A program made the translations under genes and the position numbers. This document shows, piece after piece, positions 1 through 59,235 of a stretch of 59,235 nucleotides of DNA; position 1 is the first letter of the stretch, and each line of letters starts with the position of its first letter. The notes under the pieces are model-generated. The model saw only the letters and a program-made list of their open reading frames with translations, did not search any database and had not been told where the DNA came from. The stretch is from NCBI GenBank assembly GCA_029945855.1, contig JAQSDJ010000037.1, forward strand, positions 1 to 59,235, in the 5' to 3' direction. This stretch comes from Lacunisphaera sp. Its GTDB lineage: Bacteria > Verrucomicrobiota > Verrucomicrobiia > Opitutales > Opitutaceae.

Positions 1-586
1 GGGCGAATTTTTCCGAGAAATAATACTCCTTCGACGGCAGGCTCATCCCGCCTTGGAACAGGTAGAAGCCATAGCTATCGCTCTGTTTCTGGTCGGCAAA
101 GAAGGCCGGACTGAAGAACGGCCCGCCGACTCCGAGCTGCATGCGCATGGCCGGGCCGAAAAGCTCGGCGAGTGTCTTGGCCGACGCGATGGCATCGAGC
201 TCCACCTGGATGGGTTTCAGGCCGAGCGCGTTGATCGCGGCGGTGTCGGTGGCCGACGCAAACAGGTCGCCCACCTTCTGCTGCACCGAACCGGGCGCGC
301 CGGGATGGGCGGCCGACTCCTCCACGATGGCGCGGACCTGGGCCCAGGTCCGCTCGGCCAGCTCGTTGAAGCCGCCCCAGCGGGATTTGTCCGAGGGAAT
401 CTCGTTCTTGGCATACCAACCGCCGGCGGCGAACTTGGCGAAGTCAACGCGCGGATCGACCGTGCGGTCCATCTTGTCGATGCTGAAGCCAGGATCCGGC
501 ACGCCCGCGGCCGGCTCGGCCGCGGACAACGAAGCGAGCGACAGCGCCGCAAGGCCCGTCGCGAGGAGGAGGGTGTGTCTTTTCAT
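1..586 (-). CDS. M13 family metallopeptidase, N-terminal part (runs off window)
   Basis: The minus-strand frame opens at an ATG (584-586) and is still open at base 1, giving about 195 residues. It starts with a signal peptide (MKRHTLLLATGLAALSLASL, then SAAEPAAG). The mature part shows M13 (neprilysin/PepO) N-domain features: DPRVDFAKFAAGGWYAKNEI, a run around DLFASATDT, and YLFQGGMSLPSKEYYF near the edge. The zinc motif HExxH lies in the unseen C-terminal half, so activity cannot be judged. Family members are secreted or periplasmic zinc endopeptidases acting on peptides. It is transcribed away from the two-component genes at 746 and shares a 159-bp divergent spacer with them; no clear Shine-Dalgarno precedes the ATG. 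Confidence 0.85.
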   Translation of the reverse strand, partial: MKRHTLLLATGLAALSLASLSAAEPAAGVPDPGFSIDKMDRTVDPRVDFAKFAAGGWYAKNEIPSDKSRWGGFNELAERTWAQVRAIVEESAAHPGAPGSVQQKVGDLFASATDTAAINALGLKPIQVELDAIASAKTLAELFGPAMRMQLGVGGPFFSPAFFADQKQSDSYGFYLFQGGMSLPSKEYYFSEKFA

Positions 587-745
587 AGGGGGAAGGCTGG
601 AAAGATACGACCCCGGTGACCGTTGGCAACAGGGCAGTGCCGGACGGTCAAAAAGGTGCGCCGAACGACCTCGCCAACGCCGCCAGCCTAATAATCCGTG
701 ATGAGGATTTGACCGGCTTCCCGGTGCGCCCTAGCTACTGGGCGC

Positions 746-4563
<3,818 letters not shown>

Positions 4564-4567
<4 letters not shown>

Positions 4568-5490
4568 AGAAACCGCCCGTGACCGTCCTGGTCGTCGACG
4601 ACACCCCCGCCAATCTCGGCGTGGTCCTCGAATTGCTCGGGGCCGAGGGCCTGCGCGTGCTGGTGGCCGAGAGCGGCGCCCGGGCGCTGGAGCTGCTGAT
4701 GCAGCAGCCGGTGGACCTGGTGTTGCTCGACGTGATCATGCCCGGCCTGGACGGCTTCGCCACCTGCGCGGAGATCCGCCGGCACGCCGCGTGGGCCGCC
4801 CTGCCCATCATCTTCATGACCGCGGTGGACGATCCGGCGCAAAAGGTCCGCGCCCTGGAGACCGGCGCGGTGGATTACATCAACAAGCCGGTGTATCCGC
4901 CCGAGGTGCTGGCGCGGGTGCGCACCCACCTCGCGCTGCGGGCCGCGCGGCTCGCCCTGCAGCAGCAGAACGAAAAGCTCGAGGCGGAAGTCACCCTGCG
5001 GCTGGACGCCGAGGCGCAGCTCGCGGAATCACTCGACCGGGCGCTGCTCGTCACCGACCGGGACGGCCGCATCGTCTTCCACACGCGGCGCGCCGCCAAC
5101 CTGCTGCACAAGCATCTGCCGCGACACCTGCCCGGCCGCCTTCCGCCCGAGTTGGCGGGGGTGGAGCGGTTTGTCGGTCCGATGGGCGCCCTGCTACTGC
5201 ACCGTTTTACGCCCAAGGGCGAGGAATCACTCACCGTGCTCTACCTCGTCGAGGAACAGTCGCCGCCGGGTCCCGCGGAACTGACGCGCCTCGGCCTGAC
5301 GCCGCGCCAGGGCGAGGTGCTCTACTGGATCGCGCAGGGCAAGACCAACGGCGAGATCGCCATCATCCTCGGCACGAGCCCGCGCACCATCGACAAGCAC
5401 GTCGAGCAGCTGCTCGAGCGCCTTGGGGTCGAGAACCGCCTCGCCGCCGCCGCCCAGGCCAACGAGGTGCTCCGCGCGCGGCCGGGCTGA
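4564..5490 (+). CDS. Response regulator, REC plus LuxR-type HTH
   Basis: This 308-residue protein starts with a receiver domain (VVDD near residue 11, phosphoacceptor Asp56 in VLLDVIMPGLDGF, a conserved Lys in INKPVYPPEV). A helical linker and a degenerate PAS-like stretch (LVTDRDGRIVFHTRRAANLL) follow. It ends with a LuxR/GerE helix-turn-helix (GLTPRQGEVLYWIAQGKTNG through TIDKHVEQLLERLGVENR). The ATG overlaps the stop of the hybrid kinase gene, which makes that kinase its likely partner. Because the kinase carries its own receiver and no Hpt domain is visible in either protein, it is unclear whether phosphate goes directly from His838 to Asp56 or through a third protein. Target genes cannot be inferred from the sequence. 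Confidence 0.92.
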
Positions 5491-5528
5491 AGCGGAGGCC
5501 CGGATGGCCGGCGCTCGTCGCCGCTCGC

Positions 5529-5549
5529 GGGCGTCTACACGGGACGCCC
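5529..5549. terminator. Hairpin between convergent genes
   Basis: GGGCGTC (5529-5535) and GACGCCC (5543-5549) form a perfect 7-bp stem with a 7-base loop, ending at the base before the CoA-transferase stop codon (5550-5552, minus strand) and lying 39 bp after the response-regulator stop. There is no strong T tract. It could work as a bidirectional terminator or be a relic of one of the palindromic repeat families seen elsewhere in the window. Confidence 0.45.
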
Positions 5550-6899
5550 CTACAACTTCACTTCGAACGGCGCGCCGGTTTTCGCGCGGACGTCATCGAG
5601 GGTCACGCCGGGATGCAATTCGGTGAGCACGAGGCCGCCGCCGGGTTTCACCTCGAAGACGCAGAGATCGGTGATGATGAGGCTGACGACGCCTTGGCCG
5701 GTGATCGGCAGGGTGCAGGCCTTGAGGATCTTCGGGCTGCCGTCCTTCGCGCAGTGTTCCATGACGGCCACAACGCGTTTCACGCCGGCGACAAGATCCA
5801 TGGCCCCGCCGGGGCCTTTCACCATTTTCCCGGGCACCATCCAGTTCGCGATGTCGCCGTTGTCGGCCACCTCGAGCGCGCCGAGGATGGATAGGTCGAT
5901 GTGCCCGCCGCGGATCATCGCGAACGAGTCGGCGCTGGAGAAAAACGCCGAACCGGGGATCGTCGAGATGGTCTGTTTCCCCGCGTTGATGAGGTCGGCG
6001 TCCACCCGGTCCTCGGGCGGGAACGGTCCGATGCCGAGCAGGCCGTTCTCGGACTGCAGGGTGACGTTCATGCCCGGCGGGATGAAGTTGGCGACAAGCG
6101 TCGGGATGCCGATGCCGAGGTTGACATAATAGCCGTCGCGCAACTCCCGGGCGGCGCGGCGGGCCATCAACTCGCGGATGGGCGATTCCTTCTTCGAGGC
6201 CGCGCTGCCCTGCACGGTGCGAAACTCGATGCGTTTTTCGTAATTCACGCCTTGGATGATGCGGTCGACATAGATGCCCGGCGTGTGGATCTGATCGGGC
6301 TCCAGTTCGCCGACCTCGACGAGTTCCTCGACCTCGGCGACGCAGATTTTGGCACAGGTCGCGATCATCGGGTTGAAGTTCCGCGCCGTCTTCCGGAAGA
6401 CGAGATTGCCGGACTTGTCGCCTTTCCACGCCTTCACGAGCGCGACCTCGGCCTTGATGCCGGGCTCGAGCACGTATTCCTTGCCGTCGAAAACCTTGGT
6501 TTCCTTGCCCTCGGCCAGCTTCGTGCCAAACGCGGTGCGCGTGTAGAAGCCGGGAATGCCTGCACCGCCAGCGCGGAGCCGCTCGGCGAGCGTGCCTTGC
6601 GGGATGAGCTCGAGTTCGAGCTCGCCGGCGAGCACTTGGCGCTCGAACTCCTTGTTCTCGCCGACATAGGAGGCCATGATCTTTTTTACCTGCCGGCTGG
6701 TCAGAAGAATGCCCATGCCGAAACCGTCCACGCCGGCGTTGTTGCCGACAATGGTCAAGCCCTTCACGCCGCTGTCGCGCAGGGCAGTGATCAGGTTTTC
6801 CGGGATGCCGCAGAGGCCGAAGCCGCCGGCGGCGATCGTCATGTCGTCGTGGAGCAGGCCCGCGAGGGCGGCCGGGGCGTGGGGGTAGACTTTGCTCAT
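5550..6899 (-). CDS. Fused 3-oxoacid CoA-transferase (alpha and beta subunits)
   Basis: The 449-residue protein joins both halves of a SCOT-type CoA-transferase. The alpha part (about 1-230) has the GGFGLCGIPE and GNNAGVDGFGMG motifs. The beta part (about 238-449) has the catalytic glutamate E284 in LQSENGLLGIGP. Such enzymes move CoA from succinyl-CoA or another donor to acetoacetate. Next to an acetyl-CoA acetyltransferase and downstream of tyrosine-degradation genes, its likely job is activating the acetoacetate released from fumarylacetoacetate. I start it at the ATG at 6899 (MSKVYPHAP), where family similarity begins; an upstream in-frame extension of 23 residues lies in repeat DNA. Substrate specificity is inference. 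Confidence 0.9.
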   Translation of the reverse strand: MSKVYPHAPAALAGLLHDDMTIAAGGFGLCGIPENLITALRDSGVKGLTIVGNNAGVDGFGMGILLTSRQVKKIMASYVGENKEFERQVLAGELELELIPQGTLAERLRAGGAGIPGFYTRTAFGTKLAEGKETKVFDGKEYVLEPGIKAEVALVKAWKGDKSGNLVFRKTARNFNPMIATCAKICVAEVEELVEVGELEPDQIHTPGIYVDRIIQGVNYEKRIEFRTVQGSAASKKESPIRELMARRAARELRDGYYVNLGIGIPTLVANFIPPGMNVTLQSENGLLGIGPFPPEDRVDADLINAGKQTISTIPGSAFFSSADSFAMIRGGHIDLSILGALEVADNGDIANWMVPGKMVKGPGGAMDLVAGVKRVVAVMEHCAKDGSPKILKACTLPITGQGVVSLIITDLCVFEVKPGGGLVLTELHPGVTLDDVRAKTGAPFEVKL

Positions 6900-6916
6900 G
6901 GGAGAAGAAATACGGA

Positions 6917-6995
6917 TTTCAACACAGAGTTCGCAGAGGGCACAGAGAACAACTCCGGGGGGTAACAATCTCTGCGAGCGCTGTGCCCTCTGGGT
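6917..6995. repeat. Intergenic inverted element with CAGAGGGCACAG arms
   Basis: A left arm (6917-6950) and an inverted right arm (6968-6995) both carry CAGAGGGCACAG and GCAGAG units around a 17-base centre. The right arm touches the thiolase stop codon (6996-6998), and the element lies just upstream of the CoA-transferase start. Similar 'cgcagag' units are familiar from intergenic DNA of several environmental bacteria, by memory. Confidence 0.65.
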
Positions 6996-8177
<1,182 letters not shown>

Positions 8178-8190
8178 GGGCGTGGATTGA

Positions 8191-8245
8191 TGCAGGTCGG
8201 GGTTTATGCCGACATCACAGCGTCGGGCCTGAAGCCCGGCCTGCA
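8191..8245. repeat. Palindromic element, GGTCGGGG family (copy 1, diverged)
   Basis: The closing arms TGCAGG and CCTGCA enclose two hairpins, one around GTCGG/CCGAC and one around GGGCC/GCCCGG. It is a diverged copy of the elements at 17414 and 58997. It begins 13 bp upstream of the thiolase ATG and ends 3 bp from the stop codon of the flavin reductase-like gene. Confidence 0.7.
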
Positions 8246-8248
8246 GGT

Positions 8249-8854
8249 TCATTTCGGTCGTTGAATCGTGAGGAGCTCCGTGGTGCGGGAGTAGAAGTCG
8301 CCGCCCATGCGGCCGATGGTGTCGAGCTTGCGCGGGTCGATCACGCCGTCAGTGAGCACCGCGTCGCTCACATGGGCGCACAGGATGGTGCCAAAGACCA
8401 CGCTGGAGCCGCCGGCGCCGGCGCCGAACTCCACGATCCGGTCAAGCCGGCACTCGAAGGCCACGGGCGCGGCGGCCACGCGGGGCGGTTTCACCAGCGA
8501 CGACGGCGCCGTGGCGACGCTGAACTTGTCGAACTCGCTTTCGCCGTGCGGCAGCGGCGCGGCCGTGGCGTTCATCGGCTCGCGGAGGGCGTAGGACACG
8601 ATGTTGACGACGAACTCGGGCACCTGGCCCACGTTCACGACCGTGTCCTTCTTCTTGCCGGTGCGATCGTTCGCGCCGGAGAACATCAGCGTGGGCGGCT
8701 TCGAGCACACGCCCTGGAAGAAGGAAAACGGTGCGAGGTTGGTCTGCCCGGCCGCCGAGATGGTCGAGATCCAGCCAATGGGCCGGGGCGTGATCGCGTG
8801 GATCATCCAGTTGTAGGCGTCGCGGGGCGACAGGGTTTGAAAGTCGAGCATCAT
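8249..8854 (-). CDS. Flavin reductase-like FMN-binding split-barrel protein
   Basis: The 201-residue protein resembles flavin reductase/flavoredoxin proteins: TPRPIGWISTISAAGQTNLA for FMN phosphate contact, FSFFQGVCSKPPTLMFSGAN, KDTVVNVGQVPEFVVNIVS, and a C-terminal part with the IGRMGGDFYSRT motif. The family binds FMN and either reduces flavins with NAD(P)H or serves as the reductase partner of an oxygenase. It sits between hmgA and the thiolase on the same strand, so it is probably cotranscribed with homogentisate breakdown, but no two-component flavin monooxygenase is visible here and its substrate is unknown. Two adjacent ATGs (8854 and 8851) are equally possible starts. Confidence 0.85.
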   Translation of the reverse strand: MMLDFQTLSPRDAYNWMIHAITPRPIGWISTISAAGQTNLAPFSFFQGVCSKPPTLMFSGANDRTGKKKDTVVNVGQVPEFVVNIVSYALREPMNATAAPLPHGESEFDKFSVATAPSSLVKPPRVAAAPVAFECRLDRIVEFGAGAGGSSVVFGTILCAHVSDAVLTDGVIDPRKLDTIGRMGGDFYSRTTELLTIQRPK

Positions 8855-8900
8855 GGTGTGTTCAGCCTAGCCGCGGCCAGGCCGCCCGCAAGCCGGGCAT

Positions 8901-10085
8901 TCAACCCAGCCAACTTAAAGGATAATTCGGGTCGTCCAGCGCGAGGGCCTGCTCGGTCAGCTCGAGCGGGAACTGGGTGTCGAACATCACGGCGAGCTCC
9001 TCGGTGCGCGCGGCGTTCATGCTGGCGAGCGTCGTGCCGGGATGCGGGCCGTGCGGGATGCCCTGCGGGTGGAGCGTGAACGAGCCGGGCTCGACGCCCT
9101 TGCGCGAGCCGAACTGCCCGCGCACATAGAACAGCACCTCGTCGGCCTCGGTGTTGTCGTGCGACCATGGCACCTTGATGGCCTCGGGGTGGTGGTCGAG
9201 GTAACGGGGCGCGAAGGTGCAGATGACAAAACCGTTGATCTCGAAGGTCTGGTGGATCGGCGGCGGCAGATGGACGGTGCCGGTGACCGGTTCAAAATCA
9301 TTCGCGTTGAACGTGAACGGGTAGAGGTAGCCGTCCCACCCCACGACGTCGTGCGGATGCGAGGCCATGATGTTTCGCGTGAAACGGTTCCGGTCCTTCG
9401 TGAGGATGGCGAAATCGCCCTCCTGGTCGTGCGTCAGGATTTCGCCCGGGCCGTGGAAATCGCGCTCGCTGTAGGGTGCGCCCATGCGGATCTGGCCCTC
9501 CTGGTGAAGGTAGCGTGCGGGAATGCGCACCGGATGGGCGGACTCGAGGATGAGGTAGTCTTCCTGCGCGATGTCGTCGGGCACGAGCCGGTAGATGGAG
9601 CCGCGCGGGATGACGAGGTAGTCGTCCTGCCGGTAGCGGAGCCGGCCGTATTGCGATTCGAGCCAGCCGCCGCCGGCCCAGACGAAGATGACGTCGTCGC
9701 TCTGGCCGTTGCGGTAAAAGTCGTATTCCTTGGCCATCGCGGTCGCGGGGCGGCAGCGGTAGGCGGCGATGTCGGCGTTGAACATCAGCGGCACCCGGCC
9801 GGTGTAGGGATCACCCGCGCGCGCCATGCCGGCGGACTTGAGGTGGTGGTGCCGGAGCGGCGCGGGACCGGCGGGCTTCAGCGTGAACTCCTTGAACAAC
9901 TCGACGCTCTTCACGCGCGTCGGCGGCTTCAGGTGGTAGACGATGCTATAGGCGCGGTCGAAGCCCTCGGTCGTGATGACGTGCTCATAGTGCAGGCCCT
10001 CGCCCCGGTAGCTCGTGGCGGGGTCGCGGGGAAACCTGAGGTGATGCTTGCGGGGCAGCGACCCGAGCCGGAGGTATTGGGGCAT
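8901..10085 (-). CDS. hmgA: Homogentisate 1,2-dioxygenase
   Basis: The 394-residue protein matches homogentisate dioxygenase throughout, with PPPIHQTFEINGFVICTFAP, VPWSHDNTEADEVLFYVRGQ and LHPQGIPHGPHPG, where the His and Glu ligands of the non-heme iron lie. It opens the homogentisate ring to maleylacetoacetate with O2. It is slightly shorter than the roughly 430-445-residue mammalian and Pseudomonas enzymes, with an abbreviated N-terminal part, as in many non-proteobacterial members. hppD, which makes its substrate, lies directly upstream (106-bp gap holding an inverted repeat), and a flavin reductase-like gene lies 46 bp downstream. Maleylacetoacetate isomerase and fumarylacetoacetase, the next two steps, are absent from the window. 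Confidence 0.95.
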   Translation of the reverse strand: MPQYLRLGSLPRKHHLRFPRDPATSYRGEGLHYEHVITTEGFDRAYSIVYHLKPPTRVKSVELFKEFTLKPAGPAPLRHHHLKSAGMARAGDPYTGRVPLMFNADIAAYRCRPATAMAKEYDFYRNGQSDDVIFVWAGGGWLESQYGRLRYRQDDYLVIPRGSIYRLVPDDIAQEDYLILESAHPVRIPARYLHQEGQIRMGAPYSERDFHGPGEILTHDQEGDFAILTKDRNRFTRNIMASHPHDVVGWDGYLYPFTFNANDFEPVTGTVHLPPPIHQTFEINGFVICTFAPRYLDHHPEAIKVPWSHDNTEADEVLFYVRGQFGSRKGVEPGSFTLHPQGIPHGPHPGTTLASMNAARTEELAVMFDTQFPLELTEQALALDDPNYPLSWLG

Positions 10086-10102
10086 GGCGTGGAGGGAAAA
10101 GG

Positions 10103-10193
10103 GAGTGAAAGCGAGAGAGGGGGATGAGGCGGCGTTACGCGGTGTGTGTGTGTGTCAGGTTGCTGTCAGGCCGCCTCGCTCTCGCTTTCACTC
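10103..10193. repeat. Long inverted repeat between hppD and hmgA
   Basis: GAGTGAAAGCGAGAG (10103-10117) pairs perfectly with its inverse at 10179-10193, and GAGGCGG near 10126 with CCGCCTC at 10171-10177, around a GT-rich loop. The right arm overlaps two bases of the hppD stop codon. It could act as an attenuator or RNA-stabilising hairpin between two cotranscribed genes, or it may simply be one of the stop-codon-hugging repeats common in this window. Confidence 0.65.
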
Positions 10194-11307
10194 AAAGGGT
10201 GCCGCGCCGGGCCTGCTCGCGCTCGATGGCCTCGAACAAGGCGCGGAAGTTGCCCTCGCCGAAGCCGATCGACCGGCCGCGCCGCTGGATGACCTCGAAG
10301 AAGAGCGTCGGCCGCGCGAAGACGCACTTGGTGAAGAGCTGGAGCAGGTAGCCGGTCTCGTTGTCGCGATCGACGAGGATCTTGAGCTGCTTCAGTTCCT
10401 CCTTGTTCTCCTGGATCTGCCCGACGCGCGCGTCGAAGCTGCCGTCGTAATAGCTGTCCGGCACATCGAGGAACTCCTGGCCCATCTGCCGCATCGCCCC
10501 GATGGTGGCGGTGATGTCGGGCGTGAGCAGCGCGATGTGCTGGACGCCGGCGCCCCGGTATTGGTCCAGGAATTCCTGGATCTGCGAGTTGGCCGAGGAG
10601 GGCTCGTTGATCGGCAGCTTCACCCAGCCGTCGGTCGAGCTGACGACCTTGGACATCAGCGCGGAACGGCCGGTGTTGATGTCAAAGTGCATGAACAGGT
10701 CGAAGCCGAACACCTGCTCGTAATACGTGACCCACTCGTCCATTCGCTCGACGTTGGCGACGACATGGTCGATCATGGCGAAGTTGATCGGGCCGTCCTC
10801 GATGCCGCCGGGGACGTTGCGGAAGCCGGGCATGAACTCGCCGCGGCCGCGCCGCTCGACCAGGCTGTGGATGGTGTCGCCGTAGGCCGCGATGGCGGCG
10901 TGAACGATGGTGTCATCCTCGTAAAGCCCGCGCACGGCGGTCGCGCCGCGACGCTGCGCCTCGGCGAAGGCGAGCTTCGCGTCCTTCACCTTGAAGGCCA
11001 CGTCGCGCACGCCGCAGCCGTGCAGGTCGAGGTGGCGGCGGACGAAATCCGCCGCCGGGCCCGCGCCCTGGGGCTCGCTGACGACGAAGTTGACGCGGCC
11101 CTGGCCGACGACATGGGCGCGGCGGCCCGGCAGGCCGGTCGCATTGTCGCCGTAGGCGCGCGGCGTCATGCCGTATTGGTTGACGAAGAAGTCGCGCCAC
11201 CGGTCGGCGTGGTCGACGTAGAACTCGATGTGGTCGAAGCCGCGCAAGCCAAGCGGGTTCACGCCGGTTTTGCGTTCAACGGGTTGCTCAAAAAAGGTTC
11301 GGCTCAT
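10192..11307 (-). CDS. hppD: 4-hydroxyphenylpyruvate dioxygenase
   Basis: The 371-residue protein has two vicinal-oxygen-chelate domains. The C-terminal one holds the iron ligands His181 (MIDHVV), His257 (VQHIALLT) and Glu338 (LFFEVI), together with the GFGEGNFRALFEAIE C-terminal helix typical of this family. It converts 4-hydroxyphenylpyruvate to homogentisate in the cytoplasm, the central step of tyrosine degradation. The ATG at 11307 (MSRTFFEQ) gives the family length; a longer in-frame opening extends upstream into non-coding DNA. hmgA follows on the same strand, and a LuxR-type regulator is transcribed divergently. Two copies of an 11-bp palindrome lie in the intergenic region. Confidence 0.96.
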   Translation of the reverse strand: MSRTFFEQPVERKTGVNPLGLRGFDHIEFYVDHADRWRDFFVNQYGMTPRAYGDNATGLPGRRAHVVGQGRVNFVVSEPQGAGPAADFVRRHLDLHGCGVRDVAFKVKDAKLAFAEAQRRGATAVRGLYEDDTIVHAAIAAYGDTIHSLVERRGRGEFMPGFRNVPGGIEDGPINFAMIDHVVANVERMDEWVTYYEQVFGFDLFMHFDINTGRSALMSKVVSSTDGWVKLPINEPSSANSQIQEFLDQYRGAGVQHIALLTPDITATIGAMRQMGQEFLDVPDSYYDGSFDARVGQIQENKEELKQLKILVDRDNETGYLLQLFTKCVFARPTLFFEVIQRRGRSIGFGEGNFRALFEAIEREQARRGTL

Positions 11308-11355
11308 GCGTGGTGGGCCTGGAGGGGCGTGGAAGGACGTCACCCTACACGCTTG

Positions 11356-11366
11356 CGCGGTCCGCG
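11356..11366. promoter_or_regulatory. Candidate operator, 11-bp palindrome (copy 1)
   Basis: CGCGGTCCGCG is a perfect palindrome around one central base, 49 bp upstream of the hppD start. The same sequence occurs inverted 99 bp away at 11455. Its position between divergent hppD and the LuxR-type gene makes it a candidate binding site, though GC-rich palindromes can arise by chance. Confidence 0.4.
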
Positions 11367-11454
11367 ACCATACGCCGGACGGAGTAAACGGCCTTGCGGA
11401 AGGGCGCGGTGAAGGTAAAAATGCTGGGGATCGGAGAACCTCGGCCCGGTTCTC

Positions 11455-11465
11455 CGCGGACCGCG
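11455..11465. promoter_or_regulatory. Candidate operator, 11-bp palindrome (copy 2)
   Basis: CGCGGACCGCG is the exact reverse complement of the palindrome at 11356 and lies 43 bp upstream of the LuxR-type regulator start. Two identical sites in one 200-bp divergent region suggest shared control of both genes. Confidence 0.4.
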
Positions 11466-11508
11466 TTCCGTCACTTTCCTCCCCACTCTCACTTTTTCCT
11501 TCGGTCCC

Positions 11509-12111
11509 ATGCCCCCGCCTGACCGTTCCGCCCTGCTCGCCCACTACGCCGCCATGATGGAGGAAGTCCCCGTCGGCCTGCTCCTGCTGGACTGGGACCT
11601 GCAGCCGCTCTGGTTCAACGCCGAGGCCGCGCGCGCTTGCGCGGTCTGGAACCACGGCGAGCGCCGGGCCGCCGCCCTGCGCGCCCGCGCCGCGTTCCGG
11701 CTGCCCGAGGCGCTGGCCGCCGCCTGCTCGGCCCTGCGCGAAACGTGGACCCATGGCGAGGTCGCGGGCCACCCGCAGGTCGTGAGCGACCTGCCCCGCG
11801 GGCTGCACGCCCGCCTCAAGATCCATCCGCTGGCCGCCGGCCAGCCGCCGGCCTTCCATGTGCAACTAGACTATCGCCGCCCGCGCGGCGACCGCGAGCG
11901 GCCGCTCTCCCCCGGCGCCGTCGCGCTGCTGGCGCGCCTGACCGAACGGGAACGCGAGGTGGCCATGCGCGTGCGCGAGGGCCTGCGCACCGCCGAGATC
12001 GCCGCCGAGTTGCGCCGCAGCCCCCTGACCATCAAGACCCAGCTGGCCGCCATCTTCAACAAGCTCGCGGTGCGCGGCCGCACCCGCGTCGCCGCCCTGC
12101 TCAACCGCTGA
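11509..12111 (+). CDS. LuxR-family transcriptional regulator with PAS-like sensor region
   Basis: This 200-residue protein ends with a LuxR/GerE helix-turn-helix (LTEREREVAMRVREGLRTAE, ELRRSPLTIKTQLAAIFNKL). The first 120 residues look like a PAS-type domain (EEVPVGLLLLDWDLQPLWFN), which may bind a small ligand; there is no receiver aspartate motif, so it is not an obvious response regulator. It is divergent from hppD with 201 bp between the starts, so control of the hppD-hmgA operon in response to an aromatic compound is a reasonable inference. No ligand can be named from sequence. Confidence 0.85.
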   Translation: MPPPDRSALLAHYAAMMEEVPVGLLLLDWDLQPLWFNAEAARACAVWNHGERRAAALRARAAFRLPEALAAACSALRETWTHGEVAGHPQVVSDLPRGLHARLKIHPLAAGQPPAFHVQLDYRRPRGDRERPLSPGAVALLARLTEREREVAMRVREGLRTAEIAAELRRSPLTIKTQLAAIFNKLAVRGRTRVAALLNR

Positions 12112-12161
12112 GGCTGCATGCGCTTCGTGACAACCGCCGGCAATTCTGTTCCACTCCCGTC

Positions 12162-13133
12162 ATGAGCCAGTCACCCCCGCCGGAGCGCAAGGAGACCTTC
12201 CGTCAGTGGTTCCGCCTTGAACTCTGGCTCGAGACCCGGGTCGCGGTGGCGCATCTCGCGGCAGGTTGCACCGTCGTGCTGGCGCTCGGCACCCTTTGGT
12301 CCGGGTTCGATTCCCACTGGAGCCGCCTCAACTACCAGCTCACCTATGTCGCCTTGGAGCAGCATCCGGTCGCCCTGATCCGCACTTTTGCGAGCCGTTT
12401 GGGTGACAGCGAATACGGCTGGGGGCTCTTCTCCCTCAGCGAACCGATGAACGTCACCAGCGCCCGCGAGCGGCTGAAGCTGGATTATCGCGAGATTTAC
12501 GGCCTGGGCCCGGATGGCACGCCCCAGTTCCTGCGCACGTCCAGCCTGCGGCGCGCCGACCCCGCCACGCAGAAGCTGCGGTCCATGGGCTACCTCACGC
12601 GCCACCAGCAGATCGAGGCGCGCCGCTTCACGCGGCTCTATCAAGCCGAGGACCCGTTCAACCCGACGGACAGCGGCACCAAGCTCGCCCGCCTCATCAC
12701 CAAGGTCTTCGGGCTGCCCGATGCCTTCCTCCACACGATCCGGAGCATCATCGCCAGCGGCGTCTCCGGCATTTTGCTTTTCAGCACCGTGCTGGCCCTC
12801 TCCGCCGTCGCGCTCTGGCAGTCTCACCGGCCCGCCCGCTGGTGGCTGAAAGTGATCGTCTGGCCCACCCTCGCCAGCGCGCTCATCTGGCTGGCCATCG
12901 CCGCCATGTCCCTTTCCGCCGCGCTCTTCGGCCGCCTGACGCCCAACACCTCGGCGCTCGCGCTGTTCACCGTCCTGCCTTTCCTCTTGCTGGCGGCCAA
13001 GCTGCCCCTGCGCTACGCCGAGAGTCTCGTGCACACCCCGGCGCCCAGGAAATGGGACGGGGTCGACCGCCGCAAACCCCGGCCGCCCGAGCCCAAGCCC
13101 GGCGAGACGATCCCGCCGATGGGCGGCGCGTAA
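12162..13133 (+). CDS. Hypothetical multi-pass membrane protein
   Basis: I do not recognise this 323-residue protein. It has a first membrane helix at about 30-50 (AAGCTVVLALGTLW), a soluble, probably extracytoplasmic part of about 150 residues, then three helices at about 198-282 (GILLFSTVLALSAVALW and two more), and a proline-rich C-terminal tail (PRPPEPKPGETIPPMGG) with several basic residues. The ATG at 12162 lies 50 bp after the LuxR-type gene on the same strand. It precedes the phenylalanine hydroxylase gene by 158 bp. There are no catalytic motifs I can identify. Confidence 0.75.
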   Translation: MSQSPPPERKETFRQWFRLELWLETRVAVAHLAAGCTVVLALGTLWSGFDSHWSRLNYQLTYVALEQHPVALIRTFASRLGDSEYGWGLFSLSEPMNVTSARERLKLDYREIYGLGPDGTPQFLRTSSLRRADPATQKLRSMGYLTRHQQIEARRFTRLYQAEDPFNPTDSGTKLARLITKVFGLPDAFLHTIRSIIASGVSGILLFSTVLALSAVALWQSHRPARWWLKVIVWPTLASALIWLAIAAMSLSAALFGRLTPNTSALALFTVLPFLLLAAKLPLRYAESLVHTPAPRKWDGVDRRKPRPPEPKPGETIPPMGGA

Positions 13134-13291
13134 GCCGCGCGCCGGCATCCACCTTGGCTGAAGGCGGGACCAACCGGTTATCCGTCGCGGTGGCGCAGGA
13201 TGATGGTCGTGGCGCCCAAGCCCCTTCATCCTTTGAGCGTATTTGACCGCTTCGGGGTCGATTCCCTTGCCGGAACGCCCATTTTGCGCGC

Positions 13292-14092
13292 ATGCAGAAC
13301 ACCCCCACGCCCTCTGCCAACGCCTCCGGCGCGGATGATCCGCGCTGCATCCCCCACAAGCTCACCGCACCGCTGCCGGTGGGCGACCAGTGTCCCTATC
13401 CCGCCTACACCGCCGAGGAACACGAGGTCTGGCGCTCGCTCTACGACCGCATGGAGATGCTCCTGCCCGGCCGCGCCGCCGATGAATTTCTCACCGGTCT
13501 GCTGGCCCTCGACCTCGGGAAGCAGCGCATCCCGGCCCTCGCGGAGGTTTCGCGAAAACTGTCGCGGACCACGAACTGGCAGATCGCCCGCACGCCGGGG
13601 CTGCTCGACGCGCACGATTTCTTCTCCTACCTCGCCCGCCGCATCTTCCCCTGCACCGACTACCTCCGCAGCCGCGCCGAGCTCGACTACACGCCGGCGC
13701 CCGACTGCTTCCATGACATCTTCGGCCACACGCCGATGATCATGCATCCGCGCTTCGCCAATTTTTATCAGAAGATCGGCCAGGCCGCGGTGAACTGCCC
13801 GGATCCCGCCGTCGAGGAGGGCCTGACACGCATCTACTGGTTCACCGTCGAGTTCGGCCTGATCAACAATCCCGGCGGCCCGCGCATCTACGGCAACGGC
13901 ATCATCTCCTCCGCCGGCGAGACGCAGCACAGCCTGACGGACCAGGTGAAGAAGATCGCCTACCGGCCCGAGGCGCTCGCCGCCCAGCCCTACGATATCT
14001 GGCATTTCCAGGAGACGCTGTTCGTCATCGAATCCTTCGACCAACTCGAGCAGGAGTTCGTCCGCTGGGCGCGGGATCACCGGTTGCTGTGA
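13292..14092 (+). CDS. phhA: Phenylalanine 4-monooxygenase
   Basis: The 266-residue protein is a single-domain bacterial aromatic amino acid hydroxylase. The iron ligands are His141 and His146 in PDCFHDIFGHTPM and Glu187 in YWFTVEFGLI. The 5 and 41 residue spacings equal those of the Chromobacterium violaceum enzyme. It converts phenylalanine to tyrosine using tetrahydropterin and O2. No regulatory ACT domain is present, as expected in bacteria. The pterin carbinolamine dehydratase (phhB) that usually accompanies it is not in the window. Its product feeds, after transamination, the hppD-hmgA genes 2-5 kb away on the other strand. Confidence 0.96.
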   Translation: MQNTPTPSANASGADDPRCIPHKLTAPLPVGDQCPYPAYTAEEHEVWRSLYDRMEMLLPGRAADEFLTGLLALDLGKQRIPALAEVSRKLSRTTNWQIARTPGLLDAHDFFSYLARRIFPCTDYLRSRAELDYTPAPDCFHDIFGHTPMIMHPRFANFYQKIGQAAVNCPDPAVEEGLTRIYWFTVEFGLINNPGGPRIYGNGIISSAGETQHSLTDQVKKIAYRPEALAAQPYDIWHFQETLFVIESFDQLEQEFVRWARDHRLL

Positions 14093-14134
14093 ACGGTAGG
14101 GCGCCGCTTGGGCGTCCCCGCTATCCGAGAACGC

Positions 14135-14512
14135 TCACGGGTTCTCCATCTTGATGATTTCCCACCCGTCATCGGCTGCGGCAGGTTCATGAGCGGGCTC
14201 ATCTTTAATGACGGCCCGGGCGGGCTGGGCGTTGTTGGGGTTCTCGGCCTGCTGCGACCATGTGCGCTTCATGCGATGCAACCAGACATCGAGTTCGGCG
14301 AACCCGGCGGGATTCAAAACGTGCACCCGGCGCTGTCCTTCAGCCCGGACCGTCACCAATCCCGCCTCCCGCAGGATCTTCAAATGTTGCGAGATGGCCG
14401 GCGCACTCAGGGCAAACTCGGCCACGATCTCCCCGGCGGTGTATTCCTCCCGCGCGAGCAGCTCCACAATACGGCGACGGGTGGGATCAGCGAGGGCGGT
14501 GAGGCAGAGCAT
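14135..14512 (-). CDS. ArsR-family winged-helix repressor
   Basis: This 125-residue protein has a complete ArsR-type winged helix (ALADPTRRRIVELLAREEYT, FALSAPAISQHLKILREAGL, VRAEGQRRVHVLNPAG). It lacks the CxC metal site of the arsenic sensors, and its tail after residue 85 (WSQQAENPNNAQPARAVIKD) is unlike metal sensors, so it belongs to the metal-independent group often found beside SRPBCC or other small target genes; none of those lies next to it here. Upstream DNA is AT-rich and carries a perfect 6-4-6 palindrome, which suggests autoregulation. A weak hairpin (14127-14146) overlaps its 3' end. Confidence 0.85.
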   Translation of the reverse strand: MLCLTALADPTRRRIVELLAREEYTAGEIVAEFALSAPAISQHLKILREAGLVTVRAEGQRRVHVLNPAGFAELDVWLHRMKRTWSQQAENPNNAQPARAVIKDEPAHEPAAADDGWEIIKMENP

Positions 14513-14832
14513 GTTTCAATATTTAAGTGTTTACTTAATTAAGCAATATTAGAATTATGCTTCTGCGCCGACTCTGCTACCAGACCTGCAATGGAGTAAA
14601 TTTTCAGCGGGAACAAGATTCGCAACATTGCGTCGCTTCCCCTTACACTTCCCTGCGTTCTGGACCGTTAATTTTGGATAAGGCCAGCGTTCCCCAGTCA
14701 CCCCGCTCAATGCCGAGCCATCGCATCAGTCTCTTGGACGGATGAGCTCCACCCCAAATTTCCCCAGCCCCCGTCGCTCCAACCGAGACGTATCGACTGA
14801 GCAAGAGTCGATCCTGCGCCGCCTTTGAAATC
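14513..14832. other. Non-coding spacer with AT-rich promoter end
   Basis: The first 60 bases hold the ArsR promoter and operator. From about 14570 to 14832 I see no convincing gene; short open frames lack codon bias and family features. The stretch may be eroded 5' sequence of the broken kinase that follows. Confidence 0.5.
14523..14538. promoter_or_regulatory. Candidate ArsR-type operator
   Basis: TTAAGT (14523-14528) and ACTTAA (14533-14538) form a perfect inverted repeat with a 4-base spacer, 11 bp upstream of the ArsR-type start codon, in the most AT-rich stretch of the region. The position fits an operator over the core promoter. Confidence 0.5.
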
Positions 14833-15834
14833 ATGTCCGAGGGCATGCTGATTGTCTCCACCAGCGGCCGGATCACGCATTACAACCGCCGGTTTCTGGA
14901 AATCTGGTCGATCCCGCCGGACCTCGTCACCGAGAACGCCCACCTCTTCCGCGCCTGCATCTCCCGGCTCATCGACCTCAACGTGGAGATCACGGCCAAC
15001 CTACCGGTCATCCGGGCCGATGCCGGGCAGATCCAGCAGGTGGTGATGAACCTGATCACCAACGCCTCCGAGGCGATCGGCGACCGCCCGGGCCGCATCC
15101 GCCTCCACACCGGCGTGGCCGACTGCGACGCCGCCACCCTCGGACGCAGCCGGACGGACGTCATTCCGTCCGCCGGCCAGTTCGTCTCGCTGGAAGTCAC
15201 GGACACCGGCTGCGGCATGGATGAACCCACGCAACAGAAGCTCTTCGATCCGTTCTTCACCACCAAGTTCGCCGGCCGGGGCCTCGGCATGTCCGCCATC
15301 CTCGGCATCGTGCGCGCCCACGAAGGCGCGATCTTCGTCGACAGCACCGTCGGTCAGGGATCCTCGATCCGGGTGCTGTTCCCGGCCCAGGCAGACGCGC
15401 CGCCTCCGGCCTCCACCCCGGAGGCCGGCCGCCCCGTGCCCTCACCAGCCGACCAGCCCTCTCTGGGCACCATTCTCATCGTCGACGACGAGGACATTGT
15501 TCGCCGGGTCTGCAAGCACATGCTCACCAAGCAGGGCTGGCGCGTGATCGAGGCCGCCGACGGGGTGCTGGGCTTGGAGCTGTTCCGTCAGCAGCCGCAC
15601 GCAATCACCTGCGTCCTGCTCGACCTGTCCATGCCGAACTTGGGCGGCATCGAGGTGTTCCGGGCCATGCGGCTGATCCGACCCGACGTGCGCATCCTCC
15701 TCACCAGCGGCTACAGCAGCGACCAGAGCACGAGCGCCCAGCTTGCGGGCGAAGGTCTCGCCGGCTTCATCCAAAAACCCTTCACCGCCCAGACGCTGCT
15801 GCACGAGCTGGAGCGCGCGCTCAAGCGTCCGTGA
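14833..15834 (+). pseudogene. Degenerate hybrid histidine kinase lacking the histidine box
   Basis: The frame encodes 333 residues. It opens inside a PAS-like segment (EGMLIVSTSGRITHYNRRFL EIW split by no gap), then jumps at about residues 38-55 straight to the end of a dimerisation domain (NLPVIRADAGQIQQVVMNLI). The kinase ATP-binding boxes are intact (TDTGCGMDEPTQQKLFDPFF, GRGLGMSAILGIVRAHEGA), as is a C-terminal receiver (VDDEDIVRR, VLLDLSMPNLGG, FIQKPFT). The phosphoacceptor His region is missing, so it cannot autophosphorylate in the usual way. An internal deletion is the simplest reading; a receiver fed by another kinase is the alternative. No partner gene adjoins it. Confidence 0.6.
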
Positions 15835-15884
15835 AGGGGACATGCAGAGAGGCACCTATCTCCTCGGCAAAGCGCACTCCCACA

Positions 15885-15955
15885 GGTGGAACCCGTCCTC
15901 CCGACGGGTTGTTTGACGTGCGCAGGAAAAACCGGTCCGGAGGACCGGTTCCACC
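15885..15955. repeat. Palindromic element, GGTGGAACC family (copy 1)
   Basis: GGTGGAACC and GGTTCCACC close a structure with two inner hairpins, AACCCGTC/GACGGGTT and AACCGGTCC/GGACCGGTT. A second copy is at 21565. It lies 24 bp beyond the uxaC stop codon. Confidence 0.8.
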
Positions 15956-15979
15956 CCCCAGCAACTCCCTGCGCCCGGT

Positions 15980-17398
15980 TCAGCCGGCGTAGGCGGGATC
16001 GAGGCCGAGGCGGAAATACCCGCGGGCGTTGGCGAAGCAGATGTTCTTCACCATGCCGCCGACGAGCTTGCGATCGGCGGGGATCTCGCCGCGCTTGATC
16101 TGGTTGCCCAGGAGGTTGCACAGCACCCGGCGGAAATACTCGTGGCGCGTGTAGCTGAGGAAGCTGCGCGAGTCCGTGAGCATGCCGACGAAGCGGCTGA
16201 GCAGGCCGAGGTTGGACAGCGCGTTGATCTGCCACTCCATCGCCTCCTTCTGGTCGAGGAACCACCAGCCGGAACCGAACTGCATCTTGCCGGGGACGGA
16301 GCCATCCTGGAAGTTGCCGATCATCGTCGCGAAAGCGTAATTGTCCGCGGGATTGAGATTGTAGAGGACGGTCCGCGGCAGCTCGTTGGTCGAGTCGAGG
16401 GTATCGAGATAGCGGCTGAGCGCGCGGGCCTGCGGGAAATCACCGATCGAATCGAAGCCGGTGTCAGGCCCGAGCGCCTTGAGCAGGCGGGTGTTGTTGT
16501 TGCGGAGTGCCCCGAGGTGCAGCTGCTTGGTCCAGCCCTTCTTCGCGTCCCAGCGGCCGAACTCGAGCATGAGGTAGGAGCCGAACTTGGCCCAGTCCGC
16601 GGGTGAGGCAGCGCGCCCGGCGCGGGCGGCGTCGAAAATGGCCGCGGCCTCGGCATGCGTGCAAGGATCGCTCAGGGCCGTCTCCATGCCGTGGTCGGAC
16701 AGGCGTCCGCCGGCGGCATGGAAATCGTCGTGGCGCTTCTTCAGCGCGTTGAGCAGATCGTCGAAGGTCTTGACCGGCATCTTCGCCTCGCCGCCGAGTC
16801 GTTCCAGCCAGGCGTTGTAGGCCGCGGGCGCGTTGACGCCAAGGGCCTTGTCGGGCCGGAAGGTCGGATAGACGCGGGTCTTGATGCCAAGCTTGGCGAT
16901 GCGCACATGGTCGGCGAGCGGATCGGCCGGATCGTCGGTCGTGCAGATGACGGCCACCTTGTTGGCCGCGAGGATGTCGTGCACGCGCATGCCGGCCAGT
17001 TTAGCGTTGGCCTTCTTCCAGATCTTGTCCGCGGACTTCGGGTTGATGATGTCGCTGAGGCCGAAGTAGCGCTTCAACTCGAGGTGCGACCAATGGTAGA
17101 GCGGGTTGCCGAGGGTGTGCGGGACGGCGGCACACCAGGCGTCGAACTTCTCGCGCGGGGTCGCGTGGCCGGTGCAAACGCGCTCGGCCACGCCGTTGGA
17201 ACGCATGGCGCGCCACTTGTAGTGGTCGCCGCCGAGCCAGATCTCAGCGAGGTCGGCGAACTGGTGGTTGTCGGCGATGTGCGCCTGGGGGAGGTGGCAG
17301 TGGTAGTCGAAGATCGGCTCGGCCTTCGCGAAGTTGTGATACAGGTCGCGGGCCGCGTCGGTCTGCAGGAGGAAGTCGTCGTGAATGAAGGATTTCAT
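15980..17398 (-). CDS. uxaC: Glucuronate/galacturonate isomerase
   Basis: The 472-residue protein is a full-length uronate isomerase of the amidohydrolase fold: IFDYHCHLPQAHIADNHQF near the start holds the metal-binding HxH, and WRAMRSNGVAE, VICTTDDPADPL, GSGWWFLDQKEAME and MLTDSRSFLSYTRHEYFRR match UxaC. It converts D-galacturonate to D-tagaturonate or D-glucuronate to D-fructuronate in the cytoplasm. It is the last gene of a minus-strand set with an epimerase-like gene and a SDR, 68 bp downstream of the former. Galacturonate is the likely substrate given the surrounding pectin enzymes. The ATG at 17398 gives the standard N-terminus. Confidence 0.96.
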   Translation of the reverse strand: MKSFIHDDFLLQTDAARDLYHNFAKAEPIFDYHCHLPQAHIADNHQFADLAEIWLGGDHYKWRAMRSNGVAERVCTGHATPREKFDAWCAAVPHTLGNPLYHWSHLELKRYFGLSDIINPKSADKIWKKANAKLAGMRVHDILAANKVAVICTTDDPADPLADHVRIAKLGIKTRVYPTFRPDKALGVNAPAAYNAWLERLGGEAKMPVKTFDDLLNALKKRHDDFHAAGGRLSDHGMETALSDPCTHAEAAAIFDAARAGRAASPADWAKFGSYLMLEFGRWDAKKGWTKQLHLGALRNNNTRLLKALGPDTGFDSIGDFPQARALSRYLDTLDSTNELPRTVLYNLNPADNYAFATMIGNFQDGSVPGKMQFGSGWWFLDQKEAMEWQINALSNLGLLSRFVGMLTDSRSFLSYTRHEYFRRVLCNLLGNQIKRGEIPADRKLVGGMVKNICFANARGYFRLGLDPAYAG

Positions 17399-17413
17399 GG
17401 GGGGGGTATGGGT

Positions 17414-17460
17414 GTAGGTCGGGGTTCACCCCCGACCGTCGGGCGTAAAGCCCGACCTAC
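17414..17460. repeat. Palindromic element, GTAGGTCGGGG family (copy 2)
   Basis: GTAGGTCGGG and CCCGACCTAC close the element; inside are GTCGGGG/CCCCGAC and GTCGGGC/GCCCGAC hairpins. Nearly identical to 58997-59044 and related to 8191-8245. It ends 6 bp from the stop codon of the epimerase-like gene. Confidence 0.85.
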
Positions 17461-17466
17461 AGGGGT

Positions 17467-19287
17467 TCAGCGGCTGATATCGCCGAGCATCGCGTCGAGC
17501 GTGGCATAGCTCTCGAGCAGCTTGCTCGTCGCGGCGCAGCGTTCCTTGGTCGCCAGGCCGGTGTTCTCGGCGAGGAAGATCAGGTAGGCCGCGATGCGCT
17601 TCGAGAAGAGCAGGCGGGTCTCGGGACTGACCGCGTAGAAGCGGGCACGCTGCTGGTAGCCGGCGGGGGTGTGGTCGCCGAGGGCGGACTTGTCGGGCCG
17701 GCCGCCGGCGGCGAGCACGTAGAGGAAGTTGTATTCGAAGAAGATCATGTGCTCGGCCGAGGGCGGCAGCGCCTCGAGCGCAGCGCGGCAGGCGGCCGGC
17801 GACGCAAAGACGTCGACGGACTGACCCACGGCGGCGAGTGAGGTGGTGACGAAGATGCGGGCCATCTTCTGCTCGGTGGCGTCGGCGCTGAAGGCGCCGG
17901 CGACGGCCATGTCCAAGGTGAACTTATACCAGTCGCGCCAGAGCGCGGCGTCGGCGGGATTCTTCGACTGCGAGACCGCCACGCCCATCTCGTAGGTGTA
18001 GCGGCCGCTGGTCTTGATCTCGAGCGCGCTGCCCGTGACCTGGCCCATGACCTGGTAGTTCTCGGCGGATTTGCCGGAGCCGGAGTGGAAGCCGATGCTG
18101 ACACCGAATTTGGTGCAGACGTCCCACTGCTTCTGGATGAGCGTGCGCAACGCGGCGTTGTCCGGATACGGTGTGTTCTTCTGGAAGCCGAAGGCCGGGG
18201 CGATGAAGCTGACCGGCATGCCCATCACCTCGCACAGGGCGAGCATGATGGCGGTGGTCTCGGGCGTGGTGAGGCCGGGCAGCTCGTCGATGGAGAGCTC
18301 GCGCAGGTAGGTGCGGCCGACGGGCGTGGTGAAGGCGGCGGCGCGGGCGGCGGCGTATTTCTCGTCGCGGCGCTTCATCTTGAGCATCGGGGTCCAGACC
18401 GTGGTGATGAGCTGGTTGAAGGCCGCGTCGTCGAGCTTGAGGCCGGCGGCGGCGACCCGCGCGCGGGTCTTGCCCACCACGTCGGCCGGCACGTCGGCCA
18501 GCTTGGCCGGCAGGTTGAGGGCGAGTTCGGGCGAGAGGTCGAAGGTGATGTAGCTGGCGAGCAGGCAGCCCGTGACGAGGGCATCCTCGCGGCTGTCGAA
18601 CTTGCCACCGATGGGCTGGTGGTCGGCGTTGAAGGACCAGGCGATCTTGCGGTGATGGAAGCCGGTCTTGAGCTTGGAGAGCACGCAGCCGTGGCTCATG
18701 CCCTCGACGCTCTGGCCCTGGTGGCCCTCGGGGACGTTGGTGCCGATGAAGGGGAACGGCACGGTGTCGAGGTGGCCCGAAAGCATCGCGTCAACGTCAT
18801 AGACGAGCTCGCGCGGGATGGAATTCTGGTTGGCGGTCAGGCCGACCTCGAGCGCGCTCATGGCCCACTCGACGGCCGGCCAGTGCAGCGTGGTGAAGCG
18901 CGCACCGACGCCGAGGGTGGAGCGGCCGAGCTTGGCCCCGCCCGTCGGGAAGATGGTCGAGGCGGCGTCCTGCTCCTGGATGAGATTCTTCAGCGTGAGC
19001 AGGTTGGCCCAGGAGGCCGGAAACCAGGTCGCGCCCGCGTGGGCGGCGCCGTCGGCCAGCGGCATGGCGGCGGCGTGCAACTTCCACGCGCAGTCGCCGA
19101 GAGCGTTCTCCACGAGGGTGAAATCGCCGGCCTTGGTCGCGAAACGGCTCTTCGGGTATTCACAGACCTTGCCGGCCTTGATGTCGGCGAGCAGCGCCGG
19201 CCAGTCGAGGCAGAAGTCGGGCGAAACGCACGGGTTCGACGCGATCCGCAGGTTGTTGGACAGGAGGAATGAATTGATAGGGGACAT
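17467..19287 (-). CDS. uxaE: Tagaturonate epimerase-like protein
   Basis: The 606-residue protein resembles the UxaE family that interconverts D-tagaturonate and D-fructuronate. Recognisable stretches are MPVSFIAPAFGFQKNTPYPD, VSIGFHSGSGKSAENYQVMG (the likely active-site loop) and TSGRYTYEMGVAVSQS. It is longer than the roughly 480-residue Thermotoga enzyme, with about 120 extra residues mainly N-terminal. Between uxaC and a SDR gene it would replace the reduction-oxidation detour through altronate: tagaturonate to fructuronate, then to mannonate. The assignment rests on remembered family features and on context, so the exact reaction is an inference. There is no signal peptide, so it acts in the cytoplasm. 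Confidence 0.65.
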   Translation of the reverse strand: MSPINSFLLSNNLRIASNPCVSPDFCLDWPALLADIKAGKVCEYPKSRFATKAGDFTLVENALGDCAWKLHAAAMPLADGAAHAGATWFPASWANLLTLKNLIQEQDAASTIFPTGGAKLGRSTLGVGARFTTLHWPAVEWAMSALEVGLTANQNSIPRELVYDVDAMLSGHLDTVPFPFIGTNVPEGHQGQSVEGMSHGCVLSKLKTGFHHRKIAWSFNADHQPIGGKFDSREDALVTGCLLASYITFDLSPELALNLPAKLADVPADVVGKTRARVAAAGLKLDDAAFNQLITTVWTPMLKMKRRDEKYAAARAAAFTTPVGRTYLRELSIDELPGLTTPETTAIMLALCEVMGMPVSFIAPAFGFQKNTPYPDNAALRTLIQKQWDVCTKFGVSIGFHSGSGKSAENYQVMGQVTGSALEIKTSGRYTYEMGVAVSQSKNPADAALWRDWYKFTLDMAVAGAFSADATEQKMARIFVTTSLAAVGQSVDVFASPAACRAALEALPPSAEHMIFFEYNFLYVLAAGGRPDKSALGDHTPAGYQQRARFYAVSPETRLLFSKRIAAYLIFLAENTGLATKERCAATSKLLESYATLDAMLGDISR

Positions 19288-19298
19288 GGGGGGGTATG

Positions 19299-19440
19299 GA
19301 GTAGTGGGTAGCGGGTAGTGAGTAGCGGGTAGTTCCGATGCGAAGGCTGTTTGGTTATACGCGAGGACCGGGAGCGGAGTGGATATGACGGCTTGGTTGG
19401 CTTGATATGCTCACTACTCGCTGCCCGCTACTCGCTACTT
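19299..19440. repeat. Inverted pair of GTAGYGR heptamer arrays
   Basis: About 4.5 heptamers of the form GTAG(C/T)G(A/G) at 19299-19333 face an inverted array of four at 19411-19440, around a unique 77-bp core. It ends 3 bp from the SDR stop codon. The same arms with a different core recur at 47039-47163. Confidence 0.8.
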
Positions 19441-19443
19441 TCA

Positions 19444-20226
19444 TCAGATCGTCATCGCATGGTAGCCGCCGTCGACGATGAGTTCCTCGCCGGTGATGAA
19501 GGAGCCGGCGCCGTCGCTGGCGAGCAGGAGTGTCGCGCCGATGAGCTCGCGGGCCTCGCCGAAGCGCTTCATCGGGGTGTGGCCCATGATGTGGGAGACG
19601 CGCTCGGGCGTGAGCACCTTCTTGTTCTGCTCGGCGGGGAAGAAGCCCGGGACGAGGACGTTGACGCGCACCTTGTGCGGCGCCCATTCGCGGGCGAGGT
19701 TGAGGGAGAGGTTGTGCACGGCACCCTTCGTGGCCGAGTAGGTGAAAACCCGCGACAGCGGCACGACGCCCGACATCGAGCCGAGGTTGATGATGGAGCC
19801 GCCCTGGCCGCGCTCGACGAGGTATTTGCCGAAAACCTGGCAGCCGAGGAACACGCCCTTGAGGTTCACGCGCACGATGCGGTCGAACTCCTCCTCGGTG
19901 ATGTCGAAGAACGGCGTCGCGGAATTGATGCCCGCGCCGTTGACGACGATGTCGATGCGGCCGGATTGCTTCAGGACGGCGTCACGCAGCGCCTCGACCT
20001 CGGCCTTGCTGGTGGCCTCGGCGGCGTGGAACCACGCCTTGCCGCCGGCGGCCGCGATCTTGTCGAGGCGGGCCTTGGCCTTTTCCTGGTTGCGGCCGAC
20101 GAGGACGACCTCGGCGCCGGCGCCGGCCAGGCCCTCGGCCATGGCGCCGCAGAGTTCGCCGGTGCCGCCGATGACGACGGCCACCTTGCCGCTGAGTCCG
20201 AACATGTTGTCGAGATAAGAGCTCAT
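19444..20226 (-). CDS. SDR oxidoreductase, probable fructuronate reductase (mannonate dehydrogenase)
   Basis: This 260-residue short-chain dehydrogenase has the Rossmann motif [25 protein letters not shown], the catalytic Ser-Tyr-Lys set ([15 protein letters not shown]) and a C-terminal [15 protein letters not shown]. Its neighbours are the tagaturonate epimerase-like gene and uxaC, so the likely reaction is NAD(P)H-dependent reduction of D-fructuronate to D-mannonate, as in the SDR-type UxuB of Bacillus subtilis. The ATG at 20226 ([14 protein letters not shown]) is chosen over one 11 residues upstream. It is the first gene of its set and is divergent from a XylR-type regulator across a 112-bp AT-rich spacer with paired direct repeats. 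Confidence 0.8.
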
Positions 20227-20290
20227 AAGGGGATAGGGGTTGAGGGGAACCGGAAGCATAGCTGGAAGACGTCACCGCGTATACCGGATA

Positions 20291-20318
20291 TTGCGAAAAA
20301 GAGTTTATATTTTGCGAA
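20291..20318. promoter_or_regulatory. Tandem TTGCGAA direct repeats, candidate AraC/XylR-type operator
   Basis: TTGCGAA occurs at 20291-20297 and 20312-20318, exactly 21 bp (two helical turns) apart, in an AT-rich stretch between the SDR gene and the divergent XylR-type regulator. Direct repeats with 21-bp spacing are typical of AraC-family binding sites. Confidence 0.6.
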
Positions 20319-20338
20319 TCCCCGACTAAGCCCGCCCC

Positions 20339-21499
20339 ATGCCCATGACCCCGCCGCGCCGCATCGCCGCCTACCTGTCGCTCGCCACCGAGCACGGACG
20401 CGGGGTCCTGCGGGGCATCGCCCGGTTTTTCCACCAGCGGCCGGATATCACCGTGCTCAAGTTCAACGATCCCCGCGCCTATGATCCGGCCGCGCTGCGC
20501 CGGCTGCGGCCCGACGGCATCATCGCGCGCGTGGCGACGCGGCGCAACGAGACGGTGCTGGCCGCCCTGGGCGTGCCCGTCGTCAACGTCTCCGGGCAGA
20601 TCGCCACCCCGCACCTGCCGCTGATCAACACCGACGATCTCCGTGTCGGCGAAATGGCCCTCCGCCACCTGCACGGGCGCGGCTACCGGAACTTCGCCTA
20701 CTGCGGCAACACCACGCACCTCGGCTCGATGCTGCGCTACCGCGGTTTCTGCGCCGAGGCCCGCCGGCTCGGTGTAAGCACGCCCATCCCGCAGCACATC
20801 CTGCCCCAAGGCGATCAGAACGCCCCCTACCCCGATGCCACGCGGACCCGCCTTGCCGCCTGGCTGCAGACGCTGCCGCGCCCGATGGGGATCCTGGGCT
20901 TCACCGACCGCGTGGCCCTGGAACTCGACGAAGCCTGCGCCCTCATCGACCGGCGCGTGCCCGAGGACGTCGCCATCCTCGGGGTCGGCAACGACCTCGC
21001 CCGCGTGGAATTCGCCCACGTCGCCCTTTCCAGCATCCAGCTCAACACGCAACAGATCGGGCTGCTCGCGGCCGAGACGCTGCAGGCGATGATGGACGGA
21101 CGGACGGTGCAACCCGGGGAAACACTGGTGAGTCCGCAGAAAATCGTGACCCGCCTGTCGACCGACCGGTTTGCGGTCGACGACGAAATGGTCGCGCTCG
21201 CGCTCAACCACATGCGTGAGCACGTGGGCAACACGATCTACGTCGAGGACGTGGCGCGCGCCGCCGGCGTGACCCGCCGCGTGCTGGAACTGCGCTTCCG
21301 CGCCGTCCTCGGCACCTCGGTCTATGCCGAGGCCCAGCGGCTGCATTTCGAGCGCGCGCTCGAACTCATGCCCGAGCCGGACTTGTCGCTCGGCGAGATC
21401 TCCTATGCCTCCGGCTTCGAGAGCCCGTCGGTCTTCGCCTCCGCCTTCCGGCGGCGCCACGGCATGACACCCACGGAATACCGCCGGCGGCTGACCTGA
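20339..21499 (+). CDS. XylR-type regulator: LacI-like sensor plus AraC HTH
   Basis: The 386-residue protein has a periplasmic-binding-protein-like sugar sensor domain (about 8-275; PPRRIAAYLSLATEHGRGVL, LPLINTDDLRVGEMALRHL, ILGVGNDLARVEFAHVALSS) followed by two AraC helix-turn-helix motifs (about 285-385; VEDVARAAGVTRRVLELRF, LGEISYASGFESPSVFASAF, MTPTEYRRRL). This is the XylR architecture of E. coli. It is divergent from the SDR-epimerase-uxaC genes, so it probably activates them in response to a uronate or pectin-derived sugar. Direct repeats 20-50 bp upstream are its likely site. An ATG at 20345 is an alternative start. Confidence 0.92.
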   Translation: MPMTPPRRIAAYLSLATEHGRGVLRGIARFFHQRPDITVLKFNDPRAYDPAALRRLRPDGIIARVATRRNETVLAALGVPVVNVSGQIATPHLPLINTDDLRVGEMALRHLHGRGYRNFAYCGNTTHLGSMLRYRGFCAEARRLGVSTPIPQHILPQGDQNAPYPDATRTRLAAWLQTLPRPMGILGFTDRVALELDEACALIDRRVPEDVAILGVGNDLARVEFAHVALSSIQLNTQQIGLLAAETLQAMMDGRTVQPGETLVSPQKIVTRLSTDRFAVDDEMVALALNHMREHVGNTIYVEDVARAAGVTRRVLELRFRAVLGTSVYAEAQRLHFERALELMPEPDLSLGEISYASGFESPSVFASAFRRRHGMTPTEYRRRLT

Positions 21500-21564
21500 G
21501 GCGCCTTTCAGCCGAACCCATACAGTTGGACGGCCAATTTCCACTGGAGAGCCGCGCACCAAAT

Positions 21565-21636
21565 GGTGGAACCCGTCCTCCGGACGGGTTGTTGGACGCA
21601 CGCCAAGGCAAACCGGTCCGGAGGACCGGTTCCACC
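21565..21636. repeat. Palindromic element, GGTGGAACC family (copy 2)
   Basis: Same plan as 15885-15955: closing arms GGTGGAACC and GGTTCCACC, inner hairpins AACCCGTCC/GGACGGGTT and AACCGGTCC/GGACCGGTT. It lies between convergent genes, 23 bp after the TonB-receptor stop. Confidence 0.85.
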
Positions 21637-21659
21637 CACATCAACCGCATGATCCCGGC

Positions 21660-23852
21660 CTAGAACATCATCCGGACAGAGAAGCCCAGCGCGCGATCCG
21701 CGCCGAGCCGGGCGTTGCTGGCGACGAGGTCGCGGGCGAGGGCGTTGCGGAGGTTGACGCCGACACTGAATTGTCGCGGACCGCGTTTCCAGGAATAGCC
21801 GGTGCTGAGGGTGACCAGGCCGTAGCCGGGATACTCCAGGTAGGCGCGCTTGGGGTCCTCATAGTTGCCGACGTAGGATCCGATGTAACTCAGGCTGGCG
21901 CCTCCGTTGAGGCCGGTGACTTTGGGCGCATAACGGACCTGCACGGTGGCCGTGTCCTCGGGCAGGCGGGCGATCTGCCGGCCCACCTCGGGGCCGAGCG
22001 CCGGCGACTTCGTCGTGATGGCCTCCAGATGCACGCCCCGGAAGGCGAGGTTGAGCGTGTCCGACATCTTATAGCGCAGCTCTGCGCGGAAGCCGGCGAA
22101 ACGCTCCTCGCCCGACGCGACGAGCTGCGGCTGGGTCTGGTTGGCGTCGAACACCGGGTCGTCGTAGAGCGGGTTGCGACGGGCGATGTTGCGGTTGTAG
22201 AGCAAAAAGACGGACGCCGAGTAGTCGAGCCGGCCCGCGAGCGTGCGGCCCTTGACGCCGCCCTCGTAACCGAGGGTGGTCTCGTTGTCCTGGATCCGGC
22301 CGGTGCGCGCATCCACCGGCGTCGACGGGTCGAACGCCGTGCTGAGGATGCCGAAGAGCAGCACGCGGTTGCGCACGAGCTGGTGGTTGACGCCCGCGTG
22401 GTAGCTGAGCTGGGCCGTGCGGTCGTGGGTGAAGGGCAGCGCGACGCCGGACCGGAGTTCGTCCACCGCCAGGTCCACCTCGTCCATTCTCAGTCCGGTC
22501 GTGACCACGGTGCGGCCGCGGGCAAAGGCGAGCCGGTCACTCACCTCCAGCGAGGTATAGCGCGCGGTCTCAAGCCGGTTGGTGAGGATGCGGGAGTAAA
22601 GGTCCGGGTCGAAAGGAGGAAAGGAGTAGTCCGGGTTCACGGGATCGAAGCGCCGCACGGATTCCGGCAGCGCGTTGCGGTCGGCGGTCGGCAGCGCCCG
22701 GTCGTTCCGGTCGTAGTGGCCCCAGGTCACGCCGGCATAGCCGAGCAGCTTGTGCTCCACGGTTCCGGTGCGGAAGCGGCCGGTGAGTTCGAGGTGGGCG
22801 GCCAGCGCGCGCTGGCGCTGCGCAATGTGCCGCGGCTCGCGCGTGCCTTCGAAAAGCCCGGTGCTGAGCAGCAACTGCGAGGTCGTGAAGCGCTGCTGGT
22901 CGATCGCACGCCACCAGCCCTCCACCGCCGCCCGCAGCGCCACCGCGCGGCTGAGCTGACTTTCGAACTGGGCGCCGAGCACGAGGCTTTCGCGAAACAC
23001 GCCGGCCACCGGCCCGCTGGCGTTGAACAGCGCCAGCGGCAGATAGGGCCCCATCACCTGCTGGCCGGCTGCCGTCTTGTATTCGGGGATGCCGGGGGTC
23101 GGCGTGCCGTCGTAACGCCGGTAGTCGATGCTCACGAGGCTGCTCGCCGCGCGGCTGTGCTTCCAGGTCAGCGCGCCGCTCACCGCGAGATCGTCCTCGC
23201 GGACGAACTGCTCGGGCCCGACCTTGTGTGACCAGTCCACCGCCCAGCGTTGCCAGAGTTTTTTCGCGACCAGCGCGCCGGTCGATTCCCAGCTGACCCG
23301 CGAGCGGTTGTCCGTGCCGGCGGCGGCCTCGAGCCTGCTCCGATCCTTCGCCGCGGGGCGGGTCGTAAAAAAATCCTGGATGCCGCCCGGCGCCGCGCGC
23401 CCGAGCACCGGCACGAGCGGGCCCTGGATGACGATGGTTTTGCTGACATTCAAGGTCTCCAAAATGCCCATCCGGGTGAAACTGTTGCGCAGCACCGGCG
23501 TGGGAAAGCCCCGCAGGTTCAGGCGCTCCTCCCCCGTGGCGGCGGCGGCCGGCGACGGGGTGCTGATGGCGGTCAGCTCCATGCCCACGTCGGCCCCCAG
23601 CCGTTCGTCCGCCTCGAAATCCACCGCGGTCAGCTCGTTGGCGAAGGGCGAGCTGCGCAATTCCTCCTCCACCGAGCCCATGCCGGTGGCGTCAAACTCA
23701 TCGTCCTCCGCATGCTCGCTCACCTCGAACTTCGGCAGGGCAAGCGGCTTGTCGTCGGGCGCGACAGTCTGCGCGGCCGCCCCGATCCATCCCGCCAGGC
23801 CGAGCAGCAGGAGGTGCCGGACGGCGCGCGGAAATGGAGGCAGATGGAGCAA
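21660..23852 (-). CDS. TonB-dependent outer-membrane receptor
   Basis: The 730-residue protein has a signal peptide (LLLLGLAGWIGAAAQT, cleavage near residue 28), a TonB-box-like start (PLALPKFEVSEHAEDD), a plug domain with LNLRGFPTPVLRNSFTRMGI and VLGRAAPGGIQDFFTTRP, and a barrel ending in the outer-membrane signature Phe (GFSVRMMF). It lacks the carboxypeptidase-type N-terminal domain seen in the larger receptor at 41208. It is the last gene of the pectin series, 65 bp after the GH43 gene, so it likely imports arabino- or galacto-oligosaccharides; the substrate is inferred only from position. No SusD-type partner is present. Confidence 0.9.
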   Translation of the reverse strand: MLHLPPFPRAVRHLLLLGLAGWIGAAAQTVAPDDKPLALPKFEVSEHAEDDEFDATGMGSVEEELRSSPFANELTAVDFEADERLGADVGMELTAISTPSPAAAATGEERLNLRGFPTPVLRNSFTRMGILETLNVSKTIVIQGPLVPVLGRAAPGGIQDFFTTRPAAKDRSRLEAAAGTDNRSRVSWESTGALVAKKLWQRWAVDWSHKVGPEQFVREDDLAVSGALTWKHSRAASSLVSIDYRRYDGTPTPGIPEYKTAAGQQVMGPYLPLALFNASGPVAGVFRESLVLGAQFESQLSRAVALRAAVEGWWRAIDQQRFTTSQLLLSTGLFEGTREPRHIAQRQRALAAHLELTGRFRTGTVEHKLLGYAGVTWGHYDRNDRALPTADRNALPESVRRFDPVNPDYSFPPFDPDLYSRILTNRLETARYTSLEVSDRLAFARGRTVVTTGLRMDEVDLAVDELRSGVALPFTHDRTAQLSYHAGVNHQLVRNRVLLFGILSTAFDPSTPVDARTGRIQDNETTLGYEGGVKGRTLAGRLDYSASVFLLYNRNIARRNPLYDDPVFDANQTQPQLVASGEERFAGFRAELRYKMSDTLNLAFRGVHLEAITTKSPALGPEVGRQIARLPEDTATVQVRYAPKVTGLNGGASLSYIGSYVGNYEDPKRAYLEYPGYGLVTLSTGYSWKRGPRQFSVGVNLRNALARDLVASNARLGADRALGFSVRMMF

Positions 23853-23917
23853 GGTTTAACCGGATAACCAGCAAGACGTTGCCGGCCAGCCCCGATTACG
23901 CCGCCGCGATAATAGTT

Positions 23918-25510
23918 TTAGCGGATCGGCGGTCCCACACGGAACCAGTCGTAGTCCGCGCTCGTCCCGGCGGGCCCGGCGGCGAAGAGGCCGACCTTGG
24001 CGCCGACCCACCGGGCTTCCCTGGCGGTGAATTCCCGGCCCAGGGGTGTGAAGGCCCGGCCGTCGAGGCTGTAGCTGAAACGGCACTTGGCTCCCGCGCT
24101 TACCTCCATCCGGAGGTGGACGGGGCCGGTGATATTGTCTGCGGCTGTTTGTTCGGTGACGATCGGCTTGTCGGCGGCGTTTTTCACGGTGACCTGCACG
24201 AGGCGGCCGCCGCGGAGACCGATCCACGCATAATCGAAGCCAAAGACGATCAGGCCGGTCTGCGGACTGCCGGCGCTCGCGGAGAGCAGCGCGGTCGCGC
24301 TGAATTCCAGCGCGGGAAATTTCTGCATCAGCAGATATGGCGCGTCGTAGAGGTTGCCGGGTTTCGGCTCCGGCTGCGCGAACAGGCGCAACGCGCCGGG
24401 ACGCGCGGCGAACGTAAGCCAGTTGTCGCCGGGATTGGCCTGCCATTGCCATTGGAGCCCGAGGACCGGCGCATCGAACTCGTCGCTGGTGGGCGGCACC
24501 GCGATCGGGTGGACCGGCAACGCGGGTTTCTGGTGGACGAGCACCGGCTCGCCTTTCACCGCGCCGGTAGTGACACCCGTTCCCATCAGCGGCCAGTCGT
24601 CCACCCACCGCACCGGCTGCAGGTGCACGATGCGACCGTAGGCGTCCTTGTCCTGGAAATGCAGGAACCACCATTCGCCCGCCGGCGTGTCGAGCAACGC
24701 TCCCTGATGCGGGCCGTTGACGGGCGTCGAGCCCTGCGCGAGCACGATGCGGTCCTCGTAGGGCCCACGGATGTCTTTCGCCCGGAAAACCGACTGCCAG
24801 CCGGGGGCGACGCCACCCGCCGGCGCGAACACGTAATACCAGCCGTTGCGCTTGTAGAGCTTGGGGCCCTCGAGCGTCCGGTAGCCGGGCAGGCGGTCGC
24901 CGTTGATGACGAAGCCGAAATCGTCGACCACCTTGGTGCCATCGGCGTTCAGCTCGTGCAGTGTGAGGACGTTGCCGATGTTGGCGCGGCTGGCCGCCCA
25001 GCCGTGAATGAGGTAAACCCGTCCGTCGTCATCCCAGAACGGGCACGGGTCGATCAGGCCGCGGCCACCCTTCACGAGCACCGGAGTGCTCCACGGCCCG
25101 CGGGGATCGGGGGCGGTGATGACATAGAGGCCGAAGTCCGGATCCGGATAATAGATCCAGAATTTGCCGCCATGAAACCGGATGGCCGGCGCCCAGACGC
25201 CCTTGCCATGCTGCACCGCGCGGAAGGTCTCCTCGGGCACGAGCCGCGGCAGGGCGTGGGCAACCAGCTCCCAGTTCACCAGATCGCGCGAATGCAAAAC
25301 AGGCAGCGCCGGGACGTGGCCGAAGCTCGAGCTGACCATCCAGTAATCGTCCCCCACCCGCACGACATCCGGGTCGGAATAGTCGGCATGGATGATCGGA
25401 TTTTTGTAAGTGCCGTCACCGAGGTCGGGGGACCAGGCCGGTTGGGTCTGACCCTGGGCCGGGGCGTGCAGCAGGAGGAGACCGATGATGGGGAGGTGCC
25501 TCAGGTTCAT
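23918..25510 (-). CDS. GH43 family glycosidase (arabinofuranosidase/xylosidase type)
   Basis: The 530-residue protein has a signal peptide (1-20), a five-bladed GH43 catalytic domain with the three acidic residues Asp46 (HADYSDPDVVRVG), Asp154 (GLIDPCPFWDDDG) and Glu214 (RTLEGPKLYKRNG), and a C-terminal beta-sandwich (about 335-530) like the concanavalin-type module of two-domain GH43 enzymes. The likely role is removing arabinose or xylose from pectin side chains in the periplasm or outside the cell. The start at 25510 overlaps the stop of the esterase gene by ATGA, so translation is coupled. Linkage specificity cannot be read from sequence. Confidence 0.92.
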   Translation of the reverse strand: MNLRHLPIIGLLLLHAPAQGQTQPAWSPDLGDGTYKNPIIHADYSDPDVVRVGDDYWMVSSSFGHVPALPVLHSRDLVNWELVAHALPRLVPEETFRAVQHGKGVWAPAIRFHGGKFWIYYPDPDFGLYVITAPDPRGPWSTPVLVKGGRGLIDPCPFWDDDGRVYLIHGWAASRANIGNVLTLHELNADGTKVVDDFGFVINGDRLPGYRTLEGPKLYKRNGWYYVFAPAGGVAPGWQSVFRAKDIRGPYEDRIVLAQGSTPVNGPHQGALLDTPAGEWWFLHFQDKDAYGRIVHLQPVRWVDDWPLMGTGVTTGAVKGEPVLVHQKPALPVHPIAVPPTSDEFDAPVLGLQWQWQANPGDNWLTFAARPGALRLFAQPEPKPGNLYDAPYLLMQKFPALEFSATALLSASAGSPQTGLIVFGFDYAWIGLRGGRLVQVTVKNAADKPIVTEQTAADNITGPVHLRMEVSAGAKCRFSYSLDGRAFTPLGREFTAREARWVGAKVGLFAAGPAGTSADYDWFRVGPPIR

Positions 25511-26361
25511 TTCAGGGTTTCGCGCAGCCACGCGATGAGCTTGTCCTGATAGCCGGGCAGGAATTTGTCCCAGGTCAACAGGCCGTGCGGGGCGCCGGGA
25601 ATCGTGATGAGTTCACAGGGCACGCCGTTGGCGCGGAGTTTGGCCTGGAAGTTCAGCGAGGTCTGGTAGGGCACGGTCTTGTCGGCGTCGCCGTGGAGCA
25701 GGAGGAACGGCGGCAGGCCGGGCTGCACATGGTTGATGGCCGCGGTCCCGCGCAGGATGGCGAGCGAGGCGGGGTTCGGCTCCTTGGGCTGGTTGTGCAG
25801 ATCCTGGAGCGCCTTGCCGAGGCCGCCGCGCGCGGGCAACTCGAACTCGAAGTCCGTGACGGGGGCGTAGCCGACGACGGCCTGCACGCGCGTGTCCCCT
25901 GCGCCGAGCACGCCGGCAAGCGTCGCAAGGTGGCCGCCGGCCGAGTGACCGAAGATCGCGATGCGGTTGGGGTCGCCCTTGAACTCCGCCGCGTGCGCCT
26001 TCACCCAGCGGATGGCGGTCTGCACGTCCTCGAAGCACGCGGGCCAGCGGTGCGCCGGGGCCATGCGGTAGTTGATGGAAAACCAGGTGAACTTCGCCGC
26101 GGTGAGCGGGGCGAACCACGGCGAGATGTCCGCGCCGCGGCCCTCGCTGCCGACGTTGGCCTTGTCGCCGCTGTTCCAGCCGCCGCCGTGCACGAGGATG
26201 GCCACCGGGAACGGGCCGTCGCCCTCCGGCACGCTGGCGTCGAGCTTCAGGCTGACCCCCGCGGCGGCGCCGTATGCGAGGTCGGCATGAAAGCCCGGCC
26301 CGGCGGCGCGGGCCGCGGTGAAGAGGCACAGGCAGGCGAACAGGGAAGTGAGACGGCTCAT
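25507..26361 (-). CDS. Secreted alpha/beta-hydrolase esterase (acetyl esterase type)
   Basis: This 284-residue protein has a signal peptide (about 1-19), an oxyanion-hole motif [10 protein letters not shown] (58-61), the nucleophile Ser140 in [11 protein letters not shown], a downstream acid in [12 protein letters not shown] and the catalytic His in [11 protein letters not shown]. It belongs to the BD-FAE/acetyl esterase type of carbohydrate esterases. It overlaps both neighbours by ATGA (the CE12-GH95 gene upstream, GH43 downstream), so the three are translationally coupled. Deacetylation of pectin oligosaccharides is the most likely job. Confidence 0.88.
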
Positions 26362-29288
26362 GGGGTGGCAGCGGGAGCGCCATTCCAGGTGAAGCTCCCG
26401 CCCTTGGCGAGGGTCAGCTCACGCGTAACGTCCGCATGCCGCAGCCGGACGGGATTTCCCAGCAGGGAGCGGATGGTGGCCGCCGTGAGCTTTCCGTTCC
26501 TCCACTCGAGATCGACCTCGAAGCCGCCGCGGGCGCGCAGGCCCTTGACGCGACCGGCCGGCCACGCCGCCGGCAGCGCCGGCAGGAAGCTGAGTTCACC
26601 CAGGTGAGACTGGAGCAGCATCTCGCTGACACCGGACACGGCGCCGAAGTTGCCGTCGATCTGGAACGGCGGATGCGCGTCGAAGAGGTTGGCGTAGGTG
26701 CCGCCGTGCGAAGAGTTCTGGGGCTGTTCGGCCGGGACGAAGTCAAGCTGGCGCAGCAGCATCCGGTGGGCGTGGTCGCCGTCGAGGAAGCGCGCCCAGA
26801 AGTTGATCTTCCACGCCAGGGACCAGCCGGTGCCGTCGTCGCCGCGGAAACGGAGCGATTGCTTGGCCGCCTCGAAGAATTTCGGCTCGGCCGGCCGGAT
26901 CTCGTGACCTGGAAACACGCCCCAGAGGTGCGAGACGTGGCGGTGCTGGTTCTTCGGGTCGTCGACGTCCTCGAGCCACTCCTGCAGCTGGCCGTGTCTC
27001 CCCACCTGGTTGGGCGCGATCTCGCGCCCCAGCTGCCAGAGTTGTTTCGAGAGATCGCCATCGACGCCAAGAATCTCCGCGGCCTGCGCCGTCGACGCGA
27101 AGAGGGCGCGGATGATCTGGTGGTCCATCGCCGGGCCCATGACGAGGCCGCCATTTTCGGGCGAGTTGGAGGGGCCGCTGATGAGCCAGCCGGTCTTGGG
27201 GTCCCTGACGAGGTAATCGACAAAAAACAAGGCCGCCTCCTTCATCACCGGATAGGCGCGCTTTGCCAGGAACTCGCGGTCGCCGCTGAACTGGTAGTGT
27301 TCCCACAGGTGGCGCGTGAGCCAGGCCCCGCCGGTCGGCCAGATGCCGTGGTCGGAATTGTTGATCGGCGCGGTGCCGCGCCAGAGGTCGGTGTTGTGGT
27401 GCAGCACCCAGCCGCGCGCGCCGTAGTGGGCTTGGGCGGTCTTCCGGCCGCTGGCCACCAGCTCGTCGATCATCGCATAAAGCGGCTCGGCGCACTCGGC
27501 GAGGTTGGCCGCCTCCGCCGGCCAGTAGTTCATCTCCGTGTTGATGTTCACGGTGTATTTGCTGCCCCAGGCAGGGTTGAGGCTGTCGTTCCACACGCCC
27601 TGCAGGTTGGCGGGCTGGTCGCCGGGCCGGCTGCTGGCGATGAGCAGGTAGCGGCCGAACTGGAAATAGAGCGGAATGAGCGCCGGATCGGCGGACTTGT
27701 CGGCGGCGCGCAGGCGCTCGTCGGTCGGCCGGGCCGCGGCCGTGGCCGGGCTGGCGCCGAGATCGAGCGAGACGCGCCGGAACAGGGCGCGATGGTCGGC
27801 CAGGTGGGTCGCACGCAGCTGGTCATAACTCCGGGCCCGCGCGGCCGCGTGCACCTTGGCATTGCGCGCCGCGGGGTCGCCGCTCACATCGTGGTAATTG
27901 ACGAGGTTGGTCGCGGCCGTGAGCACGAGCGTGGCCGTCGTGGCGCCCGTGACCACCGCACGGCCTTCGGCCACCTCCACCTTGCCCTGACTGGCGACCT
28001 CGAGCTGAGCATCGAACTTGATCGCCCCGTCCTTCACCTGGCCCGAGACGGACAGCCCGCGGACCACGGCGTCCGCATGCGGACTGGTGAGCTGTGCCGT
28101 GAAATTAAGCGCCCCCGGCCGGTCGGCACTGAGGCGCACCACGATGACCTGATCGGGATGGCTGGCGAAAGTCTCGCGGGTAAAGGTGGTATCGCCGACC
28201 TTGTAGCGGACGGTCGCGATGGCGGAATCGAGATCGAGGGACCGCGTGTATTCCGCCGCGGCCTCGTGCCCCGGGAAATCAAGCCAGAGATCGCCACAGG
28301 GCTGGTAGGCCTTTTGGCGCAACGGCACGCTCATGAATTCCTTCATGCCGAGCTCGTGCGCTTCCTTTTGTTTTCCCTCGGCGAGCAGCCGGCGCAGCTC
28401 CGGCAGGAATTGCGCGGCGCCCTCGTGCTGGTATTCATGCGGCTCCCCGGTCCAGATCGTGTCCTCGTTGAACTGGATGCGTTCTTGGGCGGTGCCGCCG
28501 AAGACCATGGCGCCGAGCCGGCCGTTGCCGACGGGCAGGGCCTCGACCCAGTGCGCCGCGGGTTGCTTATACCAGAGGGAGAGAGGGCCGATGGGTTCTG
28601 TCCGCAGCACCGGTGCGAGGGCCGGCACGATTTTACGCAGCTCCTCCACCACGAGACGCGCGAATACGACGCTACTGTCGCCCTCGAGGTGGGTCGTGTC
28701 CGGCGTGCCGTCGGGTTTGGCCGGGTCCAGCTTCGCCGTTGCCGCGGGGCCAAGCCGTTCGCACAGGGCGAGGCTGGACGCATGCAGGTCGATCAGCGGC
28801 ACGTTTTTCTCCGCGGCAAGCTTCTTCACCGCCTCAACCCAGGGCCCCAGCGTGGACTTGAGCTGGCCGGGATTCGCCGGGTCGAAATTCCGCCGCACCA
28901 GCGAGGTGACAAGGACCGGTTGCGCGCCGATCGCGCGGACCTCGTCGACATAGCGCGCCATGTTGGCGGTGAAGGTCGTGGCCGGATCCGTCTCGCGCTT
29001 GGGGCCCTTGCCCGGCTGGTCGTTGTGGCCGAACTGGATGAGGTAATAGTCGCCCTGGAGCGCGAGCGCCGTCCGCCAGTGCCCTTCGTCCCGATAGCTC
29101 TTGGAACTGCGTCCGCCCGCCGCGGGATTGCTGACCACGGCCTGATCATTGACGAACTGGCGGAAGCCCCAACCCCAGCCCGACGGGTCGGTGACCGTCG
29201 AATCACCCACGAGGACGAGGTGGACCGGCTTCTCCGCCGCGAAGGCGAAAAGTGGAAGCAAGAGGAGACCGAGAAGGAATGAGCGCAT
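26358..29288 (-). CDS. Two-enzyme fusion: CE12 rhamnogalacturonan acetylesterase plus GH95 fucosidase/galactosidase
   Basis: The 976-residue protein has a signal peptide (1-18) and an SGNH esterase domain (about 20-225) with Ser30 (LVGDSTVTD), Asn89 ([10 protein letters not shown]) and Asp197/His200 (DTTHLEGDS), matching CE12 rhamnogalacturonan acetylesterases. From about residue 243 a complete GH95 enzyme follows ([39 protein letters not shown] with Glu711, [12 protein letters not shown] with Asp878). GH95 members remove alpha-1,2-L-fucose or alpha-L-galactose. The ATG at 29288 gives the signal peptide. Coupled by ATGA to the next esterase gene. Both activities on one chain would suit acetylated rhamnogalacturonan or xyloglucan-type side chains. 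Confidence 0.93.
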
Positions 29289-29345
29289 GGTTTTAAATGG
29301 TGTCCGCAACATCCAGCCCAGACCCGGTCGACCCTATCCGCCGGC

Positions 29346-29421
29346 TGTCATCCTGAGTGAAACGAAGGATCCATCGGCACGCACACCTCCTGATGGTTTC
29401 TTCGCTGCGCTCAGAATGACA
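29346..29421. repeat. Inverted element with TCATCCTGAG arms
   Basis: The left arm starts TGTCATCCTGAGTG and continues into GAAGGATCC; the right arm is the inverse (CTGCGCTCAGAATGACA). This type of repeat is familiar from many bacterial genomes, by memory. It lies 24 bp beyond the GH105 stop codon at 29446 and upstream of the CE12-GH95 gene. Confidence 0.7.
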
Positions 29422-29445
29422 ATCGGCAGGCATCTGCGAGCAGGC

Positions 29446-30840
29446 TCACTTCGCCAACGGGACGAAGTGATAGGTGCGGTTGCGGAGCTGGATGTCGAAG
29501 AGTTTGCCCTGGTTCCGGTAGAGCCGGATCATCTCGGCGCCGGCCAGCAGCACGGGGCCGTAGGCATGGCCGTGGTGCGCCGAGGTCGGCCGGTTGTAGT
29601 AATAGACGGAGTCGCTGGCGAGCGTGGTGCCGACGCACGAGGCGCCGACCTGGCCCGCCTCGTTCACCTGCTGCGCGAGCGCGAGCCAGCCGGCCTGGGC
29701 GACGGCGCCGTAGGTCACGGGGCTGATCCAGCCGCGGTTGATGCCGCGCGCGATGGCGAAGACGAACATCGCGGTGCAGGACGACTCGAGGTAGGAGTCG
29801 GGCTTGTCGAGCAACTGGTGCCAGAGCCCGGCGCCGGACTGGAGCTGGGTCAGCGCCCGCACGTGCGCCCGGTAGATCGCGAGGATTTTTTCCCGGGCCG
29901 GATGGTCGGCGGGCAGCACGTCGAGGAGCTCGGCCTGGGCCATGATCACCCAGCCGTTGGCGCGGCCCCAGTAGAACTCGGCCACGAGCGGCTGGTTCAG
30001 GTGCTTGCCGTGCATGTAGAGGCCGGTCGTCGGATTGAACAGATGTTCGGCGAACTGGACCGTCTGCTTCGCGGCCTCGTCGAACCAAGCGCGGTCACCG
30101 GTGAGTTTGCCCATCTGCGCGAGTGCCGGGATGCACATGTAGGCGTCGTCGGCCCAGAGCGAGAGCGGCTGCGGGCGGTGGCGGGCGAGCGTGCCGTCGG
30201 CGAGGCGGAATTCCTTCTGCCGGATGTATTCCGCCCAATGCTGGATGGACGGCAGCAGGTCCGGGCTGGCGCCGGCCAGGCGGGCCTTGATGAGCGCGGC
30301 GCACATCGCGCCACTGTCGTCGAGGGAGGCGGTGGCGAAGAGGGGCCGGTAGCTGTTTTGTGCCACTCCGAGTTTGTCCGCCTGGGCGCGGAAATAGGGG
30401 ATCGTCTTCCCGAGAAAGTCCATGTGGCGCGCGACAAATGCCTGGTAGCGCGCGTCGCCCGTGACCTCGCCCGCGAGCAGCATGCCGGCATGCGTGACAC
30501 CGGTCGCATAGGCGAGGACCGGAAACCCGTTCTGGTCGCCGCGGGAGGCGACGGCCGCGGGATTGAAGGTCGTGAGGTCCGTGATGACGACCCCGGTCTT
30601 GCCGTCCACCACCGCCGTGACCATCGCCCGGTCGAGGTTGGCGCGGACGCGCTCCATGACGGCGCTGATCTCCTCCACCTTGGGGAGATGATAGGGGATG
30701 GGATAACGGCCCTCGCCCTCGTCGTGCGGGTCGGGGTTGTCGCGGTTGCCGTAGGGTCCCTCGGCGTGGAGGTTAAGCGCAACATGGAGGGCGAAGACGG
30801 CCAGAGCGCCGCGGCGGAATATTTTGACCGGATTATTCAT
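29446..30840 (-). CDS. GH105 unsaturated rhamnogalacturonyl hydrolase
   Basis: The 464-residue protein has a signal-like N-terminus (RRGALAVFALHVALNLHAE) and an (alpha/alpha)6 barrel of GH105/GH88 type. The likely catalytic aspartate lies in LSLWADDAYMCIPALAQMG; WGRANGWVIMAQAELLDVLP and YLESSCTAMFVFAIARGINR are also typical. Such enzymes remove the unsaturated galacturonyl residue left by pectin or rhamnogalacturonan lyases. It is flanked by palindromic elements on both sides but keeps the direction of the series. It is one of three GH105 domains in this cluster, with about 90 extra N-terminal residues compared with YteR. Confidence 0.85.
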   Translation of the reverse strand: MNNPVKIFRRGALAVFALHVALNLHAEGPYGNRDNPDPHDEGEGRYPIPYHLPKVEEISAVMERVRANLDRAMVTAVVDGKTGVVITDLTTFNPAAVASRGDQNGFPVLAYATGVTHAGMLLAGEVTGDARYQAFVARHMDFLGKTIPYFRAQADKLGVAQNSYRPLFATASLDDSGAMCAALIKARLAGASPDLLPSIQHWAEYIRQKEFRLADGTLARHRPQPLSLWADDAYMCIPALAQMGKLTGDRAWFDEAAKQTVQFAEHLFNPTTGLYMHGKHLNQPLVAEFYWGRANGWVIMAQAELLDVLPADHPAREKILAIYRAHVRALTQLQSGAGLWHQLLDKPDSYLESSCTAMFVFAIARGINRGWISPVTYGAVAQAGWLALAQQVNEAGQVGASCVGTTLASDSVYYYNRPTSAHHGHAYGPVLLAGAEMIRLYRNQGKLFDIQLRNRTYHFVPLAK

Positions 30841-30886
30841 GATGGGCGGGGGTAAAAGGACTGCGGGAGTCGGCCAGGCTACTTAT

Positions 30887-30944
30887 CGTGGGCCAGCGAG
30901 CTTGCTCGCGCCAAATCTGCGCCTGCGAGCAGGCTGCCCACTGT
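30887..30944. repeat. Palindromic element, GTGGGCCAGCG family (copy 1)
   Basis: GTGGGC and GCCCAC close the element; inner hairpins are GCGAGC/GCTCGC and GCCTGC/GCAGGC. Second copy at 52255. It lies 36 bp after the pectinesterase stop. Confidence 0.75.
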
Positions 30945-30980
30945 GGCATGGATCCATGCAGTGCATTGGTCAAAACCCGG

Positions 30981-31922
30981 CTAGGGCGTCGCGGCCGGAT
31001 TCCAGCCGTCAGCCCCGGCGAGGACCTTGTGCGGGGTGAGTGCGGCGGCCTCGGCGACGGTGAGTGGCTTGGCCCACTTGACGCGTGCGGCGTCATTCGC
31101 GCCTGGGCCCGTGCTGCCGAACTCGGCGTAGCAGGTCGTGTTTTCCGCGTCGGGCTTGTTCCAATTGTTCCAGCCCTCGGCGCGCACGGCCGCGGACATC
31201 TCGGTGCGGAGGAATACCGTCTGCGCGTAAGCGCGCCACGGCCGGCCGAGATACGTCTGCACGCCGTCGGCCCCGGTTATCCGGCAGTCGGCGAAGACAT
31301 AGCCGTAAGGCTGGTCCTTCGGCGTGGAGGCCGCGGTGATGTAGCCGTTCTTCAGCACATGGATGTGGCAGCGGTCGAAAAACACCGTGGCGGCGCCGAA
31401 GATGAAATCCACGTGGCCCTCGATGTAGCAGTCGGCGAAGTAGTGGCGGCCGCGGTTCACGAGGATGGTGTCCTGCCAGCCGAGGAAGCGGCAGCGGCGG
31501 AATTCGAGCCGGTCGCCATCCGCGCGCAGGGCGAGGGCCTGGCCGACCGGACCGGCGTCGTTGGCGAGGGTGAGGTTCTCCCAGATCATGCCGTCCCCGT
31601 CGATCTGCACCGTGGGGGTGCGGAAGGTGCCGATGGGCTTGCCGTCGGGGCCCGGCAGGTTGGCGTGCTGGTTGTAGACGACGACGGTCTTATCGCGGTC
31701 CTCGCCGAGCACATGGATGTTGCCGCGTTCGCGCTGGACGTAGATGCGCTCCCGGTAGGTGCCGGCCTTGACGAAGATGACCCAGCGCGGCGTGGCGGGG
31801 TCGGTCTTCATCGGGGCGGCGCTGATGGCCTCCTGCAGCGAGGTGTATTGGCCGGTGCCGTCGGCGGCGACGGTGACGTCAGGCTGGGGGGCGGCGGCAG
31901 GCAGGGCGACCGTCGCGAGCAA
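30981..31922 (-). CDS. CE8 pectinesterase, start codon uncertain
   Basis: Counted from the TTG at 31922, the 313-residue protein carries the complete CE8 catalytic set: Asp151 (GWQDTILV), Asp172 (GHVDFIFG) and Arg227 (YLGRPWRAY), with the right-handed beta-helix repeats around them. It de-esterifies pectin for the lyase and polygalacturonase genes nearby. The N-terminus is odd: a leader-like stretch LLLAIACLLATVALPAAA is open upstream to 32018, yet no ATG or GTG is in frame there. An ATG overlapping the PL10 stop (32020-32022) is in another frame, and a palindromic element (31946-32004) lies between. Translation may start at TTG 31922 or a CTG, or may be impaired. Confidence 0.85.
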   Translation of the reverse strand: MLATVALPAAAPQPDVTVAADGTGQYTSLQEAISAAPMKTDPATPRWVIFVKAGTYRERIYVQRERGNIHVLGEDRDKTVVVYNQHANLPGPDGKPIGTFRTPTVQIDGDGMIWENLTLANDAGPVGQALALRADGDRLEFRRCRFLGWQDTILVNRGRHYFADCYIEGHVDFIFGAATVFFDRCHIHVLKNGYITAASTPKDQPYGYVFADCRITGADGVQTYLGRPWRAYAQTVFLRTEMSAAVRAEGWNNWNKPDAENTTCYAEFGSTGPGANDAARVKWAKPLTVAEAAALTPHKVLAGADGWNPAATP

Positions 31923-31945
31923 GCACGCGATCGCCAGGAGCAGCC

Positions 31946-32004
31946 TGGAGGCGGGATATAGGCTGCGGGGCCGGCAACTCGCGGGACTGATAGTCCCGCC
32001 TCCA
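31946..32004. repeat. Palindromic element at the 5' end of the pectinesterase gene
   Basis: TGGAGGCGGGA (31946-31956) and TCCCGCCTCCA (31994-32004) are perfect inverses; an alternative inner hairpin is GCGGGACT/AGTCCCGC. It ends 14 bp from the PL10 stop and separates an ATGA-overlapping ATG from the pectinesterase leader sequence. Confidence 0.8.
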
Positions 32005-32018
32005 AAACAGCAGGCTCT

Positions 32019-33080
32019 TCATGGCAGCTTGTGTTTGGCGCGCCAGCGGGGGTAGTCCTTCTCGAGCAGAGTGGCGGGCCAGTCGCTGAGGTAGGAGTAG
32101 CCGGCGCGGCGTTCGCGTTCGATTTCGTTGTAGTCGTAGTGGATGACCTTGTCCCGCCCGATGAAGATCGGCCGGTTCGTCTCCAGCTCATAGAAGCGCG
32201 CCCACAACAGCGGGGCCGCGGGATCGGCCACGGCATGGCGGTCCTTCTTGCCGTCCGTCCCGGGCGCGGTGTCGACCCGGAGGCCGCGGACGGGGACGGC
32301 CCGGAACCAGGCCACGGCGCCCTCGACGGCGGCGATGATCTCGGGCGAGGGATTTTCCACGCCCAGCAGGATTCTCACGAGGCCCACGCTTTCCATGCCC
32401 GAGAGCGACGGCGGCTCGAAGTTGCGCGCCCAAGCCGGGGCGAAGGTGGTCTCGTCGTGCTGCGCGCACCACGCGGTGAGCTTGCCGCCCTGTTTCACCT
32501 GGGTGCGGAGGATGCAGGCGATGCCCCGCTCCACCGCGGCCGCCGCCTTTGCGCGACGGGCTTCGTCCACGAAGGCGTAGGGGGCCTTGCCCTGCGCCGT
32601 GGCCCGCAGCAGCGTGAGCACGTTGACCATGGCGTTGTCGTTGTAGGTGATGTGGGTGTAGTAGCCCTTCACCAGCGGGTAGAACTGCGGCCAGCCGCCG
32701 TTGGCGTATTGCGCGGCCAGCAGGTAGTCGAAACCACGCTCGAAGGCGGCGCGCAGGGTGGCGTCGCCCGTCGCCGTGATGACCAGCGCGAGGAACTGGA
32801 GCTGGGTGGTCGTGCCGCCGTTGTCGATGGTCGGGGCGTGGGCGCCCGGCTTGAGCGCCAGGTAGGCCGCCGACGGCGGCGCCGACATGTCGGTGTTCTT
32901 CGTCCAGCCGCCCTCGGATGCCTGGTAGAGGAGGATGCTGGCCGCGAGGGCGCGGGCCTCGGCACTGGCATACCACTCCGCCGGCTGGCGGGCGATGGCG
33001 TTCCAGCGCACGGCGGCCCCGGCGGTCAGCGCGACCACCAGGAACAACGCGAGCCCGACCGCCTGGAGCCGGCGGGGCAT
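32019..33080 (-). CDS. PL10 family pectate lyase
   Basis: The 353-residue protein has an N-terminal signal sequence (AVGLALFLVVALTAGAAV) and the conserved PL10 (PelA) stretches: SEGGWTKNTDMS, TIDNGGTTTQLQFLALV, AQYANGGWPQFYPL, ITYNDNAMVNVLTLLR, LTAWCAQHDE and EPPSLSGMESVGLVRILL. These alpha-toroid enzymes cleave de-esterified polygalacturonate by beta-elimination, making unsaturated oligogalacturonides for the GH105 enzymes and the KduI/KduD route. Only one base separates its ATG from the stop of the transporter gene, so coupling is likely. Its own stop overlaps an ATG by ATGA. Confidence 0.93.
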   Translation of the reverse strand: MPRRLQAVGLALFLVVALTAGAAVRWNAIARQPAEWYASAEARALAASILLYQASEGGWTKNTDMSAPPSAAYLALKPGAHAPTIDNGGTTTQLQFLALVITATGDATLRAAFERGFDYLLAAQYANGGWPQFYPLVKGYYTHITYNDNAMVNVLTLLRATAQGKAPYAFVDEARRAKAAAAVERGIACILRTQVKQGGKLTAWCAQHDETTFAPAWARNFEPPSLSGMESVGLVRILLGVENPSPEIIAAVEGAVAWFRAVPVRGLRVDTAPGTDGKKDRHAVADPAAPLLWARFYELETNRPIFIGRDKVIHYDYNEIERERRAGYSYLSDWPATLLEKDYPRWRAKHKLP

Positions 33081-33081
33081 G

Positions 33082-34497
33082 TCAATTGGCGTCCAGCTGG
33101 ATCTGTTTGAACTTCGGCACCAGCAGATGCATGACGACCCAGGCGACGAGGTAGGCCGAGCCGCAGACGACGAAGAGGATGCCGTAGCCGAGCTCGACCT
33201 TGCCCTGGAGGGTGAAGTGCTGGAGCAGCTTGCCCGCGGCGCGCGCGATCAGGATGCCGCCCACGGCGCCGGCCATGCCGCCAATGCCGGTGACGGACGC
33301 GACGGCCTTCTTGGGGAACATGTCGGAGACGGTCGTGAAGATGTTGGCCGACCAGGCCTGGTGGGCCGAGCAGGCGATCGCGATCGTCGCGACGGCCAGC
33401 CAGGTGTTGATCGCGCCCAGCCGGGAGGCGAGCAGCACGGTGAGCGGCATGAGGGCGAAGATGAACATGGCGAGCTTGCGCGCCTTGTTGGCGTCCATGC
33501 CGCCGTTGATGAACTTCTTCGGCAGCCAGCCGCCGAAGATGGAGCCGCCGGTGGCGACGGTGTAGACCACGGCGACGGCGAACGGCCAGCTGATGATGCC
33601 GGGGATGTCCGCGTGGGCGCCGGTGTAATCCGGGTGGGCGGCGAGATACTCGTTGATCTTGCGGGTGTTCTCCCCGCCGAGGAAGGACGGCAGCCAGAAC
33701 ATGAAGAACCACCAGATCGGGTCGGTCAGAAACTTGCCGAGCAAAAAGGCCCAGGTCTGCCGGAAGCCCAGCAGGCGAAAACCCGAGACCCGCGCCCCCT
33801 TGGTGTCCGCCTTTTCCGCCACCTGCTCGTCCTGGTCGCTGTGGATGTAGTCGTATTCCGCCTGCTGCAGGTGGCCGCTCTTGAGCTTGTCAGCCGGCGA
33901 GGCATACATTTTCACCCAGAAGACGATCCAGAGCAGACCCACGGCGCCCGTCAGGATGAAGGCCCACTCCCAACCCCACCACTCGGCGATGTAGGGCACG
34001 GACAGCGGCGCCAGGATCGCGCCCACGTTGGCGCCGGAATTGTAGAGGCCGGTGGCGAAGGCGCGTTCCTTCTTGGGGAACCACTCGGCCATGGTCTTGT
34101 TGGCCGCCGGGAAATTGCCGGCCTCGGTGAAGCCGAGGGCCGCGCGCCAGAAGCCGAAGCTCCAGGTGTGGTGGCCGAAGGCGTGGCCGATGGCCGCGAG
34201 GCTCCAGCCGACGAGCGACCAGGCGTAACCGGCCTTGGTGCCGACCCAGTCGATGAAGCGGCCGGCGGCCAGCATGCCGACGGCATAGGCGATCTGGAAG
34301 CAGATCACCACCGTCGAGTAGTTCAATTCTTGGTCCGCCTTGTCCAAGCCGAACACGCCGTCGTCGGAAAGGGTCTGCTTCAGCAGGCCGAGGACGTTGC
34401 GGTCCAGGTAATTGATGGTCGTCGCGAAGAAGACCAGGCCGCAGATCGTCCAGCGGTAGCGGCCGATCTGTTCGTTGACTTGGGTGAATTTATTCAT
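33082..34497 (-). CDS. MFS hexuronate transporter (ExuT type)
   Basis: This 471-residue protein has about 12 membrane helices and the anion:cation symporter features of hexuronate transporters: RWTICGLVFFATTINYLDRN at the N-terminus, GRFIDWVGTKAGYAWSLVGW, GFTEAGNFPAANKTMAEWFP and GLYNSGANVGAILAP. A cytoplasmic loop of about 55 residues lies mid-protein (DKLKSGHLQQAEYDYIHSDQ). It likely imports galacturonate or unsaturated uronates across the inner membrane. The ATG at 34497 fits the family N-terminus; a start 14 residues upstream is less likely. It lies between the GH105-GH28 and PL10 genes. Confidence 0.93.
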   Translation of the reverse strand: MNKFTQVNEQIGRYRWTICGLVFFATTINYLDRNVLGLLKQTLSDDGVFGLDKADQELNYSTVVICFQIAYAVGMLAAGRFIDWVGTKAGYAWSLVGWSLAAIGHAFGHHTWSFGFWRAALGFTEAGNFPAANKTMAEWFPKKERAFATGLYNSGANVGAILAPLSVPYIAEWWGWEWAFILTGAVGLLWIVFWVKMYASPADKLKSGHLQQAEYDYIHSDQDEQVAEKADTKGARVSGFRLLGFRQTWAFLLGKFLTDPIWWFFMFWLPSFLGGENTRKINEYLAAHPDYTGAHADIPGIISWPFAVAVVYTVATGGSIFGGWLPKKFINGGMDANKARKLAMFIFALMPLTVLLASRLGAINTWLAVATIAIACSAHQAWSANIFTTVSDMFPKKAVASVTGIGGMAGAVGGILIARAAGKLLQHFTLQGKVELGYGILFVVCGSAYLVAWVVMHLLVPKFKQIQLDAN

Positions 34498-34535
34498 GGG
34501 GGCGGGTAGGGAGAAATTCGCGGGCGGAGGGGTGA

Positions 34536-37124
34536 TCACTTCGCCGGGGGCGGCGGCACGGAGTTGAGGCCGCGCACCTCCTTGGCCGGCAGGATGGTGA
34601 CGTTGCGCAGGCTGACGGATCCGGTGTGCGTGACAACCTCCGTCTGGGTCACGCCGCTGAAGGTAGAGTTACTGATGCGGATGTTGTCGATTTCTGCTCC
34701 CGCGAAGCCGCGGATGAACATGACGCGCGGGCTGGCGGAGCTGGTGATGTTGTCCAGCTGCACGTTGCGGACGATCGGTTTGAACGCACCCTTGGCGCCT
34801 TCCTCGTAAAGCAGGTCGATGGTGAGGACGGCCTCCCCCACCCGGCCGATCTTCACGTTGCGCATGAAGACGTTCTCGAGGATGCCGCCGCGCACGGCGT
34901 TGTTCTTGAAGCGCAGCGCCCGGTCGAGCTCGGGGCTGTCCATCTCGCAGTTCTCGACGAAGATGTTGCGGATGCCGCCGGTGCACTCGCTGCCGAGCAC
35001 GACGCCGCCGTGGCCGTCCTTCATCACGCAATTGCGGATGACCATGTTCTCGGTGGGCACGTTGACGCGGCGGCCGTCGCCGTTGCGGCCCGACTTGATC
35101 GCGATGCAGTCGTCGCCCGTGTCGAAGACGGTGTGCTCGACCAAAATGTCGCGGCAGGACTCGGGGTCGAAGCCGTCGTTGTTCGGGCCGTGGCTGTTGA
35201 TCTTCACGCCGCGGACCGTGATGTTCGACGACAGCACCGGGTGGATCTCCCACATGGGCGAGCGGAGGATGGTCACGTCCTCGATGAGGATGTTCTTGCA
35301 GTGGTAGGGCTGGATGAAGTTCGGGCGCAGGAAGCTGCCGTCGCCGAAGACGCGCTCGGCGACGGGCACGTTGGCCTCGCCCATCTCGATCAGGCGGTCG
35401 CGCGCGGCCTTCTGCTTGACCACGCCCTTGCTCTTGGCGTTCCAGCTCCACCAGTTGTCCCAGTCGGCGCCGCCGTCGAGCGTGCCGGTGCCGGTGATGG
35501 CGATGTTCTCCTGGCCATGGGCGTAGATGAACGCCGAATAATTCATGCACTCGACGCCCTCCCAGCGGGTGAAGACGATCGGATACTTGGCCGGGTCGAA
35601 GATCCAGCGCAGCGTGGCGCCCGCGCTGACGTGCAGGTTGACGTTGCTCTTGAGAGTGACGGCGCCGGTGAGCCACTCACCCGCCGGCACGATGACGCGG
35701 CCGCCGCCGGCCTTGGTGCAGGCCTCGATGGCCGCGGCGATCGCCGCGGAGGCATCGGTGCCGGCCTGCGCCCCGTAGCTGGTGATGGGAAAGTCACGGT
35801 CCGGGAAAACCGGCGCCTGGATGCGGGCGAGCACCGTCTCGTAATCGCTCCAGCCGCGCGCCATGAAGGTCGTTTCCTTCGTCGCGAGGAGCTGCTGCAG
35901 CTCGAGGCCGGCGAGGATGAACGGGCCGACGCCCTTGAGGTCATTGTCGACGATGGGCTCGCCGACGTAATAACCGAACGAGCCGTCGCGCGGCTGGCCC
36001 TTGGAGTTGGTGTAGTCGAGACCCGCGACCGAGCAGCACTGCGTCAGGCTGATGGTGTTGTCGGCCTCGAGGCGGATGAAATCCCGGAGGATGCCCGCGT
36101 AGCCCTGCAGGACGGCGGGCAGGTATTTCTCGCGCGGCAGGTAGCCGCGGTTGATGCCCTTCGCCAGCGTGTAGACGAACATCGAGGAGGCGGTGGCCTC
36201 GAGGTAATTGCCCTCGCGGTTGCCCTGGTCCATCACCTGCCACCAGAGGCCGGTCTTCGGGTCCTGCCAGCGGACGATGCCGTCGGCCACGCGGCGGAGC
36301 ACCTCGTTGATGTGGTCCACCTCGGGATGCGTGGGCGAGAAGAAGTCGAGCGAGTCGACGATGGCCATGCCATACCAGCCGACGGCGCGGCCCCAGAAGT
36401 TGGGGGACTGGCCGGTCTCCTTGTTGGCCCAGGACCGCGAGCGCGTTTCATCCCAGGCGTGGTAATAAAGGCCGGTCTTCGCATCGTAGCCGTGCTTGTC
36501 CATCAGCAGGATCTGCTTCGCCACCTCGTCGAACGCGGCGGGTTCCTCGAAGACCTTGCCGTAGTGCGCGAGAAACGGCGAGGCCATGAACAGGCCATCG
36601 AGCCACATTTGATTCGGATAGCGCAGCTTGTGCCAGAAGCCGCCGTCGCTGGTGCGCGGGTGCTGCTTCATCTGGCCGTAGAGCGTGTCCATGGCCTTTT
36701 TGAGCGCCGGCGCATGGTTGCCCCGTTCCCAGCTCAGCAACATCACCTTCCCGGGCGGGATGTTGTCGATGTTGTAGTCTTCCTGCTTGTAGGTGTGGAT
36801 GGAGCCGTCGGCCGCGACGAACGATTCCCCGAATTTCAGGCCGTAGTCGGCGTAAGCCTGGTTGCCCGTGGGCTCGGCGAGCTTGATCAGCGCCGTGCCA
36901 AACAACGACGTGGTGTAGTCGATCCGCGCACGGGGATTCGAGCCGCCGAAGAAATGGCGGTCGCCCCGGCGGGCCATCTCGGCATCGGCCAGCTTGACCG
37001 ACCACTCGAGCGGCGTGGCGCCGTTGAACTTCGGCGCGGCCGGGGCGGCGGTCTGGGCGGAAACGGACGCGAGCAAGCCGGCGGCGAGCAGCGCGGCGCG
37101 GGTGAACATGGAGGAGGTATTCAT
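34536..37124 (-). CDS. Two-enzyme fusion: GH105 unsaturated uronyl hydrolase plus GH28 polygalacturonase
   Basis: The 862-residue protein has a signal peptide (1-23), a GH105 domain (about 36-425; catalytic Asp in NQMWLDGLFMASPF, WGRAVGWYGMAIVDSLD) and a GH28 beta-helix (about 440-862). The GH28 catalytic aspartates are Asp650 (GPNNDGFDPES) and Asp671/Asp672 (DTGDDCIAIKSG), with His705 in KDGHGGVVLGSE. One chain could thus hydrolyse galacturonan and also remove the unsaturated end left by lyases. It starts 8 bp after the upstream GH105 gene. The longer spacing between Asp672 and His705 than in fungal endo-enzymes resembles exo-acting members, which is an inference. Confidence 0.94.
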   Translation of the reverse strand: MNTSSMFTRAALLAAGLLASVSAQTAAPAAPKFNGATPLEWSVKLADAEMARRGDRHFFGGSNPRARIDYTTSLFGTALIKLAEPTGNQAYADYGLKFGESFVAADGSIHTYKQEDYNIDNIPPGKVMLLSWERGNHAPALKKAMDTLYGQMKQHPRTSDGGFWHKLRYPNQMWLDGLFMASPFLAHYGKVFEEPAAFDEVAKQILLMDKHGYDAKTGLYYHAWDETRSRSWANKETGQSPNFWGRAVGWYGMAIVDSLDFFSPTHPEVDHINEVLRRVADGIVRWQDPKTGLWWQVMDQGNREGNYLEATASSMFVYTLAKGINRGYLPREKYLPAVLQGYAGILRDFIRLEADNTISLTQCCSVAGLDYTNSKGQPRDGSFGYYVGEPIVDNDLKGVGPFILAGLELQQLLATKETTFMARGWSDYETVLARIQAPVFPDRDFPITSYGAQAGTDASAAIAAAIEACTKAGGGRVIVPAGEWLTGAVTLKSNVNLHVSAGATLRWIFDPAKYPIVFTRWEGVECMNYSAFIYAHGQENIAITGTGTLDGGADWDNWWSWNAKSKGVVKQKAARDRLIEMGEANVPVAERVFGDGSFLRPNFIQPYHCKNILIEDVTILRSPMWEIHPVLSSNITVRGVKINSHGPNNDGFDPESCRDILVEHTVFDTGDDCIAIKSGRNGDGRRVNVPTENMVIRNCVMKDGHGGVVLGSECTGGIRNIFVENCEMDSPELDRALRFKNNAVRGGILENVFMRNVKIGRVGEAVLTIDLLYEEGAKGAFKPIVRNVQLDNITSSASPRVMFIRGFAGAEIDNIRISNSTFSGVTQTEVVTHTGSVSLRNVTILPAKEVRGLNSVPPPPAK

Positions 37125-37132
37125 GGCGGGGG

Positions 37133-38227
37133 TTATTTCGGATCGAGGTGCCGGACTTCGCTGCCGGCGAGGAGGAAGGCGCCGACGCCGAAGGCATCGG
37201 TGGACTCGGGATCAAAGGTGACCGGCGTGTAGCCCACCGGCTGCACGTGGGTGAGCTTGCCGTCGGCGTTCACACAACTGGCCAGGGCGGCCCAGGCCCG
37301 GCGGACGGGGGACTCGAATTTTGCGCGGTCGAGCAACCCGTGGTTCACGCCCCAGGCCAGGGCGTAGCAATAAAACCCGGTGCCGCTGGTCTCCTGCATG
37401 GGATAGCTCTCCGGGGCCAGCAGGCTGGCGCGCCAGAAGCCATCGGCCTGCTGGAGCGTGACGATCTTGTCCGCCATCTCGCGGAACTGCGCCTCGAAGC
37501 GCGGACGCGAGGCGTGGTCGGCCGGCAGCACCTCGAGCATCCGCACCAGTCCGCCCATCACCCAGCCGTTGCCCCGGCTCCAGAAGATCTTTTGGCCGTT
37601 CGGCTCACGCTTGGCGAAGATCGAGCTGTCGCGGAAGTAAAGGTGTTCCTCCCGGTCGTAAAGATAGTCCGAGGTCGCCCACCATTCCTCGACGGCAAAA
37701 TCGAGGTAGCGGCGGTCCCCGGTGGCCTGCCCGAGCCGGGCCCAGGCGGGCGGGGACATGAACAGCGCGTCGCACCACGACCAGCGTTCCTGGTTCTTGG
37801 GATTCTTGACGCGGTCAAACTCGAGGGTGGTCACCGGCCGGTGGGCCAGAATGTAATCAAAGCGCTCACGCAGCGGCGCGATTTTCTTCGCGTCGCCGTC
37901 GAGCTGGTAAAGCTCGGTGAACATCTGGCCGATGCAGTGGTCGTCGGCGTGGTAGACGCGCGGGCCCAGCTGCCATTGCTGCTGCTCGCCCACCTGCACC
38001 ATCGCCGCCCGGAAACGCGGGCTTTCCGAGGCGCGGGCCAGCGCCATCACGCCGGTGTAAAGGGCGCCGTTGTGCCACTCGTGCGGCTTCCACTTGGCCG
38101 GGTGCGCCAGCTGCCAGTCGGCGGCCCGCTCCATCAGCGCCAGCACGGTTTCTTCCGCCGCCACCGCCGCCGGGACAAGGCAAAGCAGGCCGAGGGCGGG
38201 GAGCAGGAACCGGTGGCGTAAATTCAT
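37133..38227 (-). CDS. GH105 unsaturated rhamnogalacturonyl hydrolase
   Basis: The 364-residue protein has a signal peptide (about 1-23) and a compact GH105 barrel: WQLAHPAKWKPHEWHNGALY, the likely catalytic Asp in RWSWCDALFMSPPAWARLG, IFWSRGNGWVMGGLVRMLEV and ETSGTGFYCYALAWGVNHGL. It removes the 4,5-unsaturated uronyl residue from lyase products. Its ATG overlaps the stop of the DUF4861-like gene by ATGA, and the GH105-GH28 fusion follows after 8 bp, so all three are probably translated from one message. Choice of substrate (rhamnogalacturonan or homogalacturonan) is not visible. Confidence 0.92.
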   Translation of the reverse strand: MNLRHRFLLPALGLLCLVPAAVAAEETVLALMERAADWQLAHPAKWKPHEWHNGALYTGVMALARASESPRFRAAMVQVGEQQQWQLGPRVYHADDHCIGQMFTELYQLDGDAKKIAPLRERFDYILAHRPVTTLEFDRVKNPKNQERWSWCDALFMSPPAWARLGQATGDRRYLDFAVEEWWATSDYLYDREEHLYFRDSSIFAKREPNGQKIFWSRGNGWVMGGLVRMLEVLPADHASRPRFEAQFREMADKIVTLQQADGFWRASLLAPESYPMQETSGTGFYCYALAWGVNHGLLDRAKFESPVRRAWAALASCVNADGKLTHVQPVGYTPVTFDPESTDAFGVGAFLLAGSEVRHLDPK

Positions 38228-39435
38228 GGCGTCAGCGTGATCTTCAGGGGGGACTTGAGGCGGGTGGCGAAGGCGGTGACGTAGGCGTTCCAGGATTCCT
38301 GCGTCGTGAACTCGCCGGCCTTGGACCAGCCGGCGCCCGCATAATAGCGGAGCGGCTGGCCGGACGCGGCTTTCGCGAGAAGCAGGTGGTTGCGGTCGTC
38401 CGCGGCGAAGCCCTGGAAGGACTCGACCGGCACGATGACCGCGGTGCCGAGCGCACCGTTGGCCTTTTGGACGACCCATTGCGTGAACGAACCATCGGCC
38501 GCCACAGGGGTGAGCGCGATCGACGGCTCCTGCCCCTTGTCGGTGGGCGTCTTGTTGAGGCCGATGCCCACGGTGACGTCCTTGCCGCCGACCACGGTGA
38601 AGGTGCTCTCGATCCGGTCGAGGTTGGAGCCGGCGTCGACGGTGAAGCGTTTCACCTCGGAGACCATGGTGCCGTTGGCCATCCAGGTCTCGTAGCCCAG
38701 CTCGAAGACGGCGCGGATGGGACCGTTGGCGATGATCTTCCACGTCTTGTAATTGCGGCCGACGTGCAGCGTCTGGCCGTCCCAGATGCCGGTGCCGCCG
38801 CAACCGCGGGAGGGGCCGACGTTATACATGTCCATGCCCTCGCCCTCGTCCTTGTGGTAGTGGTCGTGGCCCTTGTTATACCAGCGGTCCACGATCGGAT
38901 AGGCGACGCGCTTGGTCCAGAGGTCGAGACCGCTGGTGACGAGGACCTCCTTGGCCGCGCCGTCGACCGCCGCCGCGAGGGCGGGACCGTAGGTGCGGTG
39001 GGCGAGCTTGTCGTTTTCCCAGGCAAAGTCGTCGAGGCGCTCGGGGATGTAGCGGGCAAAGGCCTTGGTCGGGAACACCGGCGCGACCGTCTCGGTCTTT
39101 TCCACGGTGAAGGTGGCGGATTTTTCCCCGGCGGCGAAGTCGTGCTGGAAGATGAGCTCGCCGTAGGCGATGCCCTCACCCTTTGGGTCCTTGGCCTGCG
39201 GGGCGACGTTGGTGACCTGGTAGGGCAGGACGCGGCCCTGGGCGTCCTTGACGGCGATGCGCTGGAGCAGCGCGCCGGGGAGCACGCGGTTGAGCTCGGC
39301 CCACGGGACCGTGATGGTCTCGGCCGGCCGGGCCAGGGCGAGATCGTGCGTGACGGTGATCACGGCCTGGTCGGCGCCGCGGGCGAGGCTCGTGCACAGC
39401 AGCACCAGCCAGAGGAGACGAGTGCGGGTCTTCAT
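38224..39435 (-). CDS. DUF4861-like secreted protein
   Basis: The 403-residue protein has a signal peptide (about 1-20, LLWLVLLCTSLARGAD) and looks like a DUF4861 family member, which I recognise from pectin gene clusters of Bacteroidota and Verrucomicrobiota. Notable stretches are RYIPERLDDFAWENDKLAHR, RWYNKGHDHYHKDEGEGMDM (rich in His, Asp and Tyr), SRGCGGTGIWDGQTL and FELGYETWMANGTM. The aromatic and charged residues suggest a carbohydrate-active role, but none has been assigned to my knowledge. It lies between kduD (16 bp upstream) and a GH105 gene it overlaps. Confidence 0.7.
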   Translation of the reverse strand: MKTRTRLLWLVLLCTSLARGADQAVITVTHDLALARPAETITVPWAELNRVLPGALLQRIAVKDAQGRVLPYQVTNVAPQAKDPKGEGIAYGELIFQHDFAAGEKSATFTVEKTETVAPVFPTKAFARYIPERLDDFAWENDKLAHRTYGPALAAAVDGAAKEVLVTSGLDLWTKRVAYPIVDRWYNKGHDHYHKDEGEGMDMYNVGPSRGCGGTGIWDGQTLHVGRNYKTWKIIANGPIRAVFELGYETWMANGTMVSEVKRFTVDAGSNLDRIESTFTVVGGKDVTVGIGLNKTPTDKGQEPSIALTPVAADGSFTQWVVQKANGALGTAVIVPVESFQGFAADDRNHLLLAKAASGQPLRYYAGAGWSKAGEFTTQESWNAYVTAFATRLKSPLKITLTP

Positions 39436-39451
39436 GGGAAAATCAACCGGG

Positions 39452-40219
39452 TCACCGCGCGAGCCAGCCACCGTCGACCGCGACGGTGTAACCGTTGACG
39501 TAGTCGGAGGCGGGCGAGGCGAGGAACACGACGGCGCCGCGGAGATCCTCGGGCGTGCCCCAGCGGCCGGCGGGGATGCGGGCGAGGATGGAGGCGCTGC
39601 GGTCGGCGTCGGCGCGGAGCGGCGCGGTGTTGTCGGTCGCCATGTAGCCGGGCGCGATGGCGTTGCAATTGATGCCCTTGCCGCCGAGCTCGCTGGCGAT
39701 GAGGCGGGTGAGCCCTTGCACCGCGCTCTTCGAGGCGGTGTAGGACGGCACGCGGATGCCGCCCTGGAAGGAAAGCATCGAGGCGATGTTGATGATCTTG
39801 CCGGTGGCCTGGCGCGCGAGGACGTCGCGCACAAAGCACTGGCTGAGGAAGAACACGGCGTCGATGTTGATGCCCATCACGTCGTCCCAGTCCTTCTCGG
39901 TGAAATTCTCGAAGGCCTCGCGGCGGATGATGCCGGCACAGTTGACGAGGATGTCGAGGTGGCTGGAGAACTTCTTCGCCTCCGCGATGATCGTCGGGAT
40001 CGCGGCGCGATCGCCGAGGTTCCCGGCGATGGTGACGCACTGGCGGCCGAGGGCCTCGACCTGCCGGCGGGTGTCGTCGGCGGGGAGGATGTCCACGGCG
40101 ACGATATCCGCGCCCGCCTCGGCCAGGGCGAGGGCCATGCCCTGGCCCAGGCCGCGGGCGGCGCCGGTGACAAGGGCGGTTTTGCCGTCGAGTTTGAAGG
40201 AATCGAGAATCTTGCTCAT
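39452..40219 (-). CDS. kduD: 2-dehydro-3-deoxy-D-gluconate 5-dehydrogenase
   Basis: The 255-residue SDR has TGAARGLGQGMALALAEAGA for cofactor binding, the NCAG motif, Ser-Tyr-Lys catalytic residues (ASMLSF, YTASKSAVQG) and the C-terminal NGYTVAVDGGWLAR typical of KduD. It reduces 2,5-diketo-3-deoxygluconate to 2-keto-3-deoxygluconate (KDG) in the cytoplasm. It follows kduI, which makes its substrate, by 47 bp. The ATG at 40219 (MSKILDSFKLDGK) is the canonical start; the much longer open frame upstream overlaps kduI and is not real. Confidence 0.95.
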   Translation of the reverse strand: MSKILDSFKLDGKTALVTGAARGLGQGMALALAEAGADIVAVDILPADDTRRQVEALGRQCVTIAGNLGDRAAIPTIIAEAKKFSSHLDILVNCAGIIRREAFENFTEKDWDDVMGINIDAVFFLSQCFVRDVLARQATGKIINIASMLSFQGGIRVPSYTASKSAVQGLTRLIASELGGKGINCNAIAPGYMATDNTAPLRADADRSASILARIPAGRWGTPEDLRGAVVFLASPASDYVNGYTVAVDGGWLAR

Positions 40220-40266
40220 GAGAAAGGGTGACCGGGCGTTGAGATGACGGAACGGGCGGCCGCGGG

Positions 40267-41097
40267 TTACCGCAGCTGCTCGACCGGGGCGGGATCCATG
40301 TCGGCGAACTCCTGGTTCTCGCCGCCCATGCCCCAGACGAAGCCGTAGGCGGCGGTGCCGACGCCGCTGTGGATGGACCACGGCGGGGAGAGGACGACCT
40401 CGTGGTTGTGCACGACGAGGTGACGGGTGGAGGCCGGGGCCCCCATGAAATGGAAGACGGCCTGGGCGGGCGGCACGTCGAAGTAGCAATACACCTCGGA
40501 GCGGCGGAGGTGCGTGTGCGGCGGCATGGTGTTCCAGACGCTGCCGGGTTCCATGCGGGTGAAGCCCATCACGAGCTGGCAGGTGGGGAAGGCGGCGGGG
40601 TGAATGATCTTGTAGAGGGTGCGCTCGTTGGCGCCCTCGCGGGTGCCGAGGCGGACGCCGGCGAGATCCTGGCGGGCGAGGTGGCGGACCGGGTAGGCGG
40701 TGTGCGCCGGGTAGGACAGGAAATAGAAGCACGCCGGCGCCGTGGCCGAGCGCGAGGTGAACGAGACGGCCTTGGTGCCGCGACCGAGGTAGAGCGAGTC
40801 GAGCGGCTCCATCGGGTGGGTGGCGCCGTCCACGGTGATGAGGCCGGGGCCGCCCAGGTTGATGACGCCGGCCTCGCGGCGTTCCAGGAAGAACGCGCTG
40901 CGGACCTCGGGCGGGTTGGTCAGGGCGAGGGCGTCGGTGCCGGGCATGATGCCGCCCAGGACCGTGCGGTCGGTTTCCCAGTAGCAGAGCTTCACCTCCC
41001 CGGGTTGGAAAAGGCCGGACACAAGGAACTCCGCCCGGAGTTGCTCGGTCGGCAGCGTGGGGACGGCGCGGGGGCTGCTGGACTGGTAGAGTTGCAT
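40267..41097 (-). CDS. kduI: 5-dehydro-4-deoxy-D-glucuronate isomerase
   Basis: The 276-residue cupin-type protein shows the KduI zinc site in NTMPPHTHLRRSEVYCYFD (two His and a Glu) and a further His in SPPWSIHSGVGT, plus the C-terminal WGMGGENQEFADMDPA. It isomerises 5-keto-4-deoxyuronate, the spontaneous product of unsaturated galacturonate, to 2,5-diketo-3-deoxygluconate. First gene after the large TonB receptor, 110 bp downstream of it, with a terminator-like hairpin between, so it may have its own promoter. kduD follows. Confidence 0.96.
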   Translation of the reverse strand: MQLYQSSSPRAVPTLPTEQLRAEFLVSGLFQPGEVKLCYWETDRTVLGGIMPGTDALALTNPPEVRSAFFLERREAGVINLGGPGLITVDGATHPMEPLDSLYLGRGTKAVSFTSRSATAPACFYFLSYPAHTAYPVRHLARQDLAGVRLGTREGANERTLYKIIHPAAFPTCQLVMGFTRMEPGSVWNTMPPHTHLRRSEVYCYFDVPPAQAVFHFMGAPASTRHLVVHNHEVVLSPPWSIHSGVGTAAYGFVWGMGGENQEFADMDPAPVEQLR

Positions 41098-41151
41098 GAA
41101 AGGGAACCGGTTCGCGGCGAAAGGCCGGCCAACCGGGGTTGAGGCGATAAA

Positions 41152-41179
41152 GCTGCCCGGAGTGTTGGCCCCGGGCAGC
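41152..41179 (-). terminator. Intrinsic terminator-like hairpin after the large TonB receptor
   Basis: GCTGCCCGG (41152-41160) and CCGGGCAGC (41171-41179) make a perfect 9-bp stem with a 10-base loop. On the minus strand it is followed by TTTATC. It lies 28 bp after the receptor stop codon and 55 bp upstream of the kduI start, and would partly uncouple receptor and enzyme expression. Confidence 0.65.
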
Positions 41180-41207
41180 GGTGTTAAGGGAATGAGTTGG
41201 CGGGGAC

Positions 41208-44200
41208 TTAGAAGCGGCCCTTGATGCCGACCGCGATCTGGATGCCGAACTCCTCCTGCTGGTAGTTGACCGCGTATTCGGGGGTGGCGGCGTTGTAGCG
41301 CTGGAGGATCTGCGGCTCGTTGAGGATGTTGCGGGCGTTCGCGAAGATCGTGACGCGCTTCGACAGCGTATACTCCGCGTTCACGTCCGTGGTCCAGCGG
41401 GGCTTGTAGTATTCATAGAAGCCGTTGTTCGGCCCGCCCGTGGTGTTATACTGGCCGCCGGTCTGGGCGCTGCGCAGCTGGTTGCCGCGGTAGTTGAAAC
41501 TGACCCGCGCACTGACGGGCTTCTTGTTCCAGCTGAGGCTGAAGTTCGCCGTCTTCGGGATGAACTGGCTGAACGCCGTGGCTTCCGGGCCGGACAGTTC
41601 GAGCTTCGTGCCGTTGGCGTTCACGGTGAGGTAGCGCAGGTAGCCGGGGAGGAAGTCCAGCTTGCGGTTCACGCTGATCTCGTAACCGGTGATTTTGGCC
41701 GTGCCCGCTCCGTTGATGAGCGTGCTCACGCCCCAGCCGATGAACTCGGGCCCGATGCCGAGTTGCTGCGCCAGCGCGGCGTCCACCGTGCCGGAGCGGG
41801 TCGCGAAGAAGTCCGCGATTTCCTTGTGGAACACGCCGACCTGCACATAGCCGTTGTTCTTGAAGTAATACTCCACCGAGAGGTCGAAGTTGTCCGCGCT
41901 CCAAGGCTTCAGGCCGGTGTTGCGGGTCGTGAGCGTGCCGGGCGAGACCGTCGGATCGAGATCGAAGTTCTCGTTGTCGTCGATGGTGGTGAACGGCAGG
42001 ATGTTGGTATAGTCCGGCCGGCCCATCGTCTTCGCGTAGCCGAGCCGCACCTGCAGGTTGTCGGTGACACTGTAGGTGAGATTCAGGCTCGGATAATAGT
42101 CGTCGTAGCTGCGGACGGGCTTCGAACCGCGCTCGAAGCTCGTGAGCGCGAGTTCCTGCAACGTCATGTTCGTAAAAGTGTAGGGTGCGGTCGTGCGCAA
42201 CGTGCCACTCGGAACCTGCGTCTGTGTGAGACCCGTGGCCGTGCTGTTCGTCGCGCCCGCGGTGCCAGCTGGACCAGCAGCGGCCAGACGGACATACTGG
42301 AGGCCCGGGGTCGCCGGATCGCCGTCACGCAGGGATCCGTCAGTATTCTTCTCAAACAACACGTCGTTGCCGAGGATCAGCACGCCCTCGCCCGCGTCCT
42401 TGGTGCGCTCATAGCGGACACCGGTGATGAACGTCAGGCGGTTGTTCAGCAGCTTGCCTTCGAGCTGCACATAGCCGGCGGTGATGGTCTCGGTGATCTT
42501 CTCCGAGTTGTTGATGCGGAATTGCTCGCTGGTGACGTCGTTGACCGTGAAGTAATTCGGGTTGCTCGCGTAGGTGTCGGCCAGCTTGTAGGCGTTGATC
42601 CACTGGATGGGCTGCGAGCCCCAGTAGGGATCCTCGCCGGAGTAGTTCGTGTCGAGGTAGGCCGCGGCGCTGTCGTCCGCGGTGTTGGCCACGCCGTCGG
42701 CGCCGACATAGGTCCAGTTGCGGGTCGCGCGGCGGTTGTCCTTGGATTCCTGGTAGACACGGACGCCGGCCTTCGCCGTCAGCGGGATGCCGCCGACCTC
42801 GAAGTCGCGCGTCGCATCCACATAGCCGCCCTTCATCTCGGCGACGCCGTCGATGGGATCGTCCGTGAGGGTGGTCAGGCGGAAATTGTTGAGATCATAG
42901 GGGCTGATGACCCCGCCGGTGGCGTTTGTCGCCTGGAAGGTGTGATAGGGGAACTCGATGCCGTCGACGCGGAGGTTGGACACGCCGACCATGCGGGTGC
43001 CGACGTTGGCGAAGTGGCCGCGGCCGAGGATGCGATACCAGGTGCGGGACTTGGCGGCGTGCGCGCCGGCCTCAATGTCAACCAGCGGGCTGGAATAGGT
43101 CCAGCGGGCGTTGGCCGCCGCGGTGTTGCCATACTTGTCGCGGAAGGAGGAACCCTGGGTCACGCGACCGCGGTTGCCGTAGGGATCGGTGGCCGAGAAG
43201 GTGCCGGTGGCGGCCTGGCTGAAGCCCGGGCCCCACTGCAGCACCTGGCCGCCGACGGCCGCCGTGGTGGCGGTGGTGCCGACGTCGAAGTTCAGGTTGC
43301 GGTTGCCAAAGAACGAGTGGTAGTAGCTGTCCTGCACCATGACGGAGAGCCGCTGGTTGTCGCCGAGCTTCCAATCGGCCTTGATGGAGGCGGACTGGCG
43401 GTCCGTGAACTTCGGGCCGTCCTGCAACTGGCCGGTGCTCATGCGCGGATTGGTGAGGAGCGCGCCGCCCTGCTGGAAGTTCCAGCCGGTCTGCCAGCGG
43501 TGCTGCTCGTTGAACTGCATCGAGTTGATGCCGGTGATCACGAGGCCGAAATTCTTGCTGACCGGCAGGGTGTAGTCGAAGTCAAAACCAGGGAGCACCT
43601 TGTTGCTGGATTTGCTCTTCGGTCCGGGGGTCTTGCCGAGCTTCAGGTCCTCGTTGTTGAGGCTGAGGTAGACGCGGTAGTTGAGCTGCGCGCCCTTGCG
43701 CTCCAGCGAGCTCTTGGAGACCAGGTTGACGTTGCCGCCGATGCCGTTGGCCGGCATGTCGGGAGTCGGGACCTTGAGCACCTCGACGCGCGCGGCGTTG
43801 TTGATGGAGGCCTGCTCGAACTCGAACTGGCGGCCCGCCGCCCCCGAGTTGGAACTCGTGGTGGGCATGCCGTCAAAGTAGACATTGGTGAAGTTGGAGG
43901 CGAAGCCGCGGACGGAGACCGTGCGGACGTCGGCGGCGACGTAGTCGACGCTGACGCCGGGCAGGAACTTCAGGAACTCACCGACGTTGCCCTCGGTGAC
44001 GTCACCAAAGGCGTCGGCCGCCATGACGACCTTGAGGCCCTTGGCGTAACGCTGCTCATTGGTCGCGATCGCGTTGCCCTCGAACTCGCGGTTGGCCGAG
44101 ACGACGAAGGTGTCGAGCTGGACCGTCTTGTCATCGCCGTAGCGCTCGGCGCTGGTGAGATTGAAGTCGCGGTTCACGGTGCCGCCGGCCGGCACGGTGA

Positions 44201-44531
44201 GGGTGGCGGTCTCGGTATCGAGACCACCGGACACGACCTTGAGCTGCACCTCGCCCGCGGGGACGTTGGGCAGGTGGAACTCGCCGAAACTGTTGGTGAG
44301 GGTCTCGAGCTTGGTGCCCTCGACGGTGACGACCGCGTTGGGGACGTATTTGTCATTGCCGACATTCAGCACGCGGCCGGTGACGGTGCCGGTCGCCGAC
44401 TGTGCCTGGGCGGCGGGCAGGGCGAGGCCGGCGGCCAGGGCCAGAGTGCAGAGCAAACGGCCGACCGTGCGACTGTTGAGGGAAGTGGCCAACGTCGTGA
44501 GACGCTGCCAAGTGTGGGGGGTGTTATCCAT
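41208..44531 (-). CDS. Large TonB-dependent receptor with carboxypeptidase-like N-domain
   Basis: The 1107-residue protein has a signal peptide (about 26-45, LLCTLALAAGLALPAAQAQS), a carboxypeptidase regulatory-like domain (about 48-130; GTVTGRVLNVGNDKYVPNAV), a TonB-box-like stretch (VQLDTFVVSANREFEGNA), a plug (FLKFLPGVSVDYVAADVRTV, VRGFASNFTNVYFDGMPT) and a long barrel ending in Phe (QIAVGIKGRF). It matches the TonB receptors of oligosaccharide loci without a SusD partner. It heads the pectin series and is divergent from an IclR regulator, with a perfect operator-like palindrome 94 bp upstream. Oligogalacturonide uptake is the likely function. The ATG at 44531 is preferred to one 15 residues earlier. 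Confidence 0.93.
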   Translation of the reverse strand: MDNTPHTWQRLTTLATSLNSRTVGRLLCTLALAAGLALPAAQAQSATGTVTGRVLNVGNDKYVPNAVVTVEGTKLETLTNSFGEFHLPNVPAGEVQLKVVSGGLDTETATLTVPAGGTVNRDFNLTSAERYGDDKTVQLDTFVVSANREFEGNAIATNEQRYAKGLKVVMAADAFGDVTEGNVGEFLKFLPGVSVDYVAADVRTVSVRGFASNFTNVYFDGMPTTSSNSGAAGRQFEFEQASINNAARVEVLKVPTPDMPANGIGGNVNLVSKSSLERKGAQLNYRVYLSLNNEDLKLGKTPGPKSKSSNKVLPGFDFDYTLPVSKNFGLVITGINSMQFNEQHRWQTGWNFQQGGALLTNPRMSTGQLQDGPKFTDRQSASIKADWKLGDNQRLSVMVQDSYYHSFFGNRNLNFDVGTTATTAAVGGQVLQWGPGFSQAATGTFSATDPYGNRGRVTQGSSFRDKYGNTAAANARWTYSSPLVDIEAGAHAAKSRTWYRILGRGHFANVGTRMVGVSNLRVDGIEFPYHTFQATNATGGVISPYDLNNFRLTTLTDDPIDGVAEMKGGYVDATRDFEVGGIPLTAKAGVRVYQESKDNRRATRNWTYVGADGVANTADDSAAAYLDTNYSGEDPYWGSQPIQWINAYKLADTYASNPNYFTVNDVTSEQFRINNSEKITETITAGYVQLEGKLLNNRLTFITGVRYERTKDAGEGVLILGNDVLFEKNTDGSLRDGDPATPGLQYVRLAAAGPAGTAGATNSTATGLTQTQVPSGTLRTTAPYTFTNMTLQELALTSFERGSKPVRSYDDYYPSLNLTYSVTDNLQVRLGYAKTMGRPDYTNILPFTTIDDNENFDLDPTVSPGTLTTRNTGLKPWSADNFDLSVEYYFKNNGYVQVGVFHKEIADFFATRSGTVDAALAQQLGIGPEFIGWGVSTLINGAGTAKITGYEISVNRKLDFLPGYLRYLTVNANGTKLELSGPEATAFSQFIPKTANFSLSWNKKPVSARVSFNYRGNQLRSAQTGGQYNTTGGPNNGFYEYYKPRWTTDVNAEYTLSKRVTIFANARNILNEPQILQRYNAATPEYAVNYQQEEFGIQIAVGIKGRF

Positions 44532-44624
44532 GGCTGGTTGGGGGGTTAGGGTCAGGGTTAAACAAGCGACGGGCAAAGCCCGGGGTCAGCGACTCTTGGC
44601 CGGGGTGGACCAAGAAAAGGGTAT

Positions 44625-44636
44625 TTCACTAATGAA
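44625..44636. promoter_or_regulatory. Candidate IclR/KdgR-type operator, copy 1
   Basis: TTCACTAATGAA has perfect inverted TTCA/TGAA arms around CTAA. It lies 94 bp upstream of the large TonB-receptor start. An identical copy stands at 44798, and each copy is near one of the two divergent start codons. Confidence 0.6.
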
Positions 44637-44797
44637 TGTCATGTCCATCCATGAACTATGGCGCAGGCAGGGCAATCCTAATTTTTATGAAGCCGGGTCG
44701 GGACGAACCGATGACACAGTGCGGCGGGTGAGGCATACCATCGGGAGCAGGCAGGGGGTGGGGGTTGATCGGGCAGGGCGCGCCAGATGCGCCGGAA

Positions 44798-44809
44798 TTC
44801 ACTAATGAA
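44798..44809. promoter_or_regulatory. Candidate IclR/KdgR-type operator, copy 2
   Basis: The second identical TTCACTAATGAA, 109 bp upstream of the IclR-type start codon, next to the possible -35 box at 44811. Repetition of a 12-mer within 173 bp points to a real binding site. Confidence 0.6.
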
Positions 44810-44917
44810 CTTGCCATCCACTCTTGAAATTCTAAGGTCCGAGGCAAGGTTTTTTTCCAACCGCCCGTCCCCTCCTCGGCCCCCCCTGCCCGCCGGCTTG
44901 CCCACTCCGTCCGCCCC

Positions 44918-45721
44918 ATGCCCACCCCTGCCCCCGCCGCCGCTCCCAGCCAGGAGCGCTACGTCATCCCGAACCTGCGCAACGCCTGCCGCATCCTCAA
45001 GCTGCTCGGCCGCAGCACCGACGGCTACAAGGCCGCGGACATCGGCCGCACGCTCGGCATCCCCGTCACGACGACCCTGCGCATCATGACCACGCTCCAC
45101 CTCGAGGGGCTGGTCCGCAAGAACGGCACGCACTTCGAACTGGGCCCGGTGCTGATCCAGCTGGGCAACGCCTCGCTGGCCGGCACGGAGATCCGCACCG
45201 CCGCCCTGCCCGTCCTCGAAAAACTCACCGGCCAGATCGACGAGACCTCCCACCTCGCCATCCCCTGCGACAACCGCTCCCTCATCGTTGCCGTGCAGGA
45301 CAGCCCCCACCCGCTCCGCGCCGCCTCGCGGCCCGGGTTTCTCGCCGAGCTCCACTGCTCGTCGACCGGCAAGACCTTCCTCTCCTTCCTCCACCAGGCC
45401 CGCCTGGCCGAGTTCTATCCCACCGGCTCCCGCCTCACCCGGCGCACGCCGCACACGCTGACCACGCTCGCCGAGCTCCGCCGCGATGTCGATCTCACCC
45501 GCAAGCGCGGCTTCAGCCTCGATGACGAGGAGTTCAACGCCGGCGTCCGCTGCCTCGCCGCGCCGGTCTACGGGGCCGACGGCACCGTCGCCGCCGCCAT
45601 CGGCATCACCGCCGCCACCGTGCGCTTCACCAAGGAGCGCATCCCCGAGATGGCCGCCGCCGTCAAGGCCGCCGCCGCCGAGCTGTCTCGTCTGCTCGGC
45701 TACTCCGAACAACGCCGCTGA
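44918..45721 (+). CDS. IclR-family transcriptional regulator (KdgR-like)
   Basis: The 267-residue protein has an IclR winged helix (about 15-75; NACRILKLLGRSTDGYKAAD, TLGIPVTTTLRIMTTLHLEG) and the IclR effector-binding domain (about 90-260; ETSHLAIPCDNRSLIVAVQD, CSSTGKTFLSFL, GFSLDDEEFNAGVRCLAAPV). It is upstream of larA-like, aldolase and KDG kinase genes on the same strand (16 bp to the next), and divergent from the large TonB receptor. KdgR regulators of this family sense KDG and repress pectin genes, so a similar role is likely. The twin palindromes upstream are candidate binding sites. Confidence 0.93.
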   Translation: MPTPAPAAAPSQERYVIPNLRNACRILKLLGRSTDGYKAADIGRTLGIPVTTTLRIMTTLHLEGLVRKNGTHFELGPVLIQLGNASLAGTEIRTAALPVLEKLTGQIDETSHLAIPCDNRSLIVAVQDSPHPLRAASRPGFLAELHCSSTGKTFLSFLHQARLAEFYPTGSRLTRRTPHTLTTLAELRRDVDLTRKRGFSLDDEEFNAGVRCLAAPVYGADGTVAAAIGITAATVRFTKERIPEMAAAVKAAAAELSRLLGYSEQRR

Positions 45722-45737
45722 TCCGGCCCCTCTGCCC

Positions 45738-47033
45738 ATGGCCCAAGCCCCCCATCGCTCCCTCGCCCCCGCCGGCCGGTCGCTCGACGCCGGCTCGGTC
45801 CGTGCCCTCGTCGCCGCCGCCTGCCCGGCCGCGGATTACCGCGGCAAACGTGTTTTGCTCATCATCCCCGACCACACGCGCACCGCGCCGGTCGGCCTGA
45901 TGTTCAAGACCCTCTTCGCCCAGCTCGCCGGCGCGGTGAAGAAATTCGACGTCATGATCGCCCTCGGCACGCACCCCGCGATGCCCGCCGCCGCCATCAA
46001 CGAGCGCGTCGAGATCACCGCCGCCGAACGCGCCTCCACCTATCAGGATGTCGAGTTCATCAACCACGAATGGGACAACCCCGCGGCGCTCCGCGACCTC
46101 GGCCACATCCCCGCCGCCGACATCAAGGAGCTCTCCGGCGGGCTCTTTGCCATGGATGTGCCCGTGCACATCAACAAGCGCCTCTACGACTACGACCAGA
46201 TCATCATCTGCGGCCCGGTCTTCCCGCACGAGGTCGTCGGCTTCTCCGGCGGCACCAAATACCTGTTCCCCGGCGTCGCCGGCCCGGGCATTTTGAACTT
46301 CTTCCACTGGCTCGGCGCCGTCGTCACCAACCCGATGATCATCGGCAACAAGTGGACCCCCGTCCGCAAGGTCGTCGACCGCGCCGGCGCGATGGTCACC
46401 GTGCCCAAGCTCTGCTTCTGCATGGTCGTGCAGGGCCACGGCGACCTGGCCGGCCTCTTCGCCGGCACGCCCGAGCAGGCCTGGGACGACGCCAGCGAGC
46501 TGTCCAAGGAACTTCACATCACCTACAAGGACCGCCCGTTCCACACCGTCCTCTCCTGCGCCCCAAAGATGTATGACGAGCTCTGGGTCGGCGGGAAGTG
46601 CATGTATAAGCTCGAGCCCATCGTCGCCGACGGCGGCGAACTCATCATCTACGCGCCGCACATCCACGAGGTCTCGCTCGTCCACGGCCAGATGATCGAG
46701 CGCATCGGCTACCACTGCGTGCAGTATTTCCTCAAGCAGTGGGACAAGTTCAAAAACGAACCTTGGGGCACCCTCGCCCACTCCACCCACGTCCACGGCA
46801 TCGGCACCTACGACGAGCTGACCGGGATCGAGACGCCGCGCGTGCGCGTGACCCTCGCCACCGGCATCCCCGAGGCCACCTGCAAGAAGATCAACCTGGG
46901 CTACCGCGACTGGCGCACCATCAACCCGGCCGACTATGCCAACCGCGAGGCCGAGGGCATCTTTTACGAACCGAAGGCCGGCGAACGCCTCTACCACCTC
47001 CGCACCAAGCCCAAGTGGGCCGGGGGGAGCTGA
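45738..47033 (+). CDS. LarA-like nickel-pincer racemase/epimerase domain protein
   Basis: The 431-residue protein resembles the lactate racemase (LarA, DUF2088) family: VLLIIPDHTRTAPVGLMFKT, ALGTHPAMP, and FPHEVVGFSGGTKYLFPGVA. His164 and Lys174 have the same ten-residue spacing as His174 and Lys184 of Lactobacillus plantarum LarA, where the lysine carries the nickel-pincer cofactor. LarA homologues racemise or epimerise 2-hydroxyacids, including aldonates. Between an IclR regulator and the KDPG aldolase/KDG kinase genes, this one may act on a sugar acid such as gluconate or mannonate; that is inference. The cofactor genes larB, larC and larE are not in the window. Confidence 0.85.
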   Translation: MAQAPHRSLAPAGRSLDAGSVRALVAAACPAADYRGKRVLLIIPDHTRTAPVGLMFKTLFAQLAGAVKKFDVMIALGTHPAMPAAAINERVEITAAERASTYQDVEFINHEWDNPAALRDLGHIPAADIKELSGGLFAMDVPVHINKRLYDYDQIIICGPVFPHEVVGFSGGTKYLFPGVAGPGILNFFHWLGAVVTNPMIIGNKWTPVRKVVDRAGAMVTVPKLCFCMVVQGHGDLAGLFAGTPEQAWDDASELSKELHITYKDRPFHTVLSCAPKMYDELWVGGKCMYKLEPIVADGGELIIYAPHIHEVSLVHGQMIERIGYHCVQYFLKQWDKFKNEPWGTLAHSTHVHGIGTYDELTGIETPRVRVTLATGIPEATCKKINLGYRDWRTINPADYANREAEGIFYEPKAGERLYHLRTKPKWAGGS

Positions 47034-47038
47034 AACCA

Positions 47039-47163
47039 GTAGCGAGTAGTGGGTAGCGAGTAGCGAGCATGTTTAAATATCCTCATCCGCCGCCTTCCTT
47101 CCTCTTCTACCCGGACCCTGTCCGGTAATATCTACTCGCTACCCACTACTCACTACTCGCTAC
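47039..47163. repeat. Inverted pair of GTAGYGR heptamer arrays with hairpin core
   Basis: Four heptamers at 47039-47067 face an inverted array at 47132-47163. The core differs from that at 19299 and holds a CCGGAC/GTCCGG hairpin (47111-47125). It starts 5 bp after the LarA-like stop and ends 14 bp before the aldolase ATG. Confidence 0.85.
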
Positions 47164-47177
47164 TTTTTCCCCTTCCC

Positions 47178-47816
47178 ATGAACAAGACCGACGTCCTCGC
47201 CCGCCTCCAAGCCGACAAAGTCATCGCGCTCATCCGCGCCGACAGTTCCGCCAGCCTCCTCGACTGCGCCCGCGCGCTCTCGGCCGGCGGCCTCAACTGC
47301 ATCGAACTCACGATGACCACGCCCAACGCCATCGAATGCTGCGCCCAGGTCGCCCAGGAACTCCCGCAGGTCCTCCTCGGCCTCGGCACCGTGCTCGATG
47401 CCGAGACCGCCCGCCGAGGCATCGCCGCCGGCGCCAAGTTCATCGTCACCCCCTGCGTGCGCCCGGAGGTCATCAAGGCCTGTAAGGAGGCCGGCGTCCC
47501 CGTCCTCGGCGGCGCGCTCACCCCGACCGAGATCTACACCTCGTGGGAGCTCGGCGTCGACGTCGTGAAGATCTTCCCCGCCGAGTTCTTCGGCCCCGCC
47601 TACATCAAGTCCATCAAGGGCCCCTTCCCGAAGATCCAGATCATGCCCACCGGCGGCGTGACGCCCGAGACCGTCGGCGACTTCCTCAAGGCCGGCGCCT
47701 TCGCCACCGCCGCCGGCAGCGCGCTCGTCGCCGCCGCCGCGCTCAAGTCCGGCGACTGGCCCGCCATCACCGCCCGCGCGAAGCAGTTCGTCGCCGCCGC
47801 CGCCGCCAAGGTTTAA
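47178..47816 (+). CDS. eda: 2-dehydro-3-deoxy-6-phosphogluconate aldolase
   Basis: The 212-residue class I aldolase has the Schiff-base Lys131 (DVVKIFPAEFFG) and catalytic Glu43 (NCIELTMTTPN), with LGLGTVLDAE and PTGGVTPETVGDFLKAGA for phosphate binding. It splits KDPG to pyruvate and glyceraldehyde 3-phosphate, the final step of the uronate pathway. Its last codon and stop (GTT TAA) already form part of a TTTAAG-type repeat. It precedes the KDG kinase gene by 90 bp. The length is standard. Confidence 0.95.
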   Translation: MNKTDVLARLQADKVIALIRADSSASLLDCARALSAGGLNCIELTMTTPNAIECCAQVAQELPQVLLGLGTVLDAETARRGIAAGAKFIVTPCVRPEVIKACKEAGVPVLGGALTPTEIYTSWELGVDVVKIFPAEFFGPAYIKSIKGPFPKIQIMPTGGVTPETVGDFLKAGAFATAAGSALVAAAALKSGDWPAITARAKQFVAAAAAKV

Positions 47817-47895
47817 GCGATAAGTTTTAAGCTTTAAGCCAAACCCCCGGCGAAGCCCTCCTCCCTTACAACTTAAACCTGAAACCTTAAAACTT
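47811..47895. repeat. Inverted element with TTTAAG units
   Basis: The left arm (47811-47840) carries repeats of TTTTAAG and CTTTAAG; the right arm (47867-47895) is inverted (CTTAAAC, CCTTAAAACTT). The left arm includes the eda stop codon. It is the most AT-rich DNA in this operon and lies 11 bp before the kdgK ATG. Confidence 0.75.
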
Positions 47896-47906
47896 CTCCT
47901 TCCGTC

Positions 47907-49001
47907 ATGTCGCTCAAGATCAAACCCGCCTCCACCTGCCGCCTCGACCAGCTCTCGCTCGGCGAGGTCATGCTTCGCCTCGATCCCGGCGAGGGCCGCG
48001 TCCGCACCGCCCGCTCGTTCACCGCCTGGGAGGGCGGCGGCGAATACAACACCTCGCGCGGCCTGCGCAAATGCTTCGGCCTGAAGACCGGCGTCTGCAC
48101 CGCCTTCGTCGACAACGAGGTCGGCCACCTCGTCGAGGACTTCATCATGCAGGGCGGCGTCGCCACCGAATACATCAAGTGGCGCGAGGACGACGGCATC
48201 GGCCGCACCGTCCGCAACGGCCTCAACTTCACCGAACGCGGCTTCGGCATCCGCGGCGCCGTCGGCGTGCCCGACCGCGGCAACACCGCCGCCTCGCAGC
48301 TCAAGCCCGGCGACTTCGACTGGGAAAAGATCTTCGGTGAACAGGGCGTGCGCTGGTTCCACACTGGCGGCATCTTCGCCGCGCTCTCCGAGACGACCGC
48401 CGCCCTCACCATCGAGGCCGTCAAGGCCGCGAACAAACACGGCACCATCGTCAGCTACGACCTGAACTACCGCCCCTCGCTCTGGAAGACCATCGGCGGC
48501 TTGAAGAAGGCCCAGGAGGTCAACCGCGAGATCGCCCGGTATGTCGACGTCATGATCGGCAACGAGGAGGACTTCACCGCCTCGCTCGGCTTCGCGGTCA
48601 AGGGCGCCGAGGACCTCAAGCACATCGAGACCGGCGCCTTCAAGGCCATGATCGAGACCGCCGTGCAGGAGTTCCCCAACTTCAAGGTCGCCGCGACCAC
48701 CCTGCGCCACGTCCATACCGCGACGGTCAATGACTGGAGCGCGATCCTCTGGCACGAGGGCAAGTTCTACGAGAGCCGCCCGTATCCGCGCCTCGAGATC
48801 CTCGACCGCGTCGGCGGCGGCGACTCGTTCGCCTCCGGCCTGCAGTTCGGCTTCCTCGCGCAGAACGACCCGCAGCTCGCCGTCGACTACGGCGCGGCCC
48901 ACGGCGCCTTCGCCTCGACCACCCCCGGCGACACCTCGATGGCCACGCAAAAGGAAGTCGAGAAGCTGATGAAGGGCGGCAGCGCCCGCGTGGTGAGATA
49001 G
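47907..49001 (+). CDS. kdgK: 2-dehydro-3-deoxygluconokinase (PfkB family)
   Basis: The 364-residue sugar kinase has the N-terminal LGEVMLRLDPGEGRVRTARS, EGGGEYNTSRGLRKCFGLKT with substrate-contact residues, and the PfkB signature DRVGGGDSFASGLQFGFLAQ with catalytic base Asp306. It phosphorylates KDG to KDPG using ATP, feeding the aldolase encoded just upstream. It is longer than E. coli KdgK (about 310 residues) because of insertions in the lid and middle region, which is common in this phylum by memory. It ends the IclR-larA-eda-kdgK set. Confidence 0.93.
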   Translation: MSLKIKPASTCRLDQLSLGEVMLRLDPGEGRVRTARSFTAWEGGGEYNTSRGLRKCFGLKTGVCTAFVDNEVGHLVEDFIMQGGVATEYIKWREDDGIGRTVRNGLNFTERGFGIRGAVGVPDRGNTAASQLKPGDFDWEKIFGEQGVRWFHTGGIFAALSETTAALTIEAVKAANKHGTIVSYDLNYRPSLWKTIGGLKKAQEVNREIARYVDVMIGNEEDFTASLGFAVKGAEDLKHIETGAFKAMIETAVQEFPNFKVAATTLRHVHTATVNDWSAILWHEGKFYESRPYPRLEILDRVGGGDSFASGLQFGFLAQNDPQLAVDYGAAHGAFASTTPGDTSMATQKEVEKLMKGGSARVVR

Positions 49002-49154
49002 TGCCGCGGGCGCATCTCCTGCGGTAAGGGAATTCCACGGCGAGGTCACCGTGGCTCCAGGCCGCAACTGGAGCGCGGGCGACCCCGCCCGCGAGGATCC
49101 GGCGCAGCCCGATTTCGGCTCGCCTGCCTCCGCCCCGCGGGGGACATTCCCGCC

Positions 49155-50072
49155 GTGGAAACCAAGATCCCCGAGCAGCTGAAGGCCGACGTCCCACCCA
49201 CGAGATGGGACAAGGTGCTCACCGCCACCCCCGTGGTGATGACGGTCATCGCCACCTTGCTGGCGGGCCTGGCCTCCGGCGAGATGACGAAGGCGCAATA
49301 CGTCCGCTCGCTCGCCGCCCAGCTGCAATCCAAGGCCGCCGACCAGTGGGGCTTCTTCCAGGCCAAGCGCCTGCGCAGCGCCGTGCAACTCGGCACCCTC
49401 GACGTGCTGCAGGCCACCAGCGCCCAAAAGCTCGACGCCGACGCCCTCCGCGCCTTCGCCGCCACCCAGCCCGATGCCGCCGTCATCTTGCCCGCCCTCC
49501 AGTTCCTCCTCGCGGGTGAACTGCCGGCGCAGGCCGCCGCGCCGGTGCCCGACGCCAAGGTGCGGGCCGCCTTGGAGGCGATGGAGCGCGGCCTCGCCGG
49601 GCCGGAACTCAACCGCCTCGTCAACGCCGCGCCCGCCCCGCGGGTCGCCGACGCCCTCCGCGCCGCGCAGGACCATGCGCGCGCCTTCGACACGCTCCTG
49701 CGCCCCGTCATCACCGGCGGCGACCTGCTGGGCGACCTGCTCGATCCCGCCACCACCGACCGGCGCGTGCTGAGCCGTGATTTCACCGTGCTCCGCCTGC
49801 GCTACTCGGCCCTGCGCTACGACACCGAGGCCCGGCTTAACCAGGCGATCGCCCATCTCCTCGAGCTGCAGGTGCGCCAGGGCAACCTCACCGCCGAGCG
49901 CCACCACCGGCGCAGCTCGCAGTTTTTCTACGGCATGCTCGGCGCGCAGGCCGCCGTCATCATCGCCACCTTCGCCCTGGCGGCCCGGCAGCGGAACGTC
50001 CTCTGGTCGCTCGCCGCCGCCGCCGGCCTCGGCGCGCTGTCCTTCGCCGCCTACGTGTTTTTGTTCATCTGA
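49155..50072 (+). CDS. DUF4337-like membrane protein
   Basis: The 305-residue protein has a membrane helix near 23-42 (LTATPVVMTVIATLLAGLAS), a stretch resembling DUF4337 proteins (AAQLQSKAADQWGFFQAKRL), a long alanine-rich helical middle, and two C-terminal helices (about 253-303; GAQAAVIIATFALAA, AAAGLGALSFAAYVFLF). The function of the family is unknown to me. It follows kdgK after 153 bp that includes a GC-rich hairpin near 49070-49095, so it is probably independent of the pectin genes. I call the first ATG at 49155. Confidence 0.75.
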   Translation: METKIPEQLKADVPPTRWDKVLTATPVVMTVIATLLAGLASGEMTKAQYVRSLAAQLQSKAADQWGFFQAKRLRSAVQLGTLDVLQATSAQKLDADALRAFAATQPDAAVILPALQFLLAGELPAQAAAPVPDAKVRAALEAMERGLAGPELNRLVNAAPAPRVADALRAAQDHARAFDTLLRPVITGGDLLGDLLDPATTDRRVLSRDFTVLRLRYSALRYDTEARLNQAIAHLLELQVRQGNLTAERHHRRSSQFFYGMLGAQAAVIIATFALAARQRNVLWSLAAAAGLGALSFAAYVFLFI

Positions 50073-50096
50073 GCCGAGCCGGAACAATTAATTTCA

Positions 50097-50240
50097 GCCA
50101 CAGATAAACACCGATGCACACGGATCGATAAAGAGGCGGGGAACCACGTATCGGAACCATTCGGTTCCCGGGTGTTGGTTCCCTTCAGCTGCTCAGTCCG
50201 GACTATCTGTGTTCATTTGCGTTCATCTGTGGTTTTTTAA
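50097..50240. repeat. Inverted element with CACAGAT arms
   Basis: The left arm (50097-50130) has CCACAGATAAACAC and related units; the inverted right arm (50205-50240) has TCTGTGTTCA and TCATCTGTGG. A unique core of about 75 bp lies between. It starts 24 bp after the DUF4337-like stop. This family is familiar from other genomes of the phylum, by memory. Confidence 0.75.
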
Positions 50241-50262
50241 CTGCAAGAGTCCGTAGCGGTCA

Positions 50263-50320
50263 GGTGGAACCAGAGCTCCATCCTTCGCCAAGCCTACGGA
50301 CGGAAGGCCGGGCTCCACCT
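50263..50320. repeat. Palindromic element overlapping the GH35 stop codon
   Basis: AGGTGGA and TCCACCT close an imperfect palindrome; the right arm supplies two bases of the TAG stop of the beta-galactosidase gene (50319-50321, minus strand). Confidence 0.6.
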
Positions 50321-52166
50321 ATTTGCCAAAATCCAGCTCGGGATGCAGCTCGTCGAGGATCGGTTTATCCAGACCCGCGAGCGACGGCTCCCGCGGCCCG
50401 ACCAGATCGAGCACGATGACCTCGTTGCGCCCGGACTTCAGCCACGGCCCGGGCACATAGGCCGTCTGCGTCGGCCCGATGTTCCAGAAACGGCCGAGAC
50501 AATGACCGTTGATCCACACCACGCCCTTGCCCCAGGTGCGCAGGTCGAGAAAGGTGTCGGCCGGTCTTTCCACGTTGAAACTCCCGCGCCAGAACGCCGG
50601 TCCTGCGGTGGCGCCGTCCGACCACTTTAGTCCCCCGATCATCGGCGCATCGAGCTTGAGCGGATGCACCTGCCAGCCCGTGAGCTCCTGTGCCTGCCCG
50701 CCCGTCACCAGTTTCACCGGACCGTGCAGTCCCTTGCGGTCGTGGATCTGCACGCCGAAATTAATGTGCCCCATCGCCTCGACCAGCAGATCCAGCCGGG
50801 CCGGCGCGCTGCGTTCCGGCACCGCCACGGAGAATGACTTCGCCCGCCGGTCCAGCACGCCGGCCTGGCGTCCGTCCACGAACACCCACGCAAAATCACC
50901 CACGGCCTCGACCGTGAGCGTCGCCGCCGGACCGGCCGGCAGGGTCGCCCGGTAAAGGATGACACCCTGCCCCTGGTCGTAGGCTTCCATGTGGCGCGGC
51001 TGCGTGTCCGCGACCGCCGCCGGCAGGTTGTCGAAGATTGCCGCGTGCTCCGTCAGCGTGAAGGAGGCCACGCTCATCAGCGGATTTGCCGCGGGTGGTT
51101 CGGGCAGCGTCTCGCCGGGCGCGAGAAATTGTTTCATCAGCGCGCGGGTCGCATGGAATTTCTCCGTCGCCGCGCCGGTCTCGCTGATCGGCGCGTCGTA
51201 GTCGTAGCTGCTGGTATCGGGCTTGAACGGCCGGTCGGCCCCGGCCCAGAGCCCGAAGGTCGTGCCGCCATGCGCCATGTAGATGCTGAACGACGCGCCG
51301 GCCTTGAGCATGTAGGCCAGGTCGGCGAGATACTGCGGCGTGTTGCCGAGGTGGTGCGGCGCGCCCCAGGTGTCGAACCAGCCGGGATAGAATTCCCCGC
51401 ACATCAGCGGCCCCGTCGGCTGAACCTCGCGCAGCGCCGCAAAACCCTTCGCCGGCTCCTTCCCGAAGTTGACGACCTGGAACAGGTCGGGCCGCAGCCC
51501 GTTCTTCAGGTCGTTCACCGGGTTGCACGCGAAGAGCGGCACGTCGAACCCCGCGTTGAGCAACGCCGACCGGATCGCGCCCATGTAGGCCGCATCCTTG
51601 CCGTAGGAGCCGTATTCGTTCTCCGCCTGCACCAGCAAAATCGGGCCGCCGCGCGTCACCTGCAGCGGGCCGAGCACGCGGCCGACTTCCTTCAGCCACG
51701 CCGCGCCCGCCGCCATGTAATCCGGGTCCAGCGTCCGCAGCGCGATGTCCGGCTTTTTCAACAACCACCACGGCAACCCGCCGCCGTCCCACTCCGCGCA
51801 GGCATACGGCCCCGGCCGGAGGATGACCCACAGGCCTTCCTCCTGCGCCATCCGGCAGAACTCCGCCGCATCGGCCTGACCTTTCCAGTCGTAGACCCCC
51901 GGCGTCTGCTCATGGAAATTCCAGAACAGATACGCGCACACGGCGTTGAGTCCCATCGCCCGGCACATCTGCAGGCGGTGGCGCCAGTATTCCCGCGGCA
52001 CGCGGGCGAAATGAATCTCCCCGCAGCGGATCTGCAGCGGTTTCCCATCGAGCAGGAAATCCTTCTCGCCAACGACGAAGGTATGGGCGGGAACGGCCGG
52101 GGTGGCGGCCGAAGCCGACAATCCCAGACAAAGCAGGGCGAGCAGCCAGCGGGCGGGGTAACGCAT
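50319..52166 (-). CDS. GH35 beta-galactosidase
   Basis: The 615-residue protein has a signal peptide (1-20) and a GH35 TIM barrel with the acid/base Glu184 (LLVQAENEYGSYG) and nucleophile Glu258 (MCGEFYPGWFDTWG), followed by beta-sandwich domains (WGKGVVWINGHCLGRFWNIG). It hydrolyses terminal beta-galactose, fitting galactan side chains of rhamnogalacturonan I. It is transcribed toward kdgK and the DUF4337-like gene and is separated from the main series, so it has its own promoter somewhere in the 159 bp upstream. Its stop codon lies in a palindromic repeat. Confidence 0.94.
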   Translation of the reverse strand: MRYPARWLLALLCLGLSASAATPAVPAHTFVVGEKDFLLDGKPLQIRCGEIHFARVPREYWRHRLQMCRAMGLNAVCAYLFWNFHEQTPGVYDWKGQADAAEFCRMAQEEGLWVILRPGPYACAEWDGGGLPWWLLKKPDIALRTLDPDYMAAGAAWLKEVGRVLGPLQVTRGGPILLVQAENEYGSYGKDAAYMGAIRSALLNAGFDVPLFACNPVNDLKNGLRPDLFQVVNFGKEPAKGFAALREVQPTGPLMCGEFYPGWFDTWGAPHHLGNTPQYLADLAYMLKAGASFSIYMAHGGTTFGLWAGADRPFKPDTSSYDYDAPISETGAATEKFHATRALMKQFLAPGETLPEPPAANPLMSVASFTLTEHAAIFDNLPAAVADTQPRHMEAYDQGQGVILYRATLPAGPAATLTVEAVGDFAWVFVDGRQAGVLDRRAKSFSVAVPERSAPARLDLLVEAMGHINFGVQIHDRKGLHGPVKLVTGGQAQELTGWQVHPLKLDAPMIGGLKWSDGATAGPAFWRGSFNVERPADTFLDLRTWGKGVVWINGHCLGRFWNIGPTQTAYVPGPWLKSGRNEVIVLDLVGPREPSLAGLDKPILDELHPELDFGK

Positions 52167-52254
52167 GGGGTCAACCTGTGCGCCCGGTCCTCCGGCGACG
52201 ACTCCTTTCCGGTCGTAACGTCAGAGCGGAATAACTCTCCAGCGATCAGGAGCC

Positions 52255-52315
52255 GTGGGCCAGCGTGCTTGCACGCGCCGCTTGCCCCGTGGCGCGACCA
52301 AGGTCGCTGGCCCAC
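52255..52315. repeat. Palindromic element, GTGGGCCAGCG family (copy 2)
   Basis: GTGGGCCA and TGGCCCAC close the element; inner hairpins are GCGTGC/GCACGC and GCGACC/GGTCGC. It ends 10 bp from the stop codon of the M20 peptidase gene. Confidence 0.8.
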
Positions 52316-52325
52316 CCCGGCCTCC

Positions 52326-53594
52326 CTACCGCGTCAGCCGGTGAATCAGCACCGCGGCGCGCTGCACCAGCTCCGGCGCCTGCCGGAGATCCGCCGATTC
52401 GTGCGTGGTGTGCTCGCCCTGCCCGTCCAGCCCGAGCCCGTCGAGTCCGGGCAGCGGCGGGGCAACAAACGCGATGTCACCGGCCCCGCGGCCACGCGGG
52501 TCGAACGCCGTGATCGCCCCGAACCCGAGGTCGCGGCTCGCCTGGTCCAGCTGCGCCAGCAGCGCATAATTCCCCGGCGTCGGCGGCATCGCCGGGTAGC
52601 CTTCGGAAAAGGTCAGCGTCGCCGACGTCCGCGGCATGCCCTGCTGCGCCACCGCCTGCATCCGCGCCTGCGCCTCGGCCAGCTGCGCCGCGCTGACCGT
52701 CCGCAGGTCGCCGCGCACCAGCGCGCGCTGCGGGATGATGTTGGTCTTGCCGGACATCGTGCCGCCGGTGCGCGTCAGCTCCGCCTCGACCCCCGCCGCC
52801 ACCAGCGCGGGGCTGATCGTCAGCCCGTCGAGTGGCCGCAATAGGTCATAGAATCCCTGTAAAATGCGGGTCAGCTCGAAAACCGCCCCGCTGCCCATCG
52901 CCGCGGAAAACATCCCCGACGAGTGGCCGGTGACGCCCTGCACCTCCAGTTCCCACGAAATACTGCCGCGCCGCGCCACGGTGGCCGTGCGCCCGATGGC
53001 CGACTCAAACGACAGGACGAGGTCGCTGCGCCCGGCCGCGTCGAACAGGTCGCGCCGCGACACCTCGACCGGCTTGCCCGCGGCCTCCTCGTCGCCCGTC
53101 ATCACCACGATGATCTGCGTCCCCTCGAGCGCACCCGCCGCGTGCAGCGCCCGCAGCGCCGCGATGATCACGACGTCGCCGCCCTTCATGTCCGCGGCGC
53201 CGGAGCCGTGCAGGACGTCGCCCTCGCGGCGGACCTCCCCCACCGGATAGACCGTGTCGAGATGGCCGAGCAGGAGCACGCGCCGGCCCTTGGTGCCCTT
53301 GCGCTCCGCCACCAGGTGGCCGGCGCGCCCGGTCGAGGCGGGCAGCGCGATGAACCGGCTCTCGAAGCCCAGCGCCGTCAGCTGCCGCCCGAAATGCTCG
53401 CCCATCCGGCGCACGCCCGCGAGGTCCTCGGTCGCGCTGTCGATCCGCACCGCGGCCTCAAGATCGGGGGCAAAGGCCCCGGCCTGCGCATCGACCAACG
53501 CGACGATCTTCTGCTCATCCGGCGTGAGCGCCGCGCCGGCGGCAAGCACCGTCAATGCCGCCAGCAGGGAAAGGATCTTCCGGTGATTCATCAT
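52326..53594 (-). CDS. M20 family metallopeptidase (glutamate carboxypeptidase type)
   Basis: The 422-residue protein has a signal peptide (about 1-22) and the M20 zinc site: His111 and Asp113 (LGHLDTVYPVG), bridging Asp135 (GSGAADMKGG), catalytic Glu169/Glu170 (MTGDEEAAGK) and a C-terminal His in GEHTTHESADLRQ. The dimerisation domain (about 205-320) is present. It probably trims C-terminal residues from peptides or folate-like conjugates in the periplasm; the substrate is unknown. Two adjacent ATGs (53594, 53591) are possible starts. It has no evident link to the pectin genes. Confidence 0.92.
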   Translation of the reverse strand: MMNHRKILSLLAALTVLAAGAALTPDEQKIVALVDAQAGAFAPDLEAAVRIDSATEDLAGVRRMGEHFGRQLTALGFESRFIALPASTGRAGHLVAERKGTKGRRVLLLGHLDTVYPVGEVRREGDVLHGSGAADMKGGDVVIIAALRALHAAGALEGTQIIVVMTGDEEAAGKPVEVSRRDLFDAAGRSDLVLSFESAIGRTATVARRGSISWELEVQGVTGHSSGMFSAAMGSGAVFELTRILQGFYDLLRPLDGLTISPALVAAGVEAELTRTGGTMSGKTNIIPQRALVRGDLRTVSAAQLAEAQARMQAVAQQGMPRTSATLTFSEGYPAMPPTPGNYALLAQLDQASRDLGFGAITAFDPRGRGAGDIAFVAPPLPGLDGLGLDGQGEHTTHESADLRQAPELVQRAAVLIHRLTR

Positions 53595-53656
53595 GGCGGT
53601 GACCGGAACAGAAACCACCGGTGGCGTCGAGCGCGGCCAACCGCTATCCGAGCCAT

Positions 53657-53720
53657 GGTAGGGGCGGTTGCCCCCAACCGCCCTTCCGGGGCCAGGCCGT
53701 TGGGGGCAACGGCCCCTACC
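53657..53720. repeat. Palindromic element, GGTAGGGGC family
   Basis: GGTAGGGGC and GCCCCTACC close two hairpins, GGCGGTTG/AACCGCC and GGCCGTTG/AACGGCC. The closing arm contains the TAG stop codon of the following minus-strand membrane protein gene (53716-53718). Confidence 0.8.
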
Positions 53721-54864
53721 TTATTTCGCCCGCCTCCGCCTTGCTGAACCGGGCCGTGACCCAGTCGGCCACCTTGTTCAGCCGCAGGGCGAAGACCGCC
53801 CATGTCACCCCGAGCGCGATCCAGCAGCCGTGGCCGAGTTGGTGATAGGTCCGGCGGATCTGGAATTTCGTCCAGCCGAAACCGTCCATCAGCTTGTTCA
53901 TGTCGCCGCCCTGGTCCTCCTCGCCGTTGATCATCGTGCCGAAGGGGATCTCCTCGAGGCCGCGGTAGACCTGGTTCCACATCAGCACGATGTTGAGGAA
54001 GGCGGTCGCGCCGATGAGGAAGAACACGTAGCGGCACGCGCCCCACCGGAACTTCTCCGGCAGCTGCACGTAGAAGAACATCATGAAGAGCGTGCTCAGG
54101 TAGAATTCCCCGCCCACGCCGCCGAACGCGCTCCACCAGAACTCCTGGCGGTGCTCCGGCATCCGCCACGTCATGTAATACTGGAGCAGCGCAAGCAGGA
54201 CGGCCGCGATCATCGGCCAGACCTTGCGCTCCACCGCGCCTGCGACGAACAGGATGCCGAACAGCAGCAGCAGCCCCCAGTAGACGAAGGGCGAATAGAC
54301 CGGCTCCACCGGGGTCCAGCCGAACGGCAGCGGTAGCGCCCGGAAGCCGCACAGCCACGCCGCCGTCGCATGCCCGAACTCGTGCATCCACACGTGGAAG
54401 CCTTTCAGGAAAAAACCGAGCGGGCTGATGTTCGCCAGCCACACGAGCCCCAGCAGCAGCGGCGGCACGAAGACGTTGACCTTCCAGTTGTCGAAGGCGA
54501 ACAGCGCGAACTCTTCGTCCGCCGGGTCGCGCGGCGTGACGACCGGCGGCGTGATCAACCGGGCCGTGGGCGGCGGCGGCGGGACGCCCGGGGCCAGCAC
54601 CGGCTGACGGCGGGGTCTCGCGCGCTCCGCGCGCTCGTGCTGCGCCTGCTGCCGGGCCCGCAGGTGCGCCGACAGGTTGTAGTAGGCCGTGCGCAGCTGC
54701 TGCCGCTGGGCGTCGAGTTCCGGGTTCGCGTCCAGGGCGGAGCCGGACCGGCCCTTCAACAGCGCGAAATTCCGCTTCATGAACACCCGTTCGAGTTCCT
54801 CCAGCGTGATGTCCGGCGACACTCCCAGGGCCTGGTGGCACGCCGCGAGTTCCGCATCATTCAT
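53716..54864 (-). CDS. Membrane protein with J-like N-domain and HEFGH zinc motif
   Basis: The 382-residue protein begins with a helical stretch reminiscent of a J-domain (CHQALGVSPDITLEELERVF) but without HPD, then a proline-rich linker (PGVPPPPPTARLITPPV), then about six membrane helices. HEFGH at residues 161-165 in HVWMHEFGHATAAWLCGF suggests a membrane-embedded zinc peptidase resembling M50, although the second metal-binding aspartate motif is not obvious. I do not know a named family for the whole protein. The ATG at 54864 (MNDAELAACH) is preferred; an ATG at 54915 in frame would add 17 residues. Its stop codon lies inside a palindromic element. Confidence 0.75.
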   Translation of the reverse strand: MNDAELAACHQALGVSPDITLEELERVFMKRNFALLKGRSGSALDANPELDAQRQQLRTAYYNLSAHLRARQQAQHERAERARPRRQPVLAPGVPPPPPTARLITPPVVTPRDPADEEFALFAFDNWKVNVFVPPLLLGLVWLANISPLGFFLKGFHVWMHEFGHATAAWLCGFRALPLPFGWTPVEPVYSPFVYWGLLLLFGILFVAGAVERKVWPMIAAVLLALLQYYMTWRMPEHRQEFWWSAFGGVGGEFYLSTLFMMFFYVQLPEKFRWGACRYVFFLIGATAFLNIVLMWNQVYRGLEEIPFGTMINGEEDQGGDMNKLMDGFGWTKFQIRRTYHQLGHGCWIALGVTWAVFALRLNKVADWVTARFSKAEAGEIR

Positions 54865-54931
54865 GGACGGGAAGCATGGCCCGGTGGCGGCCGGTGTCCA
54901 GCCGGCTTGCGTCATGGTGGTGTCCAAATGA

Positions 54932-55054
54932 GGTAGGGCGAATCCTCCCCGCCGTCGCCAAGGCTATGGCGGACAGGCCGGATGAGCCGTTCCGGCAACC
55001 TCTGGACTCCAGCTCGTCGAGGGATCGCGGCTCGTCGGGACGACTCGCCCTACC
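54932..55054. repeat. Palindromic element with GGTAGGGCG closing arms
   Basis: GGTAGGGCG (54932) and CGCCCTACC (to 55054) close a 123-bp element with several smaller internal inverted repeats. It lies between divergently oriented genes. Confidence 0.6.
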
Positions 55055-55086
55055 CATGGCTCTTTCGTCAAATCCAGGACCCACCC

Positions 55087-55218
55087 ATGTCCAATGTTAG
55101 CGCGCCGACGGAGTTTGCGCCGCGGCGCCACCCCGGCAAGGTAGGCATCGCCCCTGAATACTTCATCCTCCGCAATGCCAAGGCAACACACCCCGTCGCT
55201 GCGCGCCACCCCTCTTGA
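55087..55218 (+). CDS. Short open frame, possible remnant of a truncated gene
   Basis: The ATG at 55087 opens 43 codons (MSNVSAPTEFAPRRHPGKVG and so on). The first 33 look protein-like, but the last 10 codons and the stop fall inside the inverted element starting at 55187. It could be the head of a gene cut by that element, or chance. I do not recognise a family. Confidence 0.25.
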   Translation: MSNVSAPTEFAPRRHPGKVGIAPEYFILRNAKATHPVAARHPS

Positions 55219-55290
55219 TAGAGGGGACCTAATCCACGCCAGCGAAGATCCCCTCTATCAAGCGGGGTGCCCGTCAGGGCGGGGGGTGTA
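55187..55290. repeat. Large inverted element with CACCCC and CTTGATAGAGGGGA arms
   Basis: A 14-bp perfect inner stem, CTTGATAGAGGGGA (55214-55227) and its inverse (55249-55262), is flanked by outer arms CACACCCCG and inverse near 55290. A related half-element is at 59073-59112. Confidence 0.75.
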
Positions 55291-56820
55291 GGGTCTGGGC
55301 GGATGCGAAATATTCCGACTACCCCCATGAAATCCACGTCGCTGTCCGTTTTGCTCGCGCTGGTCCTTGCCCCGGTGCTTTCCGCCCAGCCTTCCGGCGG
55401 CCCCTACGGCCCGCTGCCGCAGACCTACGTGGTGCCGGCGGATGCCGCCCACGTCTATTACGTCGCCCCCGACGGTTCGGCCGACGCCCCCGGCACCGCC
55501 CTGGCGGCTCCCACCACCCTCGCGGCGGCCGTCGCGCGCGTGGTGACCGGCGACGCCATCATCCTGCGCGGCGGCACCTATCGCACGGGTGGCCTGCGTC
55601 TCAACCAAGGCGTCACGCTCCAGCCGTTCCGCGACGAGCAGCCCGTGCTCAAGGGCACCCTCGTCGCCAACCAGTGGGAGGCCCTGCGCGAGGGCGTGTG
55701 GCGCACGAAATGGACGAAGCTCTTCCCCAAAAAGCCCGCCGACTGGTGGCGCCGCAACCGCGAGGGCATGCGCACCCCGCTCCACCGGTTCAACGACGAC
55801 ATGGTCTTCGTCGACGGCCGGGCGCTCCGCTCCGAGTTCTGGGAAGGCGGCCTCGACGCGGACTCCTACGCCATCGATTACGAGGGCGGTTACGTCTACA
55901 TCAAGTTCGACCCCGCCGGCCGGCAGATCGAGATCACGGCCCACGACAGCGCCCTCGTCCGCACCACCGGCGACGTCCACGGCAAGCAATCCGACCGCCG
56001 GGGCTACACGATCCGCGGCCTCACCTTCACCCAATACGCCTACCGCGCCCTCGAGGTCGAGGGCACCGAGCCCGAGAAACTCGCCGACCCCGCCACGTTC
56101 GGCCTGGAGGTCGTCGGCACCACCCTCGAGCATGTCACCCTCACCCATTGCTCCCGGGTCGCGGGCTATTTCCGCGGCAACCGCTTCACCCTCCGCCACT
56201 GCCTGATCAGCGACACCAGCACCGAGGGCGTCTATCTCATCGATTCCTCCGACTGCCTCCTCGAGAAAAACATCTTCGCCCGCAACAACGTGGAGCAGAT
56301 CACCGGCTACTACCCGTCGGCCGTGAAGATCTTCAACCAATCCTGGCGCGTCACCTGCCGCGACAACCTCGTCATCGACAACCCCGACTCCAACGGCATC
56401 TGGTATGACGTCGGCAACGCGGACGGCGTCTTCGTCAACAACTGGGTCGAGCACTGCCTCGACGGCTTCTTCTGGGAAATCTCCCAGCGCGTCATCGTCG
56501 CCGGCAACGTCTTCGTCAACTGCGACAAGGGCGTGCGCAGCCTCAACTCGTCCGGCGCCCGCGTGTATCAGAACACCTTCGTCAACACCGTCGCCTCCTT
56601 CGAGCGCGACACGCGCAGCGCCGTCGGCGACCACTTCGGCTGGCATCCCTCCACCGGCCCCGACGTTCACGAGCGCCACGGCCATGTCTTCTCCGGCAAC
56701 CTGCTCGTCGCCGACGCCACGTTCCCCAAGGCGATGCTCCGTGCCGACCAAGCCCCGGCGCTGAAGGACAGGCTCACCCAACCGGCCTTCGCCGCCGTCG
56801 ACCACAATCTCTACGTGCGT

Positions 56821-56830
56821 CCCGCCACCC
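56821..56830. repeat. Target-site duplication, left copy
   Basis: CCCGCCACCC directly precedes the left end of the insertion sequence and is repeated at 58700-58709. Ten bases is within the range known for ISAs1-family elements. Confidence 0.85.
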
Positions 56831-56925
56831 CACGGGGATCCGTGGTGAGCGCGTAAGCTGTTTTGGGGGAAGGGCCGCATTATTTGCTGGCAAAGTTGAC
56901 CGCGCGGTGCAGGGTGGACGGTGGC

Positions 56926-58679
56926 ATGTCAGGCTCATCCTCATATCTCAACCTCGCGCGGGTGCAGGTGCGGGCCGCGCGGGCCAACGAACACGCGCGC
57001 TGCGAGCAGGAGCTCGCCGCGCACCATTATCTGCCGACGGCGCAAGTGGCCGGCGATCGCGGCTGGCAGATTGCCGAGTGTGACGGCCGATGGGTCGCGG
57101 TGCTGCTGTGGTGTGCCGCGGCCAAGCGGCTGAAGGCGCGGGAGGCGTGGATCGGCTGGGATCCGCGCACCCGGGCCGAACGGCTCAAGCTGGTGGTGCA
57201 ACAGGCCCGGTTCTGCCTGCTCCACCAGCAGCCCAACCTCGCCAGCCGCGTGCTGGGCGAGTCGGTCCGGCACCTGCCGGACTGGTGGCACCACCAGCAT
57301 GGTTACACGCCGCTGTTGGCGGAGACCTTCGTGGATCCCGCGCGCTTCGAAGGCACGTGCTACCGGGCGGCGGGCTGGAGCGAAGCGGGCGCGACGAGCG
57401 GTCACCGCCGGGCCGGGCGCGATTATTATCACGCCGGCGCCGGCCTGAAGAGTCTGTGGCTCAAGCCCCTGCGCCCGGATGCCGCGGTCCGCTTGCGCGG
57501 ACCCGAGGCGTGCCTGCCGGCCGAGTGCCACGCGGCGCGACCGATCGCGACCATGGGGATCCTCCCGGTCAAGCTCGCCCAGGTGGAGTCGCTCCACGAC
57601 GCGTTCGCGCGGGTGCCCGATCCGCGGGCCGGCAACCGTCAGCACCGGCTGGCCACCGTCCTGACGATCGTGGCGCTCTCCATCCTGATGGGCCGCCAAC
57701 GGCCGGCCGACTTTCTGCGGCTGGCCCAGCAGCTCAACGCCCGGCAGCGCGAGGCGCTCGGCTATTACCGGCCGCCGGGCAAGAAAGTCCGCGTGGCGCC
57801 GGGGCGCGACGTGTTTTACTCGCTGTTGGGCCGCGTCGATCCGGCGGCCCTCGCGGCCGTCCTCAACGCGTGGCTCCAAGCCCAGCACGGCCAGCTGCCG
57901 GCCGCGCTCGCCCTCGACGGCAAGGCCGTCACCGACCGGCTCGCGCAAGTCGTCAGCCTCGTTTCCCAGGAAACCGGCGCCACCGTCGCCGTCGCCCCGG
58001 TGCTCGCGGTCGCCAAGGAGCACGAAGTGCCGGCCGCCCGCGCCTTGCTCGCCCAGACCGATCTCACGGACACCTTGGTCAGCCTCGATGCCGGCCACGC
58101 CAACCACGCCACCGCCCGCACGATTGTCGAGGCGGGCGGCGAGTATCTGATTCAACTCAAGGGCAACGCCCCCGCGGCGCAGGCCGCCGCCGCGCACGCC
58201 CTGCACGGCCAGGCGCCCCTTTTTTCTCCGACGACGCCGATCACGGCCGCACCGAACACCGCGAGTTGACGCTGGCCGCCGTCACGCCGGCCCAACTGGG
58301 CTTTCCGCATGCCGCCACCGTCGTCGCCGTGCACAGCGCGGTGACCGACAAGAAGACCGGCGCCGCGAGTGGCGAAACCCGGCTGTTCGTCTCCTCCGCG
58401 GCACGCACCGCGTGCACCCCTCGCCAGTGGCTCGCCCGCTGTCGCGGTCACTGGAGCGTCGAAAGCGCCAACCACTACCGCCGCGATGTGACTTGGCGCG
58501 AGGACGCTGAACTCGGGCGCAACGTCCGGCGCGCCTGCAACCTGGCGCTGCTCCGTTCCGCCCTCTTGGGCGCCCTCCTGCGCGATGGCCCCGTCAACCT
58601 CTCTGCCCTCTCGCAACACTATGCCTTCCATCCCCCCGCCGCCCTGCGCTTCCTCCGCCACCCTCATGCTCACTCATGA
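56926..58679 (+). CDS. Transposase: DUF4338/DruA-like domain fused to ISAs1-type DDE domain, -1 frameshift
   Basis: From the ATG at 56926 the first frame runs to 58269. Residues about 5-195 resemble DUF4338, the DruA domain of Druantia (LAAHHYLPTAQVAGDRGWQI, AREAWIGWDPRTRAERL, LLAETFVDPARFEGTCYRAA). An ISAs1 transposase follows from about 215, with Asp331 (LALDGKAVTD) and Asp388 (SLDAGHANHA). The catalytic Glu and RGHWSVESANHYRRDVTWRE are only in the -1 frame, which opens at a six-T run (58220-58225) and ends at 58679. Either slippage at the T run joins the two, or a mutation has inactivated it. Confidence 0.8.
58220..58225 (+). other. T6 tract at the transposase frame change
   Basis: CCCC followed by six T and CTCC. 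In frame zero it reads CCC CTT TTT TCT and leads to a stop at 58269; one base back gives TTT TTC TCC GAC and enters the frame with the catalytic Glu. Runs of this kind support transcriptional slippage or ribosomal -1 shifting in other insertion sequences. Confidence 0.6.
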
Positions 58680-58699
58680 GGCCATATCGGAATACCGTG

Positions 58700-58709
58700 C
58701 CCGCCACCC
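58700..58709. repeat. Target-site duplication, right copy
   Basis: CCCGCCACCC immediately after the right end of the insertion sequence, identical to 56821-56830. Confidence 0.85.
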
Positions 58710-58996
58710 CCAACGCCCTCATCGCGTGGAGCCCCGGCGCCGGCGACGTCAACCAGTTCATGCTCAAGACGCCCGCCGAGCTGAACCAGAAGCTCCCCCA
58801 GTTCGAGGCGCACAGCCAGCTCCTGAACTTGGCACCCGACGCCGTGCTGCAAAGCCCGGCCCTGAAGCGCTATATCCCGGTCCGTCCGCTGCCCGTGCAG
58901 GCTCCGCTGCCGGCCGAGATCGTCGCCCTCCTCGGCTGGCCGCAGCAGGCCACCTACGCCCCCGGCGCCTATCAGCCTGTTTCCCGATAGCCAACG

Positions 58997-59044
58997 GTAG
59001 GTCGGGGTTTATCCCCGACGTGTCGGGCGTAAAGCCCGACCTAC
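58997..59044. repeat. Palindromic element, GTAGGTCGGGG family (copy 3)
   Basis: Closing arms GTAGGTCGGG/CCCGACCTAC with hairpins GTCGGGG/CCCCGAC and GTCGGGC/GCCCGAC, almost the same as 17414-17460. It begins 6 bp after the stop codon of the split beta-helix gene. Confidence 0.85.
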
Positions 59045-59072
59045 GTTCCCAAAATCGGGGCATCGTTGCCTG

Positions 59073-59112
59073 GGTCCCCTCTGGAGAGGGGTGGCCGGAG
59101 GCCGGGGTGTGG
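59073..59112. repeat. Half-element related to 55187-55290
   Basis: GGTCCCCTCTGGAGAGGGG (hairpin CCCCTCT/AGAGGGG) followed by GTGGCCGGAGGCCGGGGTGT, the same order of motifs as one arm of the large element at 55187. Confidence 0.6.
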
Positions 59113-59180
59113 CGGCCGCATTCCCGTTGCCATGTCCCCGTGGCTGCCGTCTGCTCATCCCCTCCCACCACCACACTAAT

Positions 59181-59235
59181 CTACTCGCTACTCGCTACTC
59201 GCTACTCGCTACTCGCTACTCGCTACTCGCTACTC
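59181..59235. repeat. Tandem CTACTCG heptamer array at the window edge
   Basis: Nearly eight perfect copies of CTACTCG (the inverse of CGAGTAG) running off the window. It is the same unit as the arrays at 19299 and 47039, here in a longer perfect tract and possibly the first arm of another inverted pair. Confidence 0.9.

Follow-up and report, generated by a model that had tools for sequence, protein, structure and literature searches.

We propose that the insertion sequence (IS) at positions 56831-58699 of the window, a 59,235-nt stretch of contig JAQSDJ010000037.1 from Lacunisphaera sp., belongs to the ISAs1 family and encodes a transposase with an N-terminal Mom-like GNAT domain. The DDE domain of this transposase would be completed only by programmed slippage, with the zero-frame product limiting transposition and the Mom-like domain modifying or binding DNA. 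We put the probability of this reading at roughly 70%. The evidence comes from the structure of the element itself, from comparison of its N-terminal domain with phage Mu Mom, and from a frame change that recurs at one site across a family of related fusions.

An ISAs1-family element inside a target gene

On sequence evidence, the stretch 56831-58699 is a complete ISAs1-family IS within a gene that is intact in relatives. Both the terminal inverted repeats and the short target duplication of the family are present, and the limits drawn in the first-pass annotation, 56831 and 58699, coincide with the exact outer bases of the inverted repeats, with a 10-bp direct repeat outside them. The features are listed below.

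55267-56820, + strand: 5' part of the target gene, which by eye encodes a right-handed beta-helix-like protein (frames with 71-81% identity occur in five genomes of the genus)
56821-56830, no strand: left copy of the target-site duplication, CCCGCCACCC (sequence and scan)
56831-58699, + strand: ISAs1-type insertion sequence of 1,869 bp with the DruA/Mom-like-transposase gene (inverted repeats and 10-bp target duplication)
56831-56842, + strand: left inverted repeat, CACGGGGATCCG (9/12 match to the right repeat)
56863-58269, + strand: open reading frame of 468 aa, start TTG at 56863
56926-58269, + strand: zero-frame product from the likely ATG, 447 aa and stop, with the Mom-like domain, PF13808, and the first DDE part
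56986-57405, + strand: DruA (PF14236) / Mom-like GNAT domain (Pfam, AlphaFold model, structural and profile match to Mom)
57598-57876, + strand: PF13808, DDE_Tnp_1-associated domain of ISAs1 transposases (Pfam)
57952-58170, + strand: DDE transposase domain PF01609, first part (Pfam; NF033564 positions 39-184)
58186-58214, + strand: predicted RNA hairpin directly 5' of the tract (folding energy -20.1 kcal/mol for the preceding 40 nt)
58216-58225, + strand: CCCCTTTTTT, the 10-nt slippage tract and point of change to the -1 frame (sequence)
58221-58679, + strand: -1-frame C-terminal portion of the ISAs1 transposase (P0002; NF033564 positions 199-311)
58688-58699, - strand: right inverted repeat, reverse complement CACGGTATTCCG (9/12 match to the left repeat)
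58700-58709, no strand: right copy of the target-site duplication, CCCGCCACCC (sequence and scan)
58710-58990, + strand: 3' part of the target gene (matches the C-terminus of uninterrupted homologues L154-L156)

Both pieces of the target gene lie in one uninterrupted protein in L154-L156, the three of five same-genus loci whose C-terminal frame was recovered. A protein search found the window element as a single copy in its own 5.0-Mb draft genome; this is counted against the preferred reading, and transposition activity of the window copy is putative. Another Verrucomicrobia MAG (L032) carries an 84%-identical element with inverted repeats and a 10-bp duplication of its own, GGTCCAAATG. Across the fusion family, the whole gene is bracketed by inverted repeats and 9-10-bp duplications at 12 of the 44 loci for which both flanks were available, compared with none of 130 mismatched flank pairs, and the inverted repeats begin mostly with CAGGG or CACGG. 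The PBYS copies have clear inverted repeats, but no target duplication was found in the flanks seen, and the element ends could not be fixed for the Pseudohongiella and Synoicihabitans copies.

Within the 468-aa frame, Pfam places PF14236 (DruA, formerly DUF4338) at residues 42-181 (E 2.7e-15; 56.8 bits, above the cut-off of 27), PF13808 at residues 246-338 (2.6e-11), and PF01609 at residues 364-436 (1.7e-6). This profile search bears out the earlier assignment of the N-terminal region to DUF4338. The DDE domain matches the NCBIfam ISAs1 model NF033564 in two halves that occupy different reading frames. The first half scores just below the cut-off of 70 as a protein (3.6e-19, 69.1 bits) and above it on the genome contig (70.3 bits; model positions 39-184 of 314), and the second half matches at 58224-58568 (2.6e-16, 60.8 bits; model positions 199-311 of 314). 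The first-pass annotation of the remaining protein as ISAs1-type stands, with matches to PF13808, PF01609, and NF033564, but it overlooked that the protein is not encoded in a single frame; the ISAs1 half breaks at 58216-58225 and proceeds in the -1 frame. The third and last catalytic acid presumably lies in this -1-frame part (58221-58679), its position being taken from the family motif.

Elsewhere in the window, paired palindromic repeats (GTAGGTCGGG..TTTA..CCCGAC) occur at 17414-17460 and 58997-59044, with a weaker match at 8222-8244. There are six matches in all and none expected by chance, and the repeats resemble REP-type elements. Head-to-tail repeats of the 7-mer CTACTCG fill 59181-59235, up to the window end.

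The N-terminal domain is related to phage Mu Mom

The IS domain is, as judged from profile and residue comparison, homologous to phage Mu Mom and keeps most of its conserved residues. AlphaFold modeled the window domain with a pLDDT of 90.2 and a pTM of 0.86, and the domain of a single-frame relative (48-sequence alignment) mostly above pLDDT 90. VIA-align against the PDB ranked Mu Mom (8bv8) first for both models: Z 14.9 over 163 aligned residues at rmsd 3.5 for the window domain, followed by another GNAT at 12.9, and Z 14.6 over 170 aligned residues at rmsd 3.9 for the relative, again followed by another GNAT at 12.7. Many GNATs fit the domain model at Z of about 12-13, and Foldseek alone places other GNATs ahead of Mom at the top of its PDB ranking. 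In the Foldseek ranking of viral models, the seventh entry is a protein named Mom and the twelfth is LP65 Orf128, annotated as Mom-like.

Profile comparison points in the same direction. When 51 domains (48 ISAs1 fusions and three genes adjoining other transposases) were aligned with 12 viral Mom proteins, hhalign returned a probability of 96.8% and an E value of 3e-10, colinear over 133 columns. None of 200 shuffles of the occupied columns reached the real score (best shuffled probability, 1.6%), and reversed Mom gave 0.6%. The Pfam Mom family, PF25680, recognizes one IS-linked relative above its cut-off of 27.1 (L180; 1.6e-6, 28.4 bits) and three below it (L172, 7.7e-6; L170, 9.8e-5; L179, 0.0054). 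It has no match to the window domain at E 1, and we therefore use the label "Mom-like" rather than Mom. PHROG 1384, "Mom-like DNA modification protein", matches the window protein at no better than 0.0035, a phage gene at 4.2e-4, and an IS66-linked gene at 4.4e-5, with no match in the other two proteins scanned. For the window domain, the missed Pfam model and this weak PHROG score count against the Mom reading. Sequence searches for a solved structure returned none for the window protein at E 1 and two chance rows for the 51-domain profile, so the link to Mom draws on the fold, profile, and family-model comparisons.

Residues of Mom and the window domain were compared through the profile alignment. 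Ser114 of Mom (231-residue numbering), which is changed in the inactive Mom structure 8bv8, aligns with Ser107 of the window domain. H34, R95, S107, G143, and Y146 are identical in all aligned sequences, comprising 50 ISAs1-type, four Tn5-type, five IS66-linked, two DDE_5-linked, three other, and two phage sequences; the same residues occur in 12, 11, 10, 12, and 12 of the 12 viral Mom proteins, respectively. N104 and D137 are invariant among ISAs1-type sequences; their variation in IS66- and DDE_5-linked sequences counts against the Mom reading. The window domain accordingly has the Mom fold and the conserved residues, including the serine mutated in 8bv8, and shares with the Mom family (PF25680, 8bv8) the 133-column profile match and the pattern H-Y, R, N..S, D, G..Y..A, G. 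Unlike Mom, it is fused to a transposase (relatives also stand beside one), and the IS domains have an R..WIGW segment, with Mom gapped at the Trp column. Mom-family enzymes are described, in the relevant passages of one source, as catalyzing acyl transfer to N6 of adenine (PMC7824862), and by analogy the Mom-like domain may also modify bases.

Relation to Druantia DruA

The window domain shares a Pfam family, PF14236, with DruA of Druantia. The PADLOC DruA models (PDLC00001/2) match neither the window protein nor the single-frame relative P0003 at E 1, and weakly match three IS-neighbor genes (2.1e-5 to 4e-4). In eight Druantia DruA proteins, S107 is replaced by Gly in 8/8, G143 by Arg, and R95 is never Arg, in an alignment that is remote and whose single columns are to be read with care. 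A tree of 86 sequences recovers the Druantia proteins as a separate clade (8/8, support 1.0) and the IS-linked domains in one clade with a support of only 0.756 and one phage sequence inside. Supports are 0.973 for the ISAs1 fusions together with that phage sequence, 0.991 for the Tn5 fusions, and 0.961 for the IS66-linked domains, while deep supports are modest. No relatives of Druantia DruA were found in viral contigs, and Druantia partner genes (e.g., druE) are absent as immediate neighbors of the window element, both of which are target-gene halves.

Because the PADLOC models miss the window protein and P0003, and because Mom-type residues retained in the IS domains are missing from the Druantia proteins, the label "Druantia-like" would mislead for the IS domain. 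Unlike the window domain, the eight aligned Druantia DruA form a clade of their own without these residues. The first-pass annotation had suggested that DruA domains may have come from, or still serve, transposition. Service in transposition is supported by the location of the domain within inverted repeats and duplicated flanks and by its association with at least four IS types. A transposase origin of Druantia DruA is not borne out, given the separate clade and the 0.756 support of the IS clade.

A conserved frame change within the DDE domain

In the window, the zero frame stops at 58269 and the ISAs1 C-terminus runs on in the -1 frame across CCCCTTTTTT to 58679. We classified the corresponding site across the fusion family, with CnTm tracts as class A and TnCm tracts as class B. 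From L032-L112 (81 loci), ten were excluded manually as duplicates or as broken early (L077, L078, L086, L094, L097, L099, L101, L102, L103, and L109), and L096, broken upstream of the tract, was removed from the CnTm class and is excluded from the recounted tract statistics. The 71 classified loci comprise 38 CnTm tracts, 15 TnCm tracts, two T9 runs, one T2C6 (L111), one A9 (L061), one single frame of 620 aa (L098), three contig ends, and ten genes broken upstream of the site. The single-frame lineage is Pseudohongiella. At L061, the frame-change site (6268-6289) carries an A9 run and not a C/T tract.

A homopolymer tract, mostly a 10-nt C/T run, thus occupies one site in the DDE domain at 57 of 58 assessable loci. 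For 54 of these 57, tblastn located the C-terminal part beyond the tract, always in another frame. Among loci with a determined direction, CnTm tracts lead to -1 in 36 of 37 (+1 only at L044) and TnCm tracts to +1 in 13 of 13; both T9 tracts and T2C6 give +1, and A9 gives -1. No direction was assigned at L054, L100, and L106, and the C-terminal match at L054 lies only beyond a gap. The tract is exactly 10 nt long in 30 of 39 CnTm loci (window included) and 13 of 15 TnCm loci, and the C/T boundary shifts (C6T4, C5T5, C4T6; T3C7, T4C6, T5C5) with the sum mostly staying at 10. These are two-run tracts of about RNA-DNA hybrid length at a conserved frame change, the feature of the XmYn pattern, a name given to T5C5-type slippage in passages of PMC6211511. 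Duplication length was compared among the 12 elements with visible ends, and is 10 bp in nine of CnTm type and 9 bp in three of TnCm type (L104, L107, and L112).

The RNA upstream of the tract is predicted to fold. The 30 nt before the tract are more stable than same-gene controls in both classes (CnTm, -8.43 versus -5.12, p 5.7e-6; TnCm, -10.52 versus -5.25, p 1.5e-4; each the best among three widths). With 24 and 20 nt, the effect is modest for CnTm (p 0.005 and 0.018) and has p 0.001 and 0.0006 for TnCm, and several class A tracts have a weak hairpin or none in front of them. On both strands of 53 loci (0.84 Mb), 38 of 47 CnTm tracts of at least 9 nt and 15 of 25 TnCm tracts are frame-change sites. 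The frame break is carried by three identical copies in one genome and by a finished plasmid copy.

The transposase gene of plain ISAs1 elements is usually single-frame, a property that lies outside the family model and that the window element does not share. Among 849 plasmid records matched by a plain 373-aa ISAs1 transposase, 716 had one place covering at least 80%, and each of the 40 matches listed from these records is a single aligned piece, in some cases partial. Plain ISAs1 at L119 and L127, the two readable loci of the order, and in the plasmid copy L150 showed neither a CnTm nor a TnCm tract; L119 has one T7 run. Because of the frame change at 58216-58225, we call the window element an ISAs1 variant. 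It shares with the ISAs1 family (NF033564, PF13808) both transposase halves, inverted repeats, and 9-10-bp duplications. It departs from plain ISAs1 in its added N-terminal DruA/Mom-like domain and in changing frame within the DDE domain.

Distribution and other transposase partners

A survey of genomes for the same fusion found that it recurs as a family. Scanning GTDB with 13 aligned fusions gave 507 matching stretches, 403 of which encode relatives. The best 80 of these 403 were kept and are mostly from Verrucomicrobiota and other PVC, with a few contigs labeled Chloroflexi, Uhrbacteria, Acidobacteriia, Omnitrophota, Bacillota, and Gammaproteobacteria; most GTDB relatives are MAGs, and their taxon labels may be wrong. 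DruA itself was found in 18 of 372 genomes of the order and in 41 of 387 genomes of the phylum, two overlapping samples in which some matches are not fusions. A scan of viral contigs recovered seven loci, with the full fusion in one (L112). The fusion is also present on two plasmids of Candidatus Thiodictyon syntrophicum, and in the NCBI annotation of one of these it appears as an "ISAs1 family transposase" with a "hypothetical protein" after it.

The DruA/Mom-like domain is fused to or adjoins the transposase in at least four IS types. Fusions of PF14236 with Tn5-like transposases occur in L175, L176, L179, and L180 (PF14706 in all four, PF02281 in two), and one with a DDE_5 transposase occurs in L172. 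As a separate gene, the domain directly precedes IS66 transposases in L004 and L174 (Pfam PF03050), in L018 (N-terminal IS66-type domains), and in L006, L170, and L178 (downstream frame read by eye), and precedes a DDE_5 transposase in L005. A search for the IS66-linked domain in phages found nothing.

Two further loci are recorded here as side observations. On a Thiodictyon plasmid (L203, 2249-3127), a DUF4338 gene is followed by a site-specific integrase and by a gene annotated as IS91 family transposase, making IS91 a possible further partner of the domain. On a viral contig (L114, 1417-2376), a 320-aa DruA/Mom-like gene lies upstream of a gene that by eye resembles a terminase, which suggests phage use of the DruA/Mom-like branch.

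Proposed mechanism

Programmed slippage has precedents among insertion sequences. Passages of Atkins et al. 2016 (PMC5009743) name IS1, IS3, IS5, and IS630 as families that use frameshifting, and describe a Roseiflexus IS in which slippage at T5C5 depends on a stem-loop immediately 5' of the tract and produces deletions only, since a single rU:dG pair can be accommodated but rC:dA cannot. This IS630-family element shares with class B the T5C5 or T4C6 tract, the adjacent 5' hairpin, and the +1 outcome. Unlike it, the window element belongs to the ISAs1 family and carries the mirror-image CnTn tract of class A with a -1 change. Under this pairing rule, backward slippage with an added nucleotide, read as -1, would be favored on the mirror tract C5T5. 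Class A does go -1, as predicted. By this analogy, RNA polymerase is the probable agent of slippage at the tract.

We propose that most transcripts would yield the zero-frame product, which consists of the Mom-like domain, the ISAs1 N-terminal domain (PF13808), and a DDE domain without its last catalytic acid. This product would keep the first DDE acids, and may occupy the element ends and restrain transposition. RNA polymerase, assisted by the upstream hairpin, would slip on CCCCTTTTTT and add one nucleotide, and these minor transcripts would encode a full-length transposase of about 584 aa. The predicted transcript changes are one nucleotide added with CCCCTTTTTT and one missing with TTTTTCCCCC. 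The transposase would then bring the Mom-like domain to element or target DNA, where adenines may be modified or at least bound. Such modification could protect transposition intermediates from host restriction or mark copies.

A broader proposal, to which we give somewhat less than an even chance, is that several IS families separately coupled their transposases to Mom-type base-modification enzymes and so tied transposition to hypermodification of element or target DNA. In ISAs1, hairpin-assisted RNA-polymerase slippage on mirror-image C/T tracts would set the ratio of a modifying, transposition-blocked protein to the full transposase, and Druantia DruA would be a relative in which the Mom-type site was lost.

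Alternative explanations

The function assigned to the domain and its source can each be read differently. Accessory DNA-binding domains are frequent in transposases and a common fold shows no function, so we allow a sizeable minority chance that the Mom-like domain is no longer an enzyme and instead acts as a DNA-binding or dimerization module that helps the transposase hold the ends. The identity of the five residues H34, R95, S107, G143, and Y146 across 50 ISAs1-type and the Tn5-, IS66-, and DDE_5-linked sequences nevertheless fits an active site better than a surface. A Druantia DruA captured by an IS, such that the element carries or spreads an anti-phage part, is very improbable. The common Pfam family and the weak PADLOC matches to three IS-neighbor genes would agree with capture, but the same models miss the window protein and P0003, the Druantia clade is separate and without Mom-type residues, and a 1.9-kb element has no room for Druantia partner genes. 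Capture was rejected on these four grounds.

The frame change, likewise, could be made by the ribosome rather than by RNA polymerase. Many IS elements use -1 ribosomal frameshifting, and the class B P-site codon CCC followed by U might slip +1 on the ribosome. We consider this unlikely, as the C/T boundary moves while the sum mostly stays at 10, about the length of the RNA-DNA hybrid; the canonical heptamer would be found in only some class A sites; and stem-loops stand 5' of the tract, as in the transcriptional case. Scarcely credible is a break that reflects decay or a homopolymer assembly error. Errors are common in homopolymers, and at 10 of 71 loci the gene breaks upstream of the site, yet the tract holds the same place in 57 of 58 assessable loci, the direction follows tract order, and both repeated identical copies and a finished plasmid carry the break. 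Decay and sequencing error were rejected for these reasons.

Relation to published work and implications

In passages of PMC10853773, DUF4338 is called a GNAT-like domain in DndF fusions, a view that agrees with the fold assigned here. Unlike the window domain, the DndF fusion belongs to a phosphorothioate restriction context, and those passages make no link to Mom or transposases (PMC10853773). In the portions of the literature on DUF4338 that were available, no link to transposases or Mom was found. Likewise, no published account of a DruA-ISAs1 fusion was found in the literature searched; ISfinder, Rfam, and most subscription papers lay outside this search. Within that literature, the refuting condition named in the first-pass annotation, that such fusions are already well described as an IS class, did not arise, and NCBI labels a relative simply "ISAs1 family transposase".

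If the preferred reading is true, DUF4338 matches can be transposases and not defense genes, a warning for annotation, and the Pfam name "Druantia protein DruA" has concealed the use of base modification by mobile elements. The role of DruA in Druantia would gain a lead, namely a Mom-related GNAT with a changed site. ISAs1 would join the frameshifting IS families, and its two slippage signals, mirror images of each other, act in the directions expected from the rU:dG rule described for T5C5. Finally, base modification, known as a phage shield against restriction, would also be a tool of the simplest mobile elements.
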